Below are positions 1 to 47,624 of a stretch of DNA of 47,624 nt, piece by piece (positions within the stretch are counted from its first letter, which is position 1; every line of letters starts with the position of its first letter). The stretch covers positions 1 to 47,624 of the forward strand of contig CAIUPP010000049.1 in assembly GCA_903901045.1 (NCBI GenBank). The letters are read 5' to 3'. The notes under the pieces were generated by a model that saw only the letters and a program-made list of their open reading frames with translations, was not told the origin of the DNA and searched no databases. Source of the DNA: an uncultured Planctomycetota bacterium. Its GTDB lineage: Bacteria; Planctomycetota; Brocadiia; CAIUPP01. The position numbers and the translations under genes are program-made.

Positions 1-141
1 AGCAAGATCAAGGAGTTCCTTCGCGCCGCGAAAGCGCGCACACGGGACGCTTTGGAAAAGGCGATTGCGAAAGCCTTGAACAAGGTCAGCGCCAAGGATG
101 CGGCAGGATGGTTTCAATCGTGCGGCTATACTATTACTTAA
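1..141 (+). pseudogene. IS630-type transposase, C-terminal 46 residues (cut by window edge)
   Basis: The open frame from base 1 to a TAA at 139-141 reads SKIKEFLRAAKARTRDALEK at its start and ends DAAGWFQSCGYTIT. A charged helical stretch followed by an 'AGWFxxCGY' ending is typical of IS630-family DDE transposase C-termini. The rest of the gene lies outside the window, so whether it is intact cannot be judged. Just after the stop, 131-150 reads CTATTACTTAAACTGCTCTA. Its reverse complement, starting TAGAGCAGTTTAAG, resembles an IS630 terminal repeat next to a TA target, so the right end of the element is probably near 150. That end is an inference, because the left end is not available for comparison. 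Confidence 0.7.
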
Positions 142-166
142 ACTGCTCTAGAACGGGAGTGCTGGC

Positions 167-949
167 ATGCGTATTTCGACACTTGCGGGATGGCTGTGCT
201 TTGCGATGTTCACCATGGCCCCGATTGCCGGCGCGGCCGAAGAGACTCCCGCATCGCTCCTGGCGAAGGCGCAGACAATCAAGTCTTACCGGTGCAAGGG
301 GACGGATGCCAGTGGCGCTGTCACCGCCGAATATGCCATGCGCATACCAGATTGTCTGCTGATGCGCATCAAAGGCCCGAACGGCCACTTGGACAGCTTC
401 ATGATCAACGACGTCGTCACCTTCGGCGGCGAGCTGACCGTCATCATGGAAGGCGGGCAGAAAGCCGTTTCCGCAGACCTGCGCAAGGTCAGTGCAGGCG
501 TCAAGCCGGACTTGGCGATTGAGATGATCGCCGGCATGTTCGAGAGTCCCTATCTGAACTTCCTTCAACTTGATCCTGCCAAGGCGAAGATCGTGGAACA
601 GCAGGAAGTGGACGGACAGAAACTCTACGTCATAGAGGCAAGCAGGTATAAGACGCTGGGCATGTGGACCAACGACGAGCCGAAAGGAACCATCCGTTTC
701 ACCGTCGGCGCAGACGGATTTCCCCGCAAGGTATCTGAGGTCCGGGAAAATGGCGTCACGGACGAGATCGTCTTGAGCGAGGTCGAGGTCAACACGGCCA
801 TTCCCGATTCCGTATTCACCCCGCCCGCCGACTTCAAAGCCGACGATAAGACGCTTGAGATGACCGAGGCTGCAAAGAATGCTCCGCAGGGGAATGCGAT
901 TCCGCCGGCGCTGAAAGCGCTCTTCGGCCCGGGGTTGACGGCGAAGTAG
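167..949 (+). CDS. LolA-like exported protein (outer-membrane lipoprotein-sorting fold)
   Basis: A 260-residue protein with a clear Sec signal peptide (residues 1-23, ending APIAGA|AEE) and a GGGAG ribosome site before the ATG. The mature part is beta-strand rich. It runs from 'SLLAKAQTIKSYRCKGT', through a central 'PYLNFLQLDPAKAKIVEQQEVDGQKLYVIEA', to a late 'FTPPADFKADD'. This is the usual layout of LolA/LolB-like (DUF2092-type) periplasmic proteins, which bind lipid or lipoprotein acyl chains in a half-barrel. The exact ligand cannot be read from sequence, and the chromosomal lolA of this organism may be elsewhere. It stands alone between a transposase end and a duplicated gene fragment, so it has no operon partner here. 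The family fold call is fairly safe; function is inferred. Confidence 0.65.
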   Translation: MRISTLAGWLCFAMFTMAPIAGAAEETPASLLAKAQTIKSYRCKGTDASGAVTAEYAMRIPDCLLMRIKGPNGHLDSFMINDVVTFGGELTVIMEGGQKAVSADLRKVSAGVKPDLAIEMIAGMFESPYLNFLQLDPAKAKIVEQQEVDGQKLYVIEASRYKTLGMWTNDEPKGTIRFTVGADGFPRKVSEVRENGVTDEIVLSEVEVNTAIPDSVFTPPADFKADDKTLEMTEAAKNAPQGNAIPPALKALFGPGLTAK

Positions 950-1027
950 CTCGCAAAGCGTGCACTTTACGACCGGAGAAACTGACCAGGGATATCTGGT
1001 CCGTGATCGGCGGGCGTGTGTGCCTCC

Positions 1028-1167
1028 GCCCTACCACCCCGCCTCCTGCTTCAATTCCTCATGAATGACCCCGTTGTCGCAGAGGAAGTCGATTGAGCCA
1101 TCCGGCCGCGGGCGCTGCTCGACGCGGCCGCCGGCTTCGCCGATGAGCACGCCGCCGGGGGCGATGT
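1028..1167 (-). pseudogene. duplicated 3' end of the inositol monophosphatase gene
   Basis: Read on the minus strand, this stretch encodes APGGVLIGEAGGRVEQRPRP and then DGSIDFLCDNGVIHEELKQEAGW and a TAG stop. It matches the last ~46 codons of the intact inositol monophosphatase gene at 1778-1919 (APGVVLIGEAGGRVDQRPRP onward). By eye there are only about six substitutions plus a 2-base indel in ~140 bp. The fragment has no catalytic residues and no gene start of its own, so it is a truncated copy, not a functional gene. Together with the intact copy it brackets the toxin-antitoxin pair. The copy keeps what looks like the ancestral stop codon, which the full-length gene has lost. Confidence 0.85.
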
Positions 1168-1191
1168 ACCGCCTGGAATTCTCCCACCTGA

Positions 1192-1482
1192 TCACTTCAA
1201 TCGGTCGCCGGTCCGCGAAGGGTCTCGCCGGCAATCAAGAATCGCGTGGACTTTGACGACATTCTTCTCGGCGCGATAGTAGATGGCGAACGGAAAGCGC
1301 TTGGAGAGCATTCGGTGGTAGCCGAAGTGTTTGGCGTGAATGCCCGCGTACAGGTGGAGGGAGTCAATGTCCGAGAAGAGAGAGTCCAGGAAGTAGTCCC
1401 CAAGCCCCGCAGATTGGGTCTCGTAGAACCGAAAGCCATCAATCAGGTCTTGTTCGGCCTCATTGAGGATCAGAACCTTCAT
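1192..1482 (-). CDS. ParE/RelE-type toxin of a type II toxin-antitoxin module
   Basis: A 96-residue protein. It starts MKVLILNEAEQDLIDGFRFYE, then has 'GLGDYFLDSLFSDIDSL', 'HRMLSKRFPFAIYYRAEKNVVKVHAILDCRRDPSR'. The early 'A-x-x-D-L-x-x-G-x-x-F-Y-E' helix, the 'FPFAIYY' strand and the closing 'V-x-A-I-L-D-x-R-R-D-P' are hallmarks of the ParE/RelE fold. ParE relatives poison DNA gyrase and RelE relatives cut mRNA on the ribosome; the target cannot be told apart here. Its ATG overlaps the antitoxin stop by 4 bases, so the pair is translationally coupled in the antitoxin-first order. It is unlike its housekeeping neighbours and lies between two copies of a phosphatase gene end, which points to acquisition as a cassette. 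Confidence 0.85.
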   Translation of the reverse strand: MKVLILNEAEQDLIDGFRFYETQSAGLGDYFLDSLFSDIDSLHLYAGIHAKHFGYHRMLSKRFPFAIYYRAEKNVVKVHAILDCRRDPSRTGDRLK

Positions 1483-1697
1483 TTTGCGCGCCCGCGGATT
1501 CTGCGCTTGGCCTCAGTCCAGTCTCCATATTTGGAGACGCCTTCCTGAACGCGATGCTCTCTGGCGCGCAATACATCCTCGTGCCACGCAGGCGAGGGCA
1601 GGTCCTCAGCCGTTCGGCTCAGACTCTCCCAAATCTGCTCCAGCGCGCGGAGCTTATCGGCCGTCGTCATTTTGTCGAGCGGCAACGCCAGTCGCAT
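1479..1697 (-). CDS. antitoxin, addiction-module component family (TIGR02574-like)
   Basis: A 72-residue protein with the family pattern: a short N-terminal strand MRLALPLDKMTTADKLRALE, then 'QIWESLSRTAEDLPSPAWHEDVLRAREHRVQEG', ending 'WTEAKRRIRGRAK'. 'KLxALExIWESL' followed by '(S)PxWHxxVLxxRExR' and a W-x-x-A-K-x-x-I tail is characteristic of the small antitoxins that pair with ParE-like toxins. It probably binds and masks the toxin encoded directly downstream and may repress the shared promoter. No classic DNA-binding domain is visible. Its 3' end overlaps the toxin start. Its 5' end overlaps by 44 bases the read-through extension of the upstream phosphatase gene, which is on the same strand. 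Confidence 0.85.
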   Translation of the reverse strand: MRLALPLDKMTTADKLRALEQIWESLSRTAEDLPSPAWHEDVLRAREHRVQEGVSKYGDWTEAKRRIRGRAK

Positions 1698-2529
1698 GGG
1701 TGTAACCTCCCGTATTTGCCTTATTCTGCCTCTTCAATCGTACACACCGGCCACCGGCAGCGCAACAGACCTGTTGCGCCCTACCACCCCCCGCCTCCCG
1801 CTTCAATTCCTCGTGAATCACCCCGTTGTCGCAGAGGAAGTCGATTGAGCCATCCGGTCGCGGGCGCTGATCGACGCGGCCGCCGGCTTCGCCGATGAGC
1901 ACGACGCCGGGGGCGATGTCCCAGTAGGAGAGGCCGTATTCGTAGAAGCCGTCCACGCGGCCGCAGGCAACCCACCCCAGGTGCAGGGCGGCGGAGCCGC
2001 TGGCGCGGATTTTGCTGGCGGCGCGGGTGACGCGTTCCGCCGCGCGCAGCCCCTCAGCGATGGCCGAATCGTTCGCGGCGTAGCCGTAGGCAATGGCGGC
2101 CTGCTCCATTGTGCGCGCGCTGACGCGCATCGGGCGGCCGTTCAGGAAGGCCCCTTTCCCCTTCTCCGCCGTGTACAGTTCGTCATGGACGGCGTCGTAG
2201 ATCACCCCGATGATCTCCTTCCCCCCGCGGCAGAGCGCGACGCTGGTGGCCCAGAGCGGGATGCGGCGCGAGTAGTTGACGGTGCCATCAAGCGGGTCGA
2301 CGACCCACAGGTATTCCGACTCGGGCCCGACGCGGCCGATTTCCTCCGAGAGAATGGTGTGGTCGGGGAAGCGTTCGCGGATGATCCCCAGGATCACCGC
2401 CTCGGCTTTCTTGTCCATCTCCAGCTTCACGTCGTGGCGGAGCATCTTGTCCACTTTGAGCTCACCGCGCGAGCCCTCGAGCAGAACGCGTCCCGCCGCG
2501 CGCGCGGCGCGAATGGCTGTTTCAAGCAC
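1654..2529 (-). CDS. inositol monophosphatase family protein with abnormal C-terminal extension
   Basis: A Mg2+-dependent phosphatase of the IMPase/CysQ superfamily. The visible motifs are 'ILSEEIG' (metal-binding Glu pair), 'WVVDPLDGTVNYSRRIP' (signature DPLDGT-N) and 'SYWDIAPGVVLIGEAGG' (WD...AGG). The start is the GTG at 2529 (VLETAIRAARAAG), behind AAAGGAGAG; an upstream ATG would only translate the GATC-rich repeat. Substrate could be inositol-1-phosphate, another sugar phosphate or 3'-phosphoadenosine phosphate. The end is odd. The duplicated fragment at 1028-1167 stops after HEELKQEAGW, but here two extra G residues shift the frame past that stop. The protein therefore gains about 43 unrelated residues and runs 44 bases into the antitoxin gene. 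It follows uvrB after 56 bases. Confidence 0.85.
   Translation of the reverse strand: MLETAIRAARAAGRVLLEGSRGELKVDKMLRHDVKLEMDKKAEAVILGIIRERFPDHTILSEEIGRVGPESEYLWVVDPLDGTVNYSRRIPLWATSVALCRGGKEIIGVIYDAVHDELYTAEKGKGAFLNGRPMRVSARTMEQAAIAYGYAANDSAIAEGLRAAERVTRAASKIRASGSAALHLGWVACGRVDGFYEYGLSYWDIAPGVVLIGEAGGRVDQRPRPDGSIDFLCDNGVIHEELKREAGGGRAQQVCCAAGGRCVRLKRQNKANTGGYTHATGVAARQNDDGR
1760..1779. repeat. perfect 9-bp inverted repeat upstream of the antitoxin
   Basis: GCGCAACAG-AC-CTGTTGCGC forms a tight hairpin 63 bases upstream of the antitoxin ATG, exactly at the edge of the duplicated phosphatase segment. It could be the toxin-antitoxin operator or a dispersed palindrome marking the junction. It is also transcribed and translated as part of the phosphatase read-through extension. 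Confidence 0.5.
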
Positions 2530-2551
2530 GGGTTCTCTCCTTTGTCTATTA

Positions 2552-2585
2552 GGACGGATCCGACGGATCGGACCGATCGGACCGA

Positions 2586-2587
<2 letters not shown>
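2552..2587. repeat. four 9-bp GATC-containing tandem repeats
   Basis: Units GGACGGATC, CGACGGATC, GGACCGATC and GGACCGATC lie between uvrB and the phosphatase gene, and the last unit overlaps the uvrB stop codon. No role is evident. Each unit contains a GATC site. Confidence 0.7.
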
Positions 2588-4616
<2,029 letters not shown>

Positions 4617-4628
4617 CGCAGTCCTCGA

Positions 4629-5192
4629 TCAGTTGCCGTTTGGCGCCGGCGACGCCGCCGGCTCTCCCAGTGTCATCAAGTCGCGCACGGATTGAAACTG
4701 CTTCACGCTCAGGCCGCCAGCGACGCGCACCTCGTCAAGATTGCCGAACGGCCCCTTTTCGCGGGCGGCGAGAATACGCACGGCGCGCGCATCGCCGACG
4801 CCCGGCAAAAGCATCAGTTCCTCCCTGCCGGCACGGTTCACATTCACGCGGAACGGGGCGTCGGGCGCCTGGAGGACGCGGATGTCCTTCCCCAGATGAT
4901 GCCGACGCCAGGTTATGACGCCCACGCTGATTACGATGACGCATGCCAGCGCCAGCACAATGGCCGGCTCCAGGAGCCGCCGCCAGAGGGGAAGCGGTGT
5001 GGCACCGCCGCCCTCGGCGGTGGTTCGCACAGGCGCAGCGTTTGGAGGCCTTGGGGCCATGTTGAACTCTACAAGCGCGCTGGGACAGCGCGCTCCACCA
5101 ACGGAAGGAGTCGGCGGCGGCGTGGCACCGCCGCCCTCGGCGGTGGTTCGCACAGGCGCGGTCTGCGCAGCGTCTGGAGGCCTTGGGGCCAT
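4629..5192 (-). CDS. membrane-anchored ComEA-like helix-hairpin-helix protein with repeat-derived N-terminus
   Basis: A 187-residue protein. The C-terminal part has 'FRVNVNRAGREELMLLPGVGD', then 'ARAVRILAAREKGPFGNLDEV' and 'VAGGLSVKQFQSVRDLM'. These are two helix-hairpin-helix motifs of the ComEA DNA-binding domain, preceded by one membrane helix ('PAIVLALACVIVISVGVIT'). ComEA tethers double-stranded DNA at the cell surface during natural uptake; an uptake role here is an inference. The first ~65 residues are encoded by two tandem dispersed-repeat units. Each unit carries its own ATG (at 5192 and 5060) that would begin MAPRPP, so either could be the real start. Translation from 5192 begins 8 bases after the stop of the HAD phosphatase gene. 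Confidence 0.75.
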   Translation of the reverse strand: MAPRPPDAAQTAPVRTTAEGGGATPPPTPSVGGARCPSALVEFNMAPRPPNAAPVRTTAEGGGATPLPLWRRLLEPAIVLALACVIVISVGVITWRRHHLGKDIRVLQAPDAPFRVNVNRAGREELMLLPGVGDARAVRILAAREKGPFGNLDEVRVAGGLSVKQFQSVRDLMTLGEPAASPAPNGN

Positions 5193-5248
5193 GTCACACC
5201 CTACAAGCGCGCTGGGACAGCGCGCTCCACCAACGGAAGGAGTCGGCG
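5001..5248. repeat. two tandem copies of a ~125-bp palindrome-rich repeat
   Basis: Unit 1 (5001-5122) and unit 2 (5123-5248) share the GC-rich hairpin CCGCCGCCCTCGGCGGTGG, a purine-rich spacer, the AGCGCGCT-GGGAC-AGCGCGCT hairpin (5074-5094 and 5206-5226) and ACGGAAGGAGTCGGCG. Unit 2 has ten extra bases in the middle. The units form the N-terminal codons of the ComEA-like gene and the last ten codons plus stop of the HAD phosphatase gene. The AGCGCGCT hairpin recurs at 24695-24806 and 45119-45139. Confidence 0.9.
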
Positions 5249-5863
5249 CAGGTCGGGCTCTCGCACGACGTGGCGGGCCTGCGCGGCGACGGCGTCATTC
5301 TCCGGCATGAAGGCCACGCTGGATCCTGCGCGTTTGAACATCCCCACGTCCGCCACGCCATCGCCGACGGCCAGGACGTTTTCGATGCCGATTCCGAGGC
5401 TCGCGGCCAGGTCGCACATGGCGCGCTCCTTTCCGGCGTACGGCACGAGCAGGTCGAGTCCCCCGGTCAGCCGCCCCCCCTGCACCTGTTCGCGGTTGGC
5501 AAGAACGTGCGCGATGCCGTGTTCGCGGGCCAATCGCAGGCCGAGGCGTTCCAGTCCGTTGCTGATGATTGCGCAGGGAATGCCGCGCGCGCACAGGGCG
5601 CGAAGCAATTCCTCGCAGCCGGGCATGAGCGGCACCTCCCCCACGGCCTCATCGAGCAGGCGCTCGGCGGCCCCTTCCCACGCGGCCACGTCCATGCGCG
5701 CGAAGCGGTCGTAGTCGATCCGCCCGGCGCGGAACTCATGCCAATAGGGCTGACCGTGCGACTCCCATGTGCCCACCTTCAGGTGCATGATCTCCCAGAC
5801 GGTCGGGCTCGCGGTGAGCGTGCCCTCCATGTCGAAGACGGCTAGTTTCAGTTCGGCGGCCAT
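5201..5863 (-). CDS. HAD-superfamily phosphatase, phosphoserine-phosphatase-like
   Basis: A 220-residue phosphatase. Motif I is FDMEGTLT with the nucleophile Asp11, motif II is the 'IISNG' Ser, the conserved Lys is in 'YAGKERAM', and motif IV is 'LAVGDGVADVGMFKRAG'. This set matches SerB-type HAD enzymes, which hydrolyse small phosphomonoesters such as phosphoserine. Glu replaces the usual second Asp of motif I (DMEGT rather than DxDGT), a variant seen in some family members. The start is the ATG at 5863; longer upstream reading would translate a repeat. The last ten residues (LVERAVPARL) and the stop come from the AGCGCGCT palindromic repeat, so the native end may have been replaced. The substrate is not determined. 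Confidence 0.85.
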   Translation of the reverse strand: MAAELKLAVFDMEGTLTASPTVWEIMHLKVGTWESHGQPYWHEFRAGRIDYDRFARMDVAAWEGAAERLLDEAVGEVPLMPGCEELLRALCARGIPCAIISNGLERLGLRLAREHGIAHVLANREQVQGGRLTGGLDLLVPYAGKERAMCDLAASLGIGIENVLAVGDGVADVGMFKRAGSSVAFMPENDAVAAQARHVVREPDLRRLLPLVERAVPARL

Positions 5864-5928
5864 GCGGTTATTCCAGCGTAAGACGTGGACGGATAGGGAC
5901 GCAATTGGACACAAGCCGATTCCGGCCG

Positions 5929-5957
5929 TATCCCTGTTCATCCCTGTTCATCCGTGG
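5929..5957. repeat. short direct repeats supplying the rlmN stop
   Basis: TCCCTGTTCA occurs twice in tandem, followed by TCCGTGG. On the minus strand it reads CCACGGATGAACAGGGATGA. This gives the last codons (TTDEQG) and the TGA stop of rlmN. The motif belongs to the same loose family as the 'CATCTGTGG' element at 12117-12217. Confidence 0.6.
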
Positions 5958-6987
5958 TTCCTCTCTTCTTTGCGGCAAGCTGCCCGCACCCCGCGGCGAT
6001 ATCGCGCCCGCGGCGGAAACGAATCGTGACCGTCACACCGGCCGTCATCAGCAGGTCGCGAAACTTCAGCGTCTCCGGCGAGGAAGGGGACCTGAACGGG
6101 ATTCCCTCCACGGGGTTGTACTCGATCAAGTTTACCTTGCTTCCGAGCCTGCCCGCAATGCGCGCGACCTCGCGGGCAGCTTCCGCCCCCGTATTGATCC
6201 CCTCCAGCAGGACGTATTCCAGCAGCGCGGGCTTACCGGATCGTTCGCCGTAACCCTCGACGGAGGCGAGGAGTTCCGCCAGCGGGTACTTGCGCGCGAT
6301 GGGCATGAGCTTCTCGCGCTGCTCCTGGAAGGGGGAGTTCAGCGACAGGGCGAGGTGGACCTTCACGCCGGACTCCGCAAGGCGCTCGATCCCCGGGATG
6401 ATGCCGGCGGTGCTGACGGTGACCTTGCGCGTGCCGAGGGCGAAGCGCGTGGGGTCGGTCAGCGCCTGCACGGCGCGCAGGACGTTCTCGACGTTCAGCA
6501 GCGGCTCTCCCATCCCCATGAAGACGACGTTCTTCACCTCCCCTTCGCCATGCCCGGCGGCGATGACCTGGAAGAGGATTTCGCCGGTGGTGAGGTTGCG
6601 GCGGAAGCCGAGGCCGCCCGTCGCGCAGAATGTACAGCCCAGGGCGCAGCCGACCTGGCTGGAGATGCAGAGCGTGTGACGGCCCCCCTGCTCCTTCATC
6701 GAGACGGCCTCTACGGCGTTGCCATCATCGAGCCGGAAGAGGTATTTGGCGGTGTGCCCCGCCACCCCGCGCGCTACTTGCTCCGCAACCGCCGCGCCGA
6801 AGCGAAGGCGCGCGCTCAGCGCTTCGCGCAGCGGCAAGGGCATGTCGGTCATCTCGTCAATCGCGAGCACATTCCGCTGGTAAATCCAGGCCAGGAGTTG
6901 CCGCGCGCGATAGGGCTTCTGGCCCAGTTCAGCCAGGAGCTTGATGAGTTCGTCGGGGGTGAGGTCGAGGACATCAGGCTTCTTCAT
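5938..6987 (-). CDS. rlmN: dual-specificity 23S rRNA/tRNA adenine-C2 methyltransferase
   Basis: A radical SAM enzyme that methylates A2503 of 23S rRNA (and A37 of some tRNAs) at C2. At 349 residues it is normal length. The [4Fe-4S] cysteines C114-x3-C118-x2-C121 lie in CALGCTFCATG, followed by 'GGLGFRRNLTTGEI'. Family landmarks 'VVFMGMGEPLLNVENV', 'VSTAGIIPGI' and 'LEYVLLEGIN' are present. The second catalytic cysteine that forms the methyl adduct is in the late 'AAGCGQL'. The ATG at 6987 overlaps the stop of the upstream glycosyltransferase gene (ATGA). The last few codons and the stop come from a dispersed repeat. Confidence 0.96.
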   Translation of the reverse strand: MKKPDVLDLTPDELIKLLAELGQKPYRARQLLAWIYQRNVLAIDEMTDMPLPLREALSARLRFGAAVAEQVARGVAGHTAKYLFRLDDGNAVEAVSMKEQGGRHTLCISSQVGCALGCTFCATGGLGFRRNLTTGEILFQVIAAGHGEGEVKNVVFMGMGEPLLNVENVLRAVQALTDPTRFALGTRKVTVSTAGIIPGIERLAESGVKVHLALSLNSPFQEQREKLMPIARKYPLAELLASVEGYGERSGKPALLEYVLLEGINTGAEAAREVARIAGRLGSKVNLIEYNPVEGIPFRSPSSPETLKFRDLLMTAGVTVTIRFRRGRDIAAGCGQLAAKKRGTTDEQG

Positions 6988-8894
6988 TTCTTTTCCGCCC
7001 TGCCCCGATAACTGAGGATGATGACGGGGTTGGCGTAGCGCATGTCATGCGGCCCCTGCGCCAGCAACGCGCGCCACCCCGGCGGCCAGGACTCGAACCG
7101 CTGCACGACGACATAGTTTCCCGCGCCGAGCAGGACGGTTTGGCGGAACTGCTCCTCTTTTTCGCTGAGCGGGCCGCGCACCGCCAGAGGGGGGAATTGC
7201 AGGTCGCTGCAGACGAAATAATCCGGGCCGGCCGCTTCGAGCGCAGCCGGGTCGGGCGGCACAAGGAGGATTTTGCATCGCCGCTGATTCAGAGGGGGCA
7301 ACTCGAACTGCCAGGGATCGCCGCCGTCGGCGGAAAGCACACCGACCGTCGCGCCGTCGGGGACGACGCTCGCGATCACCTTTCCCGCCAGAGTGCGCGT
7401 GTCGGAATCGGGGTCGGAGAAGAGCCGGCAGAAGGAATAGGTTTGAAGTCCGATGGCCAGCAGAAGCGCCGCGAGCAGAAGCGGCGCTGCCGCGCGCGCG
7501 GAGGGCTTGGGCCGCGTCAGCGCCTGGCGCTGCACGAGACAGAAGGCCCAGGCGACGGCGAAAACGGCCAGCGGCAGCACGGGCATCAGGTAGCGCGCCA
7601 TCACCGGCTTTCCGGCCAGCAGGATAACGGCCGGGAGGCCGAAGCCGATGAGGATGAGCAATCCCTCGCGCGACTTGCGCGCGACGATCAGGCAAGCCGC
7701 GCCCAGGACGCACATAGCAAACGGGATTCCGAGGCCGGCCGTCGCCGAGAGGAAGGTGGAGAGCGCCCAGGGCTGCGGGTTGGCGCTGCCGCGCAGTTCG
7801 TCGGACAACTCCTGAACGAACTTGGGGAAGTGCGAGAGGATGTATGGGTTGATCGCAAGAAATACCAGAATGGAAACGAGCGCGGCGATAGACAGATCAG
7901 CGGCGGCAAGACGGCCCACCCTGCTTCGCATGGGCAAGGCATGCCTTGCCCCTACAACAACGTCAGGCCCTCCTCCCTCGGAGGGCCTCATCATGTGCGC
8001 GGTCAGAATGAGCATCGCCGCAAACGCCCCCTGATAGCGCGTCGCGGCGGCGAGGCCGAGGGCCGCCCCCGCGAGGAGATAATCCCGGCGGCGACCGCGC
8101 TGCATGATGCCTATTGAGAAATAGAACGTCAGCAGCACCCAGAAAAGCATTGGCACGTCGGCGGTGAGGTAGTGCGCGTTGACGGCGAAGAGCGGCGTCA
8201 CGGCCAACAGCAGCGCCGCGACGGCGCCCCCCATCTCCCCCAGGAGCTTCCGCCCGGCCATCCATGCTAGGAAAATCGCGCCGAGGCCGAACAACAGCGT
8301 GACGACCCGCCCGACCACGTAAAGCCTGGCCATCTCGCCGGGGTTCTGGAAATAGAAGTTGATATCCGAAACCAGTTTCACCAGCCCGAGCCAGCCGCTG
8401 ACTTTGAGCGCCCCGCCGACGATGTAGAATTGCAGCGCCGGCCACGCGAAGAAGCCCGGGAACAATTTCAGTTCCGCCGGACGCATGGCGCTGAGGCTTT
8501 TGAGGATCACGTATTCATCGGGATGGTAGGAACGAATGGGGTTGAACGCGCTGCGCGCGTGCGAGCCGCTGCGCTTCACGTCCGGGCGCGTGAAGTTGGG
8601 GTACGCCGCCCACGGGTCCTCCGCTTCGCCCGCGGAGAGCGCGGGCGCTTTCCATTGCGCGCGGTCCGGCCCCATCGTCAGCATGTTGCGCGTTTCGGAG
8701 GGCAACCCCCACTGGAGGCCGTGAAGGACGAAGAGGAGCAGGAGGGCCATCGCGATGACAAGGCAGGCTGGCGAGACCACACCTTGCGAAGGCTCGTTTA
8801 GCCTTTCGCAAGGTTCGTCAGCGCCGGAACAACCTTGCGAAGGATTGGACGAACCTTCGCAAGGTTCGCGCGCGGCAATCTCACCCTTTTCCAC
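6984..8894 (-). CDS. GT-C fold membrane glycosyltransferase (GT39/ArnT-like) carrying in-frame repeats
   Basis: A polytopic membrane protein of 636 residues. The first periplasmic loop has 'RSYHPDEYVILKSL', the acidic D-E motif of lipid-phosphate-sugar transferases; 'YLTADVPMLFWVLLTFYF' is the second conserved loop and membrane segment. The family moves sugars from polyprenyl phosphate to proteins or lipids; donor and acceptor are unknown. The start is taken as GTG 8894 (VEKGEIAAR), with GGGAG six bases upstream, overlapping the previous stop. Two kinds of repeat are translated. Residues ~10-38 (REPCEGSSNPSQGC...) come from CCTTGCGAAGG hairpins, and a loop near residue 300-318 (SEGGGPDVVVGARHALPMRS) comes from two palindromes. 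The same reading frame continues through both. Confidence 0.8.
   Translation of the reverse strand: MEKGEIAAREPCEGSSNPSQGCSGADEPCERLNEPSQGVVSPACLVIAMALLLLFVLHGLQWGLPSETRNMLTMGPDRAQWKAPALSAGEAEDPWAAYPNFTRPDVKRSGSHARSAFNPIRSYHPDEYVILKSLSAMRPAELKLFPGFFAWPALQFYIVGGALKVSGWLGLVKLVSDINFYFQNPGEMARLYVVGRVVTLLFGLGAIFLAWMAGRKLLGEMGGAVAALLLAVTPLFAVNAHYLTADVPMLFWVLLTFYFSIGIMQRGRRRDYLLAGAALGLAAATRYQGAFAAMLILTAHMMRPSEGGGPDVVVGARHALPMRSRVGRLAAADLSIAALVSILVFLAINPYILSHFPKFVQELSDELRGSANPQPWALSTFLSATAGLGIPFAMCVLGAACLIVARKSREGLLILIGFGLPAVILLAGKPVMARYLMPVLPLAVFAVAWAFCLVQRQALTRPKPSARAAAPLLLAALLLAIGLQTYSFCRLFSDPDSDTRTLAGKVIASVVPDGATVGVLSADGGDPWQFELPPLNQRRCKILLVPPDPAALEAAGPDYFVCSDLQFPPLAVRGPLSEKEEQFRQTVLLGAGNYVVVQRFESWPPGWRALLAQGPHDMRYANPVIILSYRGRAEKK
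7932..7951. repeat. 20-bp perfect palindrome inserted in frame in the glycosyltransferase gene
   Basis: GGGCAAGGCATGCCTTGCCC reads the same on both strands. It is followed by a second hairpin, AGGCCCTC-CTCCCTCG-GAGGGCCT, at 7965-7988. The same 20-mer occurs at 11271-11290 (intergenic) and 21723-21742 (inside another gene), with a half copy near 11224-11243. In both coding copies the minus-strand peptide is VGARHALP. Confidence 0.95.
8782..8866. repeat. two CCTTGCGAAGG hairpins at the glycosyltransferase 5' end
   Basis: ACCTTGCGAAGGCT (8782-8795) pairs with AGCCTTTCGCAAGGT (8801-8815), and AACCTTGCGAAGG (8831-8843) pairs with CCTTCGCAAGGTT (8854-8866). Both hairpins are within the translated N-terminus of the glycosyltransferase if it starts at 8894. 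Alternatively they form mRNA structure ahead of a later start near MALLLLFVLHGL. Confidence 0.85.
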
Positions 8895-11133
8895 GACGAT
8901 CTCCCGGTTTCTTCTTCCCGAATGGGGGCTTCCGGTGTGCAAATGATCCCGGCGCGGCGGGCCCCGCCCGACCGGCGTTCCGAGACGAACGCGGCGCCTC
9001 AATCTCCCGGTGCGATCCCTGCACTTCGTCCAGCTTCCGCCCGCGCGAACGCCCGCGCCCTTCCTCACCGCGCGGCGGCTGCTCTCCGCTCGGCTTCTTC
9101 CAGGAGAAGCGCTTGTCGCCAGGGTCGAGGCGCACTTTCTGCTCCCCGTCCGGTTTGTGGCGACGGCCGGGTTTTCCGTCCGGCTTGCGGTGAGGCTTGT
9201 GCGCGCCCCACTTCCTGGCCTTAGGACGCCGCGATTCCTCGACTCTGCGCTTCGGGACCGGCTCCGCCTCCGGCTTGGGCTGGGGGTTCGGGGCCCACAT
9301 GCCGCCCGGGCGCGGGAGGAGACCTTGCGCCAGTTCCGCGCGGCCGGCGATGGTCAGCGCTTCCTCGATCAGCACGCGGCTCTCCGGCAGATGGTAGAGC
9401 ACCAGCGCCTTCTGCATCTCGCGGCGGCGCGCCTGCTTCTCGACGAAGACTTTCTTCATCGTGTACGGATTGATCTCCGCCGCGTACATCACGGCGCTGG
9501 CGGTGCCCGGCAGCGGAATGAAGAGCTGGCACTGCTCGACGCGCAGATGCTTCTTCTTGAGGAACAGAGCCACCTCGATCATATGCTCGATCGTCGACCC
9601 CGGGTGCGCGGCGATGAGGTAGGGCAGGACGTACTGCTCCTTCCGCGCGCGAATCGTGGCGCGGCGGAATTGCTCGAGGAACTTCAGGAAGGCTGCGCCA
9701 TCGGGCTTGAGCATCAGTTCCAGCACCTCCGGCACGACATGCTCCGGCGCGACTTTCGCGTGGCCGCTGGTGTAGTGCCTGGCGAACGCCTCGATGAACG
9801 GCTCGCACTCCAGCGCGAGGTCCATCCTCACGCCGCTGGTGATGAAGAGATGCTTGACGCCGGGGATTTGCCGCGCGCGGTCCAGCAGCGCGACGTACGG
9901 CATGCCATCGGCGTTGAGGTTGCGGCAGATGACGGGCGCAAGGCAGCTTGGCCGCGCGCAGGGTTTGCTGTGACGGCAGCCCATCCCCCACATGTTCGCG
10001 GTGGGTCCGCCGATGTCGCGGATGGTCCCCTTGAACTCCGGATGTTCCGCGATGCGCTGCACCTCGCGCAGGATGGAATCGCAGGAACGGCTCTGCACGG
10101 TCTTCCCCTGGTGGGTGACGATCCCGCAGAAGGAGCAGCCCCCGAAGCAGCCGCGGTGGCTGGTGACGGAGAACTGCACCTGCTCCAGCGCGGGGACGCG
10201 CTCCTTGTAGGAGGGGTGCGCCTGGCGGCGGAAGGGAAGATCGTAGAGCGCGTCCATCTCCTCGGTGGTCAGCGGCAGCGCGGGCGGAGCGGCCAGCACG
10301 CGATGCCCCGCGCAGTCCTGAAACGTCCCCCGCTCGCGGTGCGTCAACTCCTCGGTGAAGGCGCGCGCGTGCGATAGCGGGTCGTCGCGCACCTTCTCGA
10401 AATCGGGCAGCCGGTGATAACCCGCCGGGGCGGCGGCCGAGGCGGCCGTCCGAGTCACCGTGCCGCGGATCGTGGCGGCCAGTTCCGCCAACTGCTCGGC
10501 GGGGGAACTCCCCTGCTTCTGGTGCGCCATCCGCGAGCGCATGGCGGGGGCGATTTCGCGCAGCGGGCGCTCCCCCATGCCGTAGATGAGCGCGTCCGCG
10601 GGGGCGTCCAGCAGCACGGGGCGGCGCACGGCGTCGTCCCAGTAGTCGTAATGCGCGAAGCGCCGCAGCGAGGCCTCCACGCCGCCTGCGAGAATGGCCA
10701 CCGACTTGCCGAACTGCCGCCGAATGAGGTTGCAGTAAACGATGAGCGCGCGATTCGGCCGCCCCCCCGCCACCCCGCCCGGCGCGTAATCGTCGTCGCG
10801 TCGCGGGCGCTTCTGAGCGGTGTAGTTGTTCACCATCGAGTCCACGCAGCCGGGAGCGACCGCGAAGAAGAGCTTCGGCGCGCCAAGACGCGCAACGTCC
10901 TCGGGATGGTCCGGGCGCGGGCGGGCGATAATCCCGACGCGGAACCCCTGCGCCTCAAGCATCCGCCCCAGCAACGCCGGGGCGAAGGAGGGATGGTCCA
11001 CGTAGGCATCGCCGGTGATGAAGATGATGTCGAGTTCCTGCCAGCCGCGTTCCGCGGCCTCCTCAAGCGAGAGCGGCAGGAACGGGGGCGGAGTCTGCAC
11101 GGGGCACAAGGCTGTTTCTCCGCTGGAAGGCAA
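8881..11133 (-). CDS. YgiQ family radical SAM protein (UPF0313) with long basic tail
   Basis: A 750-residue protein opening with 'PLSLEEAAERGWQELDIIFITGDAYVDHPSF', the standard YgiQ N-terminus. The radical SAM cluster motif 'SHRGCFGGCSFCGIVTHQGK' is near residues 328-345 (C-x3-C-x2-C), with the family cysteines 'GMGCRHSKPCARPSC' after it. The C-terminal 'YLIAAHPGSTIEHM' and 'LPGTASAVMYAAEINPYTMKKV' segments are also typical. The reaction is not established for this family. The last ~140 residues are a low-complexity tail rich in Arg, Lys, Pro and Gly (MWAPNPQPKPEAEPVPKRR... to PGDRRGKG), which may bind RNA or be disordered. The gene heads the long minus-strand run and overlaps the glycosyltransferase start. 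Confidence 0.92.
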   Translation of the reverse strand: MPSSGETALCPVQTPPPFLPLSLEEAAERGWQELDIIFITGDAYVDHPSFAPALLGRMLEAQGFRVGIIARPRPDHPEDVARLGAPKLFFAVAPGCVDSMVNNYTAQKRPRRDDDYAPGGVAGGRPNRALIVYCNLIRRQFGKSVAILAGGVEASLRRFAHYDYWDDAVRRPVLLDAPADALIYGMGERPLREIAPAMRSRMAHQKQGSSPAEQLAELAATIRGTVTRTAASAAAPAGYHRLPDFEKVRDDPLSHARAFTEELTHRERGTFQDCAGHRVLAAPPALPLTTEEMDALYDLPFRRQAHPSYKERVPALEQVQFSVTSHRGCFGGCSFCGIVTHQGKTVQSRSCDSILREVQRIAEHPEFKGTIRDIGGPTANMWGMGCRHSKPCARPSCLAPVICRNLNADGMPYVALLDRARQIPGVKHLFITSGVRMDLALECEPFIEAFARHYTSGHAKVAPEHVVPEVLELMLKPDGAAFLKFLEQFRRATIRARKEQYVLPYLIAAHPGSTIEHMIEVALFLKKKHLRVEQCQLFIPLPGTASAVMYAAEINPYTMKKVFVEKQARRREMQKALVLYHLPESRVLIEEALTIAGRAELAQGLLPRPGGMWAPNPQPKPEAEPVPKRRVEESRRPKARKWGAHKPHRKPDGKPGRRHKPDGEQKVRLDPGDKRFSWKKPSGEQPPRGEEGRGRSRGRKLDEVQGSHREIEAPRSSRNAGRAGPAAPGSFAHRKPPFGKKKPGDRRGKG

Positions 11134-11553
11134 CTGATCGCCGCGCTGCCGGCGGCGTATAGCTCTATGCTATGCGGCGGAGGGAATTACGTCAAGCGGG
11201 GGAGTGCCGACCCTATCCGCAGGTGTAGGGGCAAGGCATGCCCAGCCCTCGCGGCATTCTGCGGTTGTAGGGGCAAGGCATGCCTTGCCCTCCTTCCACC
11301 TTGCACCTCCCCCCAATAGAGAGAACCCAATGTGGCGCGGGTTATCTAACCCGCGATCATCGTGCGTTCCTTCCGCATCCTCCTACCGCTTGGCTTCGCC
11401 CCGCGACGCGGACTGGATAGTCCGCGCCACATACGGCCACTACAGGAAACGGCTTGACAGCATGCGCACCCCGACTGATACTGGTGCCATCACTGGACGT
11501 ACGTGGCAAGAGGCGACTCGGCTGGTTATCTATCTTCTGGGAGTCTGGATGCC
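11134..11553. repeat. repeat-packed intergenic region (no gene seen)
   Basis: These 420 bases between two divergent genes hold a half copy (about 11224-11243) and a full copy (11271-11290) of the GGGCAAGGCATGCC palindrome. They also hold a larger inverted element bounded by ATGTGGCGCGG (11330-11340) and CCGCGCCACAT (11422-11432). Inside that element are two perfect hairpins: GCGGGTTA-TC-TAACCCGC (11337-11354) and GCGGACT-GGAT-AGTCCGC (11408-11425). No riboswitch or small gene was recognised, although the downstream gene is a cobalamin enzyme. Confidence 0.75.
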
Positions 11554-12126
11554 ATGAGCGTCACAACCGGCGTAGGCGACCACGGCTGGACGGAGCTGCT
11601 GTTCGGGCGGCGCGTGCGCAAGGAGGATGCGCGGATCGAGGCGGTGGGCGCGCTGGATGAACTCAATTCGTGGCTCGGGCTGGTGAAGAGCGGGGTGCGC
11701 GCGAAGAAGCTGCGCGCGCTGATCCACTCCGTGCAGCGCGACCTGTTCATCGTGAGCAGCGAGTTCGCCTGCATGCCGCGCGATCTGAAACGGCTGGAGT
11801 TCCGCGTGGATGCCGCGATGGTGAAGCGGCTGGAGAAGGAAATATCGGGGCTGGAGCGGCGGGTGAAGCTGACGGAATGCTGCTTCCTGATCCCAGGCGA
11901 GAATGCGATGTCGGCGCAGTTGGATATCTGCCGGTGCATTGCGCGCCGCGCGGAGCGAATCGCGGTGGCGCTCCAGCGCAAGGGGGCCGTGCCGAACCGG
12001 CTGGTGCTGGTGTACCTGAACCGGCTGTCGGACCTGCTCTATATGCTGGCGCGCGAGGCGGAGTCGCGGCATCGGCGGTTCGTGGCGGGGAATAACAGAA
12101 CGAACGGCGCAAGAGTCCACAGATAG
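11554..12126 (+). CDS. PduO-type ATP:cob(I)alamin adenosyltransferase
   Basis: A 190-residue protein that would transfer the adenosyl group of ATP to cob(I)alamin to make coenzyme B12. The N-terminal ATP-binding motif 'TGVGDHGWTELLFGRRVRKED' is followed by 'ARIEAVGALDELNSWLGLVKS', then 'RDLFIVSSEFA' and the helix 'CRCIARRAERIAVAL'. 'YLNRLSDLLYMLARE', near the end, is the most diagnostic segment of the PduO family. The usual 'TGDGGxT' is altered to 'TGVGDHGWT', so this is a somewhat divergent member. The start is ATG 11554, with GGGAG upstream; the frame is open 17 codons further back but without a better site. No other cobalamin genes are nearby. Confidence 0.85.
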   Translation: MSVTTGVGDHGWTELLFGRRVRKEDARIEAVGALDELNSWLGLVKSGVRAKKLRALIHSVQRDLFIVSSEFACMPRDLKRLEFRVDAAMVKRLEKEISGLERRVKLTECCFLIPGENAMSAQLDICRCIARRAERIAVALQRKGAVPNRLVLVYLNRLSDLLYMLAREAESRHRRFVAGNNRTNGARVHR

Positions 12127-12217
12127 ACACAGATGGGCACTGATATGAAGAACAAGAACGCCATGGAGTAATCGCCTTTGTTCTTCCGTATCAGTGTATA
12201 TCAGTGTTCATCTGTGG
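12117..12217. repeat. long imperfect inverted repeat between convergent genes
   Basis: The left arm 12117-12155 begins CCACAGATAGACACAGATG and the right arm 12178-12217 ends GTTCATCTGTGG. The two ~39-base arms are largely complementary (roughly 85% by eye) around a 22-base loop. It covers the last codons of the adenosyltransferase gene and nearly reaches the rubredoxin stop, so it may act as a two-way terminator as well as being a dispersed repeat. Confidence 0.75.
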
Positions 12218-12218
12218 A

Positions 12219-12395
12219 TTAATTCGTCGTTCTCCGTGGCAGAGAAGGCGGGTCGAAGCGGTCGAAGTGATCGCGGGTTGCGCCGCAGATGGGGCAGAGG
12301 CGCGGCGGCTCATCCCCTTCCGCCACGTATCCGCAGATGCGACAGCGCCAGAAGATGCGCCCCCCCGGTCGATGGCTTTGTTCCCCGCCCGTCAT
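12219..12395 (-). CDS. small rubredoxin-like protein
   Basis: A 58-residue protein starting MTGGEQSHRPGGRIFWRCRI. Two CxxCG-type knuckles, 'WRCRICGYVAEG' and 'RLCPICGATRDHFDRFD', give the four cysteines of a rubredoxin-like FeS4 site. The short spacing of 12 residues between the pairs and the 'C-P-x-C-G-A-x-x-x-x-F' ending match the rubrerythrin-type rubredoxin domain rather than long classical rubredoxin. It probably carries single electrons, for example to peroxide- or NO-reducing enzymes; no partner is adjacent. Zn2+ instead of iron cannot be excluded. A weak GTGGGG precedes the ATG. It converges with the adenosyltransferase gene and lies 43 bases from the zinc-ribbon gene on the same strand. 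Confidence 0.8.
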   Translation of the reverse strand: MTGGEQSHRPGGRIFWRCRICGYVAEGDEPPRLCPICGATRDHFDRFDPPSLPRRTTN

Positions 12396-12438
12396 GCGAA
12401 CCCCACTCTATCGACAGGCCACGCAGAAGAAGCGAAGC

Positions 12439-12978
12439 TCACCTTCGCGATTTCTTCTTCGCCGCCGGCTTGCGGGCCGGGAGCTTCTTGTGGCTCCGGG
12501 CAATTGCTTTCTTCGCAACCGGCTTCTTCTTCGGAACCGGCTTCTTCCTGGGAGCGGGCTTCCTGGGGAGAACTTTCTTCGTCGCCTTCTTCCTGGCGAC
12601 CGGCTTGCTCTTCTTCACCGGTTTCGCGGCGGCGGGCTTCGATGCTTTGGCATGCGGCTTGGGCAACGCGTGCGCGGAGGAGGGGCGCGCAATGCTCGCG
12701 CTCTTTGGCGGCATGATCTCCGAACGCGCGTGGGGAATCGCAACCGGGCTGCAAAGGAATTCGTTGCTCACGGCGACGCGACCGCAGTTGCGGCAGATGT
12801 AACGCAACTGGACGACTTTGGGTGCGCACAGGTGGCGCGGATCTTCCACCACCACTCCGCAGTAGCTGCAATGCGTGACCTGATTGAAGGGGCGTGGAGA
12901 ACAAAGATGCCCCGCGGCCAGCGCCATGCGTCCACAATTCCGGCAGACGTATATCTGCGGCGTGGCGTCCTGCGCCAT
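12439..12978 (-). CDS. zinc-ribbon protein with histone-H1-like Lys/Ala/Pro tail
   Basis: A 179-residue protein in two halves. Residues 1-80 hold three cysteine clusters, each C-x2-C followed about ten residues later by a single C or LC: 'YVCRNCGRMALAAGHLC', 'THCSYCGVVVEDPRHLC' and 'YICRNCGRVAVSNEFLC'. They look like a triplicated zinc-ribbon-like unit. From about residue 88 on the sequence is almost only Lys, Ala, Pro and Arg (SKPAAAKPVKKSKPVARKKA, later PRKPAPRKKPVPKKKPVAKK). That composition is typical of bacterial histone-H1-like (HC1/AlgP-type) tails that coat DNA. A nucleoid- or RNA-binding role is inferred. The tail is repetitive at DNA level (CTTCTTC runs), so its length may vary between strains. 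Confidence 0.7.
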   Translation of the reverse strand: MAQDATPQIYVCRNCGRMALAAGHLCSPRPFNQVTHCSYCGVVVEDPRHLCAPKVVQLRYICRNCGRVAVSNEFLCSPVAIPHARSEIMPPKSASIARPSSAHALPKPHAKASKPAAAKPVKKSKPVARKKATKKVLPRKPAPRKKPVPKKKPVAKKAIARSHKKLPARKPAAKKKSRR

Positions 12979-12996
12979 ACTTCCCCTCCTTCTAAC

Positions 12997-14232
12997 TCAT
13001 GGTGTGCGCTTCGGTTCCGCTTTGGGTCCACCCGGCTCCAGCGATGCCACGAATGCGTCCAGGTCAGGCGGCAGCGCTGAACCCATATAGCGTACGACCC
13101 CGTCGGCTCCAATGCCGACAACCAGCGGCAGTCCAAGTACTTCCACCCCATAATCTGCACTAACTGCGGCATTATCGTCAAGCAAAACTTTATAATTAAT
13201 CCCCTTTTCCGACAGAAATGCTCGGAGAGCGTCCGTGGGTTGGGCGACGTTGACCCCGATCAGAACGACCCGCCTGTTGTCATAACTCGTTTGGAATTGT
13301 TCGAGTTGCGCAACCTCATCCACGCATCCCGGGCACCATGTGGCGAAGAAGGCCATTATAACTCCTTGTTGGCCTTTGAATTGCGACAGACTCACCGCCG
13401 CTCCGTCCACCCCCTTCAACGTCCATTCCGGGGCTGCTTTACCAATGCTTAATACCTGTTCTGACTGAGACTTATGATAATCCGAGGTATTGGTCTTTGT
13501 CTCAAGCGCCAGGCTGTGTCCGAGATAGATCAGGAAGTATTCGGCAAGAAGAATCATAATTACGGCAAATGCCTTCTCAACTATGTTCAGCCAGCGGCCC
13601 GACTTGGGTAGATTGGCCAGAACGCCGCTGAAGGTTCCGCATATCAAAATCAGCGAGCCGAGGCCTAAACTATATGCGAACATTGCGAGAACGCCGAAGA
13701 TCAGGGAGCCGAAGTTGAGCGCATGACCGGTGTGCGCTGCGCTGGAATTGATCAGCGCGAGCATTGCGGCCAGCCCGGGAACGGTGCATGGACCCACGAT
13801 GAGCCCCGATGCGGCTCCGACCGCAAGCGCGCCGAGAACTCCCCCTTTGCGCTCCCCTCCGGCCCATTGCGGGAGGCTGATGCGGATGACGCCGAGTTGC
13901 CACAGGGCCAGCAGAATGAAGAAGTTGGCAAACGCCAGGATCACCCAGGCGTTCCCCCAGAGCATGCGCAGTTCGCCGCCGGCGACGGCGCTGATGACGC
14001 CGATGGTGCAGTAGATGACGGCCATGCCGAGGACATAGAGGAGGGAGTAAAGGAAGCCGTTGAGTTTGCGCCCTTTGCTGATGCTTGCGATATAGGCAAC
14101 CGTAAGCGGCAGCACGGGATAGACGCATGGGCTGAAGCCGACGACCATTCCCAGCAGAAAGGCAAGTCCGATGGCGGCCAGCGAACCGTGGCTCAACGCG
14201 ACGGCCAGCGACCCGTTTATAGTATTGAGCAT
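12997..14232 (-). CDS. CcdA/DsbD-type thiol transporter fused to a TlpA-like thioredoxin domain
   Basis: A 411-residue fusion. The N-terminal ~240 residues are a CcdA-type membrane domain. The first active cysteine is in 'VVGFSPCVYPVLPLTVAYI' (near residue 33), and the second is expected in 'GLIVGPCTVPGLAAML'. The C-terminal ~145 residues are a TlpA/ResA-like thioredoxin fold with the redox motif 'FFATWCPGCVDEV' near residue 296 and the cis-Pro region 'LGLPLVVGIG'. It should carry reducing power from the cytoplasm across the membrane and hand it to its own periplasmic thioredoxin, for cytochrome c maturation or repair of oxidised proteins. The start is ATG 14232, with GGGGAG seven bases upstream. 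AT-rich patches (13160-13200, 13540-13570) contrast with neighbouring genes and hint at a different origin. Confidence 0.9.
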   Translation of the reverse strand: MLNTINGSLAVALSHGSLAAIGLAFLLGMVVGFSPCVYPVLPLTVAYIASISKGRKLNGFLYSLLYVLGMAVIYCTIGVISAVAGGELRMLWGNAWVILAFANFFILLALWQLGVIRISLPQWAGGERKGGVLGALAVGAASGLIVGPCTVPGLAAMLALINSSAAHTGHALNFGSLIFGVLAMFAYSLGLGSLILICGTFSGVLANLPKSGRWLNIVEKAFAVIMILLAEYFLIYLGHSLALETKTNTSDYHKSQSEQVLSIGKAAPEWTLKGVDGAAVSLSQFKGQQGVIMAFFATWCPGCVDEVAQLEQFQTSYDNRRVVLIGVNVAQPTDALRAFLSEKGINYKVLLDDNAAVSADYGVEVLGLPLVVGIGADGVVRYMGSALPPDLDAFVASLEPGGPKAEPKRTP

Positions 14233-14373
14233 TCTTTCTCCCCAAAGCCATGGCGTCTGCCCTTTCATGCTATCGCATGATGCGGGCCTGTGCAATCGAC
14301 CGGGAAATTGAAGCTTTCCTCCTTTCTTCCCGCTTCACACTTCATCCTTCGCATTTCATGACCGCTTCCATAC

Positions 14374-14402
14374 TTGACATCTGCCCGCAATAGCGATAGT
14401 TA
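14374..14402 (+). promoter_or_regulatory. possible sigma70-like promoter before the kinase gene
   Basis: TTGACA (14374-14379), a 17-base spacer and TAGTTA (14397-14402). The -10 box touches the first ATG, so if real the transcript would be nearly leaderless. The TTGACA match is exact but the -10 box is weak. Confidence 0.35.
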
Positions 14403-17400
14403 TGATGCAACCGGATTGCATTTGCGGAGGTATGCGCCGCGTGGCCGAAGGCAGCAGAAGCGTCCAGTGTCCCGCATGCGCTCACGAGTTCACGCTGAGC
14501 GCCGATGACGATTTGCAGCGCCTCGCCTGCCCGCATTGCGAAGCGCTGATCCCCCAGTCCGCCCTCCGGGACGCCTCCGAAATCGCGGAGGAGATCGCGC
14601 CGGGATTCCGGCCGGGACAGCGGCTGGGCAATTACGTCATCGAATCGATCCTCGGCGCGGGGGGCATGGCTGTGGTGTTCAAGGGGAAGCAACTTTCCCT
14701 GAACCGCTATGTCGCCATCAAGATTCTCCCCAAGGACTTCGCCAAGAACAAGCTGTTCGTCGACCGCTTCGAAGGGGAGGCGGCGGTTCTGGCCAGCCTC
14801 AACCACGCCAATATCGTCAACGTGATCGACCGGGGGCGCGAGGGGGAGACGTACTTCATCGTGATGGAGTACGTCGAAGGGGAGACGCTCAAGGACCGCC
14901 TCCAGCGGCAGACGCGCCTGCCCCCCGAGGAGATCATCCCCATCGCCGATCAGTTCCTGACCGGCATGGACTACGCGCACAAGCGCGGCGTGGTGCACCG
15001 CGACATCAAGCCCGGCAACATCATGATCAACCGGGACGGCGTCCTGAAGATCGCCGACTTCGGCCTGGCGCACCTGGCCAAGCAGCGCGGCGGAATGGAC
15101 ATCACGCGCGACAACCAGTCCATGGGCACGCTGAAGTACATGGCGCCGGAGCAGTTGATCAGCGCCAAGAAGGTGGATGCGCGCGCCGACCTGTACAGTT
15201 TCGGCATCTGCCTGTATGAAATGCTCACCGGCTCGCTGCCGCTGGGGATGTTCAAGATGCCCTCCGAGTTCGACCCCAGCCTGGACGTGCGCTGGGACGA
15301 GATCATCCTGCGCGCGCTCAAGATGGACACGGAGGAGCGCTATCCCTCGGCGGAGGAGATGCTGCGCGATCTGCGCCAACTGGCCTCGACGCCGCGCGTG
15401 ACGCAGTCGGACCGGGAGCGGCAGGAGGAAGCGGACGCGGCGAAGGCGCGCGAGCAGATCCCCGGCACCCTGAGCGTCGCCTGCGCGCAGTGCGGCTTCG
15501 AGAACGCGCCGGAGGCGGAGACGTGCCGCTGCGGCGCCCCCTTGAAGGACCTTTTCGACCGCTGCCCCTCCTGCCACAACAAGAACCGCATCGACGTGGC
15601 GGCCTGCCGCTCCTGCGGAGAGGACCTGGAAGCCTACCGCGATAAAGTGCGCCGGTTCGCCGAGCAGATACAACTGAGCGTCAAGAAGTTTCTGGAGGAG
15701 CGCCAGTTCGACGCCGCCATCGAGGAACTGGGCAAGCTGATGAAGTTCAAGACGCGCGAGTACGCCACCATCCGCGAAAACGCGCAGCTCTGGATCGAGC
15801 GCGCAAAGAGCCGCAAGGAGGTGTTCCAGCGGCGCACGTACGAGGCCGGATTGCGGCTGATCGCCGAGGGGCGCTATGACCTGGCGATGCAGATGCTGCA
15901 ATCGCTGCCGGAGGATTACAAGGACGTCGCCGAGCGGCGCAAGGAGACGACGGCCAAGCGCGATGAGGCGCTCGCGGCCAAGGCGGAAGGGAGCCGCCTG
16001 CTGAAGAACGGCGACCCCGCCGGCGCGGTGGCGGCATGGGAAAAGGCCGTCCGGTATCTGCCGCAGGATACGCAACTGCTCCAGAACCTGACGCGCGCGC
16101 GCATCGTCCTGGGGAATCTGAACCTCAAGCGCGCGTACCTGAAGGAATCGAACGAGGCGGCGGAACGAGGCGACCTGACGGAGGCCGTGGCGCTCTGCCG
16201 CAAGGTGCTGGAGATCGCGCCGAAGGACTCGACGGCGCTGGGCCTCCTGGGCCAGTACGAGAACCGCGAACGCAGCCAGGTGGAGACGGCGACGGCGCAG
16301 CAGCCGGAGATCGTCATGCCGCGCGCGCCGCAGCCGAAGCGGAAACCGAAGTTCCCCTGGGGGAAGGTGATCGCGGCGCTGGTGATCGTGGGGGTGGTTT
16401 TGATCGGGCTGGTCATTGCCGCGACGGCGATTCCCGCCGCCCGCGAGCGCAAGGCGGCCGAGGCGGCCAAGTTGCTCGAAGAGGCCAAGTCGCTGCATGG
16501 CCAGGGGAAGATTCAAGAGGCGGACGCGACGCTGAGCGCCCTGCTGAGCCAGTACCCCGGTACGCCATCCGCCGAGGGGGCCTCCGAGTTGAGACGAGGC
16601 ATCACGGAGACGATGACCGCCGCGAGCAAGGCGTGCGCGGCAGTGGACGCGATGGTGAAGAAGGATGACCCCGCCGCGCTAAAGGCGGCGTTCAAGGAGT
16701 ATCAGCGGATTCTGGCCGGTCCGCCGGTGAGCATCGTGAAGACGTACAACGACTATGCGCGGGCGCGCCTGGAGAAGGTGCGCGCGGAACTTGCCCGGCA
16801 GTACGCCGAGGCCGCCACCGGCCAGGAGAACGAGGGTCACTGGCGGGAAGCGCTGGCGATCTACAAGGAGGCGGGCGCGAATTTCGGGATCAGCGACGAG
16901 GCCATCACGTCGGGACTCAGCCGGATGCAGAAGAAGGTGGATGAGTTCACCCGCCTGGCCCGATTGAGCCAGGAGTCCTCCACGGCGGGCCGCTGGGCGG
17001 AGGCGATGCAGTCGGCCGGGGGCGCGCTGGAGATCATTCCAAACGACACGATCGCGCTGAATCTGCTGGTCACCGCCGCAACGAAACTTGCGCCGCCGGA
17101 GGGCATGGTGCTGGCGCCCCCGGGCAGCTACAAGGTCGGCGGCGCAGAGGGGAACCCCGCGCGCAGCGTGACGCTCCCCTTCGGCTTGTACATTGACCGG
17201 ACGGAGGTGACGCGCGGCCAGTACGCACAGTTCGCCAGCGTGGCGGGCCGTCCTCTCCCGGCCGGATGGGGAGCGGATGGAACGCCCCCCGCCGGGACGG
17301 AATCGCTGCCGATGGCCGGGGTGACGCTCGACGATGCCGCCGCGTACGCGAAGTGGGCCGGCAAGCGCCTCCCCACCGAAGAGGAGTGGGAGTGCGCGGC

Positions 17401-18209
17401 GCGCGGCTCGGAGGGACTCCGCTATCCCTGGGGCGCGGACTGGAAGCCCAATATGGCCATCCTCGCGTTCGGGCCCGCCGCTGCGGGCGCTGCGCCGGAG
17501 GATAAGAGTTTCTGTGGCGCGCTGGATATGGCCGGGAACATGGCGGAGTGGACTCGCACCTCCCCGACGCCGGGCGACGGCGTGGTGAAGGGAAGTTCAT
17601 GGGCAGGCATTGAGAAGGGGCGAACCGCCTGCGTGGTTACCACCGCGCAGGGGAACGGCGCGATGGTGCTGACGGCCGATCCGCAGGCTCCCGGCCAGCA
17701 CGTCCGCTTCCTTTCCAGCCCGGATATCATCTTCCTGGGATCGCCCACCCCCGGCGCGGCGCGGGTCTCCGTGAAACGCTGGCTTCCGGAATGCCAGGAC
17801 TGGGTGGAGTGGCGTCAACAGGTGGCCGCCGACGGCACGCTGGGCGGAACGTGGCCGGTGAACGTCGAGAACGCCGCTTCTCACCAGAAGCGCATGGTGC
17901 AGATGGATCTGTCCACCGGCTGCACGATGGTTCGGTTCGAGGCCAAGTGGATGGAGTTCCGCGACCCGACCGGCGTGATCCGCCGGGTGGACATCGCCGC
18001 CAATACCCCCACGCAGAGCAACCGCGTCGTGGAAAAGCCGGACGCCGCCCCCCCCCGCGGACCTGACGATCGACGCAACCGCCGCCTGCGCGAGCCGGAT
18101 GATCGGCAAGGCGAACCAGGGATACATCAACGTCGGATTCCGCTGCGTCAAGACGGTATGGGAACCGAAACCGAAAGCCCCGGCACCGGCGGCCACCCCT
18201 CCGAAGTAG
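14402..18209 (+). CDS. giant membrane Ser/Thr kinase with zinc ribbons, TPR-like segments and FGE-like domain (frameshifted at a C9 tract)
   Basis: Order of parts: N-terminal zinc ribbon (CICGGMRR...CPACAHEF...CPHC); Hanks-type kinase, residues ~74-330 (glycine loop LGAGGMAVVFKG, VAIKIL lysine, HRDIKPGN, DFGLA, APEQ); double zinc ribbon (CAQCGF..CRCG..CPSC..CRSCGED); helical TPR-like stretch; one membrane helix near residue 660 (VIAALVIVGVVLIGLVIAAT); a second helical segment; and an FGE/SUMF1-like domain from ~900 ('YIDRTEVTRGQYAQF', 'AAYAKWAGKRLPTEEEWECAAR', 'DMAGNMAEW'). A run of nine C (18048-18056) shifts the frame. The conserved domain end 'MIGKANQGYINVGFRCVK' is encoded one base out of register, ending at TAG 18207-18209. 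Without the shift the frame runs on to 18298 with unrelated residues. Eight C would give one 1268-residue protein. It is a likely signalling receptor with unknown input. Confidence 0.88.
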
Positions 18210-18268
18210 CGAACACGAAAAAGGGGTCAGGCAACTTTCCCGACGGCGAAGAAGCAGCCCCGGCCCCC
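18192..18268. repeat. GGGGTCAGGC hairpin repeat, copy 1
   Basis: CCACCCCTCCGAAGTAGCGA, then AAAAAGGGGTCAGGCAACTT, a short loop and a GCAGCCCCGGCCCCC arm. The same block, including the upstream CCGAAGTAGCGA, recurs at 20812-20898, and the hairpin core recurs at 35205-35260. The TAG at 18207-18209 that ends the restored kinase frame belongs to this repeat. Confidence 0.85.
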
Positions 18269-18588
18269 TACCATGTGTGCGAAAGGAACTTGCAGTAATG
18301 CAGGCCCCTTTTCTCGCGGTGGCCAAAGAAGAGAAGCTACTGAGGCGTGGAGCGCCCAGTCGCAAGAAACTCGTTACGCCTGCCAACGTCCGCATCAGCC
18401 AGCGGCAAGCTGAGGCTTACAGGAAGAGACCAGTTTGGCGCGGCGCGGGACGCGCACAGTTTGAGTCGGAATGCGCCCGTGGGCGAAGCCTGGCCGTCAG
18501 AAGTGCGGCGGCATGAAAAGGACGTGTTAGCGAGCCGCTAACGACTCGCCAGCGGTATCATTGGAGCTTTCTGCCGGGAGGAGCCGCC
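18269..18588. other. 320-bp region without a recognisable gene
   Basis: Between the kinase and sulfatase genes I see only short overlapping open frames with no recognisable product. There is a hairpin, GTTAGCG-AGC-CGCTAAC (18526-18542), just upstream of the sulfatase ribosome site; it may be regulatory. Confidence 0.5.
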
Positions 18589-19938
18589 ATGGCTGCGAAG
18601 CGTCCGAACATTCTCATGTTCATCCCGCACGATCTGGGCGATTACGTGCATTGCTACGGGCATCGCGCCGTGCGCAGTCCGAACTTGGACCAGCTCGCCG
18701 CAACGGGTGTGCGGTTCACCGACTGCTTCACCAGCGCGCCGGAGTGCACACCCAGCCGGTCGGGACTCTTTACGGGTCTCTATACGCACCAGAATGGGCT
18801 CATGGGGCTCACGCACCGCGGATGGTCATTCTTTCCGGAAACCGTGCACCTGGCCAAGCGCTTGTGGGACGCAGGGTACTCCACCAATCTTTTCGGCGCG
18901 CAGCACGAGAGTCAGCGGATGCTGGGCGAGCTGGGGTATGACTGCATCTTCGCGCAGCAGTTCTACGCGTCCAGCGCTGAGATTTGCAGCGAGGCGGCCC
19001 ATTGGCTGGAACGCAACGCCGTTCACGAGGACAAGCCGTGGTTCGCCTGCGTGGGCTTTGAGGATACCCATCGCCCATGGCGGCCGGCCAGGGATTTCGG
19101 CCCCAATGACGTGGAACTGCCGCCGTATCTGCCCGACGCGCCGGAGGTGCGGGCCGATCTGGCGGAGCTGTATCAATCCATTCTGGACATGGACACGGCC
19201 ATCGGACGTGTTCTGGACGCGCTGGAGCGCACCGGTCTGGCGGAGCACACGCTGGTGGTGTACACCGTGGACCACGGCATTCCCTTCCCCCGTGCCAAGT
19301 CGACCTACTATGACCCCGGCATACGCGTGCCCATGATTCTGCGGTTGCCGGGCCGCTTCATGTGTGGGCGGGAATACGGTCCGTTGATCAGCAATCTCGA
19401 TTTCACGCCCACGTTGCTGGAACTTTGCGGCATCACCGTACCCGAGGAGTTGGAGGGACGAAGCTTCCTGAACCTGCTCGACGGCAAGCCCTATGCAGAG
19501 CGGGACGCGGTTTATGGCGCCCTGTACTACGATGCCTTCTACGACCCCATGCATTCCGTGCGCACGAAGCGGTACAAGTACATCCGCTCTTTCGCCGTGA
19601 CGCTGGAGGAATCGGCCGGGGCCGAACCGGATGTGCTAGCGAAGCATGAGACGGGCACGTGGATTCGCGCAGACGACAGCGACGTGCAGCGCAGCCCGAC
19701 GTGGCAATATATTAAGCGGAGCGGCCCCTTCCCGTTGCCGCCGCCCGAGGAACTGTACGACTTGGAGAAGGACCCGCTGGAACAGCATAACGTGGCCGGC
19801 ACTCCTGCCTGCGCGGCGTTTCTCGATGACGCCCGGTCGAAGCTGAAGGCCATGATGGAGCGGACGAACTCGCCTCTGCTGAAGGGCCACGTATCGCCGA
19901 ATCTCTCCAGTACGCGGAACCAGCATCTGCGGCATTGA
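18589..19938 (+). CDS. type I sulfatase (formylglycine-dependent)
   Basis: A 449-residue alkaline-phosphatase-superfamily sulfatase. The activation site is C53-T-P-S-R57 within 'SAPECTPSRSGLFTGLYTHQNG'. In this family the Cys is converted to formylglycine, which performs the ester cleavage. Metal-site elements are 'PNILMFIPHDLGDY' (His-Asp in place of the usual Asp-Asp) and 'VVYTVDHGIPFPRAK'. 'DPGIRVPMILRLPG' and 'NLDFTPTLLELCGI' are general family landmarks. The N-terminus looks closest to sulfamidase-like (heparan N-sulfatase) relatives; the substrate is not provable. There is no signal peptide, which is notable for a polysaccharide sulfatase. The start is ATG 18589 behind GGGAGGAG. It follows the kinase with the FGE-like domain and precedes a histidine phosphatase gene by 53 bases. 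Confidence 0.92.
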   Translation: MAAKRPNILMFIPHDLGDYVHCYGHRAVRSPNLDQLAATGVRFTDCFTSAPECTPSRSGLFTGLYTHQNGLMGLTHRGWSFFPETVHLAKRLWDAGYSTNLFGAQHESQRMLGELGYDCIFAQQFYASSAEICSEAAHWLERNAVHEDKPWFACVGFEDTHRPWRPARDFGPNDVELPPYLPDAPEVRADLAELYQSILDMDTAIGRVLDALERTGLAEHTLVVYTVDHGIPFPRAKSTYYDPGIRVPMILRLPGRFMCGREYGPLISNLDFTPTLLELCGITVPEELEGRSFLNLLDGKPYAERDAVYGALYYDAFYDPMHSVRTKRYKYIRSFAVTLEESAGAEPDVLAKHETGTWIRADDSDVQRSPTWQYIKRSGPFPLPPPEELYDLEKDPLEQHNVAGTPACAAFLDDARSKLKAMMERTNSPLLKGHVSPNLSSTRNQHLRH

Positions 19939-19991
19939 TGGCTCCGCCATCGTCTTTGGCGTCACACTTCGATCTAACGCGGAGGAAAGGC

Positions 19992-20627
19992 ATGGCTCTC
20001 CTCTACCTTGTGCGACACGGACAGACCGAGTGGAACAAAGCGAAGATCTTTCGAGGACGCAGGGACATTCCGCTGAATGATACCGGCAGACGCGAAGCCC
20101 AGTGTTGCGCCCTGGCGCTAAGACAGATGCCCCTGATTCGCCTGTACAGCAGTCCTCTTTCCCGAGCCACTGAGACCGCAGAGATCATCGCTTCGAACCG
20201 CGACTTGACGGTTCTTCCAGATCCAGCGTTTCTGGACATTGACTATGGCGAGTGGACAGGCAAGGCGGACGCCGAAGTTGGCGAATTATTCCCTGACGCC
20301 TACCGGCTGTGGAAGAAATCGCCGCACCGAATGCGTTTTCCAAGTGGAGAGACGCTGAACGACGTCCGACGCCGCGCAACAACGCGGCTGTTCCAGCTAG
20401 GCCAATTGCACGCAACGAAAGCGGTTGGCATCGTTTCGCATCGCGTGGTCCTGAAATTGCTCCTCGCCGAAGCGCAACGTCTGGACAACTCGCGTTTCTG
20501 GACAATTCCGTTTGATACGGCGGCAATCTCCATTCTCAATGTCTCTGAGAACACAATGCAGGTCGTCCTGAACAACGATACTCAGCATCTTCAGTCCATG
20601 CCTGATCATGACAACGTGGACTTTTGA
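19992..20627 (+). CDS. histidine phosphatase family protein (phosphoglycerate-mutase-like)
   Basis: A 211-residue protein with the phospho-acceptor motif L-V-R8-H9-G10 at its start ('YLVRHGQTEWNKAKIFRGRRDIPLNDTGRREAQ'). The second Arg is in 'YSSPLSRATETAEII', the Glu in 'YGEWTGKADAEV', and the second catalytic His in 'VGIVSHRVVLKLLL'. The complete set implies an active phosphatase; the N-terminus is like GpmB/CobC-type enzymes. The ATG at 19992 has a strong GGAGGAAAG ribosome site. The gene ends in two tandem TGA codons. The base composition looks less GC-rich than the kinase and sulfatase genes. The substrate is unknown, perhaps a sugar phosphate or alpha-ribazole phosphate. Confidence 0.88.
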   Translation: MALLYLVRHGQTEWNKAKIFRGRRDIPLNDTGRREAQCCALALRQMPLIRLYSSPLSRATETAEIIASNRDLTVLPDPAFLDIDYGEWTGKADAEVGELFPDAYRLWKKSPHRMRFPSGETLNDVRRRATTRLFQLGQLHATKAVGIVSHRVVLKLLLAEAQRLDNSRFWTIPFDTAAISILNVSENTMQVVLNNDTQHLQSMPDHDNVDF

Positions 20628-20811
20628 TGAGGACACATTCAGCAGTTGCACCGCGGGGCAAATGACAACTTGGGCAAGGCTGACGCAGACTCCGTAAAGA
20701 GTATCTTGAGAGAAGTACTCCTCGCGCTTGCCAAGAAGCACCAGGGACCGTACCGCACAATCGTGCCCGCTCCAAGTCTCGTGCCGCGACCAACCACCCT
20801 TTCGCCGCCCC

Positions 20812-20898
20812 ACCCCCCTCTCCGAAGTAGCGAGTACGAAAAAGGGGTCAGGCAACCTTCCCAACGTCGGAAGAGCAGCCCGACCCCTTTTCCATCTC
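20812..20898. repeat. GGGGTCAGGC hairpin repeat, copy 2
   Basis: CCACCCCCCTCTCCGAAGTA, then AAAAAGGGGTCAGGCAACCT, loop, and GCAGCCCGACCCCTTTT. The arms pair strongly and end in a T-run just 3' of the DUF4870 gene, which reads in from the other strand. The rest of 20628-20811 contains no recognisable gene. Confidence 0.85.
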
Positions 20899-20912
20899 GC
20901 GCGCTGAACGTC

Positions 20913-21287
20913 CTACTTGATGAACCGGATCTTCACCGGATAGCGGTACAACTCTCCGCGATTGGCCGCAACCGCCCCCATGATGCAGAAGATGATGTTG
21001 CAGATCCAGAGCAAGGGGAAGAGCGCCATCCCGATAAAGACCATGATCAGAATGCAGGAAATGACGTAGCCAATCAGCACCGTCAACTGGAAGTTCAGCG
21101 CTTCCTTCCCCTGATCGTTCACGAAGGCGCTCTCATCCTTCTTGATCAGCCAGATGATCAGCGAGCCCAGGAACCCGGTGAAGATGCCCAGCAAGTGGCA
21201 GAGCATCGCCATCGTCTTCTCGTCACCGGTCAGCGGCTTTGAGCCGTCCGCAGCGGCGGGCGGGGTCGGCGGCTTCGTCTCACCCAT
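20913..21287 (-). CDS. DUF4870 domain membrane protein
   Basis: A 124-residue protein. A short Pro/Ala-rich start is followed by 'LTGDEKTMAMLCHLLGIFTGFLGSLIIWLIKKDESAFVNDQGKEALNFQLTVLIGY', the defining DUF4870 (Tic20-like) segment. Three or four membrane helices follow, to 'AVAANRGELYRYPVKIRFIK'. The family's molecular job is unknown. It is the last of three consecutive small membrane-protein genes on this strand (21805, 21318, 20913), a grouping that suggests one transcript. The ATG has AAAGGGACGATC upstream, a modest ribosome site. Confidence 0.85.
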   Translation of the reverse strand: MGETKPPTPPAAADGSKPLTGDEKTMAMLCHLLGIFTGFLGSLIIWLIKKDESAFVNDQGKEALNFQLTVLIGYVISCILIMVFIGMALFPLLWICNIIFCIMGAVAANRGELYRYPVKIRFIK

Positions 21288-21317
21288 GATCGTCCCTTTC
21301 CAAGATAGCGAGGCGCT

Positions 21318-21791
21318 TCAGGCTGCAACCAGCCGCAAGAGCCTCACGATGCCAAACACCAACATGCTGCCAAGAACCAGCGGCACGAGGAGCAGCGCCC
21401 GGCGATGGTACAGAATGCGTTCCGCGCCGGGCGTGAGCCGAGCGGCCAGCGGCCAGAGAATCAGCGCGATGGCGATGAGATAGAAGACCAGGCTGAAGGG
21501 GTTCAGCGCCCATGCCTCCCCCAGGCGGCCATGCGACAAGGCGCAGAAGCCTCGCGTGAGGCCGCAGCCGGGGCAAGGGAGGCCCGTCCAATGGTTGAAG
21601 TAGCAGAGCGAGACCTTGGGCAGCGCCTCCGGCGACCAGACGAAGCTGAGCGCCAGGACCGCCGCGGCGGCCAGAGCCGTTAAGAACCGGCCGCTCAACG
21701 CGAACCCCCTGCGCCCCCGCTGGGGCAAGGCATGCCTTGCCCCTACCGGCACCGACGGCGAAGAGGCGGGTGGCTCGATCAATTCGTCCAT
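21318..21791 (-). CDS. DUF2752 membrane protein with in-frame palindrome near its N-terminus
   Basis: A 157-residue protein. The DUF2752 signature 'CYFNHWTGLPCPGCGLTRGFCAL' (residues ~61-83) is flanked by hydrophobic helices. The C-terminal pair is 'NPFSLVFYLIAIALILWPLA' and 'RRALLLVPLVLGSMLVFGIV'. The role of DUF2752 is unknown; the CPGCGLTR motif could bind metal. Residues ~14-25 (VPVGARHALPQR) are encoded by the 20-bp GGGCAAGGCATGCC palindrome, the same peptide that appears inside the glycosyltransferase. An alternative later start is not obvious, since the first downstream Met is far inside the membrane part. Confidence 0.82.
   Translation of the reverse strand: MDELIEPPASSPSVPVGARHALPQRGRRGFALSGRFLTALAAAAVLALSFVWSPEALPKVSLCYFNHWTGLPCPGCGLTRGFCALSHGRLGEAWALNPFSLVFYLIAIALILWPLAARLTPGAERILYHRRALLLVPLVLGSMLVFGIVRLLRLVAA
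21723..21742. repeat. 20-bp palindrome inside the DUF2752 gene
   Basis: An exact copy of GGGCAAGGCATGCCTTGCCC, read on the minus strand as part of VGARHALP. It is in the same frame as the copy at 7932-7951. Confidence 0.95.
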
Positions 21792-21804
21792 GACAACATC
21801 CCCA

Positions 21805-22263
21805 TCAAGCTTGCGGGGTCTGCTGCACCTGGTTCTTCAGGCCGGTGATTTTCACGAGGTAGATGATCAACAGCACCAGCGACGCCGCTCCGGTGACATA
21901 GCCGACGCACGGGATGATGGAACAGGCGACGCAGATGGCATAGGCCAGTCCGATGCCGCGCCCCGCGTCCCCCACGTCGGTACGTCCCTGCGCCGCAAAG
22001 TAAGCGCTGTACGATTCGGAGACCTTGGGGAATACCAGGAAGTTCCAAACGAGGCTGAAGCAGGGGATGAGCAGCAGCCAGACCATTGGCGGTTCCATCT
22101 TGCGGAAGGAAGGAGGCAGCCGCTTCAACGCGTCGGAGATGAGGAAACAAACGACGATTGCAATCGCGATGCTCACGCAGACAACCACGCCGAGGCCGAT
22201 GAGGATTGCGGCCAGCGGGAACGCCGGATGCGCCCCTCCTGCGAAGCTGGAGGTATCGAACAT
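21805..22263 (-). CDS. small polytopic membrane protein of unknown function
   Basis: A 152-residue protein with four predicted membrane helices: 'FPLAAILIGLGVVVCVSIAIAIVVCFLI', 'MVWLLLIPCFSLVWNFLVF', 'GIGLAYAICVACSIIPCVGYV' and 'GAASLVLLIIYLVKITGL'. A soluble segment between helices 2 and 3 (SESYSAYFAAQGRTDVGDAGR) may be amphipathic. I do not recognise the family with certainty; similar proteins travel with DUF4870 and TM2-type genes. The ATG at 22263 has a good AAAGGAGCC site. It opens the three-gene membrane set. TATAAT on the minus strand (22308-22313 as ATTATA) lies about 45 bases upstream as a possible -10 box. Confidence 0.7.
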   Translation of the reverse strand: MFDTSSFAGGAHPAFPLAAILIGLGVVVCVSIAIAIVVCFLISDALKRLPPSFRKMEPPMVWLLLIPCFSLVWNFLVFPKVSESYSAYFAAQGRTDVGDAGRGIGLAYAICVACSIIPCVGYVTGAASLVLLIIYLVKITGLKNQVQQTPQA

Positions 22264-22342
22264 CGCCGGCTCCTTTCTCCAGATGGACTTTCCAATGCGT
22301 TGGTGGAATTATAGTCCGCAAAACACCCCACATGCAATACGC

Positions 22343-22453
22343 GCGTCATTGCGAGGACCCCGCCAAGGGCGGGGGCCGACTCATTGGCACATGGGGTCCA
22401 AAAAGATTGCTTCGTCGTTCCCCGCTGCGCGGGGAGACTCCTCGCAATGACGC
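22343..22453. repeat. 111-bp element bounded by 15-bp inverted repeats
   Basis: GCGTCATTGCGAGGA (22343-22357) is exactly inverted at 22439-22453. Internal hairpins include GACCCCGCCAAGGGCGGGG and CCCCGCTGCGCGGGG. It is the kind of non-coding 'CATTGCGAGGA' element that is scattered through many bacterial genomes, lying between the MazG-like gene and the membrane set. Confidence 0.9.
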
Positions 22454-22476
22454 CCACGGAACCGACGCACGCTCTG

Positions 22477-22770
22477 TCAGCACTTTGTCGCCGCGCAGTT
22501 GCACGGAATTTTGCGGCAGCGCGGGCAGCCCTTGGCATATTTGCGGACGGCCTCCTCCATGCGGATGCCTTTGAGGCTGGCAAGGGTGCAGAGCCAGGCG
22601 AGCACGTCGGCGAACTCCGCCTCCTGCTCCTCGCGGCTCCCCTCGCGCAGGGCGGTCGCCAACTCCCCCACCTCCTCGGTGAACCACATGAACGTCCCCC
22701 CCATGCCGCGCGCGCTGTCGCGCTCGAGGTAGGTCTTCTCGATCAGTTCCTGAAACTCGGACAATTGCAT
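22477..22770 (-). CDS. MazG-like nucleotide pyrophosphohydrolase with cysteine-rich tail
   Basis: A 97-residue single-domain MazG-type protein: 'FMWFTEEVGELATALREG' gives the E-x-x-E half and 'AEFADVLAWLCTLASLKGI' gives the E-x-x-D half of the Mg2+ site. Such enzymes hydrolyse NTPs or dNTPs to monophosphate and pyrophosphate, often for house-cleaning. The last 17 residues, 'GCPRCRKIPCNCAATKC', hold five cysteines in a C-x2-C...C-x-C pattern that could bind zinc or iron, an addition to the basic fold. It lies 45 bases downstream of the ABC permease gene on the same strand. The substrate is undetermined. Confidence 0.85.
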   Translation of the reverse strand: MQLSEFQELIEKTYLERDSARGMGGTFMWFTEEVGELATALREGSREEQEAEFADVLAWLCTLASLKGIRMEEAVRKYAKGCPRCRKIPCNCAATKC

Positions 22771-22815
22771 GGCGGCAAGCTCCTGAAAATGGAAGGCGAA
22801 GCGAGAGAAGCCGGA

Positions 22816-24507
22816 TTACACTCTGAACAACTGCCCCATCTTTTTGCCGAGCAGCACGCTGGCGGCGATGAGGGTTCCCGCCAGGAGGAACATGGCCAGC
22901 ACACCCATGGCGCTGGCGATGAAATCGCCCGAGCCGGTGACCTGATGCAGCGCGTAGATCGCCTTCGTGAGCGGGTAGTACTGAATTCGCGAGGCGAGGA
23001 TGAGGCTGTCGGAAACCTCGAGCATGGCGAAGGAGAAGGTGAGGATGGCGCCGGCGATGAGGTTGGCCATGATCAGCGGGAGGGTGATCTTGAGGATGGC
23101 GCGCGTGGGGGTGGCGCCGACGTTCATCGCCGCCTCTTCGAGCGAGACGCTGGTCTGCTGGAAACCGGCGACGGCCGCGCGCACCATGTACGGCAGACGG
23201 CGCACGGAGTAGGCGACGATGAGGATGGGGAAGGGATTCCCCCGCGGGTCCAGCGGCGTGTTGCGGAAACAGGCGACGTAGCCGAACGCCAGCACGAGCC
23301 CGGGCAGCGCGAGCGGGAGCATCGCCAGCAGGTCGAGCACCTCCACGCCGGGGAAGCGTTTGCGCGTGAGGATGTACGCGATCACGATCCCCAGCACGAT
23401 GTCGATGAACATGCTGGCCGTCGAGAGCAGCAGGCTGTTGCGCACCCCGGCCATGGCCATGGGGTCGTGGAAAGCCTGCCCGTAATGCTCGGCCGTCATG
23501 GTGGTGGGCAGGACGGTGTCGGACCATTGGCCCGAGATGGAGGTCAGCAGGACGCTCAGGTGCGGGAGCAGCGCCACGGCCAGGAGCAGACCGACGCCGA
23601 GCCAGATCGCCGCCGTCAGCCTGCGCCCGGCGGGGCGTTCGGCGCGCGCGCTGGCTCCCTTGGAGAGCATCTCGTAGCCGCGTTTGCCCAGGTAGGTCCG
23701 CCCGACCAGGAAGGCGGTCGCGGTCAGGAGGACGACCACCACCACCAGCGCGTAGGCCATCGGGTTCGCATTCAGGTTGCTGATCATGTCGAAAATCTGG
23801 ACGGCGACCACGCGGCGGTAGCTGAAGATGAGCGGCGTGCCCAGGTCGGTGAAGGACCAGATGAAGACCAGCACCGCTCCCGCGAAGAAGCCCGGCATCA
23901 TGAGGGGAAAGGTGATCTTGCGGAAGAGGCGCAGGCCGCTATCCCCCATATTGCGCGCCGCTTCCTCCAGCGAAGGGTCCACATTCGCCAGCGATGCGGC
24001 GACGTTAAGGTACATGATGGGATAGAGATGCAGCACTTGCAGCGCCACGACGGCCCAAAATCCGCCGGCCCCCATAAAGTCTATCGCTGGAAGCCCGATC
24101 TTACCTAAAAGCAGGTTGATGCTTCCCCCGCGAGTGAGGAGGCGGAACATTCCGATCGCCCCCACGAAGGGGGGCATGATCATGGGCACCAGCAGCAACC
24201 CGGTGAGCACGGCCTTGCCGCGGAAGCTGTAGCGCGCGCCGATGAAGCCCAGCGGGACGGCCACGAACGCCGTGGCGACCGTGGTGGCCAGCGCCATGCC
24301 GAGGCTGTTGCCGATCGCCTCAAGGTAGGTGGGGTTCTTGAACAGGATGGCGAAGAATTTGAGGGAAAAGCTCCCGTCGACCCAGAATGCTTCTTTGAAG
24401 ACGTACAGAATCGGGTAGATGAGGAAGGCGGCCAGGAAGCCTCCGACGAGCGCCACGGCGATGAGTGCGCCGGTCGAGTATGCTGGAGTGCTCTGGCTCG
24501 ATTTCAC
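22816..24507 (-). CDS. fused two-domain ABC transporter permease (iron/spermidine-type)
   Basis: A 563-residue protein with two permease domains in tandem, about 12 membrane helices. Each half carries the cytoplasmic EAA loop that docks on the ATPase: 'EEAARNMGDSGLRLFRKITFPLMMP' in the first half, and 'EEAAMNVGATPTRAILKITL' with 'PLIMANLIAG' in the second. This layout is typical of Fe(III) importers (FbpB/SfuB) and close relatives for phosphonate or thiamine. The start is GTG 24507 (VKSSQSTPAYS...), with AGGA six bases upstream; upstream codons are not protein-like. No substrate-binding protein or ATPase gene is in the window, so the transporter's cargo cannot be named. Confidence 0.9.
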   Translation of the reverse strand: MKSSQSTPAYSTGALIAVALVGGFLAAFLIYPILYVFKEAFWVDGSFSLKFFAILFKNPTYLEAIGNSLGMALATTVATAFVAVPLGFIGARYSFRGKAVLTGLLLVPMIMPPFVGAIGMFRLLTRGGSINLLLGKIGLPAIDFMGAGGFWAVVALQVLHLYPIMYLNVAASLANVDPSLEEAARNMGDSGLRLFRKITFPLMMPGFFAGAVLVFIWSFTDLGTPLIFSYRRVVAVQIFDMISNLNANPMAYALVVVVVLLTATAFLVGRTYLGKRGYEMLSKGASARAERPAGRRLTAAIWLGVGLLLAVALLPHLSVLLTSISGQWSDTVLPTTMTAEHYGQAFHDPMAMAGVRNSLLLSTASMFIDIVLGIVIAYILTRKRFPGVEVLDLLAMLPLALPGLVLAFGYVACFRNTPLDPRGNPFPILIVAYSVRRLPYMVRAAVAGFQQTSVSLEEAAMNVGATPTRAILKITLPLIMANLIAGAILTFSFAMLEVSDSLILASRIQYYPLTKAIYALHQVTGSGDFIASAMGVLAMFLLAGTLIAASVLLGKKMGQLFRV

Positions 24508-24952
24508 TGGATTTCCTGAATTGCACGAGTTGCGCAGCAGAGGATAGCACCGGTGCGGGTCAGGGTCAAGCACGGCAACGCAACGGATTCAACTTTCAAC
24601 ATCCAACGTTCAACGTCCAACGTTCAAGTGACGGCAACAGCGTTCTCTGCATTTGCTGTCGGCAAAGGGCTGAGCGTTCAATACGCCGTGGTGGAGCGCG
24701 CTGCTTGCCCTGAGCCTTTCGAATGGGTCCCAGCGCGCTTGGGAGTTCGCACAGCCGCGCAGCTCTTTGTAATCGGCCATGGTGGAGCGCGCTGTCCCAG
24801 CGCGCTTGGGAGTTCGCAACGCCGCCCAGCTCTTTGTAAGGTGACGGCCTAAATCGAGATACGGAATTTTCAGGTTTTTTGCTTTGAATCAGGCCTGCAA
24901 TGGCCTATAATGGACACCACTGGACGCCGGAGCGTACTTCTGGAGTTGGAGG
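24508..24952. repeat. repeat-filled divergent intergenic region
   Basis: 24588-24627 is a tandem of ~10-base CAAC-type units (TTCAACTTTCAACATCCAAC, then GTTCAACGTCCAACGTTCAA). 24691-24772 and 24782-24840 are two copies of a unit built on AGCGCGCT-GTCCC-AGCGCGCT plus TTGGGAGTTCGCA and CAGCTCTTTGTAA. In the first copy the hairpin loop is interrupted by 24 extra bases (24703-24726). The hairpin is the same as in the 5.0 kb and 45.1 kb repeats. No gene was seen. Confidence 0.85.
24884..24911 (+). promoter_or_regulatory. candidate sigma70-like promoter for the EIIA/V-ATPase operon
   Basis: TTGAAT (24884-24889), 16-base spacer, and a perfect TATAAT (24906-24911), about 42 bases upstream of the first EIIA start. 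It is the only good promoter-like match ahead of the 10-kb plus-strand operon. Confidence 0.55.
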
Positions 24953-25657
24953 ATGAACATGGATCGAATTCTGGCCGTCAAGGAGGTCATGACGCTTGAG
25001 GAGGTGGCTGATTACCTCCAGGTGTCCGAGAAGTCCGTTCTCCGGATGGCCCAGTCCGGGAAGATCCCGGCCGCGAAAGTTGCCAGCCAGTGGCGCTTCA
25101 TGCGGTCGGTGATCGACGACTGGCTCATGGCACAGATGGAAATCCCCTCCGTACGTAGCGCCCCCACGCGCAAGGAGCCGCCTCGCCTTGCGCCGCTCAT
25201 CGAGTTGTTGCCGATGGAGTTGATGAACCTTGAAATTTTGCCCGGTTCCAAGGACAATGTGCTCAAGCAGGTCGTGGAACCTCTGCGGACATCCAAGCTG
25301 CTCCGGCAGCCGAAGCGGTTCCTCGACAGCGTCCTGGAACGCGAGCGCATGGTCAGCACGGCCATCGGGCATGGGATTGCGGTCCCCCACCCGCGACGCC
25401 CGCAGCCGGGAATGTTCAAGGAGCCCCGCGTGCTGCTCGGGTTGTGCCGGGAGGGGACGGACTTCGAGGCGCTGGACCATCAGCGCACGTATGTCTTCTT
25501 CCTGCTCTGCGCGCCAAGCGAGGACGTCCAGCTGCGGCTGCTCGCGCGCGTCATTCAACTCGGACGCCACATCGCCGCGATTGAGAGCATCAAGAAGGCG
25601 ACCACGGTGACGGCGGTGCAGGAAATTCTGCGTTCTGCGGAAGAGTATTTGGGCTGA
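24953..25657 (+). CDS. MerR/excisionase-type HTH fused to a PTS EIIA (fructose/nitrogen-type) domain
   Basis: A 234-residue protein. Residues ~8-60 are an excisionase-like winged HTH ('MTLEEVADYLQVSEKSVLRM', then 'AQSGKIPAAKVASQWRFMRSVIDDWL'). Residues ~85-234 are a PTS EIIA type-2 domain with the phospho-acceptor His146 in 'GHGIAVPHPRRPQ'. Normally EIIA receives phosphate from HPr and passes it to EIIB of a sugar transporter, or acts as a regulator (PtsN). With a DNA-binding domain and no EIIB/EIIC nearby, a regulatory role is more likely. That would be a transcription factor whose activity depends on phosphorylation. It starts the plus-strand run that continues into the V-ATPase genes; a good -10 TATAAT lies 42 bases upstream. 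Confidence 0.85.
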   Translation: MNMDRILAVKEVMTLEEVADYLQVSEKSVLRMAQSGKIPAAKVASQWRFMRSVIDDWLMAQMEIPSVRSAPTRKEPPRLAPLIELLPMELMNLEILPGSKDNVLKQVVEPLRTSKLLRQPKRFLDSVLERERMVSTAIGHGIAVPHPRRPQPGMFKEPRVLLGLCREGTDFEALDHQRTYVFFLLCAPSEDVQLRLLARVIQLGRHIAAIESIKKATTVTAVQEILRSAEEYLG

Positions 25658-25717
25658 AGCGGACGGTCGACGCCGTCGCTGCAATCAGCCGTTAAACTTA
25701 GCTTATTCGGTGAGGCC

Positions 25718-26233
25718 ATGGTCTGGTTCAAGAAATCAAGCAAGTCTGAAAATGCGAGCAGTGACAAGCCCCAGAGCGACATCCGCCTTTCCACATTGAT
25801 CGCCCCCGGGTCGGTCAAGCTGGGAATGGAAGCCGCCGACAAAGAGGAAGCGTTCGAGGAGTTGGTGGACCTGCTGGTGCAGACCGGCGGGGTCAGCGAC
25901 CGCGAGGCCGCGCTGGAGGCGATCCGCACGCGCGAAGCGCTCGGCTCCACGGGAATCGGCAACGGCATCGCCGTCCCGCACGGCAAGCACGCCAGCGTCA
26001 GCCGCCTGGTCGGCGCGGTGGGCATCTCGCGCCAGGGGATCGACTTCGGCAGCCCCGACCGCAAGCCGGCGCACATCATCTTCCTTCTGCTTGCGCAGGT
26101 GGACAACCCCGGCCCGCACATTCAGGCGCTGGCGGAGATCGCGCAGTTGGTGCAGTCGGACAGTTTCCACAACAAGGCGCTGCTGGCCAAGAGCCCCAGC
26201 GAATTGCTTGACCTCGTGCGCACGGAGGAATAG
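25718..26233 (+). CDS. PTS EIIA domain protein (PtsN-like)
   Basis: A 171-residue protein with a charged N-terminal ~25 residues, then a full EIIA type-2 fold: 'LIAPGSVKLGMEAADKEEAF', 'AIRTREALGSTGIGNGIAVPHGKH' with phospho-acceptor His88, and 'DFGSPDRKPAHIIFLLLAQVDNPGPHIQALAEIAQLV'. It fits the nitrogen-PTS EIIA (PtsN) group, which acts by protein-protein contact according to phosphorylation state. It lies 60 bases after the HTH-EIIA gene. Its stop lies one base before the V-ATPase stalk start at 26235, and the stalk's ribosome site is inside it. No EIIB, EIIC, HPr or EI gene is visible here. Confidence 0.9.
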   Translation: MVWFKKSSKSENASSDKPQSDIRLSTLIAPGSVKLGMEAADKEEAFEELVDLLVQTGGVSDREAALEAIRTREALGSTGIGNGIAVPHGKHASVSRLVGAVGISRQGIDFGSPDRKPAHIIFLLLAQVDNPGPHIQALAEIAQLVQSDSFHNKALLAKSPSELLDLVRTEE

Positions 26234-26234
26234 C

Positions 26235-26570
26235 GTGGACAAGGATAAAGCCGGCATCCGCGACGTGATCAGCAGCATGCTGGATGTGGAGCAACAAGCC
26301 CAGCAGATCGTCGCCGATGCGCAGAAACAGGCGCAGAGCCAGCTGGTCACCGCGCGCGAGGAAGCGGCGCGCCGAGTGGAGCGGGCGCAGCGCAGTGCGA
26401 CGGAGCAGGCGCACAACGCCGTGGCCGCCTCCGCAGCGGAGGCGCAGAGCCGCCGCGCCGAGGAGATACGAAGCCAGGTGGCGAAGGATGCCGCCGAGGT
26501 CAAGGCCTCGCGGGTGAACATGGCCGCGGCGACCGCCGTCGTGGTCGGCCAGGTGGCTGCCCTCCGATGA
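26235..26570 (+). CDS. atpH: V-type ATPase peripheral stalk subunit G/H
   Basis: A 111-residue, almost wholly helical and charged protein. It starts at GTG 26235 behind GGAGGAAT (VDKDKAGIRDVISSMLDVEQ). 'QQAQQIVADAQKQAQSQLVTAREEAARRVERAQ' is an alanine/glutamine-rich coiled coil with the right-handed pattern of V/A-ATPase stalk subunits that pair with subunit E. A hydrophobic C-terminal end, 'MAAATAVVVGQVAAL', is usual for the family. It is the first gene of the ATPase cluster proper and overlaps the subunit C start by 4 bases. Confidence 0.8.
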   Translation: MDKDKAGIRDVISSMLDVEQQAQQIVADAQKQAQSQLVTAREEAARRVERAQRSATEQAHNAVAASAAEAQSRRAEEIRSQVAKDAAEVKASRVNMAAATAVVVGQVAALR

Positions 26571-27580
26571 GGCGCCAGCAGTCGGAAACTTCCAGCGACT
26601 TCATCAACGCCAAGATCCGGGGGATGCGCAGCCGCCTGTTCGAGGCGGAACGGCTTTCCGCCCTGACCGAGAGCCGCACCCTGCCCGAGTTGTTCCGTCG
26701 CCTCTATCCCACCGAGACGTTCGAAGGGCACATGCAGTTCGAGTCGCACGTCGTGCGCGACAGCATCCGCCAGCTCGACCGCGTGCTGGGATGCCTCTCC
26801 GGCCCGACCTTCTCGCTCTTCGAGTGGCTGATGGTCGGCTTCGAGGTCGAGAACATCAAGGTGGCCATGCGCTGCTACGTGGCGCGCGAGAACCGGACGG
26901 AAGCGCAGGCGCTGATGATCCCCCTCCCCCGCTGGATGACGCTGCCGGCCGATGCCATGTTCGATGCGCAGGACCTCGCGCACTTCGTCCGGGGCATTCC
27001 GGAACCTCACCTGCAACTCGGGATGAGCTCGTTCGTGCGGCGCGCGGCCAAGCCGGACCCGTTCTCGCTGGATATGGCGCTCGATCAGACCTACCTGAGG
27101 CGGCTCAAGTATCTGGCGGCGCAGGCGGATGAATGGCCGCGCAAGCTGGCCGGTTTCGACATGGGGCGGCGCGACCTGCTGCTGCTGCTGCGCGCGCGCT
27201 TCAATTTCCACCGCAATTACGCCGATGTCCTTCCCTACCTGACGCACGCCGTCTCGTTCCTCGGCCCGCACACCGCGCAGCAGATTTTTGACGCGGCGGA
27301 CCTCCAGGAGGCGACGCGCCGGATTCCCGACACGGTGATCCCCGCGGACCAGCGCGAGGGAACGGTCTCCCTGACGCGACTCGAAGACTTGCTGCTGCTC
27401 CAGCAGTACCGGCTGGCCGTGCGCTGCTTCACCGAATCGGTGCTGGACCATGCGGCGGCGGTGGCCTATTTTTACATGAAGCAGATTGAGACGATCAACC
27501 TGATCCGGCTGACCGAATCGATCCGCCACAGCCTGCCGCGCGAAGAAGTTGAATCGATGCTCCTGAAACGGACGCGCTGA
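26567..27580 (+). CDS. atpC: V-type ATPase subunit C (AC39-like)
   Basis: A 337-residue soluble helical protein that couples the central rotor to the membrane c-ring. Recognisable AC39 features are 'DFINAKIRGMRSRLFEAERL' at the start, 'FEWLMVGFEVENIKVAMRCYVARE' (the classic 'D/E-x-x-N-I-K' region) and the distal repeat of the fold ending 'AVAYFYMKQIETINLIRLTESI'. That last segment matches the 'Y-x-x-x-K-x-x-E-x-x-N-x-R' consensus. It is encoded between stalk H and subunit I with overlapping or very close starts. Placing C this early differs from the I-K-E-C-F-A-B-D order common in archaea. Confidence 0.88.
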   Translation: MRRQQSETSSDFINAKIRGMRSRLFEAERLSALTESRTLPELFRRLYPTETFEGHMQFESHVVRDSIRQLDRVLGCLSGPTFSLFEWLMVGFEVENIKVAMRCYVARENRTEAQALMIPLPRWMTLPADAMFDAQDLAHFVRGIPEPHLQLGMSSFVRRAAKPDPFSLDMALDQTYLRRLKYLAAQADEWPRKLAGFDMGRRDLLLLLRARFNFHRNYADVLPYLTHAVSFLGPHTAQQIFDAADLQEATRRIPDTVIPADQREGTVSLTRLEDLLLLQQYRLAVRCFTESVLDHAAAVAYFYMKQIETINLIRLTESIRHSLPREEVESMLLKRTR

Positions 27581-27591
27581 GGAAGAATGTC

Positions 27592-29520
27592 ATGGCGATG
27601 ACGCCGGCCAAAATGAAGCATCTGGACATGGTCATCCTGGAACGGGATGCCCGCCAGGTCACCACGCTCCTGGGCCGGCTCGGCGTGCTGCACCTGGTGG
27701 AAGTGAAGCCGGAGGAGGCCCCCGCCGGCGCCCCCGCGGTCTCCACCGCCGCCGCGGACAAATGCCGCAGCCTGCTCAACCGCTTGAACCTGGTGCAGGA
27801 CCGGATGGGGCTGACGCAACTGCCCGCCGTCACCGAGGAATTGACCGAGCCGATCAGCGCCGTGGAGCAGGTTCTCGGGCGCGTCGAAGGGCGCGTCCTC
27901 CCCCTGCTGACGGAGCGTTCCGAGATCGAAGTGGAGTCGGAGTCGATTCACGATGAACTGGTGCGGCTGGACGCGCTGAGCGTCTTCACGGTGAGCCTGT
28001 CGCGCGTCATGGACTCCCCCTTCCTGCACTTCGCCATCGGCAGCATGAAGTCCACGGAGCTGAAGCAGTTGCAGGAGGAACGGCGGGCCAACATCCTGCT
28101 GCTCCCGGAAGCGCCGCATGGCGACCGGCAGCGCGTGATCGCCGTGACGAGCCGGAAGGGGCGGTTCGCGCTCGAAACGCTGCTGAAGCAGCACAACTTC
28201 ACGCGCGAGAGTCTGGAGGGCGCGCCCAAGGGAGCGCCCACGGAGGTGCTGGCTGCGCTGGAGAAGCGGCTCGACGAGATCCGTCAGACGCAGGAGCGCA
28301 TCAGCCGGGAGTTGCGCGAGGCGGGGCAGGCGCTCGCGCCGGATATCGCGCGGCTTCAGAAGCGGCTCCAACTGGAAAACGCGATTCTCACGGCGGCGCT
28401 CGGCTTCGGGCATACGAACAGCACCTGCCTGATCCGCGGCTGGATACCGGCGGCCTCCATGGCCGCCGTCAGCGAAAGCGTGCTAAAGGAGACGGGCGGG
28501 CGCGCGATTATTCAATGGCTCGAGCCCCGGGAGACCGGCACCTCGCTGAACGACGTGCCGGTGCTGCTGCGGCACAACCGGTTCGTCCGGCCGTTCCAGT
28601 TGCTGGTGACGGGCTTCGGGTTCCCCCGGTACAACGAGGTGGAACCCACGCTGGTGGTGGCGGCGAGCTTCCTGCTTATGTTCGGGCTGATGTTCGGCGA
28701 CGTGGGGCATGGCGGCCTGCTGGCGATCATCGGGCTGGTGCTGTGGCGCAAGGCGCGCGAGAGCCTGTACAAGGATCTGGGCCTCGTCATCACGTATGCC
28801 GGTTGCAGCGCGGTGCTGGGAGGCTTCCTGTACGGCAGCGTGTTCGGGATGGAAATCCTCCCGGCGCTGTGGCTCAGGCCGATGGAGGATGTCATGAAAC
28901 TGCTGGCGATCCCGGTGATCATCGGCATCGCCCTTATCAGCGTCGGCGTCTGGATCAATATCGTCAACAGCATCCGCACGCGCAACTACTATCATGGGAT
29001 CGTGGACCGGTTCGGCCTGGTGGGCATCATTTTCTACTGGGGGGTGCTGGGCTTGGCGCTGCGCTACGCCGTGCTGGGCGGCCAGTCCATTACGACGCTG
29101 CAACTGATTCTGTTCGTCCTGCTGCCGCTGGTGGTGCTCTTCTTCCGCGACGTGCTGTACAACGTGCTGGTCCCGCACGGGCATGGCGAGAAGGGAGCGG
29201 CCGCGTTTCTGTACGGCGGGGTGGAGGTCATGGAGACGCTCACCTCCTACCTGTCGAATACGGTCTCCTTCGCGAGGGTGGGGGCGTTCGCCCTGGCCCA
29301 CGCGGGGCTGTCGCTGGCCATTTTCGGATTGGTGGAAAAGGTGCGCGAAGTTCCGGGCGGCGCGCTTTGGACTATTCTGATCCTGATCTTCGGGAACCTG
29401 CTGATCCTGATTCTCGAAGGGATGATCGTCTTCGTGCAATGTCTGCGTCTGGAGTACTACGAGTTCTTTGGGAAGTTCTTTGGCGGCGAGGGAAAACGCT
29501 ACACCCCGTTCCGGCTCTAA
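27592..29520 (+). CDS. atpI: V-type ATPase subunit I (a-type stator subunit)
   Basis: A 642-residue protein. The first ~340 residues form the cytoplasmic arm ('MTPAKMKHLDMVILERDARQ', then 'VTTLLGRLGVLHLVEV'). The last ~300 form the membrane half-channel part: 'PTLVVAASFLLMFGLMFGDVGHGGLLAIIG' and the late 'TLTSYLSNTVSFARVGAFALAHAGL', with the essential Arg of the ion path in SFARVGAFALAH. It provides the two half-channels next to the c-ring. The length is near the family norm and the start ATG follows GAGGAAGA. Confidence 0.95.
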   Translation: MAMTPAKMKHLDMVILERDARQVTTLLGRLGVLHLVEVKPEEAPAGAPAVSTAAADKCRSLLNRLNLVQDRMGLTQLPAVTEELTEPISAVEQVLGRVEGRVLPLLTERSEIEVESESIHDELVRLDALSVFTVSLSRVMDSPFLHFAIGSMKSTELKQLQEERRANILLLPEAPHGDRQRVIAVTSRKGRFALETLLKQHNFTRESLEGAPKGAPTEVLAALEKRLDEIRQTQERISRELREAGQALAPDIARLQKRLQLENAILTAALGFGHTNSTCLIRGWIPAASMAAVSESVLKETGGRAIIQWLEPRETGTSLNDVPVLLRHNRFVRPFQLLVTGFGFPRYNEVEPTLVVAASFLLMFGLMFGDVGHGGLLAIIGLVLWRKARESLYKDLGLVITYAGCSAVLGGFLYGSVFGMEILPALWLRPMEDVMKLLAIPVIIGIALISVGVWINIVNSIRTRNYYHGIVDRFGLVGIIFYWGVLGLALRYAVLGGQSITTLQLILFVLLPLVVLFFRDVLYNVLVPHGHGEKGAAAFLYGGVEVMETLTSYLSNTVSFARVGAFALAHAGLSLAIFGLVEKVREVPGGALWTILILIFGNLLILILEGMIVFVQCLRLEYYEFFGKFFGGEGKRYTPFRL

Positions 29521-29555
29521 TGGTTATTTTTCCGGCTCATTGAAGGAGGCTCACC

Positions 29556-29909
29556 ATGCGCGTGTCGAAGAGATGGGTCGCAGCGATGCTGCTTGCGTTC
29601 ATTGTGCTGTCCGTTCTGGCTCCTCTGACGGCGTTGGCTCAGCCGGCGTCGGAACCGGCCGCGGGCAAGTCGACGCTGAAGGTCAGCGACCAGGCGGCCG
29701 GGATGATCGCCCTGTCCGTCGCGCTGGTGGTGGGCGCCTCGTGCATCGGAGCCGGTCTGGCCGTTGCGCGGGTGGGTTCCGCGGCGCTGGGCGCGGCCAC
29801 GGAGCGTCCTGAGATGCTCGGCAAGTCGCTGATTCTCGTCGGGTTGGCCGAGGGAATCGCGATTTACGGTCTGATCGTCGGCATCATGTTGCTGGGGTTG
29901 ATCAAGTGA
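29556..29909 (+). CDS. atpK: V-type ATPase proteolipid subunit K/c with signal-like N-terminus
   Basis: A 117-residue proteolipid with a cleavable-looking N-terminal hydrophobic stretch (residues ~8-28, ending LTALAQP). A single two-helix c-hairpin follows: 'MIALSVALVVGASCIGAGLAVARVGSAALGAATERPE' and 'SLILVGLAEGIAIYGLIVGIMLLGLI'. The ion-binding carboxylate is Glu99 in LAEGIAIYG. The one-hairpin design with an added signal segment resembles the Thermus V-ATPase c-subunit. No T-Q Na+-ligand pair is obvious, so H+ use is slightly favoured; that is an inference. It has a strong GAAGGAGG site and a 35-base gap after subunit I. Confidence 0.93.
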   Translation: MRVSKRWVAAMLLAFIVLSVLAPLTALAQPASEPAAGKSTLKVSDQAAGMIALSVALVVGASCIGAGLAVARVGSAALGAATERPEMLGKSLILVGLAEGIAIYGLIVGIMLLGLIK

Positions 29910-30214
29910 ATTACCGCTACTTCGTCATTGCGGACGAGGACACCCTGCTGGGATTCCGCTGCGCGGGACTCTCCGGCCGCGCCGCCACCAACCGCCTGGA
30001 GGCGGTGGAGGCGCTGAAGGAAGCGCGCGAGAAGAACGCGGGGATCGTCATCGTCACCGAAGAACTGGCCGCATTGATGGAGGCGGAGGTGAGCGCACTG
30101 CGTTTCAGCGACGAGTTGCCGATGCTGGTGGAAATCCCCGGGGCGCAGGGGCCCTTGCCGGGACGCCGCAGTTTGGCCGAGGTCATTCGCGAGGCGATTG
30201 GAGTCAAGGTGTAA
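29906..30214 (+). CDS. atpF: V-type ATPase subunit F
   Basis: A 102-residue central-stalk protein. It starts at GTG 29906, overlapping the proteolipid stop by 4 bases. 'YFVIADEDTLLGFRCAGLSG' is the classic subunit F opening. 'GIVIVTEELAALM' is the conserved central strand and helix, and 'LPMLVEIPGAQGPLPGR' leads to the C-terminal helix that contacts the A3B3 head. It encodes a Rossmann-like fold with no enzymatic site. Confidence 0.93.
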   Translation: MNYRYFVIADEDTLLGFRCAGLSGRAATNRLEAVEALKEAREKNAGIVIVTEELAALMEAEVSALRFSDELPMLVEIPGAQGPLPGRRSLAEVIREAIGVKV

Positions 30215-30215
30215 C

Positions 30216-30842
30216 ATGGCAGCCAAAGAGCAAGCGCAGGAAGTACTCGCGCAGGAGATTCTGGATGACGGCCGGCGGCGCGCCGAGCGGATCCGGGCCG
30301 ATGCGCAGGCGGAGGCGGAGAAGCTTCTCAACGAGGGGGAGGGCCGCGCCAAGGCCGAGGCGGCGCGGATCGCCGCCGAAGGGGAGGAAACGGCCCGCAA
30401 GCGCGCGCAGATGATCCGCAGCAGCGTGGCGCAGGAGATCGCCCAGCGCAAGCTGGCCGCCCGCGAAGAGGTCATCCAGGAGGTCCTTGCCGGAGCGAGC
30501 AAGGAGCTGGAAAAGCTGGAGGGGGCCGTTTACCGCAACGCCGTGGTCACGCTGGCCGCGGAAGCGCTGCGGCAGATGCCGGGCCAGAAGTTCGTCGTGC
30601 GCGTGGCGGGGCTGGGGGAGGCGGAGTGCGCAACGATCCGCGATACGCTCCTGAAGACCCTGCGCGATGCGGGGCGTACTGTGGAGATTCAGTGCGCGGC
30701 GGCCGCCGGCGGCTCGCGCGGCGTGGTGGTGGAGTCGGCCGACGGCCGGCTTCGCTGGGACAACAGTTTCGCAGCCCGATTGAACAGAATGAAGGCTGGC
30801 CTGCGGCGGACAATCGCCCCGGTCCTGTTTGGAAAACTATGA
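30216..30842 (+). CDS. atpE: V-type ATPase subunit E (peripheral stalk)
   Basis: A 208-residue protein. The first ~85 residues are a long charged coiled coil (EILDDGRRRAERIRADAQAE, continuing AEKLLNEGEGRAKAEAARIA) that pairs with stalk subunit G/H. The C-terminal globular part (VTLAAEALRQM..., 'GGSRGVVVESADGRLRWDNSFAARLNRM') docks on subunit B. 'GGxVVxSxDGRxxxDNTxxxRL' is the family signature, seen here as GGSRGVVVESADGRLRWDNS. The ATG at 30216 with AAGGTG upstream is chosen over a TTG six codons earlier. Its stop overlaps the start of subunit A by 4 bases. Confidence 0.92.
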   Translation: MAAKEQAQEVLAQEILDDGRRRAERIRADAQAEAEKLLNEGEGRAKAEAARIAAEGEETARKRAQMIRSSVAQEIAQRKLAAREEVIQEVLAGASKELEKLEGAVYRNAVVTLAAEALRQMPGQKFVVRVAGLGEAECATIRDTLLKTLRDAGRTVEIQCAAAAGGSRGVVVESADGRLRWDNSFAARLNRMKAGLRRTIAPVLFGKL

Positions 30843-32620
30843 CCAACAAAACAGAGAATGCGGCGCCTGTGGGCGCCATCACGCGCATCAGCGGCCCCAT
30901 CGTTCAGGCCAGCGGCATGCTTTCCACGCACATGTACGAGCTCGTGGAAGTCGGCGCCGCGAAGATGGTCGGCGAGGTGATTCGCCTGGACGGGGACACC
31001 GGCACGATCCAGGTCTATGAGGAGACCTCGGGCTTGCGCCCGGGCGACCCGATCTTCCCCAGCGGCTCGCTGCTGTCGGTGACGCTCGGGCCGGGGCTCA
31101 TCGGCGCGATCTACGACGGCATCCAGCGGCCGCTGAGCCGCATTGCCGAGTTGCGCGGCCCGTTCATCCCGCGCGGCGAAAAGGCCACCCCCCTGCCGCT
31201 GGACAAGAAGTGGCATTTCGTGCCGCTGGTCAAGGCGGGCGACGCGGCCGGCCCGGGCATGATCATCGGCAAGCTGCCGGAGACCCCGCTGGTGGAGCAC
31301 CGCATCATGGTGCCGCCGGACCAGCAGGGAACGGTCTCATGGATCGCCCCGGAGGGGGATTACACCGTCGAGCAGGAGGTCTGCATCCTCAAGGAAGGTT
31401 CGCAGGAATACCGGCTGAAGATGGCGCAGCGCTGGCCCTGCCGAGTGCCGCGCCCCCTCGCCAAGCGCGAGGCGGTCACGGTTCCCCTGATCACCGGGCT
31501 GCGCGTCATCGATACACTCTTCCCCATCGCCAAGGGGGGCACCGCGATGATCCCCGGCGGGTTCGGGACCGGGAAGACCATGACGCAGCACTCCCTGGCG
31601 AAGTGGTGCGACGCGGATATCATCATCTACATCGGCTGCGGCGAGCGCGGCAACGAGATGGCCGACGTGCTGGCCACCTTCCCGCACCTGGTCGACCCGA
31701 AGTCCGGCCGCCCGCTGATGGAACGCACGATCATGATCGCCAACACCTCGAACATGCCGGTGGCGGCGCGCGAGGTCTCCATTTACACCGGGATCACGCT
31801 GGCCGAGTACTACCGCGACATGGGGTACGACGTGGGCGTGATGGCCGACTCGACGAGCCGCTGGGCGGAAGCGCTGCGCGAGCTGAGCGGCCGCCTCGAG
31901 GAGATGCCCGCCGAGGAAGGCTACCCCGCGTACCTCCAGACGCGGCTGGCGCAGTTCTACGAACGCGCCGGCATGGTGCAGGCGCTCAGCGGGCGCAAAG
32001 GCTCCGTCAGCATCGTCGGCGCGGTCTCCCCGATGGGGGGCGACTTCTCCGAGCCTGTCACCCAGCACACCCGCCGCTTCGTCCGCTGCTTCTGGGCGCT
32101 GAACTCCGACCTGGCCAACGCCCGCCACTACCCGGCGATCCATTGGCTGACCAGCTACAGCGAATACGTGGATGAGATGGCCGGATGGTGGGAAAAGGTC
32201 GACCCGGATTGGCGCGAGATGCGCGCCAAGGTGCTCGATACGCTCCAGAAGGAGGACCGGCTGCAGCAGATCGTGAAGCTGGTCGGGCCGGACGTGCTGC
32301 CCGACTCCCAGCGGCTGATCCTCTTCATCTCGGAACTGATCAAGGACGGATTCCTCCAGCAAAACGCCTTCGACAAGGTGGATATGTACTCGGCGCCGGC
32401 CAAGCAGGTGCGTCTGCTCAAGATCATCCTGTACGTGCTGACGCGGGGCCACGCGGCCATCGAGCATGGGGCGTCGCTCCACCAGGTGAGCCATCTCCCC
32501 TGCATCCAGGAGCTGCTGCGCGCGAAGCTGACGATTCCGAACGACCATCCGGAACAGTTCGATCTTCTCGAGCAGGCCGTCCGCAAACAATTCGATGAGC
32601 TCGACAAGGAGTCTGCATAA
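30839..32620 (+). CDS. atpA: V-type ATPase catalytic subunit A
   Basis: The 593-residue ATP-hydrolysing subunit. The P-loop is G240-G-F-G-T-G-K-T247. The catalytic glutamate is in '[15 protein letters not shown]', and '[32 protein letters not shown]' is the standard ATPase alpha/beta signature. The A-specific non-homologous insert (residues ~115-190) is present. A3B3 hexamers drive or use ion flow through the K ring. The start is ATG 30839, overlapping the subunit E stop; the stop overlaps the subunit B ATG by one base (TAATG). Confidence 0.98.
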
Positions 32621-34044
32621 TGTCTGAATCGGCCAAGAACGCAGGCGGCGGGGAACCGGCGCTGATGGACAGCGGGTTGGAGTACGTGGGAGTCTCCCGC
32701 ATCGACGGCCCGTTGGTCTTCGTCGCGGTGCAGCACGCCGTCGGCTATGACGAGGTCGCCGAAGTGATTGACGCGGCGGGCCACCGGCGCGTCGGGCGCG
32801 TGCTGGACGTCACGGCGGGGATGGCGGTCGTCCAGGTGCTGGAGGGAACCTCCGGGCTGAGCAACCAGAAGACGCGCGTGCGTTTCCTGGGGGAATCGCT
32901 GCGCATCAACGTTTCGCGCTCCATGCTGGGGCGCGTCTTCGACGGCATCGGCCGGCCCATCGACGGCGGCCCCGAGCCGTTCAGCGGACTGCGGCGCGAC
33001 ATCAACGGCGAGCCGATGAACCCGTACGTGCGCGAGGTGCCGCAGGATTTCATCCAGACCGGCATTTCGGCAATCGACGGGATCAACGCGCTGGTGCGCG
33101 GCCAGAAGCTGCCGATCTTCAGCGGCAACGGCCTCCCCCACAACCAGATCGCCGCGCAGATCACCCGCCAGGCGAAGATTCTCACCGGCGAGGTGGAGTT
33201 CGCGGTGATCCTCGCAGGCATGGGGGTCAAGCACGACGTGGCGCAGTACTTCGTCAAGAACTTCGAGGACTCCGGGGTGCTCTCGAACGTCGCCATGTTC
33301 CTGAGCCTGGCGGACGCCCCGTCCGTCGAGCGCCTGCTGACCCCGCGCTCGGCGCTGACCCTGGCGGAGCATCTGGCCTTCGACCTGGGGATGCACATTC
33401 TGGTGATCCTCACGGACATGACGAACTACTGCGAATCGCTGCGCGAGGTGGGGATCGCCCACGGCGAAATCCCGGCGCGCAAGGGATACCCCGGCTACCT
33501 GTACAGCGACCTCGCCTCGATCTACGAGCGCGCGGGGCGCATCCGCGGGAAGGAAGGCTCCATCACGCAGGTGCCGATTCTCACCATGCCCTCCGACGAC
33601 ATTTCCCACCCCGTGCCTGACCTGAGCGGGTACATCACCGAAGGGCAGATCGTGCTGGACCGCGAATTGACCCAGCGCGGACTCTACCCCCCCATCGCCG
33701 GGCTGCCGAGCCTGTCGCGCCTGATGAAGGATGGCATCGGCGAGGGGAAGACCCGCCCCGACCACGCGCACCTGGCCAGCCAGTTGTTCGCGGCCTACGC
33801 GCGCGTGAAGCAGGTGCGTTCGCTCGCGGCGGTGGTCGGCGAGGAAGAGCTCCCGCCGCTGGAGAAGGAGTACCTGGCGTTCGGCGAGAAGTTCGAGCGC
33901 ACGTTCCTGGCGCAGGGAGAGTTCGAGAACCGCAGTATCGACCAGACGCTGGAAATCGGCTGGGATGTGATCTCCTTCCTGCCCAAGGGCGAATTGCACC
34001 GCCTGACGCAGGCGGAGTTGGACGCGCATTACCGGGAGCGCTAA
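32620..34044 (+). CDS. atpB: V-type ATPase regulatory subunit B
   Basis: The 474-residue non-catalytic head subunit. Landmarks include '[18 protein letters not shown]', '[20 protein letters not shown]', '[17 protein letters not shown]' where the degenerate P-loop would be, '[19 protein letters not shown]', and the late '[16 protein letters not shown]', which is specific to the B type. It has no catalytic Lys-Thr P-loop, as expected. Residues 1-20 ([18 protein letters not shown]) are a non-conserved leader. Confidence 0.98.
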
Positions 34045-34047
34045 GCG

Positions 34048-34725
34048 ATGCCGAAGTTGAATGTGCCGCCGACAAAATCGAACCTGCTTCGGATGAAGCA
34101 CGACCTGGCTTTCGCCAAGGACGGCTTCGAGATGTTGGACCAGAAGCGCCAGATTCTCGTGCTCGAATTGATCGGCTCCGTGGAGTCGGCCAAGCGGGTG
34201 CAGGAGGAAGTGCGCGAGCGGATGGCGGAGGCGTACCGCGCGCTGCGCGTGGCGATGGTGCGCAAGGGAGCGCTGGGACTGGCTTCCGATACGGTCGCGC
34301 CGCAGGCCGATCACGGCGCCAACGTGACGCAGCGCTCGCTGATGGGGATCTACCTGCCGACCGTGGAGGCGCAGCATCCGGAGTTCGCCCCCATGGTGAG
34401 CCTGCTGAGCGGCTCGCCGGCGCTGGACGAGGCCGCGGCCGCGTTCCGGCGCGCGCTGGAGAGCGTGGACCGCCTGGCGGAGGTGGAGAACACGGTGATA
34501 CGCCTGGCGCGCGAGGTGCGCAAAACGCAGCGGCGCGTCAATGCGCTGGAGAAAGTCTTCATCCCCTCCTACCAGGGCACGATCGGTTTCATCACCGGGG
34601 TGCTGGAGGAGCGCGAGCGGGATGAGTTCGTCATTATGCGTCTTGTGAAAGAACGCTTGGAGCGCGCCCGCAGCATGGCGCACAAGACGAAAGGGGAAGG
34701 TAACCATGACACCGCCGGCATTTGA
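34048..34725 (+). CDS. atpD: V-type ATPase subunit D (rotor shaft)
   Basis: A 225-residue protein. The N-terminal helix 'VPPTKSNLLRMKHDLAFAKDGFEMLDQKRQILVLEL' is the conserved coiled-coil strand of the rotor shaft, and the C-terminal 'VIRLAREVRKTQRRVNALEKVFIPSYQGTI' is the antiparallel partner. It rotates inside the A3B3 head. The end of the frame (GEGNHDTAGI) overlaps the universal stress protein start by 20 bases in a different frame, so the two are co-transcribed. Confidence 0.95.
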   Translation: MPKLNVPPTKSNLLRMKHDLAFAKDGFEMLDQKRQILVLELIGSVESAKRVQEEVRERMAEAYRALRVAMVRKGALGLASDTVAPQADHGANVTQRSLMGIYLPTVEAQHPEFAPMVSLLSGSPALDEAAAAFRRALESVDRLAEVENTVIRLAREVRKTQRRVNALEKVFIPSYQGTIGFITGVLEERERDEFVIMRLVKERLERARSMAHKTKGEGNHDTAGI

Positions 34726-35158
34726 ACATATCCTGGTCCTTGTGGACGCGAGCGAAGCGAGCCTTCGGGCGGCGGAGTTCGCTATTCGCCTGGCCGGCCA
34801 GCTTCCGGCGCGGCTGACGGCCGTCTCCGTGGTGGATACGGATACGCTGCGCAAGCTGATGTCCGTGCGGATTCTCGTCGAGCAGGAAGTGCACGAGTTC
34901 GAGTCGGAACTCGAGCGGAGCCAGACGCGGCACCTCGACCACGTGAGCCAGATGGCGCGCAAGGCGGGGGTGCAGTGCGAGGCGGTGCTGGGCAAGGGGG
35001 TCTGCCACTCGGCGGTGCTTCACGAGCAGAAGGCGCGCAAGGCCGACCTGATGGTGCTGGGAGGTTTCCACTCCAGCCTGACAAAAATGGACCTGAACGC
35101 CCGGGAACACCAGATCATCCTGGACGAAGCGCCATGCCCGGTGCTGGTTATCAAGTAG
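34706..35158 (+). CDS. universal stress protein (UspA family)
   Basis: A 150-residue single-domain UspA-fold protein: 'FEHILVLVDASEASLRAAEFAIRLA', then 'LTAVSVVDT' and the late 'LDEAPCPVLVIK'. The ATP-binding 'G-x2-G-x9-G-S/T' loop is only partly kept (VLGGFHSSLTKM...), so nucleotide binding is uncertain. It overlaps the V-ATPase subunit D gene and closes the operon. UspA proteins next to V-ATPase operons occur in other bacteria, suggesting stress-linked control of the pump. The start ATG follows AAGGGGAAGG. Confidence 0.88.
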   Translation: MTPPAFEHILVLVDASEASLRAAEFAIRLAGQLPARLTAVSVVDTDTLRKLMSVRILVEQEVHEFESELERSQTRHLDHVSQMARKAGVQCEAVLGKGVCHSAVLHEQKARKADLMVLGGFHSSLTKMDLNAREHQIILDEAPCPVLVIK

Positions 35159-35204
35159 ATTGCGGAATGCTTCGACCGCGATTTGCAGGAATATGCGGCG
35201 CGCA

Positions 35205-35260
35205 GGAAAAGGGGTCAGGCTACTTTTCTGCTGTTGGAAAAGTTGCCCGACCCCCTTTCC
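35205..35260. terminator. long GGGGTC hairpin after the V-ATPase operon (repeat copy 3)
   Basis: GGAAAAGGGGTCAGGC-TACTTTTC (35205-35228) pairs with GGAAAAGT-TGCCCGACCCCCTTTCC (35236-35260), a ~24-bp nearly perfect stem 46 bases past the last operon gene. It is the third copy of the GGGGTCAGGC repeat and is well placed to act as a terminator or 3'-end stabiliser. Confidence 0.6.
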
Positions 35261-35286
35261 CGCCCTGGCCCCTTTTCGCAATGGAT

Positions 35287-35395
35287 CCTATTTCCCATCT
35301 GACCCCGGTTACTTGCCCAGCCCTATTTCCCGCCTGCCGCCAGTTACTTGCCCAACCCTATTTCTCACCTGCCGCTAGTTTCCCGCCTGGCCCTT
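35287..35395. repeat. three degenerate ~35-bp tandem repeats
   Basis: Units begin at 35287, 35321 and 35356, with the pattern CCTATTTCCCxxCTGxC, then GTTACTTGCCCA; the third is diverged. The region 35261-35422 contains no recognisable gene and separates two convergent operons. Confidence 0.7.
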
Positions 35396-35422
35396 TTCCC
35401 AACGAGCCCCATCTCCAGCCGC

Positions 35423-35764
35423 TCACGGTTTCCGCAGCCGCCCCAGTTCGGACGCGTCCTGCCCCATTTGCTCACGCAGACGCTGGATTTCCTGAACGTA
35501 GCGGCAGTCCGCGTAGCCCCCGTTGTGCTCGATAACGAAGCGGATGGGGACGCAGATGAATTCCTCGCCGTCCACGGTGCGGTGTTTTCCGAGCCGGTCC
35601 TGATAGACCTCGCAGGTATAAGTCCCGTCTTTCAGGAGGCGCAGGCGTTCGCAGGGATGGCCGTCGGAGGAGCCGCAGCAGATGCCGCAGCGGGTGCAGA
35701 GTTCTTCAGTGTAGAACTCCTGCGAGGGGAACCAGTTCCGCGGGGCGCTTTTGGAGAGGCTCAC
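35423..35764 (-). CDS. CxxCGxCC-type (YkgJ-like) putative metal or iron-sulfur cluster protein
   Basis: A 113-residue protein with 'EELCTRCGICCGSSDGHPCERL', the cysteine motif of the YkgJ family (once annotated as putative Fe-S or zinc cluster proteins), and further cysteines in 'TYTCEVY', 'EFICVP' and 'YADCRYV'. The start is the GTG at 35764 (VSLSKSAPRNW), which overlaps the TGA of the lipoprotein gene in a GTGA arrangement; an earlier start would lie inside the lipoprotein gene. The function of the family is unknown. It is the last of four genes in the PilZ/S24-like operon. The two strong C-C and C-x2-C pairs suggest metal binding. Confidence 0.75.
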   Translation of the reverse strand: MSLSKSAPRNWFPSQEFYTEELCTRCGICCGSSDGHPCERLRLLKDGTYTCEVYQDRLGKHRTVDGEEFICVPIRFVIEHNGGYADCRYVQEIQRLREQMGQDASELGRLRKP

Positions 35765-36225
35765 GGCGCCACGAGCGTCATGGAGTTGAACGCCTCCATG
35801 CTCCTCTTCTCCTGGCTCTGGACCATGCACATGGTCGTAACGCGCGCGTCATAGGATCCCGGCAGGGAGCGGTAACGGCCCCACTGATCCATGCTCTCCT
35901 GCGCCAGGCCGTTGCACGCCCAGGCGATGCGGGGGCGTTCCTGGTGGGTGAAGTGCGGGTCGCTCCACGCGTCGGCGGAGCGATTGTGCCAGTCCTGCCA
36001 GGTCTTGAGGGAGAGGTCCTGCTGCTCCGTGAGCACCCCTTCGACGTCGCCCAGTTGGCTCATCTCTTCATCGAGCACGAGCATGCGCGCGCGGGCGAAG
36101 TCGGCTGCGCCGATTCCCACGGGCATGAGCCGCCCGTTGCCGGCGGATTCGTCGGCGCCGATGGACATGCAGCCTCCGGCCAGCGTCACCAGGGCGCCGA
36201 GGGCGATCCCAAACAGGACTTTCAT
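35761..36225 (-). CDS. lipoprotein of unknown function
   Basis: A 154-residue protein with signal peptide and lipobox 'LVTLAGGC' (Cys19). The mature part has 'FARARMLVLDEEMSQLGDVE', 'WQDWHNRSADAWSDP' and 'AQESMDQWGRYRSLP', a mainly helical sequence rich in Trp, Gln and Met. I do not recognise the family. The ATG overlaps the stop of the preceding gene (ATGA) and its own stop overlaps the YkgJ-like start, so it is tightly locked into a four-gene operon with the PilZ/S24-like protein. Confidence 0.75.
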   Translation of the reverse strand: MKVLFGIALGALVTLAGGCMSIGADESAGNGRLMPVGIGAADFARARMLVLDEEMSQLGDVEGVLTEQQDLSLKTWQDWHNRSADAWSDPHFTHQERPRIAWACNGLAQESMDQWGRYRSLPGSYDARVTTMCMVQSQEKRSMEAFNSMTLVAP

Positions 36226-36491
36226 GCGTTCTCCTTTCGCACGAACGCCAGATCTTTGACGCGGAAGAGCGCCTCAATGGAGCTGCGGCTGAATTCCGCA
36301 ACCGTGGCGTCGTACATTCGTTTTCCGTCGATCAGTCGGAAGCATTGCGCATCGTGAACCGTCACAAAATCATCCGGCGTGCGGTGCTTGAAATCCCAGA
36401 TGTTGCCATCCGGCCCCAGGCGCATCTCGCCGAACACCCGGTAGGAGGTGGTCAACAGCATCACTTTTTCACGCCGTTCGCTTTCAGCCAT
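36222..36491 (-). CDS. small uncharacterised protein, DUF6812-like
   Basis: An 89-residue protein starting MAESERREKVMLLTTSYRVF. The central 'YRVFGEMRLGPDGNIWDFKHRTPDDFVTVHDAQCF' resembles small DUF6812-type proteins, which have a 'YRI.G.IHLP..GR..DFLN....FI.V..A' pattern; this match is from memory and only moderately sure. It ends in '...ALFRVKDLAFVRKENA'. The ATG at 36491 is preferred; a GTG five codons earlier (36506) is the alternative. It sits 37 bases after the PilZ/S24-like gene and overlaps the lipoprotein start. Confidence 0.6.
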   Translation of the reverse strand: MAESERREKVMLLTTSYRVFGEMRLGPDGNIWDFKHRTPDDFVTVHDAQCFRLIDGKRMYDATVAEFSRSSIEALFRVKDLAFVRKENA

Positions 36492-36528
36492 TCCGGACGC
36501 CCTCACACAGAGAGAAGATAGAGCCGCA

Positions 36529-37647
36529 TCAGGGGATATCCTCGTAATGTCCGATCAGCCGGCAGATCGCGCGGGCTTCCGCGCGGCGCACGATGCGCTC
36601 CCGATAGGCCGGATTCAGCGACCGGAGCCGGACTTCGTCCTTGTCGAAGAAGACCTGCGCCACCTCGTCGGAGGCGCGCGTTTTGATGAAGGCGATATCT
36701 CCGTCCTTGACCTGCTCGGTGGCCGAGAAGATGAGGATGCAGCCGCGCCGGAAGCCGAGGCCGCCGGGCTGCTCCATGGCATCGATCCCCAGTTCCACCG
36801 CAAAGCAGTCATCCGGGGACTTGAGGCGCGAGAGGTAGAGCAGTTCAGCGGCCGGCCCGACGGGCTTGTTCGCTTCGGAGAAATAGAGCCGCGTGTTGCT
36901 GCTGAGGCGGTAGACGTTCATGGGCCGCGCGCCCACGGTGGGCTCGACCTCCGCCGCGGGTTCCTGAGGGGAAGCCGCCTCGGTGAGATCCTCGGAATCG
37001 GCGGCGGCCGGGTACAGCACTTCCACGTCCAGGCCGGCCTCGGCCGCTTCGATCACGGCCATGATCACGTCGTCGGTCACCTCGAACTTGTCCAGGGCGT
37101 CGATCAGTTTGAGCAGCGCCACCGGGCGCTTCACCTGCTCGCGCGCCTTCGCGGCCTCGGCGGGTTTCTCGGGAGCGGGGGCGGCAGGCGCCGGAGCCGC
37201 CGGGGCGGGAGCCACGGTGGTCGCCGAGGTGGCACTGACGGTGCTCTTCTCCTGTTCGCGCTTGACCGTCGTGGCCGTCTTGTGCTTGGGGATAAGCTGA
37301 TCTTCGGCCCAGGCGATCTTGCCGGCCTGGTCCGCGGTCAGTTTGCCGTAATTCATGTTGACGGAGTAAGCGGGCTGCTTGAGGAGGCTGATGCGGATGA
37401 TTTTCTTGACTTCGACGTCGATCTCAAGGAAATCGCGCACCCCTTTGACGTGCAGGGTGAGGGTCAGCTTTTCATCCTGCGAGAAGGGCTCGCGGGCGGC
37501 CATTTCGATCGCGCTGCTGTTGATATCCAGAAGCCGCGCGCGGTTGAAGCCCGCTTTGACGGGCTTGCCGCGCGTTCCCACTCGGTGGTACTCGATCTCC
37601 ACGTTCTCAAGCGGAATCCGGTCGCGGATCTCGGTGCGAATCGCCAT
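36529..37647 (-). CDS. PilZ-like domain fused to an apparently inactive LexA/S24 peptidase-like domain
   Basis: A 372-residue protein in three parts. Residues 1-105 look PilZ-like ('FNRARLLDINSSAIEMAAREPFSQDEKLTLTL', where D-x-x-S-x-A replaces the usual DxSxxG). Residues ~125-250 are a linker rich in Ala and Pro with a helical patch (LLKLIDALDKFEVTDDVIMA). Residues ~265-372 look like a LexA/CI S24 domain: 'CFAVELGIDAMEQPGGLGFRRGCILIF', 'VKDGDIAFIKTRASDEVAQVFF', 'LRSLNPAYRERIV'. In active S24 proteins the nucleophile is the Ser of G-D-S-M; here it is Ala290 (IDAME). The general-base Lys aligns with Val332. So the domain should not cleave itself and may be a binding or dimer module. PilZ domains bind c-di-GMP; the degenerate motif makes that uncertain. 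A clear AGGAG precedes the ATG. Confidence 0.65.
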   Translation of the reverse strand: MAIRTEIRDRIPLENVEIEYHRVGTRGKPVKAGFNRARLLDINSSAIEMAAREPFSQDEKLTLTLHVKGVRDFLEIDVEVKKIIRISLLKQPAYSVNMNYGKLTADQAGKIAWAEDQLIPKHKTATTVKREQEKSTVSATSATTVAPAPAAPAPAAPAPEKPAEAAKAREQVKRPVALLKLIDALDKFEVTDDVIMAVIEAAEAGLDVEVLYPAAADSEDLTEAASPQEPAAEVEPTVGARPMNVYRLSSNTRLYFSEANKPVGPAAELLYLSRLKSPDDCFAVELGIDAMEQPGGLGFRRGCILIFSATEQVKDGDIAFIKTRASDEVAQVFFDKDEVRLRSLNPAYRERIVRRAEARAICRLIGHYEDIP

Positions 37648-37718
37648 GCGATCTCCTGGTCAAACGCCCACCCTAGGACTGAATATAATGCCGGGGGCGG
37701 GCAAAGTCAACGGAGGCA

Positions 37719-37778
37719 ATGGTCAATGGGCAACGGTCAATTCTCAATGGGCAATTGACCATCGCCAATTGCCCATTA
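37719..37778. repeat. CAATGGGCAA repeats with 12-bp hairpin
   Basis: CAATGGTCAATGGGCAACGG is followed by AATGGGCAATTG (37746-37757), exactly inverted at 37766-37777. It lies between the divergent PilZ/S24-like gene and gyrA. No gene was seen in 37648-37915. Confidence 0.8.
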
Positions 37779-37806
37779 ATCCGTCCCTTTCTACGACTTC
37801 GCGCGA

Positions 37807-37835
37807 TTGACCTCCCCCCCATTTTCCCCTATAAT
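37807..37835 (+). promoter_or_regulatory. sigma70-like promoter of gyrA
   Basis: TTGACC (37807-37812), 17-base spacer, TATAAT (37830-37835). The predicted start of transcription is near 37842, leaving a leader of about 74 bases. This is the best promoter match in the window. Confidence 0.7.
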
Positions 37836-37915
37836 AGTGTTCTCCATAATCCGTTTCTGCTGGGGCATTTCGGTGCCTCCGCAAACCTTGTTTTCCTTCC
37901 GGAAAGTCTGCGAAA

Positions 37916-40495
<2,580 letters not shown>

Positions 40496-40586
40496 ATCCT
40501 CCGTTCTCCTCCTTGATGTCCTTGCTTCGCGCCCCTTCTGCGGAGAGAATTGCTCGTGGGCGAAGATCCGCGGAAGGAGGCTACCC

Positions 40587-41300
40587 ATGAGTCAGTCGCA
40601 GCAACAGACGCGCAGGGCGTTCATTCAAATCGGGGCGGCGGCCGGGGCGGGCCTGCTGCTGGGGGGCTGCTCGGCAACGCAACGCCCCTCCGCGCCTTCT
40701 CCCAATCCGCAAGAGGGAAACGTTTCCCCCGCCGAAGACCTGATGCGGGAGCATGGGCTGCTCCGGCGCATTCTGCTCGTCTACGGCGAGGCGCTGCGCC
40801 GCATGGAGGACGGGCAGGAGCCTCCGGCGGAGGCGCTGGCGGACTCCGCCTCCATCATCCGCTCCTTCGTCGAGGAGTACCACGAGAAACTCGAAGAGGA
40901 CTCCCTCTTCCCCCGCTTCCGCAAGGCGGGTAAGCTCGTGGATCTTGTGGAGGTGCTGCTTGAGCAGCATCAGGCCGGGCGACGCCTCACCGACACAACG
41001 CTGAAAGTCGCCAACGCTCAGTCGCTCAAGCTTCCCGCCAATCGCGAGACGCTGGCGGACTCCCTCCGGCAGTTCATCCGCATGTACTCCCCCCACGCCG
41101 CCCGCGAGGACACGGTGCTTTTCCCCGCGCTTCGGGAGGTTCTCTCCGACAAGGAATATGACGACCTCGGGGACGCGTTCGAGGACAAGGAGCAGGAGCT
41201 TTTCGGCGCGGACGGATTCGAGAAGATGGTGGGGCGCGTGGCGGAGATCGAGAAACGGCTCGGGATATACGATCTGAAACAGTTTACCCCGGTGGGGTGA
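40587..41300 (+). CDS. Tat-exported lipoprotein with hemerythrin-like HHE domain
   Basis: A 237-residue protein. Its signal combines a twin-arginine start (QQQTRRAFIQIGAA) with a lipobox (LLLGGC), implying folding before export and membrane anchoring. Four iron-ligand regions of the hemerythrin fold follow: 'MREHGLLRRIL', 'VEEYHEKLEEDSLFPRF', 'LLEQHQAGRRLT' and 'YSPHAAREDTVLFPAL'. Hemerythrins bind O2, NO or peroxide at a di-iron site; sensing or detoxification is an inference. The ATG at 40587 follows GGAAGGAGG, 91 bases after gyrA. A DoxX-type gene follows. Confidence 0.9.
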   Translation: MSQSQQQTRRAFIQIGAAAGAGLLLGGCSATQRPSAPSPNPQEGNVSPAEDLMREHGLLRRILLVYGEALRRMEDGQEPPAEALADSASIIRSFVEEYHEKLEEDSLFPRFRKAGKLVDLVEVLLEQHQAGRRLTDTTLKVANAQSLKLPANRETLADSLRQFIRMYSPHAAREDTVLFPALREVLSDKEYDDLGDAFEDKEQELFGADGFEKMVGRVAEIEKRLGIYDLKQFTPVG

Positions 41301-41306
41301 GACGGC

Positions 41307-41810
41307 GTGAAACCATTCATGCGACGGATGCTCTCTTCCCACGCGCCCGCGGCGACCGTGCTGATCCGCCTTCTCGTGGGCGGGGTGTTTCTCTCGGAGG
41401 GGCTTCAGAAGTTCATCTTCCCTGTCGAACTCGGCGCGGGGCGTTTCGCGGCCATAGGGATTCCATTCCCGGAGTTGACGAGCCCCTTCGTCGCCATGGT
41501 GGAAACGATCGCGGGCGCCCTGTTGATGGCGGGATTTCTGACGCGACCGGCGGCATTTCTCCTCCTGTGCAATATCTCCGTGGCCATCCTGTCGACAAAA
41601 CTCCCGATCCTGCTGGGACATGGTTTCTGGGGCTTCGCCCTGCCGAAGCTTCCGCACTATGGATTCTGGGGGGTGGCGCACGAGGCTCGGACGGATTTCT
41701 GCATGGCGCTGGGCTGTCTGTTCCTGATCTTCGTCGGCGCAGGGCCGCTATCGCTCGACCGGCTTCTGTTCGTTGGGCGGACGGACTCTCCGAGTGCAAG
41801 GAACTCATAG
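41307..41810 (+). CDS. DoxX family membrane protein
   Basis: A 167-residue, four-helix membrane protein starting at GTG 41307: 'VLIRLLVGGVFLSEGLQKFIFP', 'FVAMVETIAGALLMAGFLTRPAAFLLL' and 'FCMALGCLFLIFVGAGPLSLDRLL' are typical DoxX/MauE landmarks. Such proteins often interact with oxidoreductases or quinone-linked thiol systems; the exact task is open. It begins 6 bases after the hemerythrin gene and precedes a small membrane protein gene by 12 bases, so the three form one transcript. Confidence 0.88.
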   Translation: MKPFMRRMLSSHAPAATVLIRLLVGGVFLSEGLQKFIFPVELGAGRFAAIGIPFPELTSPFVAMVETIAGALLMAGFLTRPAAFLLLCNISVAILSTKLPILLGHGFWGFALPKLPHYGFWGVAHEARTDFCMALGCLFLIFVGAGPLSLDRLLFVGRTDSPSARNS

Positions 41811-41822
41811 CAAGGAGTGGTT

Positions 41823-42014
41823 ATGGGCACGAAACGCTATCTGCTGGTCTCGGCTGTCATCTTTGCCCTCGTCTGCGCGGGGCATGTCGTCAGGGCGCTT
41901 GACCACTGGGCCCTCAGCATTGACGGGTGGTCGGTGCCGATCTGGCCATCGTGGGTGGCGGCGGTGGGCTCGGGTCTTCTCTGCGTCTGGGCGCTGGCGC
42001 TGCGCCAGAAGTAG
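41823..42014 (+). CDS. small two-helix membrane protein
   Basis: A 63-residue protein: 'YLLVSAVIFALVCAGHVVRAL', a short loop 'DHWALSIDGWSVPIWP', then 'SWVAAVGSGLLCVWALALRQK'. The ATG at 41823 is preferred for its AAGGAG site; a GTG two codons before is possible. It closes the hemerythrin-DoxX set. Its role is unknown; the two conserved-looking Trp residues in the loop suggest an interfacial location. Confidence 0.7.
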   Translation: MGTKRYLLVSAVIFALVCAGHVVRALDHWALSIDGWSVPIWPSWVAAVGSGLLCVWALALRQK

Positions 42015-42092
42015 GCGCACAGCGGGCGGACGGAGACGGACCAGCACAGAGGGGCATGGACATGTCATGAGAGACCGGCCCGCTCTCCAATC

Positions 42093-42121
42093 TTGCGCCA
42101 GCCCTCTCCTTCGGCTAGAAT
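42093..42121 (+). promoter_or_regulatory. candidate promoter for the chorismate-synthase-like gene
   Basis: TTGCGC (42093-42098), 17-base spacer, TAGAAT (42116-42121), about 99 bases upstream of the ATG at 42220. Confidence 0.4.
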
Positions 42122-42219
42122 CGCGCGCAAATGAGGCGGAAGAGGGCGCAGGATGCTGCGGCCCGACGCGCCGCGCAGGGCCTCTCGGTTGAAATGACCT
42201 TTCTTGGATGGGACCGCCG

Positions 42220-43542
42220 ATGCTCGGATGCAGTTATGGCAGAATCTTCAGGACCACGGTGGCCGGCGGCTCGTACCAGGAAGGGCTGACCACGCATATC
42301 CAGGGCGTCCCGCCCGGCCTGCTCATCACCGAGGAGGAGATTTACGCCGACTTGCTTCTGCGCAAGCCGGGGCAGGGGGAACTGGCCTCGCCGCGCCGCG
42401 AGCCTGATGTGCCGGTGATCTACAGCGGCGTGAACGCCGCCGACACGATGGAGGGGTTCCCCAACGCGAACCTCACCAACGGCACTCCGCTGGTGATCCT
42501 GATCCCCAACCTCGACCGGCATTTCGAGCATATCGAGCAGTACCGCTCGACCAACCGCACCCCCCGCCCGGGGCACGCCTCCTATGCCTCCTACCAGAAA
42601 TACGGTTCCTGCGACGACTCCATCGGCGCGGGGTTCTTCAGCGGGCGGTACACCGCCACGATCGTTGCGGCCGGAACGGTGGCGAAGCGCATTCTCCAGC
42701 GCCACGGGATTGAAATCACCGCCTACGTCAAGGAGGCGGCGGGGGTGCGCGCCGGGGAGCTTTCGCTGGCGACCGTCCGCGAGCGCGTGGCGGCGTTCAA
42801 GAAACTCCGGCGCGATAACGATCTGCTGTTCAACATGCTCTACCGCGAGGGGATGATCACCCCGCAGATGCGCATGCTGGAGAAGATGGCGGCGCTGGCG
42901 GAGTTGGAGAAGCTGATCCCGGAGCTGCAGGAGAAAAAGAAGTTCGACCTGGCGGAGGCGCGCGCGAAGTACGGCGTCCACCCCCTGATGAACTGCCCGG
43001 ACCTCGACGCGGCCGATGCGATGGTGAAGGAGGTCCTCCGCGTGCGCGATAGCGGCGATTCCACCGGCGGCGTGGTCGAGGTCGTGGCCACGGGCATCCC
43101 GGCGGGCATGGGAGAGCCGGTGTTCGACAAGCTGGACGGCGAGCTGGGGCGGCTGATGAGCATCGGGACGGTAAAGGCGGTGGAGGTCGGCGCGGGGCTG
43201 GCGGTGAAGGATATGACCGGGTCGCAGGTCAACGACCAGATGCGCATGAAGGACGGCAAGGTGGCGTTCGACTCGAACCACGCCGGAGGGATCACCGGCG
43301 GGCTGACCACGGGGCAGGATATCGTGGTGCGCCTCGCGGTGAAACCCACCCCCACCATCGCCAAGCCGCAGCATACCGTGGACAAGGTGTCGCTGAAGGA
43401 CGCCCAGCTCGCGGCGGTGACCCGGCGCGACCCAACCATCGTCGCGCGCGTCTGGCCGGTCGCGGAGGCGTTCACCGCGCTGATCCTCGTCGACCAGTTG
43501 ATGATGCACCTGGCGTACCAGGCGATCAAGAAAGACGCATGA
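42220..43542 (+). CDS. divergent chorismate synthase paralogue
   Basis: A 440-residue protein clearly of the AroC fold: 'RREPDVPVIYSGV', 'TNGTPLVILIPN', 'RPGHASYASYQKYG', 'GDSTGGVVEVVATGIPAGMG' and 'EPVFDKLDGELGRLMSIGTV', 'SNHAGGITGGLTTGQDIVVRLAVKPTPTI'. Key FMN/EPSP-site motifs are changed. 'GESHG' near the start is GGSYQ (Tyr19 for the first catalytic His), PGHAD is PGHAS, 'SARET' is SGRYT, and 'RHDP' is RRDP. The PGHA His and the Arg and Asp of R-x-D-P remain. Classic AroC makes chorismate from EPSP with reduced flavin; these changes suggest a different reaction or substrate. The start is ATG 42220 (MLGCSYGRIFR), with 42208 as an alternative. It is followed after 15 bases by a membrane protein gene with GAGGGGAG as its ribosome site. 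Confidence 0.8.
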   Translation: MLGCSYGRIFRTTVAGGSYQEGLTTHIQGVPPGLLITEEEIYADLLLRKPGQGELASPRREPDVPVIYSGVNAADTMEGFPNANLTNGTPLVILIPNLDRHFEHIEQYRSTNRTPRPGHASYASYQKYGSCDDSIGAGFFSGRYTATIVAAGTVAKRILQRHGIEITAYVKEAAGVRAGELSLATVRERVAAFKKLRRDNDLLFNMLYREGMITPQMRMLEKMAALAELEKLIPELQEKKKFDLAEARAKYGVHPLMNCPDLDAADAMVKEVLRVRDSGDSTGGVVEVVATGIPAGMGEPVFDKLDGELGRLMSIGTVKAVEVGAGLAVKDMTGSQVNDQMRMKDGKVAFDSNHAGGITGGLTTGQDIVVRLAVKPTPTIAKPQHTVDKVSLKDAQLAAVTRRDPTIVARVWPVAEAFTALILVDQLMMHLAYQAIKKDA

Positions 43543-43557
43543 GCTGAGGGGAGCGCT

Positions 43558-45108
43558 GTGACTTTCCACCATTGGCGCCGTCCGGACAGCGTCGTCCGCT
43601 ACGGCAACCTTGTCGCCATCGCGCTGCTGGCGCTCTACTTCTTCATCATTCCGGCGTTCCTGGTCGTTTACTTCCTTGCGGACCCGAACCTGCGCGGCTC
43701 CGGCGTTCCGAAGATGGCCTGGTGGGCGCATCGCAGCCTCACGCCGAAATACCAACACTGGGCGGCGGAGCGCCTTTCGCGCGGGACCGTCAACGCGAAC
43801 ACGGAGGACATTTCGGGCACGGAGTGGCCGCTCTTCGGCTCCGTATTCTATCTGTGGGCCACCGAGTCGCTTCAAGAGGCGTGGGAACAGGGAGACCGCA
43901 GGGTCGCCACCGCCCCCGCGGTCTACGCGCGGGATGCCATCGAAGCGGCGGCGGCGCTCGTCACTGATCCCGGGCACGCGGCATGGGTCGAGAAGCACTG
44001 GGGCAAGGAGTACCTCCACAAGGAGGACGCGTTCTATCGGATGCTGCTCATTTCCGCGATGACGAGCCACGCGAAGCTGCTGGGGAGCGACCGCTACCTG
44101 CCCGCGCTGCGCGACCAGGTGGAGAGCCTTTCCGATGAACTGGACCGCTCCCCGAGCGGCCTCCTGAATGACTACCCGGACCAGTGCTATCCGACCGACG
44201 TTCTCGCCACGATCGCCGCCATTCGGCGCGCGGACACCGTGCTAGGGACGGATCATTCCCGCTTCGTCGCGCGAGCGCGCAGAGCGTTCGAAGGGGCGTG
44301 CCTCGACCCCGCCACCGGCCTGCCACCGTACGACGCCATCGCCGAAAGCGGCCGTCCGCTCAGTTGCGCGCGCGGCTGCGGCAATTCCTACATGGCGCTG
44401 AACGCCCCCCAACTCTGGCCCGAGACGGCCGTCCAATGGTACGCGCTGTATGAGAAACATTTCTGGCAGTACCGCCTGACGGCCTACGGCTTCCGGGAGT
44501 TTCCGAAAGGGGCGCCCGGCAACGAGTGGTACATGGACGTGGACTCCGGGCCGGTCATCGCCGGGCACGGAACGGCCGCCAGCGCGTTCGGCGTCGGAGC
44601 GGCGCGCCTGAACGGGCGTTTCGACCATGCGTGGCCTCTCTCCGCTGAGATGATAACCACGTGCTGCCCGCTGGCAGATGGCGCGCTCGCAGGACCGCGC
44701 GTCCTCTCCAATGCCATCAACGCCCCCTATCTGGGCGAGGCGGCGATTCTCTATTTCCTCACCCGTCAACCCGCCCCGGAGGCGGTGCTGCGCCAGGGCG
44801 GCCAACTGCCCCCCTTCGTCCCGATCCTTCTGGCGGGCTACCTGCTCCTTGGCGCGCTATTCCTGTTCGCCGCGTTCTTACGGCACCGGCAGTGGCGAAA
44901 ACAGCCCCCCAATCGTCCGCCGCTGGCTGGAGTTCAACTCGCGCTCTGGATGGGGCTATTGATCGCCGGGGCGTGGCTCACGATCGGCGGCCATTGGATA
45001 CCGGGGCTGGCGATGTTGCTGGCGGCTCAACTGCTCCCGCGCGGGGGCGGGAAGCTCGAAGCCCGTGACCAGGCGAAGGCTGATGAATCCAGCGGACGCG
45101 GTGCTTAG
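43558..45108 (+). CDS. membrane protein with (alpha/alpha)-barrel-like catalytic-looking domain
   Basis: A 516-residue protein starting at GTG 43558. It has one N-terminal membrane helix ('LVAIALLALYFFIIPAFLVVYFLA') and two at the C-terminus ('PILLAGYLLLGALFLFAAFL', 'LALWMGLLIAGAWLTIGGHW'). The ~330-residue soluble part between them is helical and has conserved-looking acidic motifs: 'SGLLNDYPDQCYPTDVLATIAAIRRAD', 'CGNSYMALNAP', 'EWYMDVDSGPVIAGHGTAASAFGVGAARL'. The D-x-D-S-G-P-V-I segment and spacing recall (alpha/alpha)6-barrel enzymes such as linalool dehydratase/isomerase-like or DUF3131-type proteins. This is a fold-level guess. It is probably co-transcribed with the chorismate-synthase-like gene. 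Confidence 0.55.
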   Translation: MTFHHWRRPDSVVRYGNLVAIALLALYFFIIPAFLVVYFLADPNLRGSGVPKMAWWAHRSLTPKYQHWAAERLSRGTVNANTEDISGTEWPLFGSVFYLWATESLQEAWEQGDRRVATAPAVYARDAIEAAAALVTDPGHAAWVEKHWGKEYLHKEDAFYRMLLISAMTSHAKLLGSDRYLPALRDQVESLSDELDRSPSGLLNDYPDQCYPTDVLATIAAIRRADTVLGTDHSRFVARARRAFEGACLDPATGLPPYDAIAESGRPLSCARGCGNSYMALNAPQLWPETAVQWYALYEKHFWQYRLTAYGFREFPKGAPGNEWYMDVDSGPVIAGHGTAASAFGVGAARLNGRFDHAWPLSAEMITTCCPLADGALAGPRVLSNAINAPYLGEAAILYFLTRQPAPEAVLRQGGQLPPFVPILLAGYLLLGALFLFAAFLRHRQWRKQPPNRPPLAGVQLALWMGLLIAGAWLTIGGHWIPGLAMLLAAQLLPRGGGKLEARDQAKADESSGRGA

Positions 45109-45118
45109 GATGAACTGA

Positions 45119-45139
45119 AGCGCGCTGGGACAGCGCGCT
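45119..45139. repeat. AGCGCGCT hairpin just after the membrane-protein gene
   Basis: AGCGCGCT-GGGAC-AGCGCGCT, followed by CCACC, 10 bases past the stop. It is the same element as at 5074, 5206 and 24786, again lying at a gene end. Confidence 0.9.
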
Positions 45140-45222
45140 CCACCCCCGCCGCGAACGGGCGCGGCATCAGGCTGACTTGAACTCTTTCGCCGGAGACAAT
45201 ATACTGATGTTCTAGACTGCGT

Positions 45223-45296
45223 TGAGGATTGGTGTAATGGTAACACACCTGATTCTGGATCAGGCATTCTAGGTTCGAATCCTAGATCCTCAGCCA
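45223..45296 (+). tRNA. trnQ: tRNA-Gln (anticodon CUG)
   Basis: A 74-base cloverleaf. The acceptor TGAGGAT (45223-45229) pairs with ATCCTCA (45286-45292), followed by discriminator G and an encoded CCA. The anticodon stem CCTGA/TCAGG encloses loop TTCTGGA (anticodon CTG), and the T arm is CTAGG-TTCGAAT-CCTAG. The U1-A72 end pair is typical of tRNA-Gln. Upstream, 'TTGAACTCTTTCGCCGGAGA' to 'ATACTGATGTTCTAG' may include a promoter, but no clear boxes are asserted. Confidence 0.93.
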
Positions 45297-45435
45297 TCCG
45301 ACTCGCTTCGCTTGCTCATGGCCTCCGGCCGGTCAGCGGGCGAGGCGAGTTGCGTTTAACGGCGGATGTCGAAAGGCGTCCGCCGCGCGCGTTTTATCTC
45401 CCCTTCGTCACCACGGAGATACGCAGCACGGAGTG

Positions 45436-45576
45436 CTACCTGCCGCCTTCATGCCCACCGCCCCCTTCGCGCTCATGGCCTCCACCACCGCCATGGTTGC
45501 CGCCGTGCCAGGAGAAGAAGCACCCGGAGGTGAGCAGCGTCAACGCCACCATGCCAGCCAACAGCAACTTTCTCAT
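45436..45576 (-). CDS. small Gly/His-rich lipoprotein
   Basis: A 46-residue peptide with a complete lipoprotein signal (MRKLLLAGMVALTLLTSGC, lipobox LTSGC with Cys19). The 27-residue mature tail is nearly all Gly, His and Glu (FFSWHGGNHGGGGGHERE, ending GGGGHEGGR). The ATG at 45576 has a strong GGGAGG seven bases upstream, which supports real expression. The four histidines in the mature tail could bind nickel, zinc or another metal at the envelope. It is divergent from nothing obvious and stands alone between the tRNA and endonuclease V. Its function is unknown. Confidence 0.65.
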   Translation of the reverse strand: MRKLLLAGMVALTLLTSGCFFSWHGGNHGGGGGHEREGGGGHEGGR

Positions 45577-45758
45577 TTTCAGACCTCCCTGTTGTAGCTC
45601 CCTGTCGCCCCAGGACGGGAGTTCCCCCGATTACCCGCCGGCTCACGACCGTCGTGAACCTGCTTCTTCATGCTACCGCACCTGCGCGCGCGAAGCTCGC
45701 CTATTTCTGCCTGGGGAGTTCTGGCCTGTTTTTCAAGGCGGAGAGGGCGGACCGTCCC

Positions 45759-46544
45759 TCAACGCACGGGCCGCTCATGGGCGGCGCGCAGGCTGGTGAC
45801 GAGGAGGTGGCTTCGGCGGGTCGGCTCGGGGAGACGGTGGCCGGCGCAGCAGCGCAAGACGATTCGGATGGCGTCGCGCAGATTCGACAGGTGCCCGGCG
45901 GAGATGAAGAGAGGCTTGACCCCCTTCTTCGTCCGCAGGACCGCCCCCACGGTCTTCCCATCGAAGATGAGGGGCGCATGGTCGCCCGGTTTGGGTCCCG
46001 GTTCCTCATGTTCGCCGCAGAGGCGGCTTTTCGCGCAGCCGATGGTCGGCAGGTCGAGCCAGAGTCCCAGGTGCGCGGCGATGCCGAGTCCGCGCGGGTG
46101 CGCCTGCCCCTGCCCGTCCACGAGCACCGCGTCGGGCCGCCAGGTCAGCCGGGAAAAGGCTTCCAGCAGCGCAGGGGCCTCGCGGAAGCTCAGCAGGCCC
46201 GGGACGTAGGGATATTCCGCGCGCCGCGTGACAACCGACTGCTCGACGGTCTCCATTTCTGGCAGGCGAATGAGGACCACGGCGGCGAAGAGCAATTCGT
46301 CCCGCCGGGAGTACGCGATGTCCCCGCCCGCCACGAGGTTCACCCGGCCGCGGATGGGCACGGTGAGGAGCCGGTTGCGCAGTTCTCTTTGGAGGGCGAC
46401 GGCTTCCCTAGGCGGGATGTCCCACCGGTGGAGTGCGCCCGGCGGGGCCGCACTACCGCCGTCCGCGGGCAGCGCAACTCGCGCGGGGCAAGAGCCGGCG
46501 GAGCAAGAGAACCCGCTCCTCGGACGAAAGTATTGTGTCCCCAT
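45759..46544 (-). CDS. nfi: endonuclease V (deoxyinosine 3' endonuclease)
   Basis: A 261-residue protein whose core matches EndoV: 'VAGGDIAYSRRDELLFAAVVLIRLPEMETVE' (first catalytic Asp), 'YPYVPGLLSFREAPALLEAF' (PYIPG..SFRE wedge and Glu), 'PDAVLVDGQGQAHPRGLGIAAHLGLWLDLPTIGCAKSRL' (second Asp, H-P-R), and 'PLFISAGHLSNLRDAI'. It nicks DNA one base 3' of hypoxanthine, so it repairs deaminated adenine. The N-terminal ~45 residues are not conserved. The ATG at 46544 directly follows the mtnA stop (TAAATG), so coupling supports this start even though the region is poorly conserved. Confidence 0.93.
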   Translation of the reverse strand: MGTQYFRPRSGFSCSAGSCPARVALPADGGSAAPPGALHRWDIPPREAVALQRELRNRLLTVPIRGRVNLVAGGDIAYSRRDELLFAAVVLIRLPEMETVEQSVVTRRAEYPYVPGLLSFREAPALLEAFSRLTWRPDAVLVDGQGQAHPRGLGIAAHLGLWLDLPTIGCAKSRLCGEHEEPGPKPGDHAPLIFDGKTVGAVLRTKKGVKPLFISAGHLSNLRDAIRIVLRCCAGHRLPEPTRRSHLLVTSLRAAHERPVR

Positions 46545-47591
46545 TTATGCCCGCTCGGCGAAGTGCCTCTGGATCGTTTCAGTGGTCGGGCGCTGAATGA
46601 CGCCGCGCTCGGTGATGATCGCGGCGATGTAGCGCGCGGGGGTGACGTCGAAGGCGGGATTGTACACCTTGACCCCCTCGGGCGCGGTGCGCCGCCCGAA
46701 ACCGTTGACGACTTCCTCGGGGGAGCGCTGCTCGATGGGGATGTGCGAGCCATCCGGGATGGAGAGGTCGAACGTGGAGGAAGGGGCGGCGACGCAGAAG
46801 GGAATGCCGTGCTCTTTGGCCAGCACAGCGACCGAATATGTGCCGATCTTGTTGGCGGTATCGCCGTTGGCGGCGATCCGGTCGGCCCCCACCACACAGC
46901 AGGTGATCTCCCCTTTTTTCATGAAGTAACCGGCCATGTTGTCGGAGATGAGGGTCACCGGGATGTTGTCCTTCATCAACTCCCAGGCGGTGAGACGCGC
47001 TCCCTGAAGCCAGGGGCGGGTCTCGTCGGCAAAGACCTTGATCCCCTTTCCCGCCTCGTGGGCTGCACGGATGACCCCCAGGGCCGTGCCGTAGCCGGCA
47101 GTGGCGAGCCCTCCGGCGTTGCAGTGGGTCAGGATCGTTGCCCCCTGGGGAATCAGCTTGGCTCCGTTGGCGCCGATGGCCTTGCAGATGGCCAGATCCT
47201 CTTCCTCCACTCGGATCGCCTCGGCAATGAGGATCTTACAAATTGTGGGGAGGGGAAGAGTCCGGTGGGCTTCGGCCATCCGCTTCATCCGCTGGATGGC
47301 CCAGAAGAGGTTCACCGCCGTGGGGCGGGTCCCGGCGATGATGTCGCAGATTGTCTCGAATTCCCGGAAGAAACTCTCGTGGTCGGACGCCTGGATATCC
47401 CGCGCCCCCAGGGCCACCCCCATGGCGGCGGCCACGCCGATGGCCGGGGCACCGCGAATGATCATCCCCCGAATCGCCTGGGCTACTCCTTGGTAGTCGG
47501 AGTACTCATTATAGATTTCCTCGGCCGGGAGCCGGGTCTGATCGATCATGACGACCTTGTCGTCGCGCCACTGGATGGTACGGAAGGACAT
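46545..47591 (-). CDS. mtnA: S-methyl-5-thioribose-1-phosphate isomerase
   Basis: The 348-residue methionine-salvage enzyme converting methylthioribose-1-phosphate to methylthioribulose-1-phosphate. Landmarks are '[21 protein letters not shown]', '[29 protein letters not shown]' (catalytic Cys region), '[17 protein letters not shown]', '[27 protein letters not shown]' (catalytic Asp) and the terminal '[16 protein letters not shown]'. The full length is present; ATG 47591 follows CAAGGAGA. No other salvage genes are in the window, though the next gene upstream is cut off by the window end. Confidence 0.97.
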
Positions 47592-47624
47592 GAGAGATTC
47601 TCCTTGTCGAATTCTTGAAAAAAC

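Follow-up and report, generated by a model that had tools for sequence, protein, structure and literature searches.

A PilZ-like domain fused to a degenerate S24 domain in a conserved planctomycete operon

LexA, lambda CI and UmuD share the S24 fold (PF00717), in which self-cleaving peptidases carry a Ser-Lys dyad and an Ala-Gly (or Cys-Gly) scissile pair. PilZ domains (PF07238; for instance, those of Alg44 and MrkH) consist of a six-stranded barrel and a C-terminal helix and bear the c-di-GMP motifs RxxxR and (D/N)xSxxG, although these motifs predict binding imperfectly: PixB, which is devoid of the motif Ser, still binds c-di-GMP (PMC8316039). PlpA is a PilZ protein that acts without binding c-di-GMP (PMC8316039). 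SipA, a dead signal-peptidase-fold protein whose Ser and Lys are replaced by Asp and Gly, has been proposed to act by binding (PMC4049620). Here we describe a protein that joins an S24 domain to a PilZ-like domain and is encoded by the first gene of an operon in a stretch of 47,624 nucleotides from an uncultured Planctomycetota bacterium (contig CAIUPP010000049.1; hereafter, the window). It shares the LexA/CI/UmuD fold over residues 240-372 and the barrel-and-helix architecture of PilZ in its N-terminal part; however, unlike LexA, CI and UmuD, it lacks the dyad, the Ala-Gly pair and a DNA-binding domain and, unlike typical PilZ domains, it escapes the Pfam model and has largely lost both c-di-GMP motifs. 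The parts are already known; what is new is the pairing of two degenerate modules inside a conserved operon. A literature search found no paper on a PilZ-S24 fusion and none on DUF6812, the family to which the product of the second gene is related.

A four-gene operon and its conservation

Four minus-strand genes, spanning positions 37647-35423, form an operon in the window, as originally predicted. They encode the PilZ-like/degenerate S24 fusion of 372 aa (gene 1, 36529..37647), a DUF6812-like protein of 89 aa (gene 2, 36222..36491), a predicted lipoprotein of 154 aa (gene 3, 35761..36225) and a small CxxCGxCC cysteine-cluster protein of 113 aa (gene 4, 35423..35764). For gene 2, the conserved ATG at 36491 was preferred over the GTG at 36506, and for gene 4, the GTG at 35764 was chosen over 35830 by alignment to the relative described below. 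Four-base overlaps are present at the gene 2/3 and gene 3/4 junctions, so that the overlapping start and stop codons claimed for the operon exist at two of its three junctions only, because 37 bases part genes 1 and 2.

The sole other full-length relative found is encoded by a planctomycete MAG (L002:6001-7122; the same contig as in G001), in which the four-gene order, the 37-base gap and the gene 2/3 overlap are kept; the proposed search for the same gene order in other genomes thus recovered it in the family's only other examined genome. The window and L002 proteins are 62%, 71% and 62% identical for genes 1, 2 and 4, respectively, whereas gene 3 retains its position but shows no detectable similarity between the two (BLASTP E 0.29). 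Gene 1 is preceded in both loci by TTGAC-17-TATATTC, which in the window is part of a promoter-like site, TTGACT-17-TATATT (37682..37710, minus strand), and by AGGAGAT directly upstream of the start codon. Most changes in genes 1, 2 and 4 fall at third codon positions, as purifying selection predicts, and second-position changes are rarer in gene 2 (0.11) than in genes 1 and 4 (0.22-0.25); since the full-length lead protein is represented by two sequences only, those of the window and the relative, these figures are a two-point comparison. Both loci are flanked by gyrA on one side and by uspA and V-type ATPase genes on the other, with gyrA (window 37916-40495; L002:3331-5925) lying in opposite orientations.

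The PilZ-S24 pairing was detected with a whole-protein profile in 2 of 75 class genomes examined, both from one family; no further fusion was found in these 75 genomes or, using the N-terminal profile, in 294 genomes of the phylum. A plasmid search yielded nothing similar to the fusion, a viral-contig search with gene 2 gave no result, and a PDB sequence search with the lead protein returned linker matches only.

As judged by profile comparison, the gene 2 product is a remote relative of DUF6812 (PF20660), in agreement with the original prediction. The two align nearly end to end (probability 89%, 72 columns, about 22% of the aligned residues identical) with a score of 35.4 against a shuffle maximum of 17.8 (none of 60 shuffles as good), and gene 2 and stand-alone DUF6812 members find each other in reciprocal HMM searches, although no single-sequence match to the Pfam model was obtained in the own genome at E values up to 10. 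The lipoprotein call for gene 3 is likewise upheld by a lipobox in the window protein, whereas the relative's product has a signal-like N-terminus that departs from the strict lipobox pattern. A relay of signals to the envelope, which had been suggested from the layout, finds no support, its sole basis being this lipoprotein gene, unconserved in sequence between the two genomes. Gene 4 resembles CxxCxxCC (YkgJ/YcgN-type) proteins in its small size, the CxxCGxCC motif and further conserved cysteines but has no Pfam match and only a weak match to the NCBIfam YcgN family (E 0.84). It has clear relatives in two other genomes, G002 and G170, amid other neighbours. Genes 3 and 4 may share a transcript with the first two genes and yet not belong to the same device.

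The lead protein and its S24 relatives

The C-terminal domain of the lead protein (residues 240-372; 36532..36930, minus strand) is a LexA/CI-type S24 domain, as had been proposed from the sequence. It matches Peptidase_S24 (PF00717) with an E value of 3.5e-9 (36.8 bits, cut-off 23.3), is modelled by AlphaFold2 with good confidence (about 75-95) and has LexA and CI as its closest structures (Z 15.1 to Thermotoga maritima LexA in the VIA comparison and 14.8 to CI); the list of structural matches also contains SipA with Z 7.7, a level that common folds reach. The catalytic positions were located by alignment to the LexA of the same genome and to what we take to be the E. coli LexA sequence, in which S119, K156, A84 and G85 fell where expected. 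The dyad is indeed missing, with Ala290 (codon 36778..36780, minus strand) at the Ser position, as first proposed, but the Lys position is occupied by Ala330 (36658..36660, minus strand) and not by Val332, which is off by two columns. Nor is the substituted pair fixed: the relative has Thr and Gly. The scissile Ala-Gly is also absent, being replaced by Ser-Asn in the window and Gly-Asn in the relative, and the loss of both features bears out the notion of a non-cleaving S24 module. Because RecA-stimulated autocleavage requires the Ser-Lys dyad, and the scissile pair is absent too, the idea that the protein reads a DNA-damage-like signal lacks support; a separate intact LexA is encoded in the same genome.

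The N-terminal region (residues 1-120; 37288..37647, minus strand) has a PilZ fold with a degraded c-di-GMP motif, even though gene 1 has no match to Pfam PF07238 at the cut-off. A two-row N-terminal profile search of the phylum returned genuine PilZ proteins as the best outside matches, and the profile-profile comparison with these proteins, a set chosen via that same search, was strong (hhalign 96.8%), with 0 of 60 column shuffles reaching the score. The similarity to the PilZ domains of its own genome is weak (22.7%), yet above all 60 shuffles. As the first full-length AlphaFold2 model was poor beyond the S24 part, the N-terminus was modelled separately, giving pLDDT values of 68-89 over residues 11-120, a PilZ fold extending over about residues 10-118 and a best 19 Foldseek matches that are, every one, PilZ proteins; the input alignment included PilZ rows, and the model is thus not wholly independent of the PilZ assumption. 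Both folds of the original prediction are therefore supported by the structure and profile comparisons it had called for. Between the two domains, Ala/Pro-rich linkers enclose a helical segment (residues 174-213; 37009..37128, minus strand) that is highly similar in the relative, with helices predicted at moderate confidence at 178-187 and 192-203. No helix-turn-helix (HTH) match to Pfam was found in gene 1 at E values up to 10.

Alignment shows that the c-di-GMP motif is broken in both homologues, which have E6xxxR10 and, at (D/N)xSxxG, DINSSA in the window and DISPEM in the relative: Glu replaces the first Arg in both proteins, Ala or Met stands at the Gly position, and the Ser is Asn in the window protein, which retains R10 and D41. 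This degradation weakens the suggestion that a second messenger is read, and c-di-GMP sensing was dropped as the first choice. The messenger itself is probably present in this organism, judging from nine GGDEF domains encoded in the genome, along with three other PilZ domains of ordinary type.

Many relatives of this S24 type emerged when 392 genomes of the phylum were scanned, and 29 of the best were examined in full. Ser and Lys without insertion were found in 12; the remaining 17 (L056-L060, L062, L064-L066, L068-L070, L072, L077-L079 and L082) all have Arg for Lys together with an insertion that follows the GDSM motif; Ser, too, has been lost from 10 of them. A dead dyad unique to the lead protein is thereby rejected, and its loss is a property of the wider family. 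The N-termini of the relatives are HTH domains, one or two in the Lys-less set. These Lys-less HTH-HTH-S24 and HTH-S24 regulators resemble the lead protein in the short insertion, the loss of Lys and the frequent loss of Ser but differ from it in their HTH domains, which it lacks, bearing a PilZ-like domain instead, and in having Arg rather than the Ala of the window protein at the Lys position. In a tree built without the dyad and insertion columns, both PilZ-S24 proteins join the Lys-less HTH-S24 protein L070 (support 95/91), and only two changes are needed to explain the three labels; support for the intact-dyad group is 43/83, and the Lys-less proteins may have one origin or several. No PilZ-, DUF6812- or CxxCGxCC-like genes were found near the HTH-S24 loci within the flanks examined (mostly 1.5 kb). 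Planctomycetes thus appear to possess a broad, non-cleaving family of HTH-S24 proteins without cleavage residues, for which the loss of these residues closes the usual route to SOS-type switching, but which automatic annotation would label LexA-like or peptidases.

Possible roles of the fusion protein

Both folds, the missing dyad, the largely lost c-di-GMP motif, the conserved operon and the promoter are computed features of the locus. Tentatively, and with a little less than even confidence, we favour the reading that the lead protein is a cytoplasmic, non-cleaving S24 dimer that acts as an adaptor, offering its PilZ-like domains to a protein partner. The PilZ-like domain would occupy the place of the HTH domains in the S24 relatives, the S24 part would have no role beyond dimerisation and protein binding, and the PilZ-like part would bind a protein rather than c-di-GMP. 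The likeliest partner might be the small DUF6812-like product of gene 2, since no other member of the operon is as well conserved.

The four genes could instead be functionally unrelated and joined only by a shared promoter. That gene 3 is unconserved in sequence and that relatives of gene 4 have other neighbours (mutS in G170, tonB/exbBD-like genes in G002) is consistent with such an arrangement, but the order, the 37-base gap, the gene 2/3 overlap and the promoter have been kept at about 60% protein identity, with gyrA inverted, and we consider it somewhat unlikely. Binding of c-di-GMP through altered residues, with a consequent shift in the S24 dimer state, is less probable still: the closest solved structures of the PilZ fold are c-di-GMP receptors, the genome has its nine GGDEF domains, R10 and D41 are kept and PixB binds in spite of its missing Ser (PMC8316039), whereas the change of the first Arg to Glu in both homologues, the replacement of Gly by Ala or Met and of Ser by Asn in the window, and the three ordinary PilZ domains elsewhere in the genome argue against it.

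Equally improbable is a transcription regulator whose PilZ-like domain, loosely resembling MrkH, has assumed the DNA-binding role of the HTH domains and is dimerised by the S24 part. The S24 relatives are HTH regulators, and the nearest structures include MrkH, which its PDB entry calls a c-di-GMP-dependent transcription regulatory factor; however, no HTH was detected in gene 1 and the PilZ-like domain has no strong basic character (19 K/R versus 17 D/E). Most doubtful of all appears a SipA-like chaperone in which a peptide, perhaps derived from a co-encoded protein, is still bound in the dead S24 cleft. SipA retains the signal-peptidase cleft without Ser and Lys (PMC4049620) and is in the structural match list, but at a Z of 7.7 that common folds also attain; by inspection, gene 1 encodes no signal peptide or membrane segment, whereas the gene 3 product is predicted to be exported and is unconserved in sequence.

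A bolder proposal, which we regard as unlikely, is a novel type of signalling adaptor: a c-di-GMP-independent PilZ domain would have taken the place of the DNA-binding domains in a cleavage-dead S24 regulator and would form one device with the DUF6812-like protein and the envelope lipoprotein. Under the favoured reading, the S24 dimer module would prove transferable from DNA-binding domains to a PilZ-like domain, even with the catalytic residues and the ligand motif both gone.

Further features of the locus and of related genes

The window contains three 35-base direct repeats (35287-35391; CCTATTTCCC...TTACTTGCCC) in the interval that separates uspA from the operon's end, and short direct and inverted repeats based on CAATGGGCAATTG lie between gene 1 and gyrA (37715-37777). 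After gyrA comes an open frame (40365-41300) that encodes a hemerythrin domain and a TAT-like signal region. Elsewhere, a DUF6812 gene adjoins a PilT-like ATPase gene (L086:3-1749). In G002 (L038:3750-7078) the CxxCGxCC gene is again preceded by a small gene of lipoprotein-like appearance, as well as by a second cysteine-cluster gene and tonB-, exbB- and exbD-like genes.
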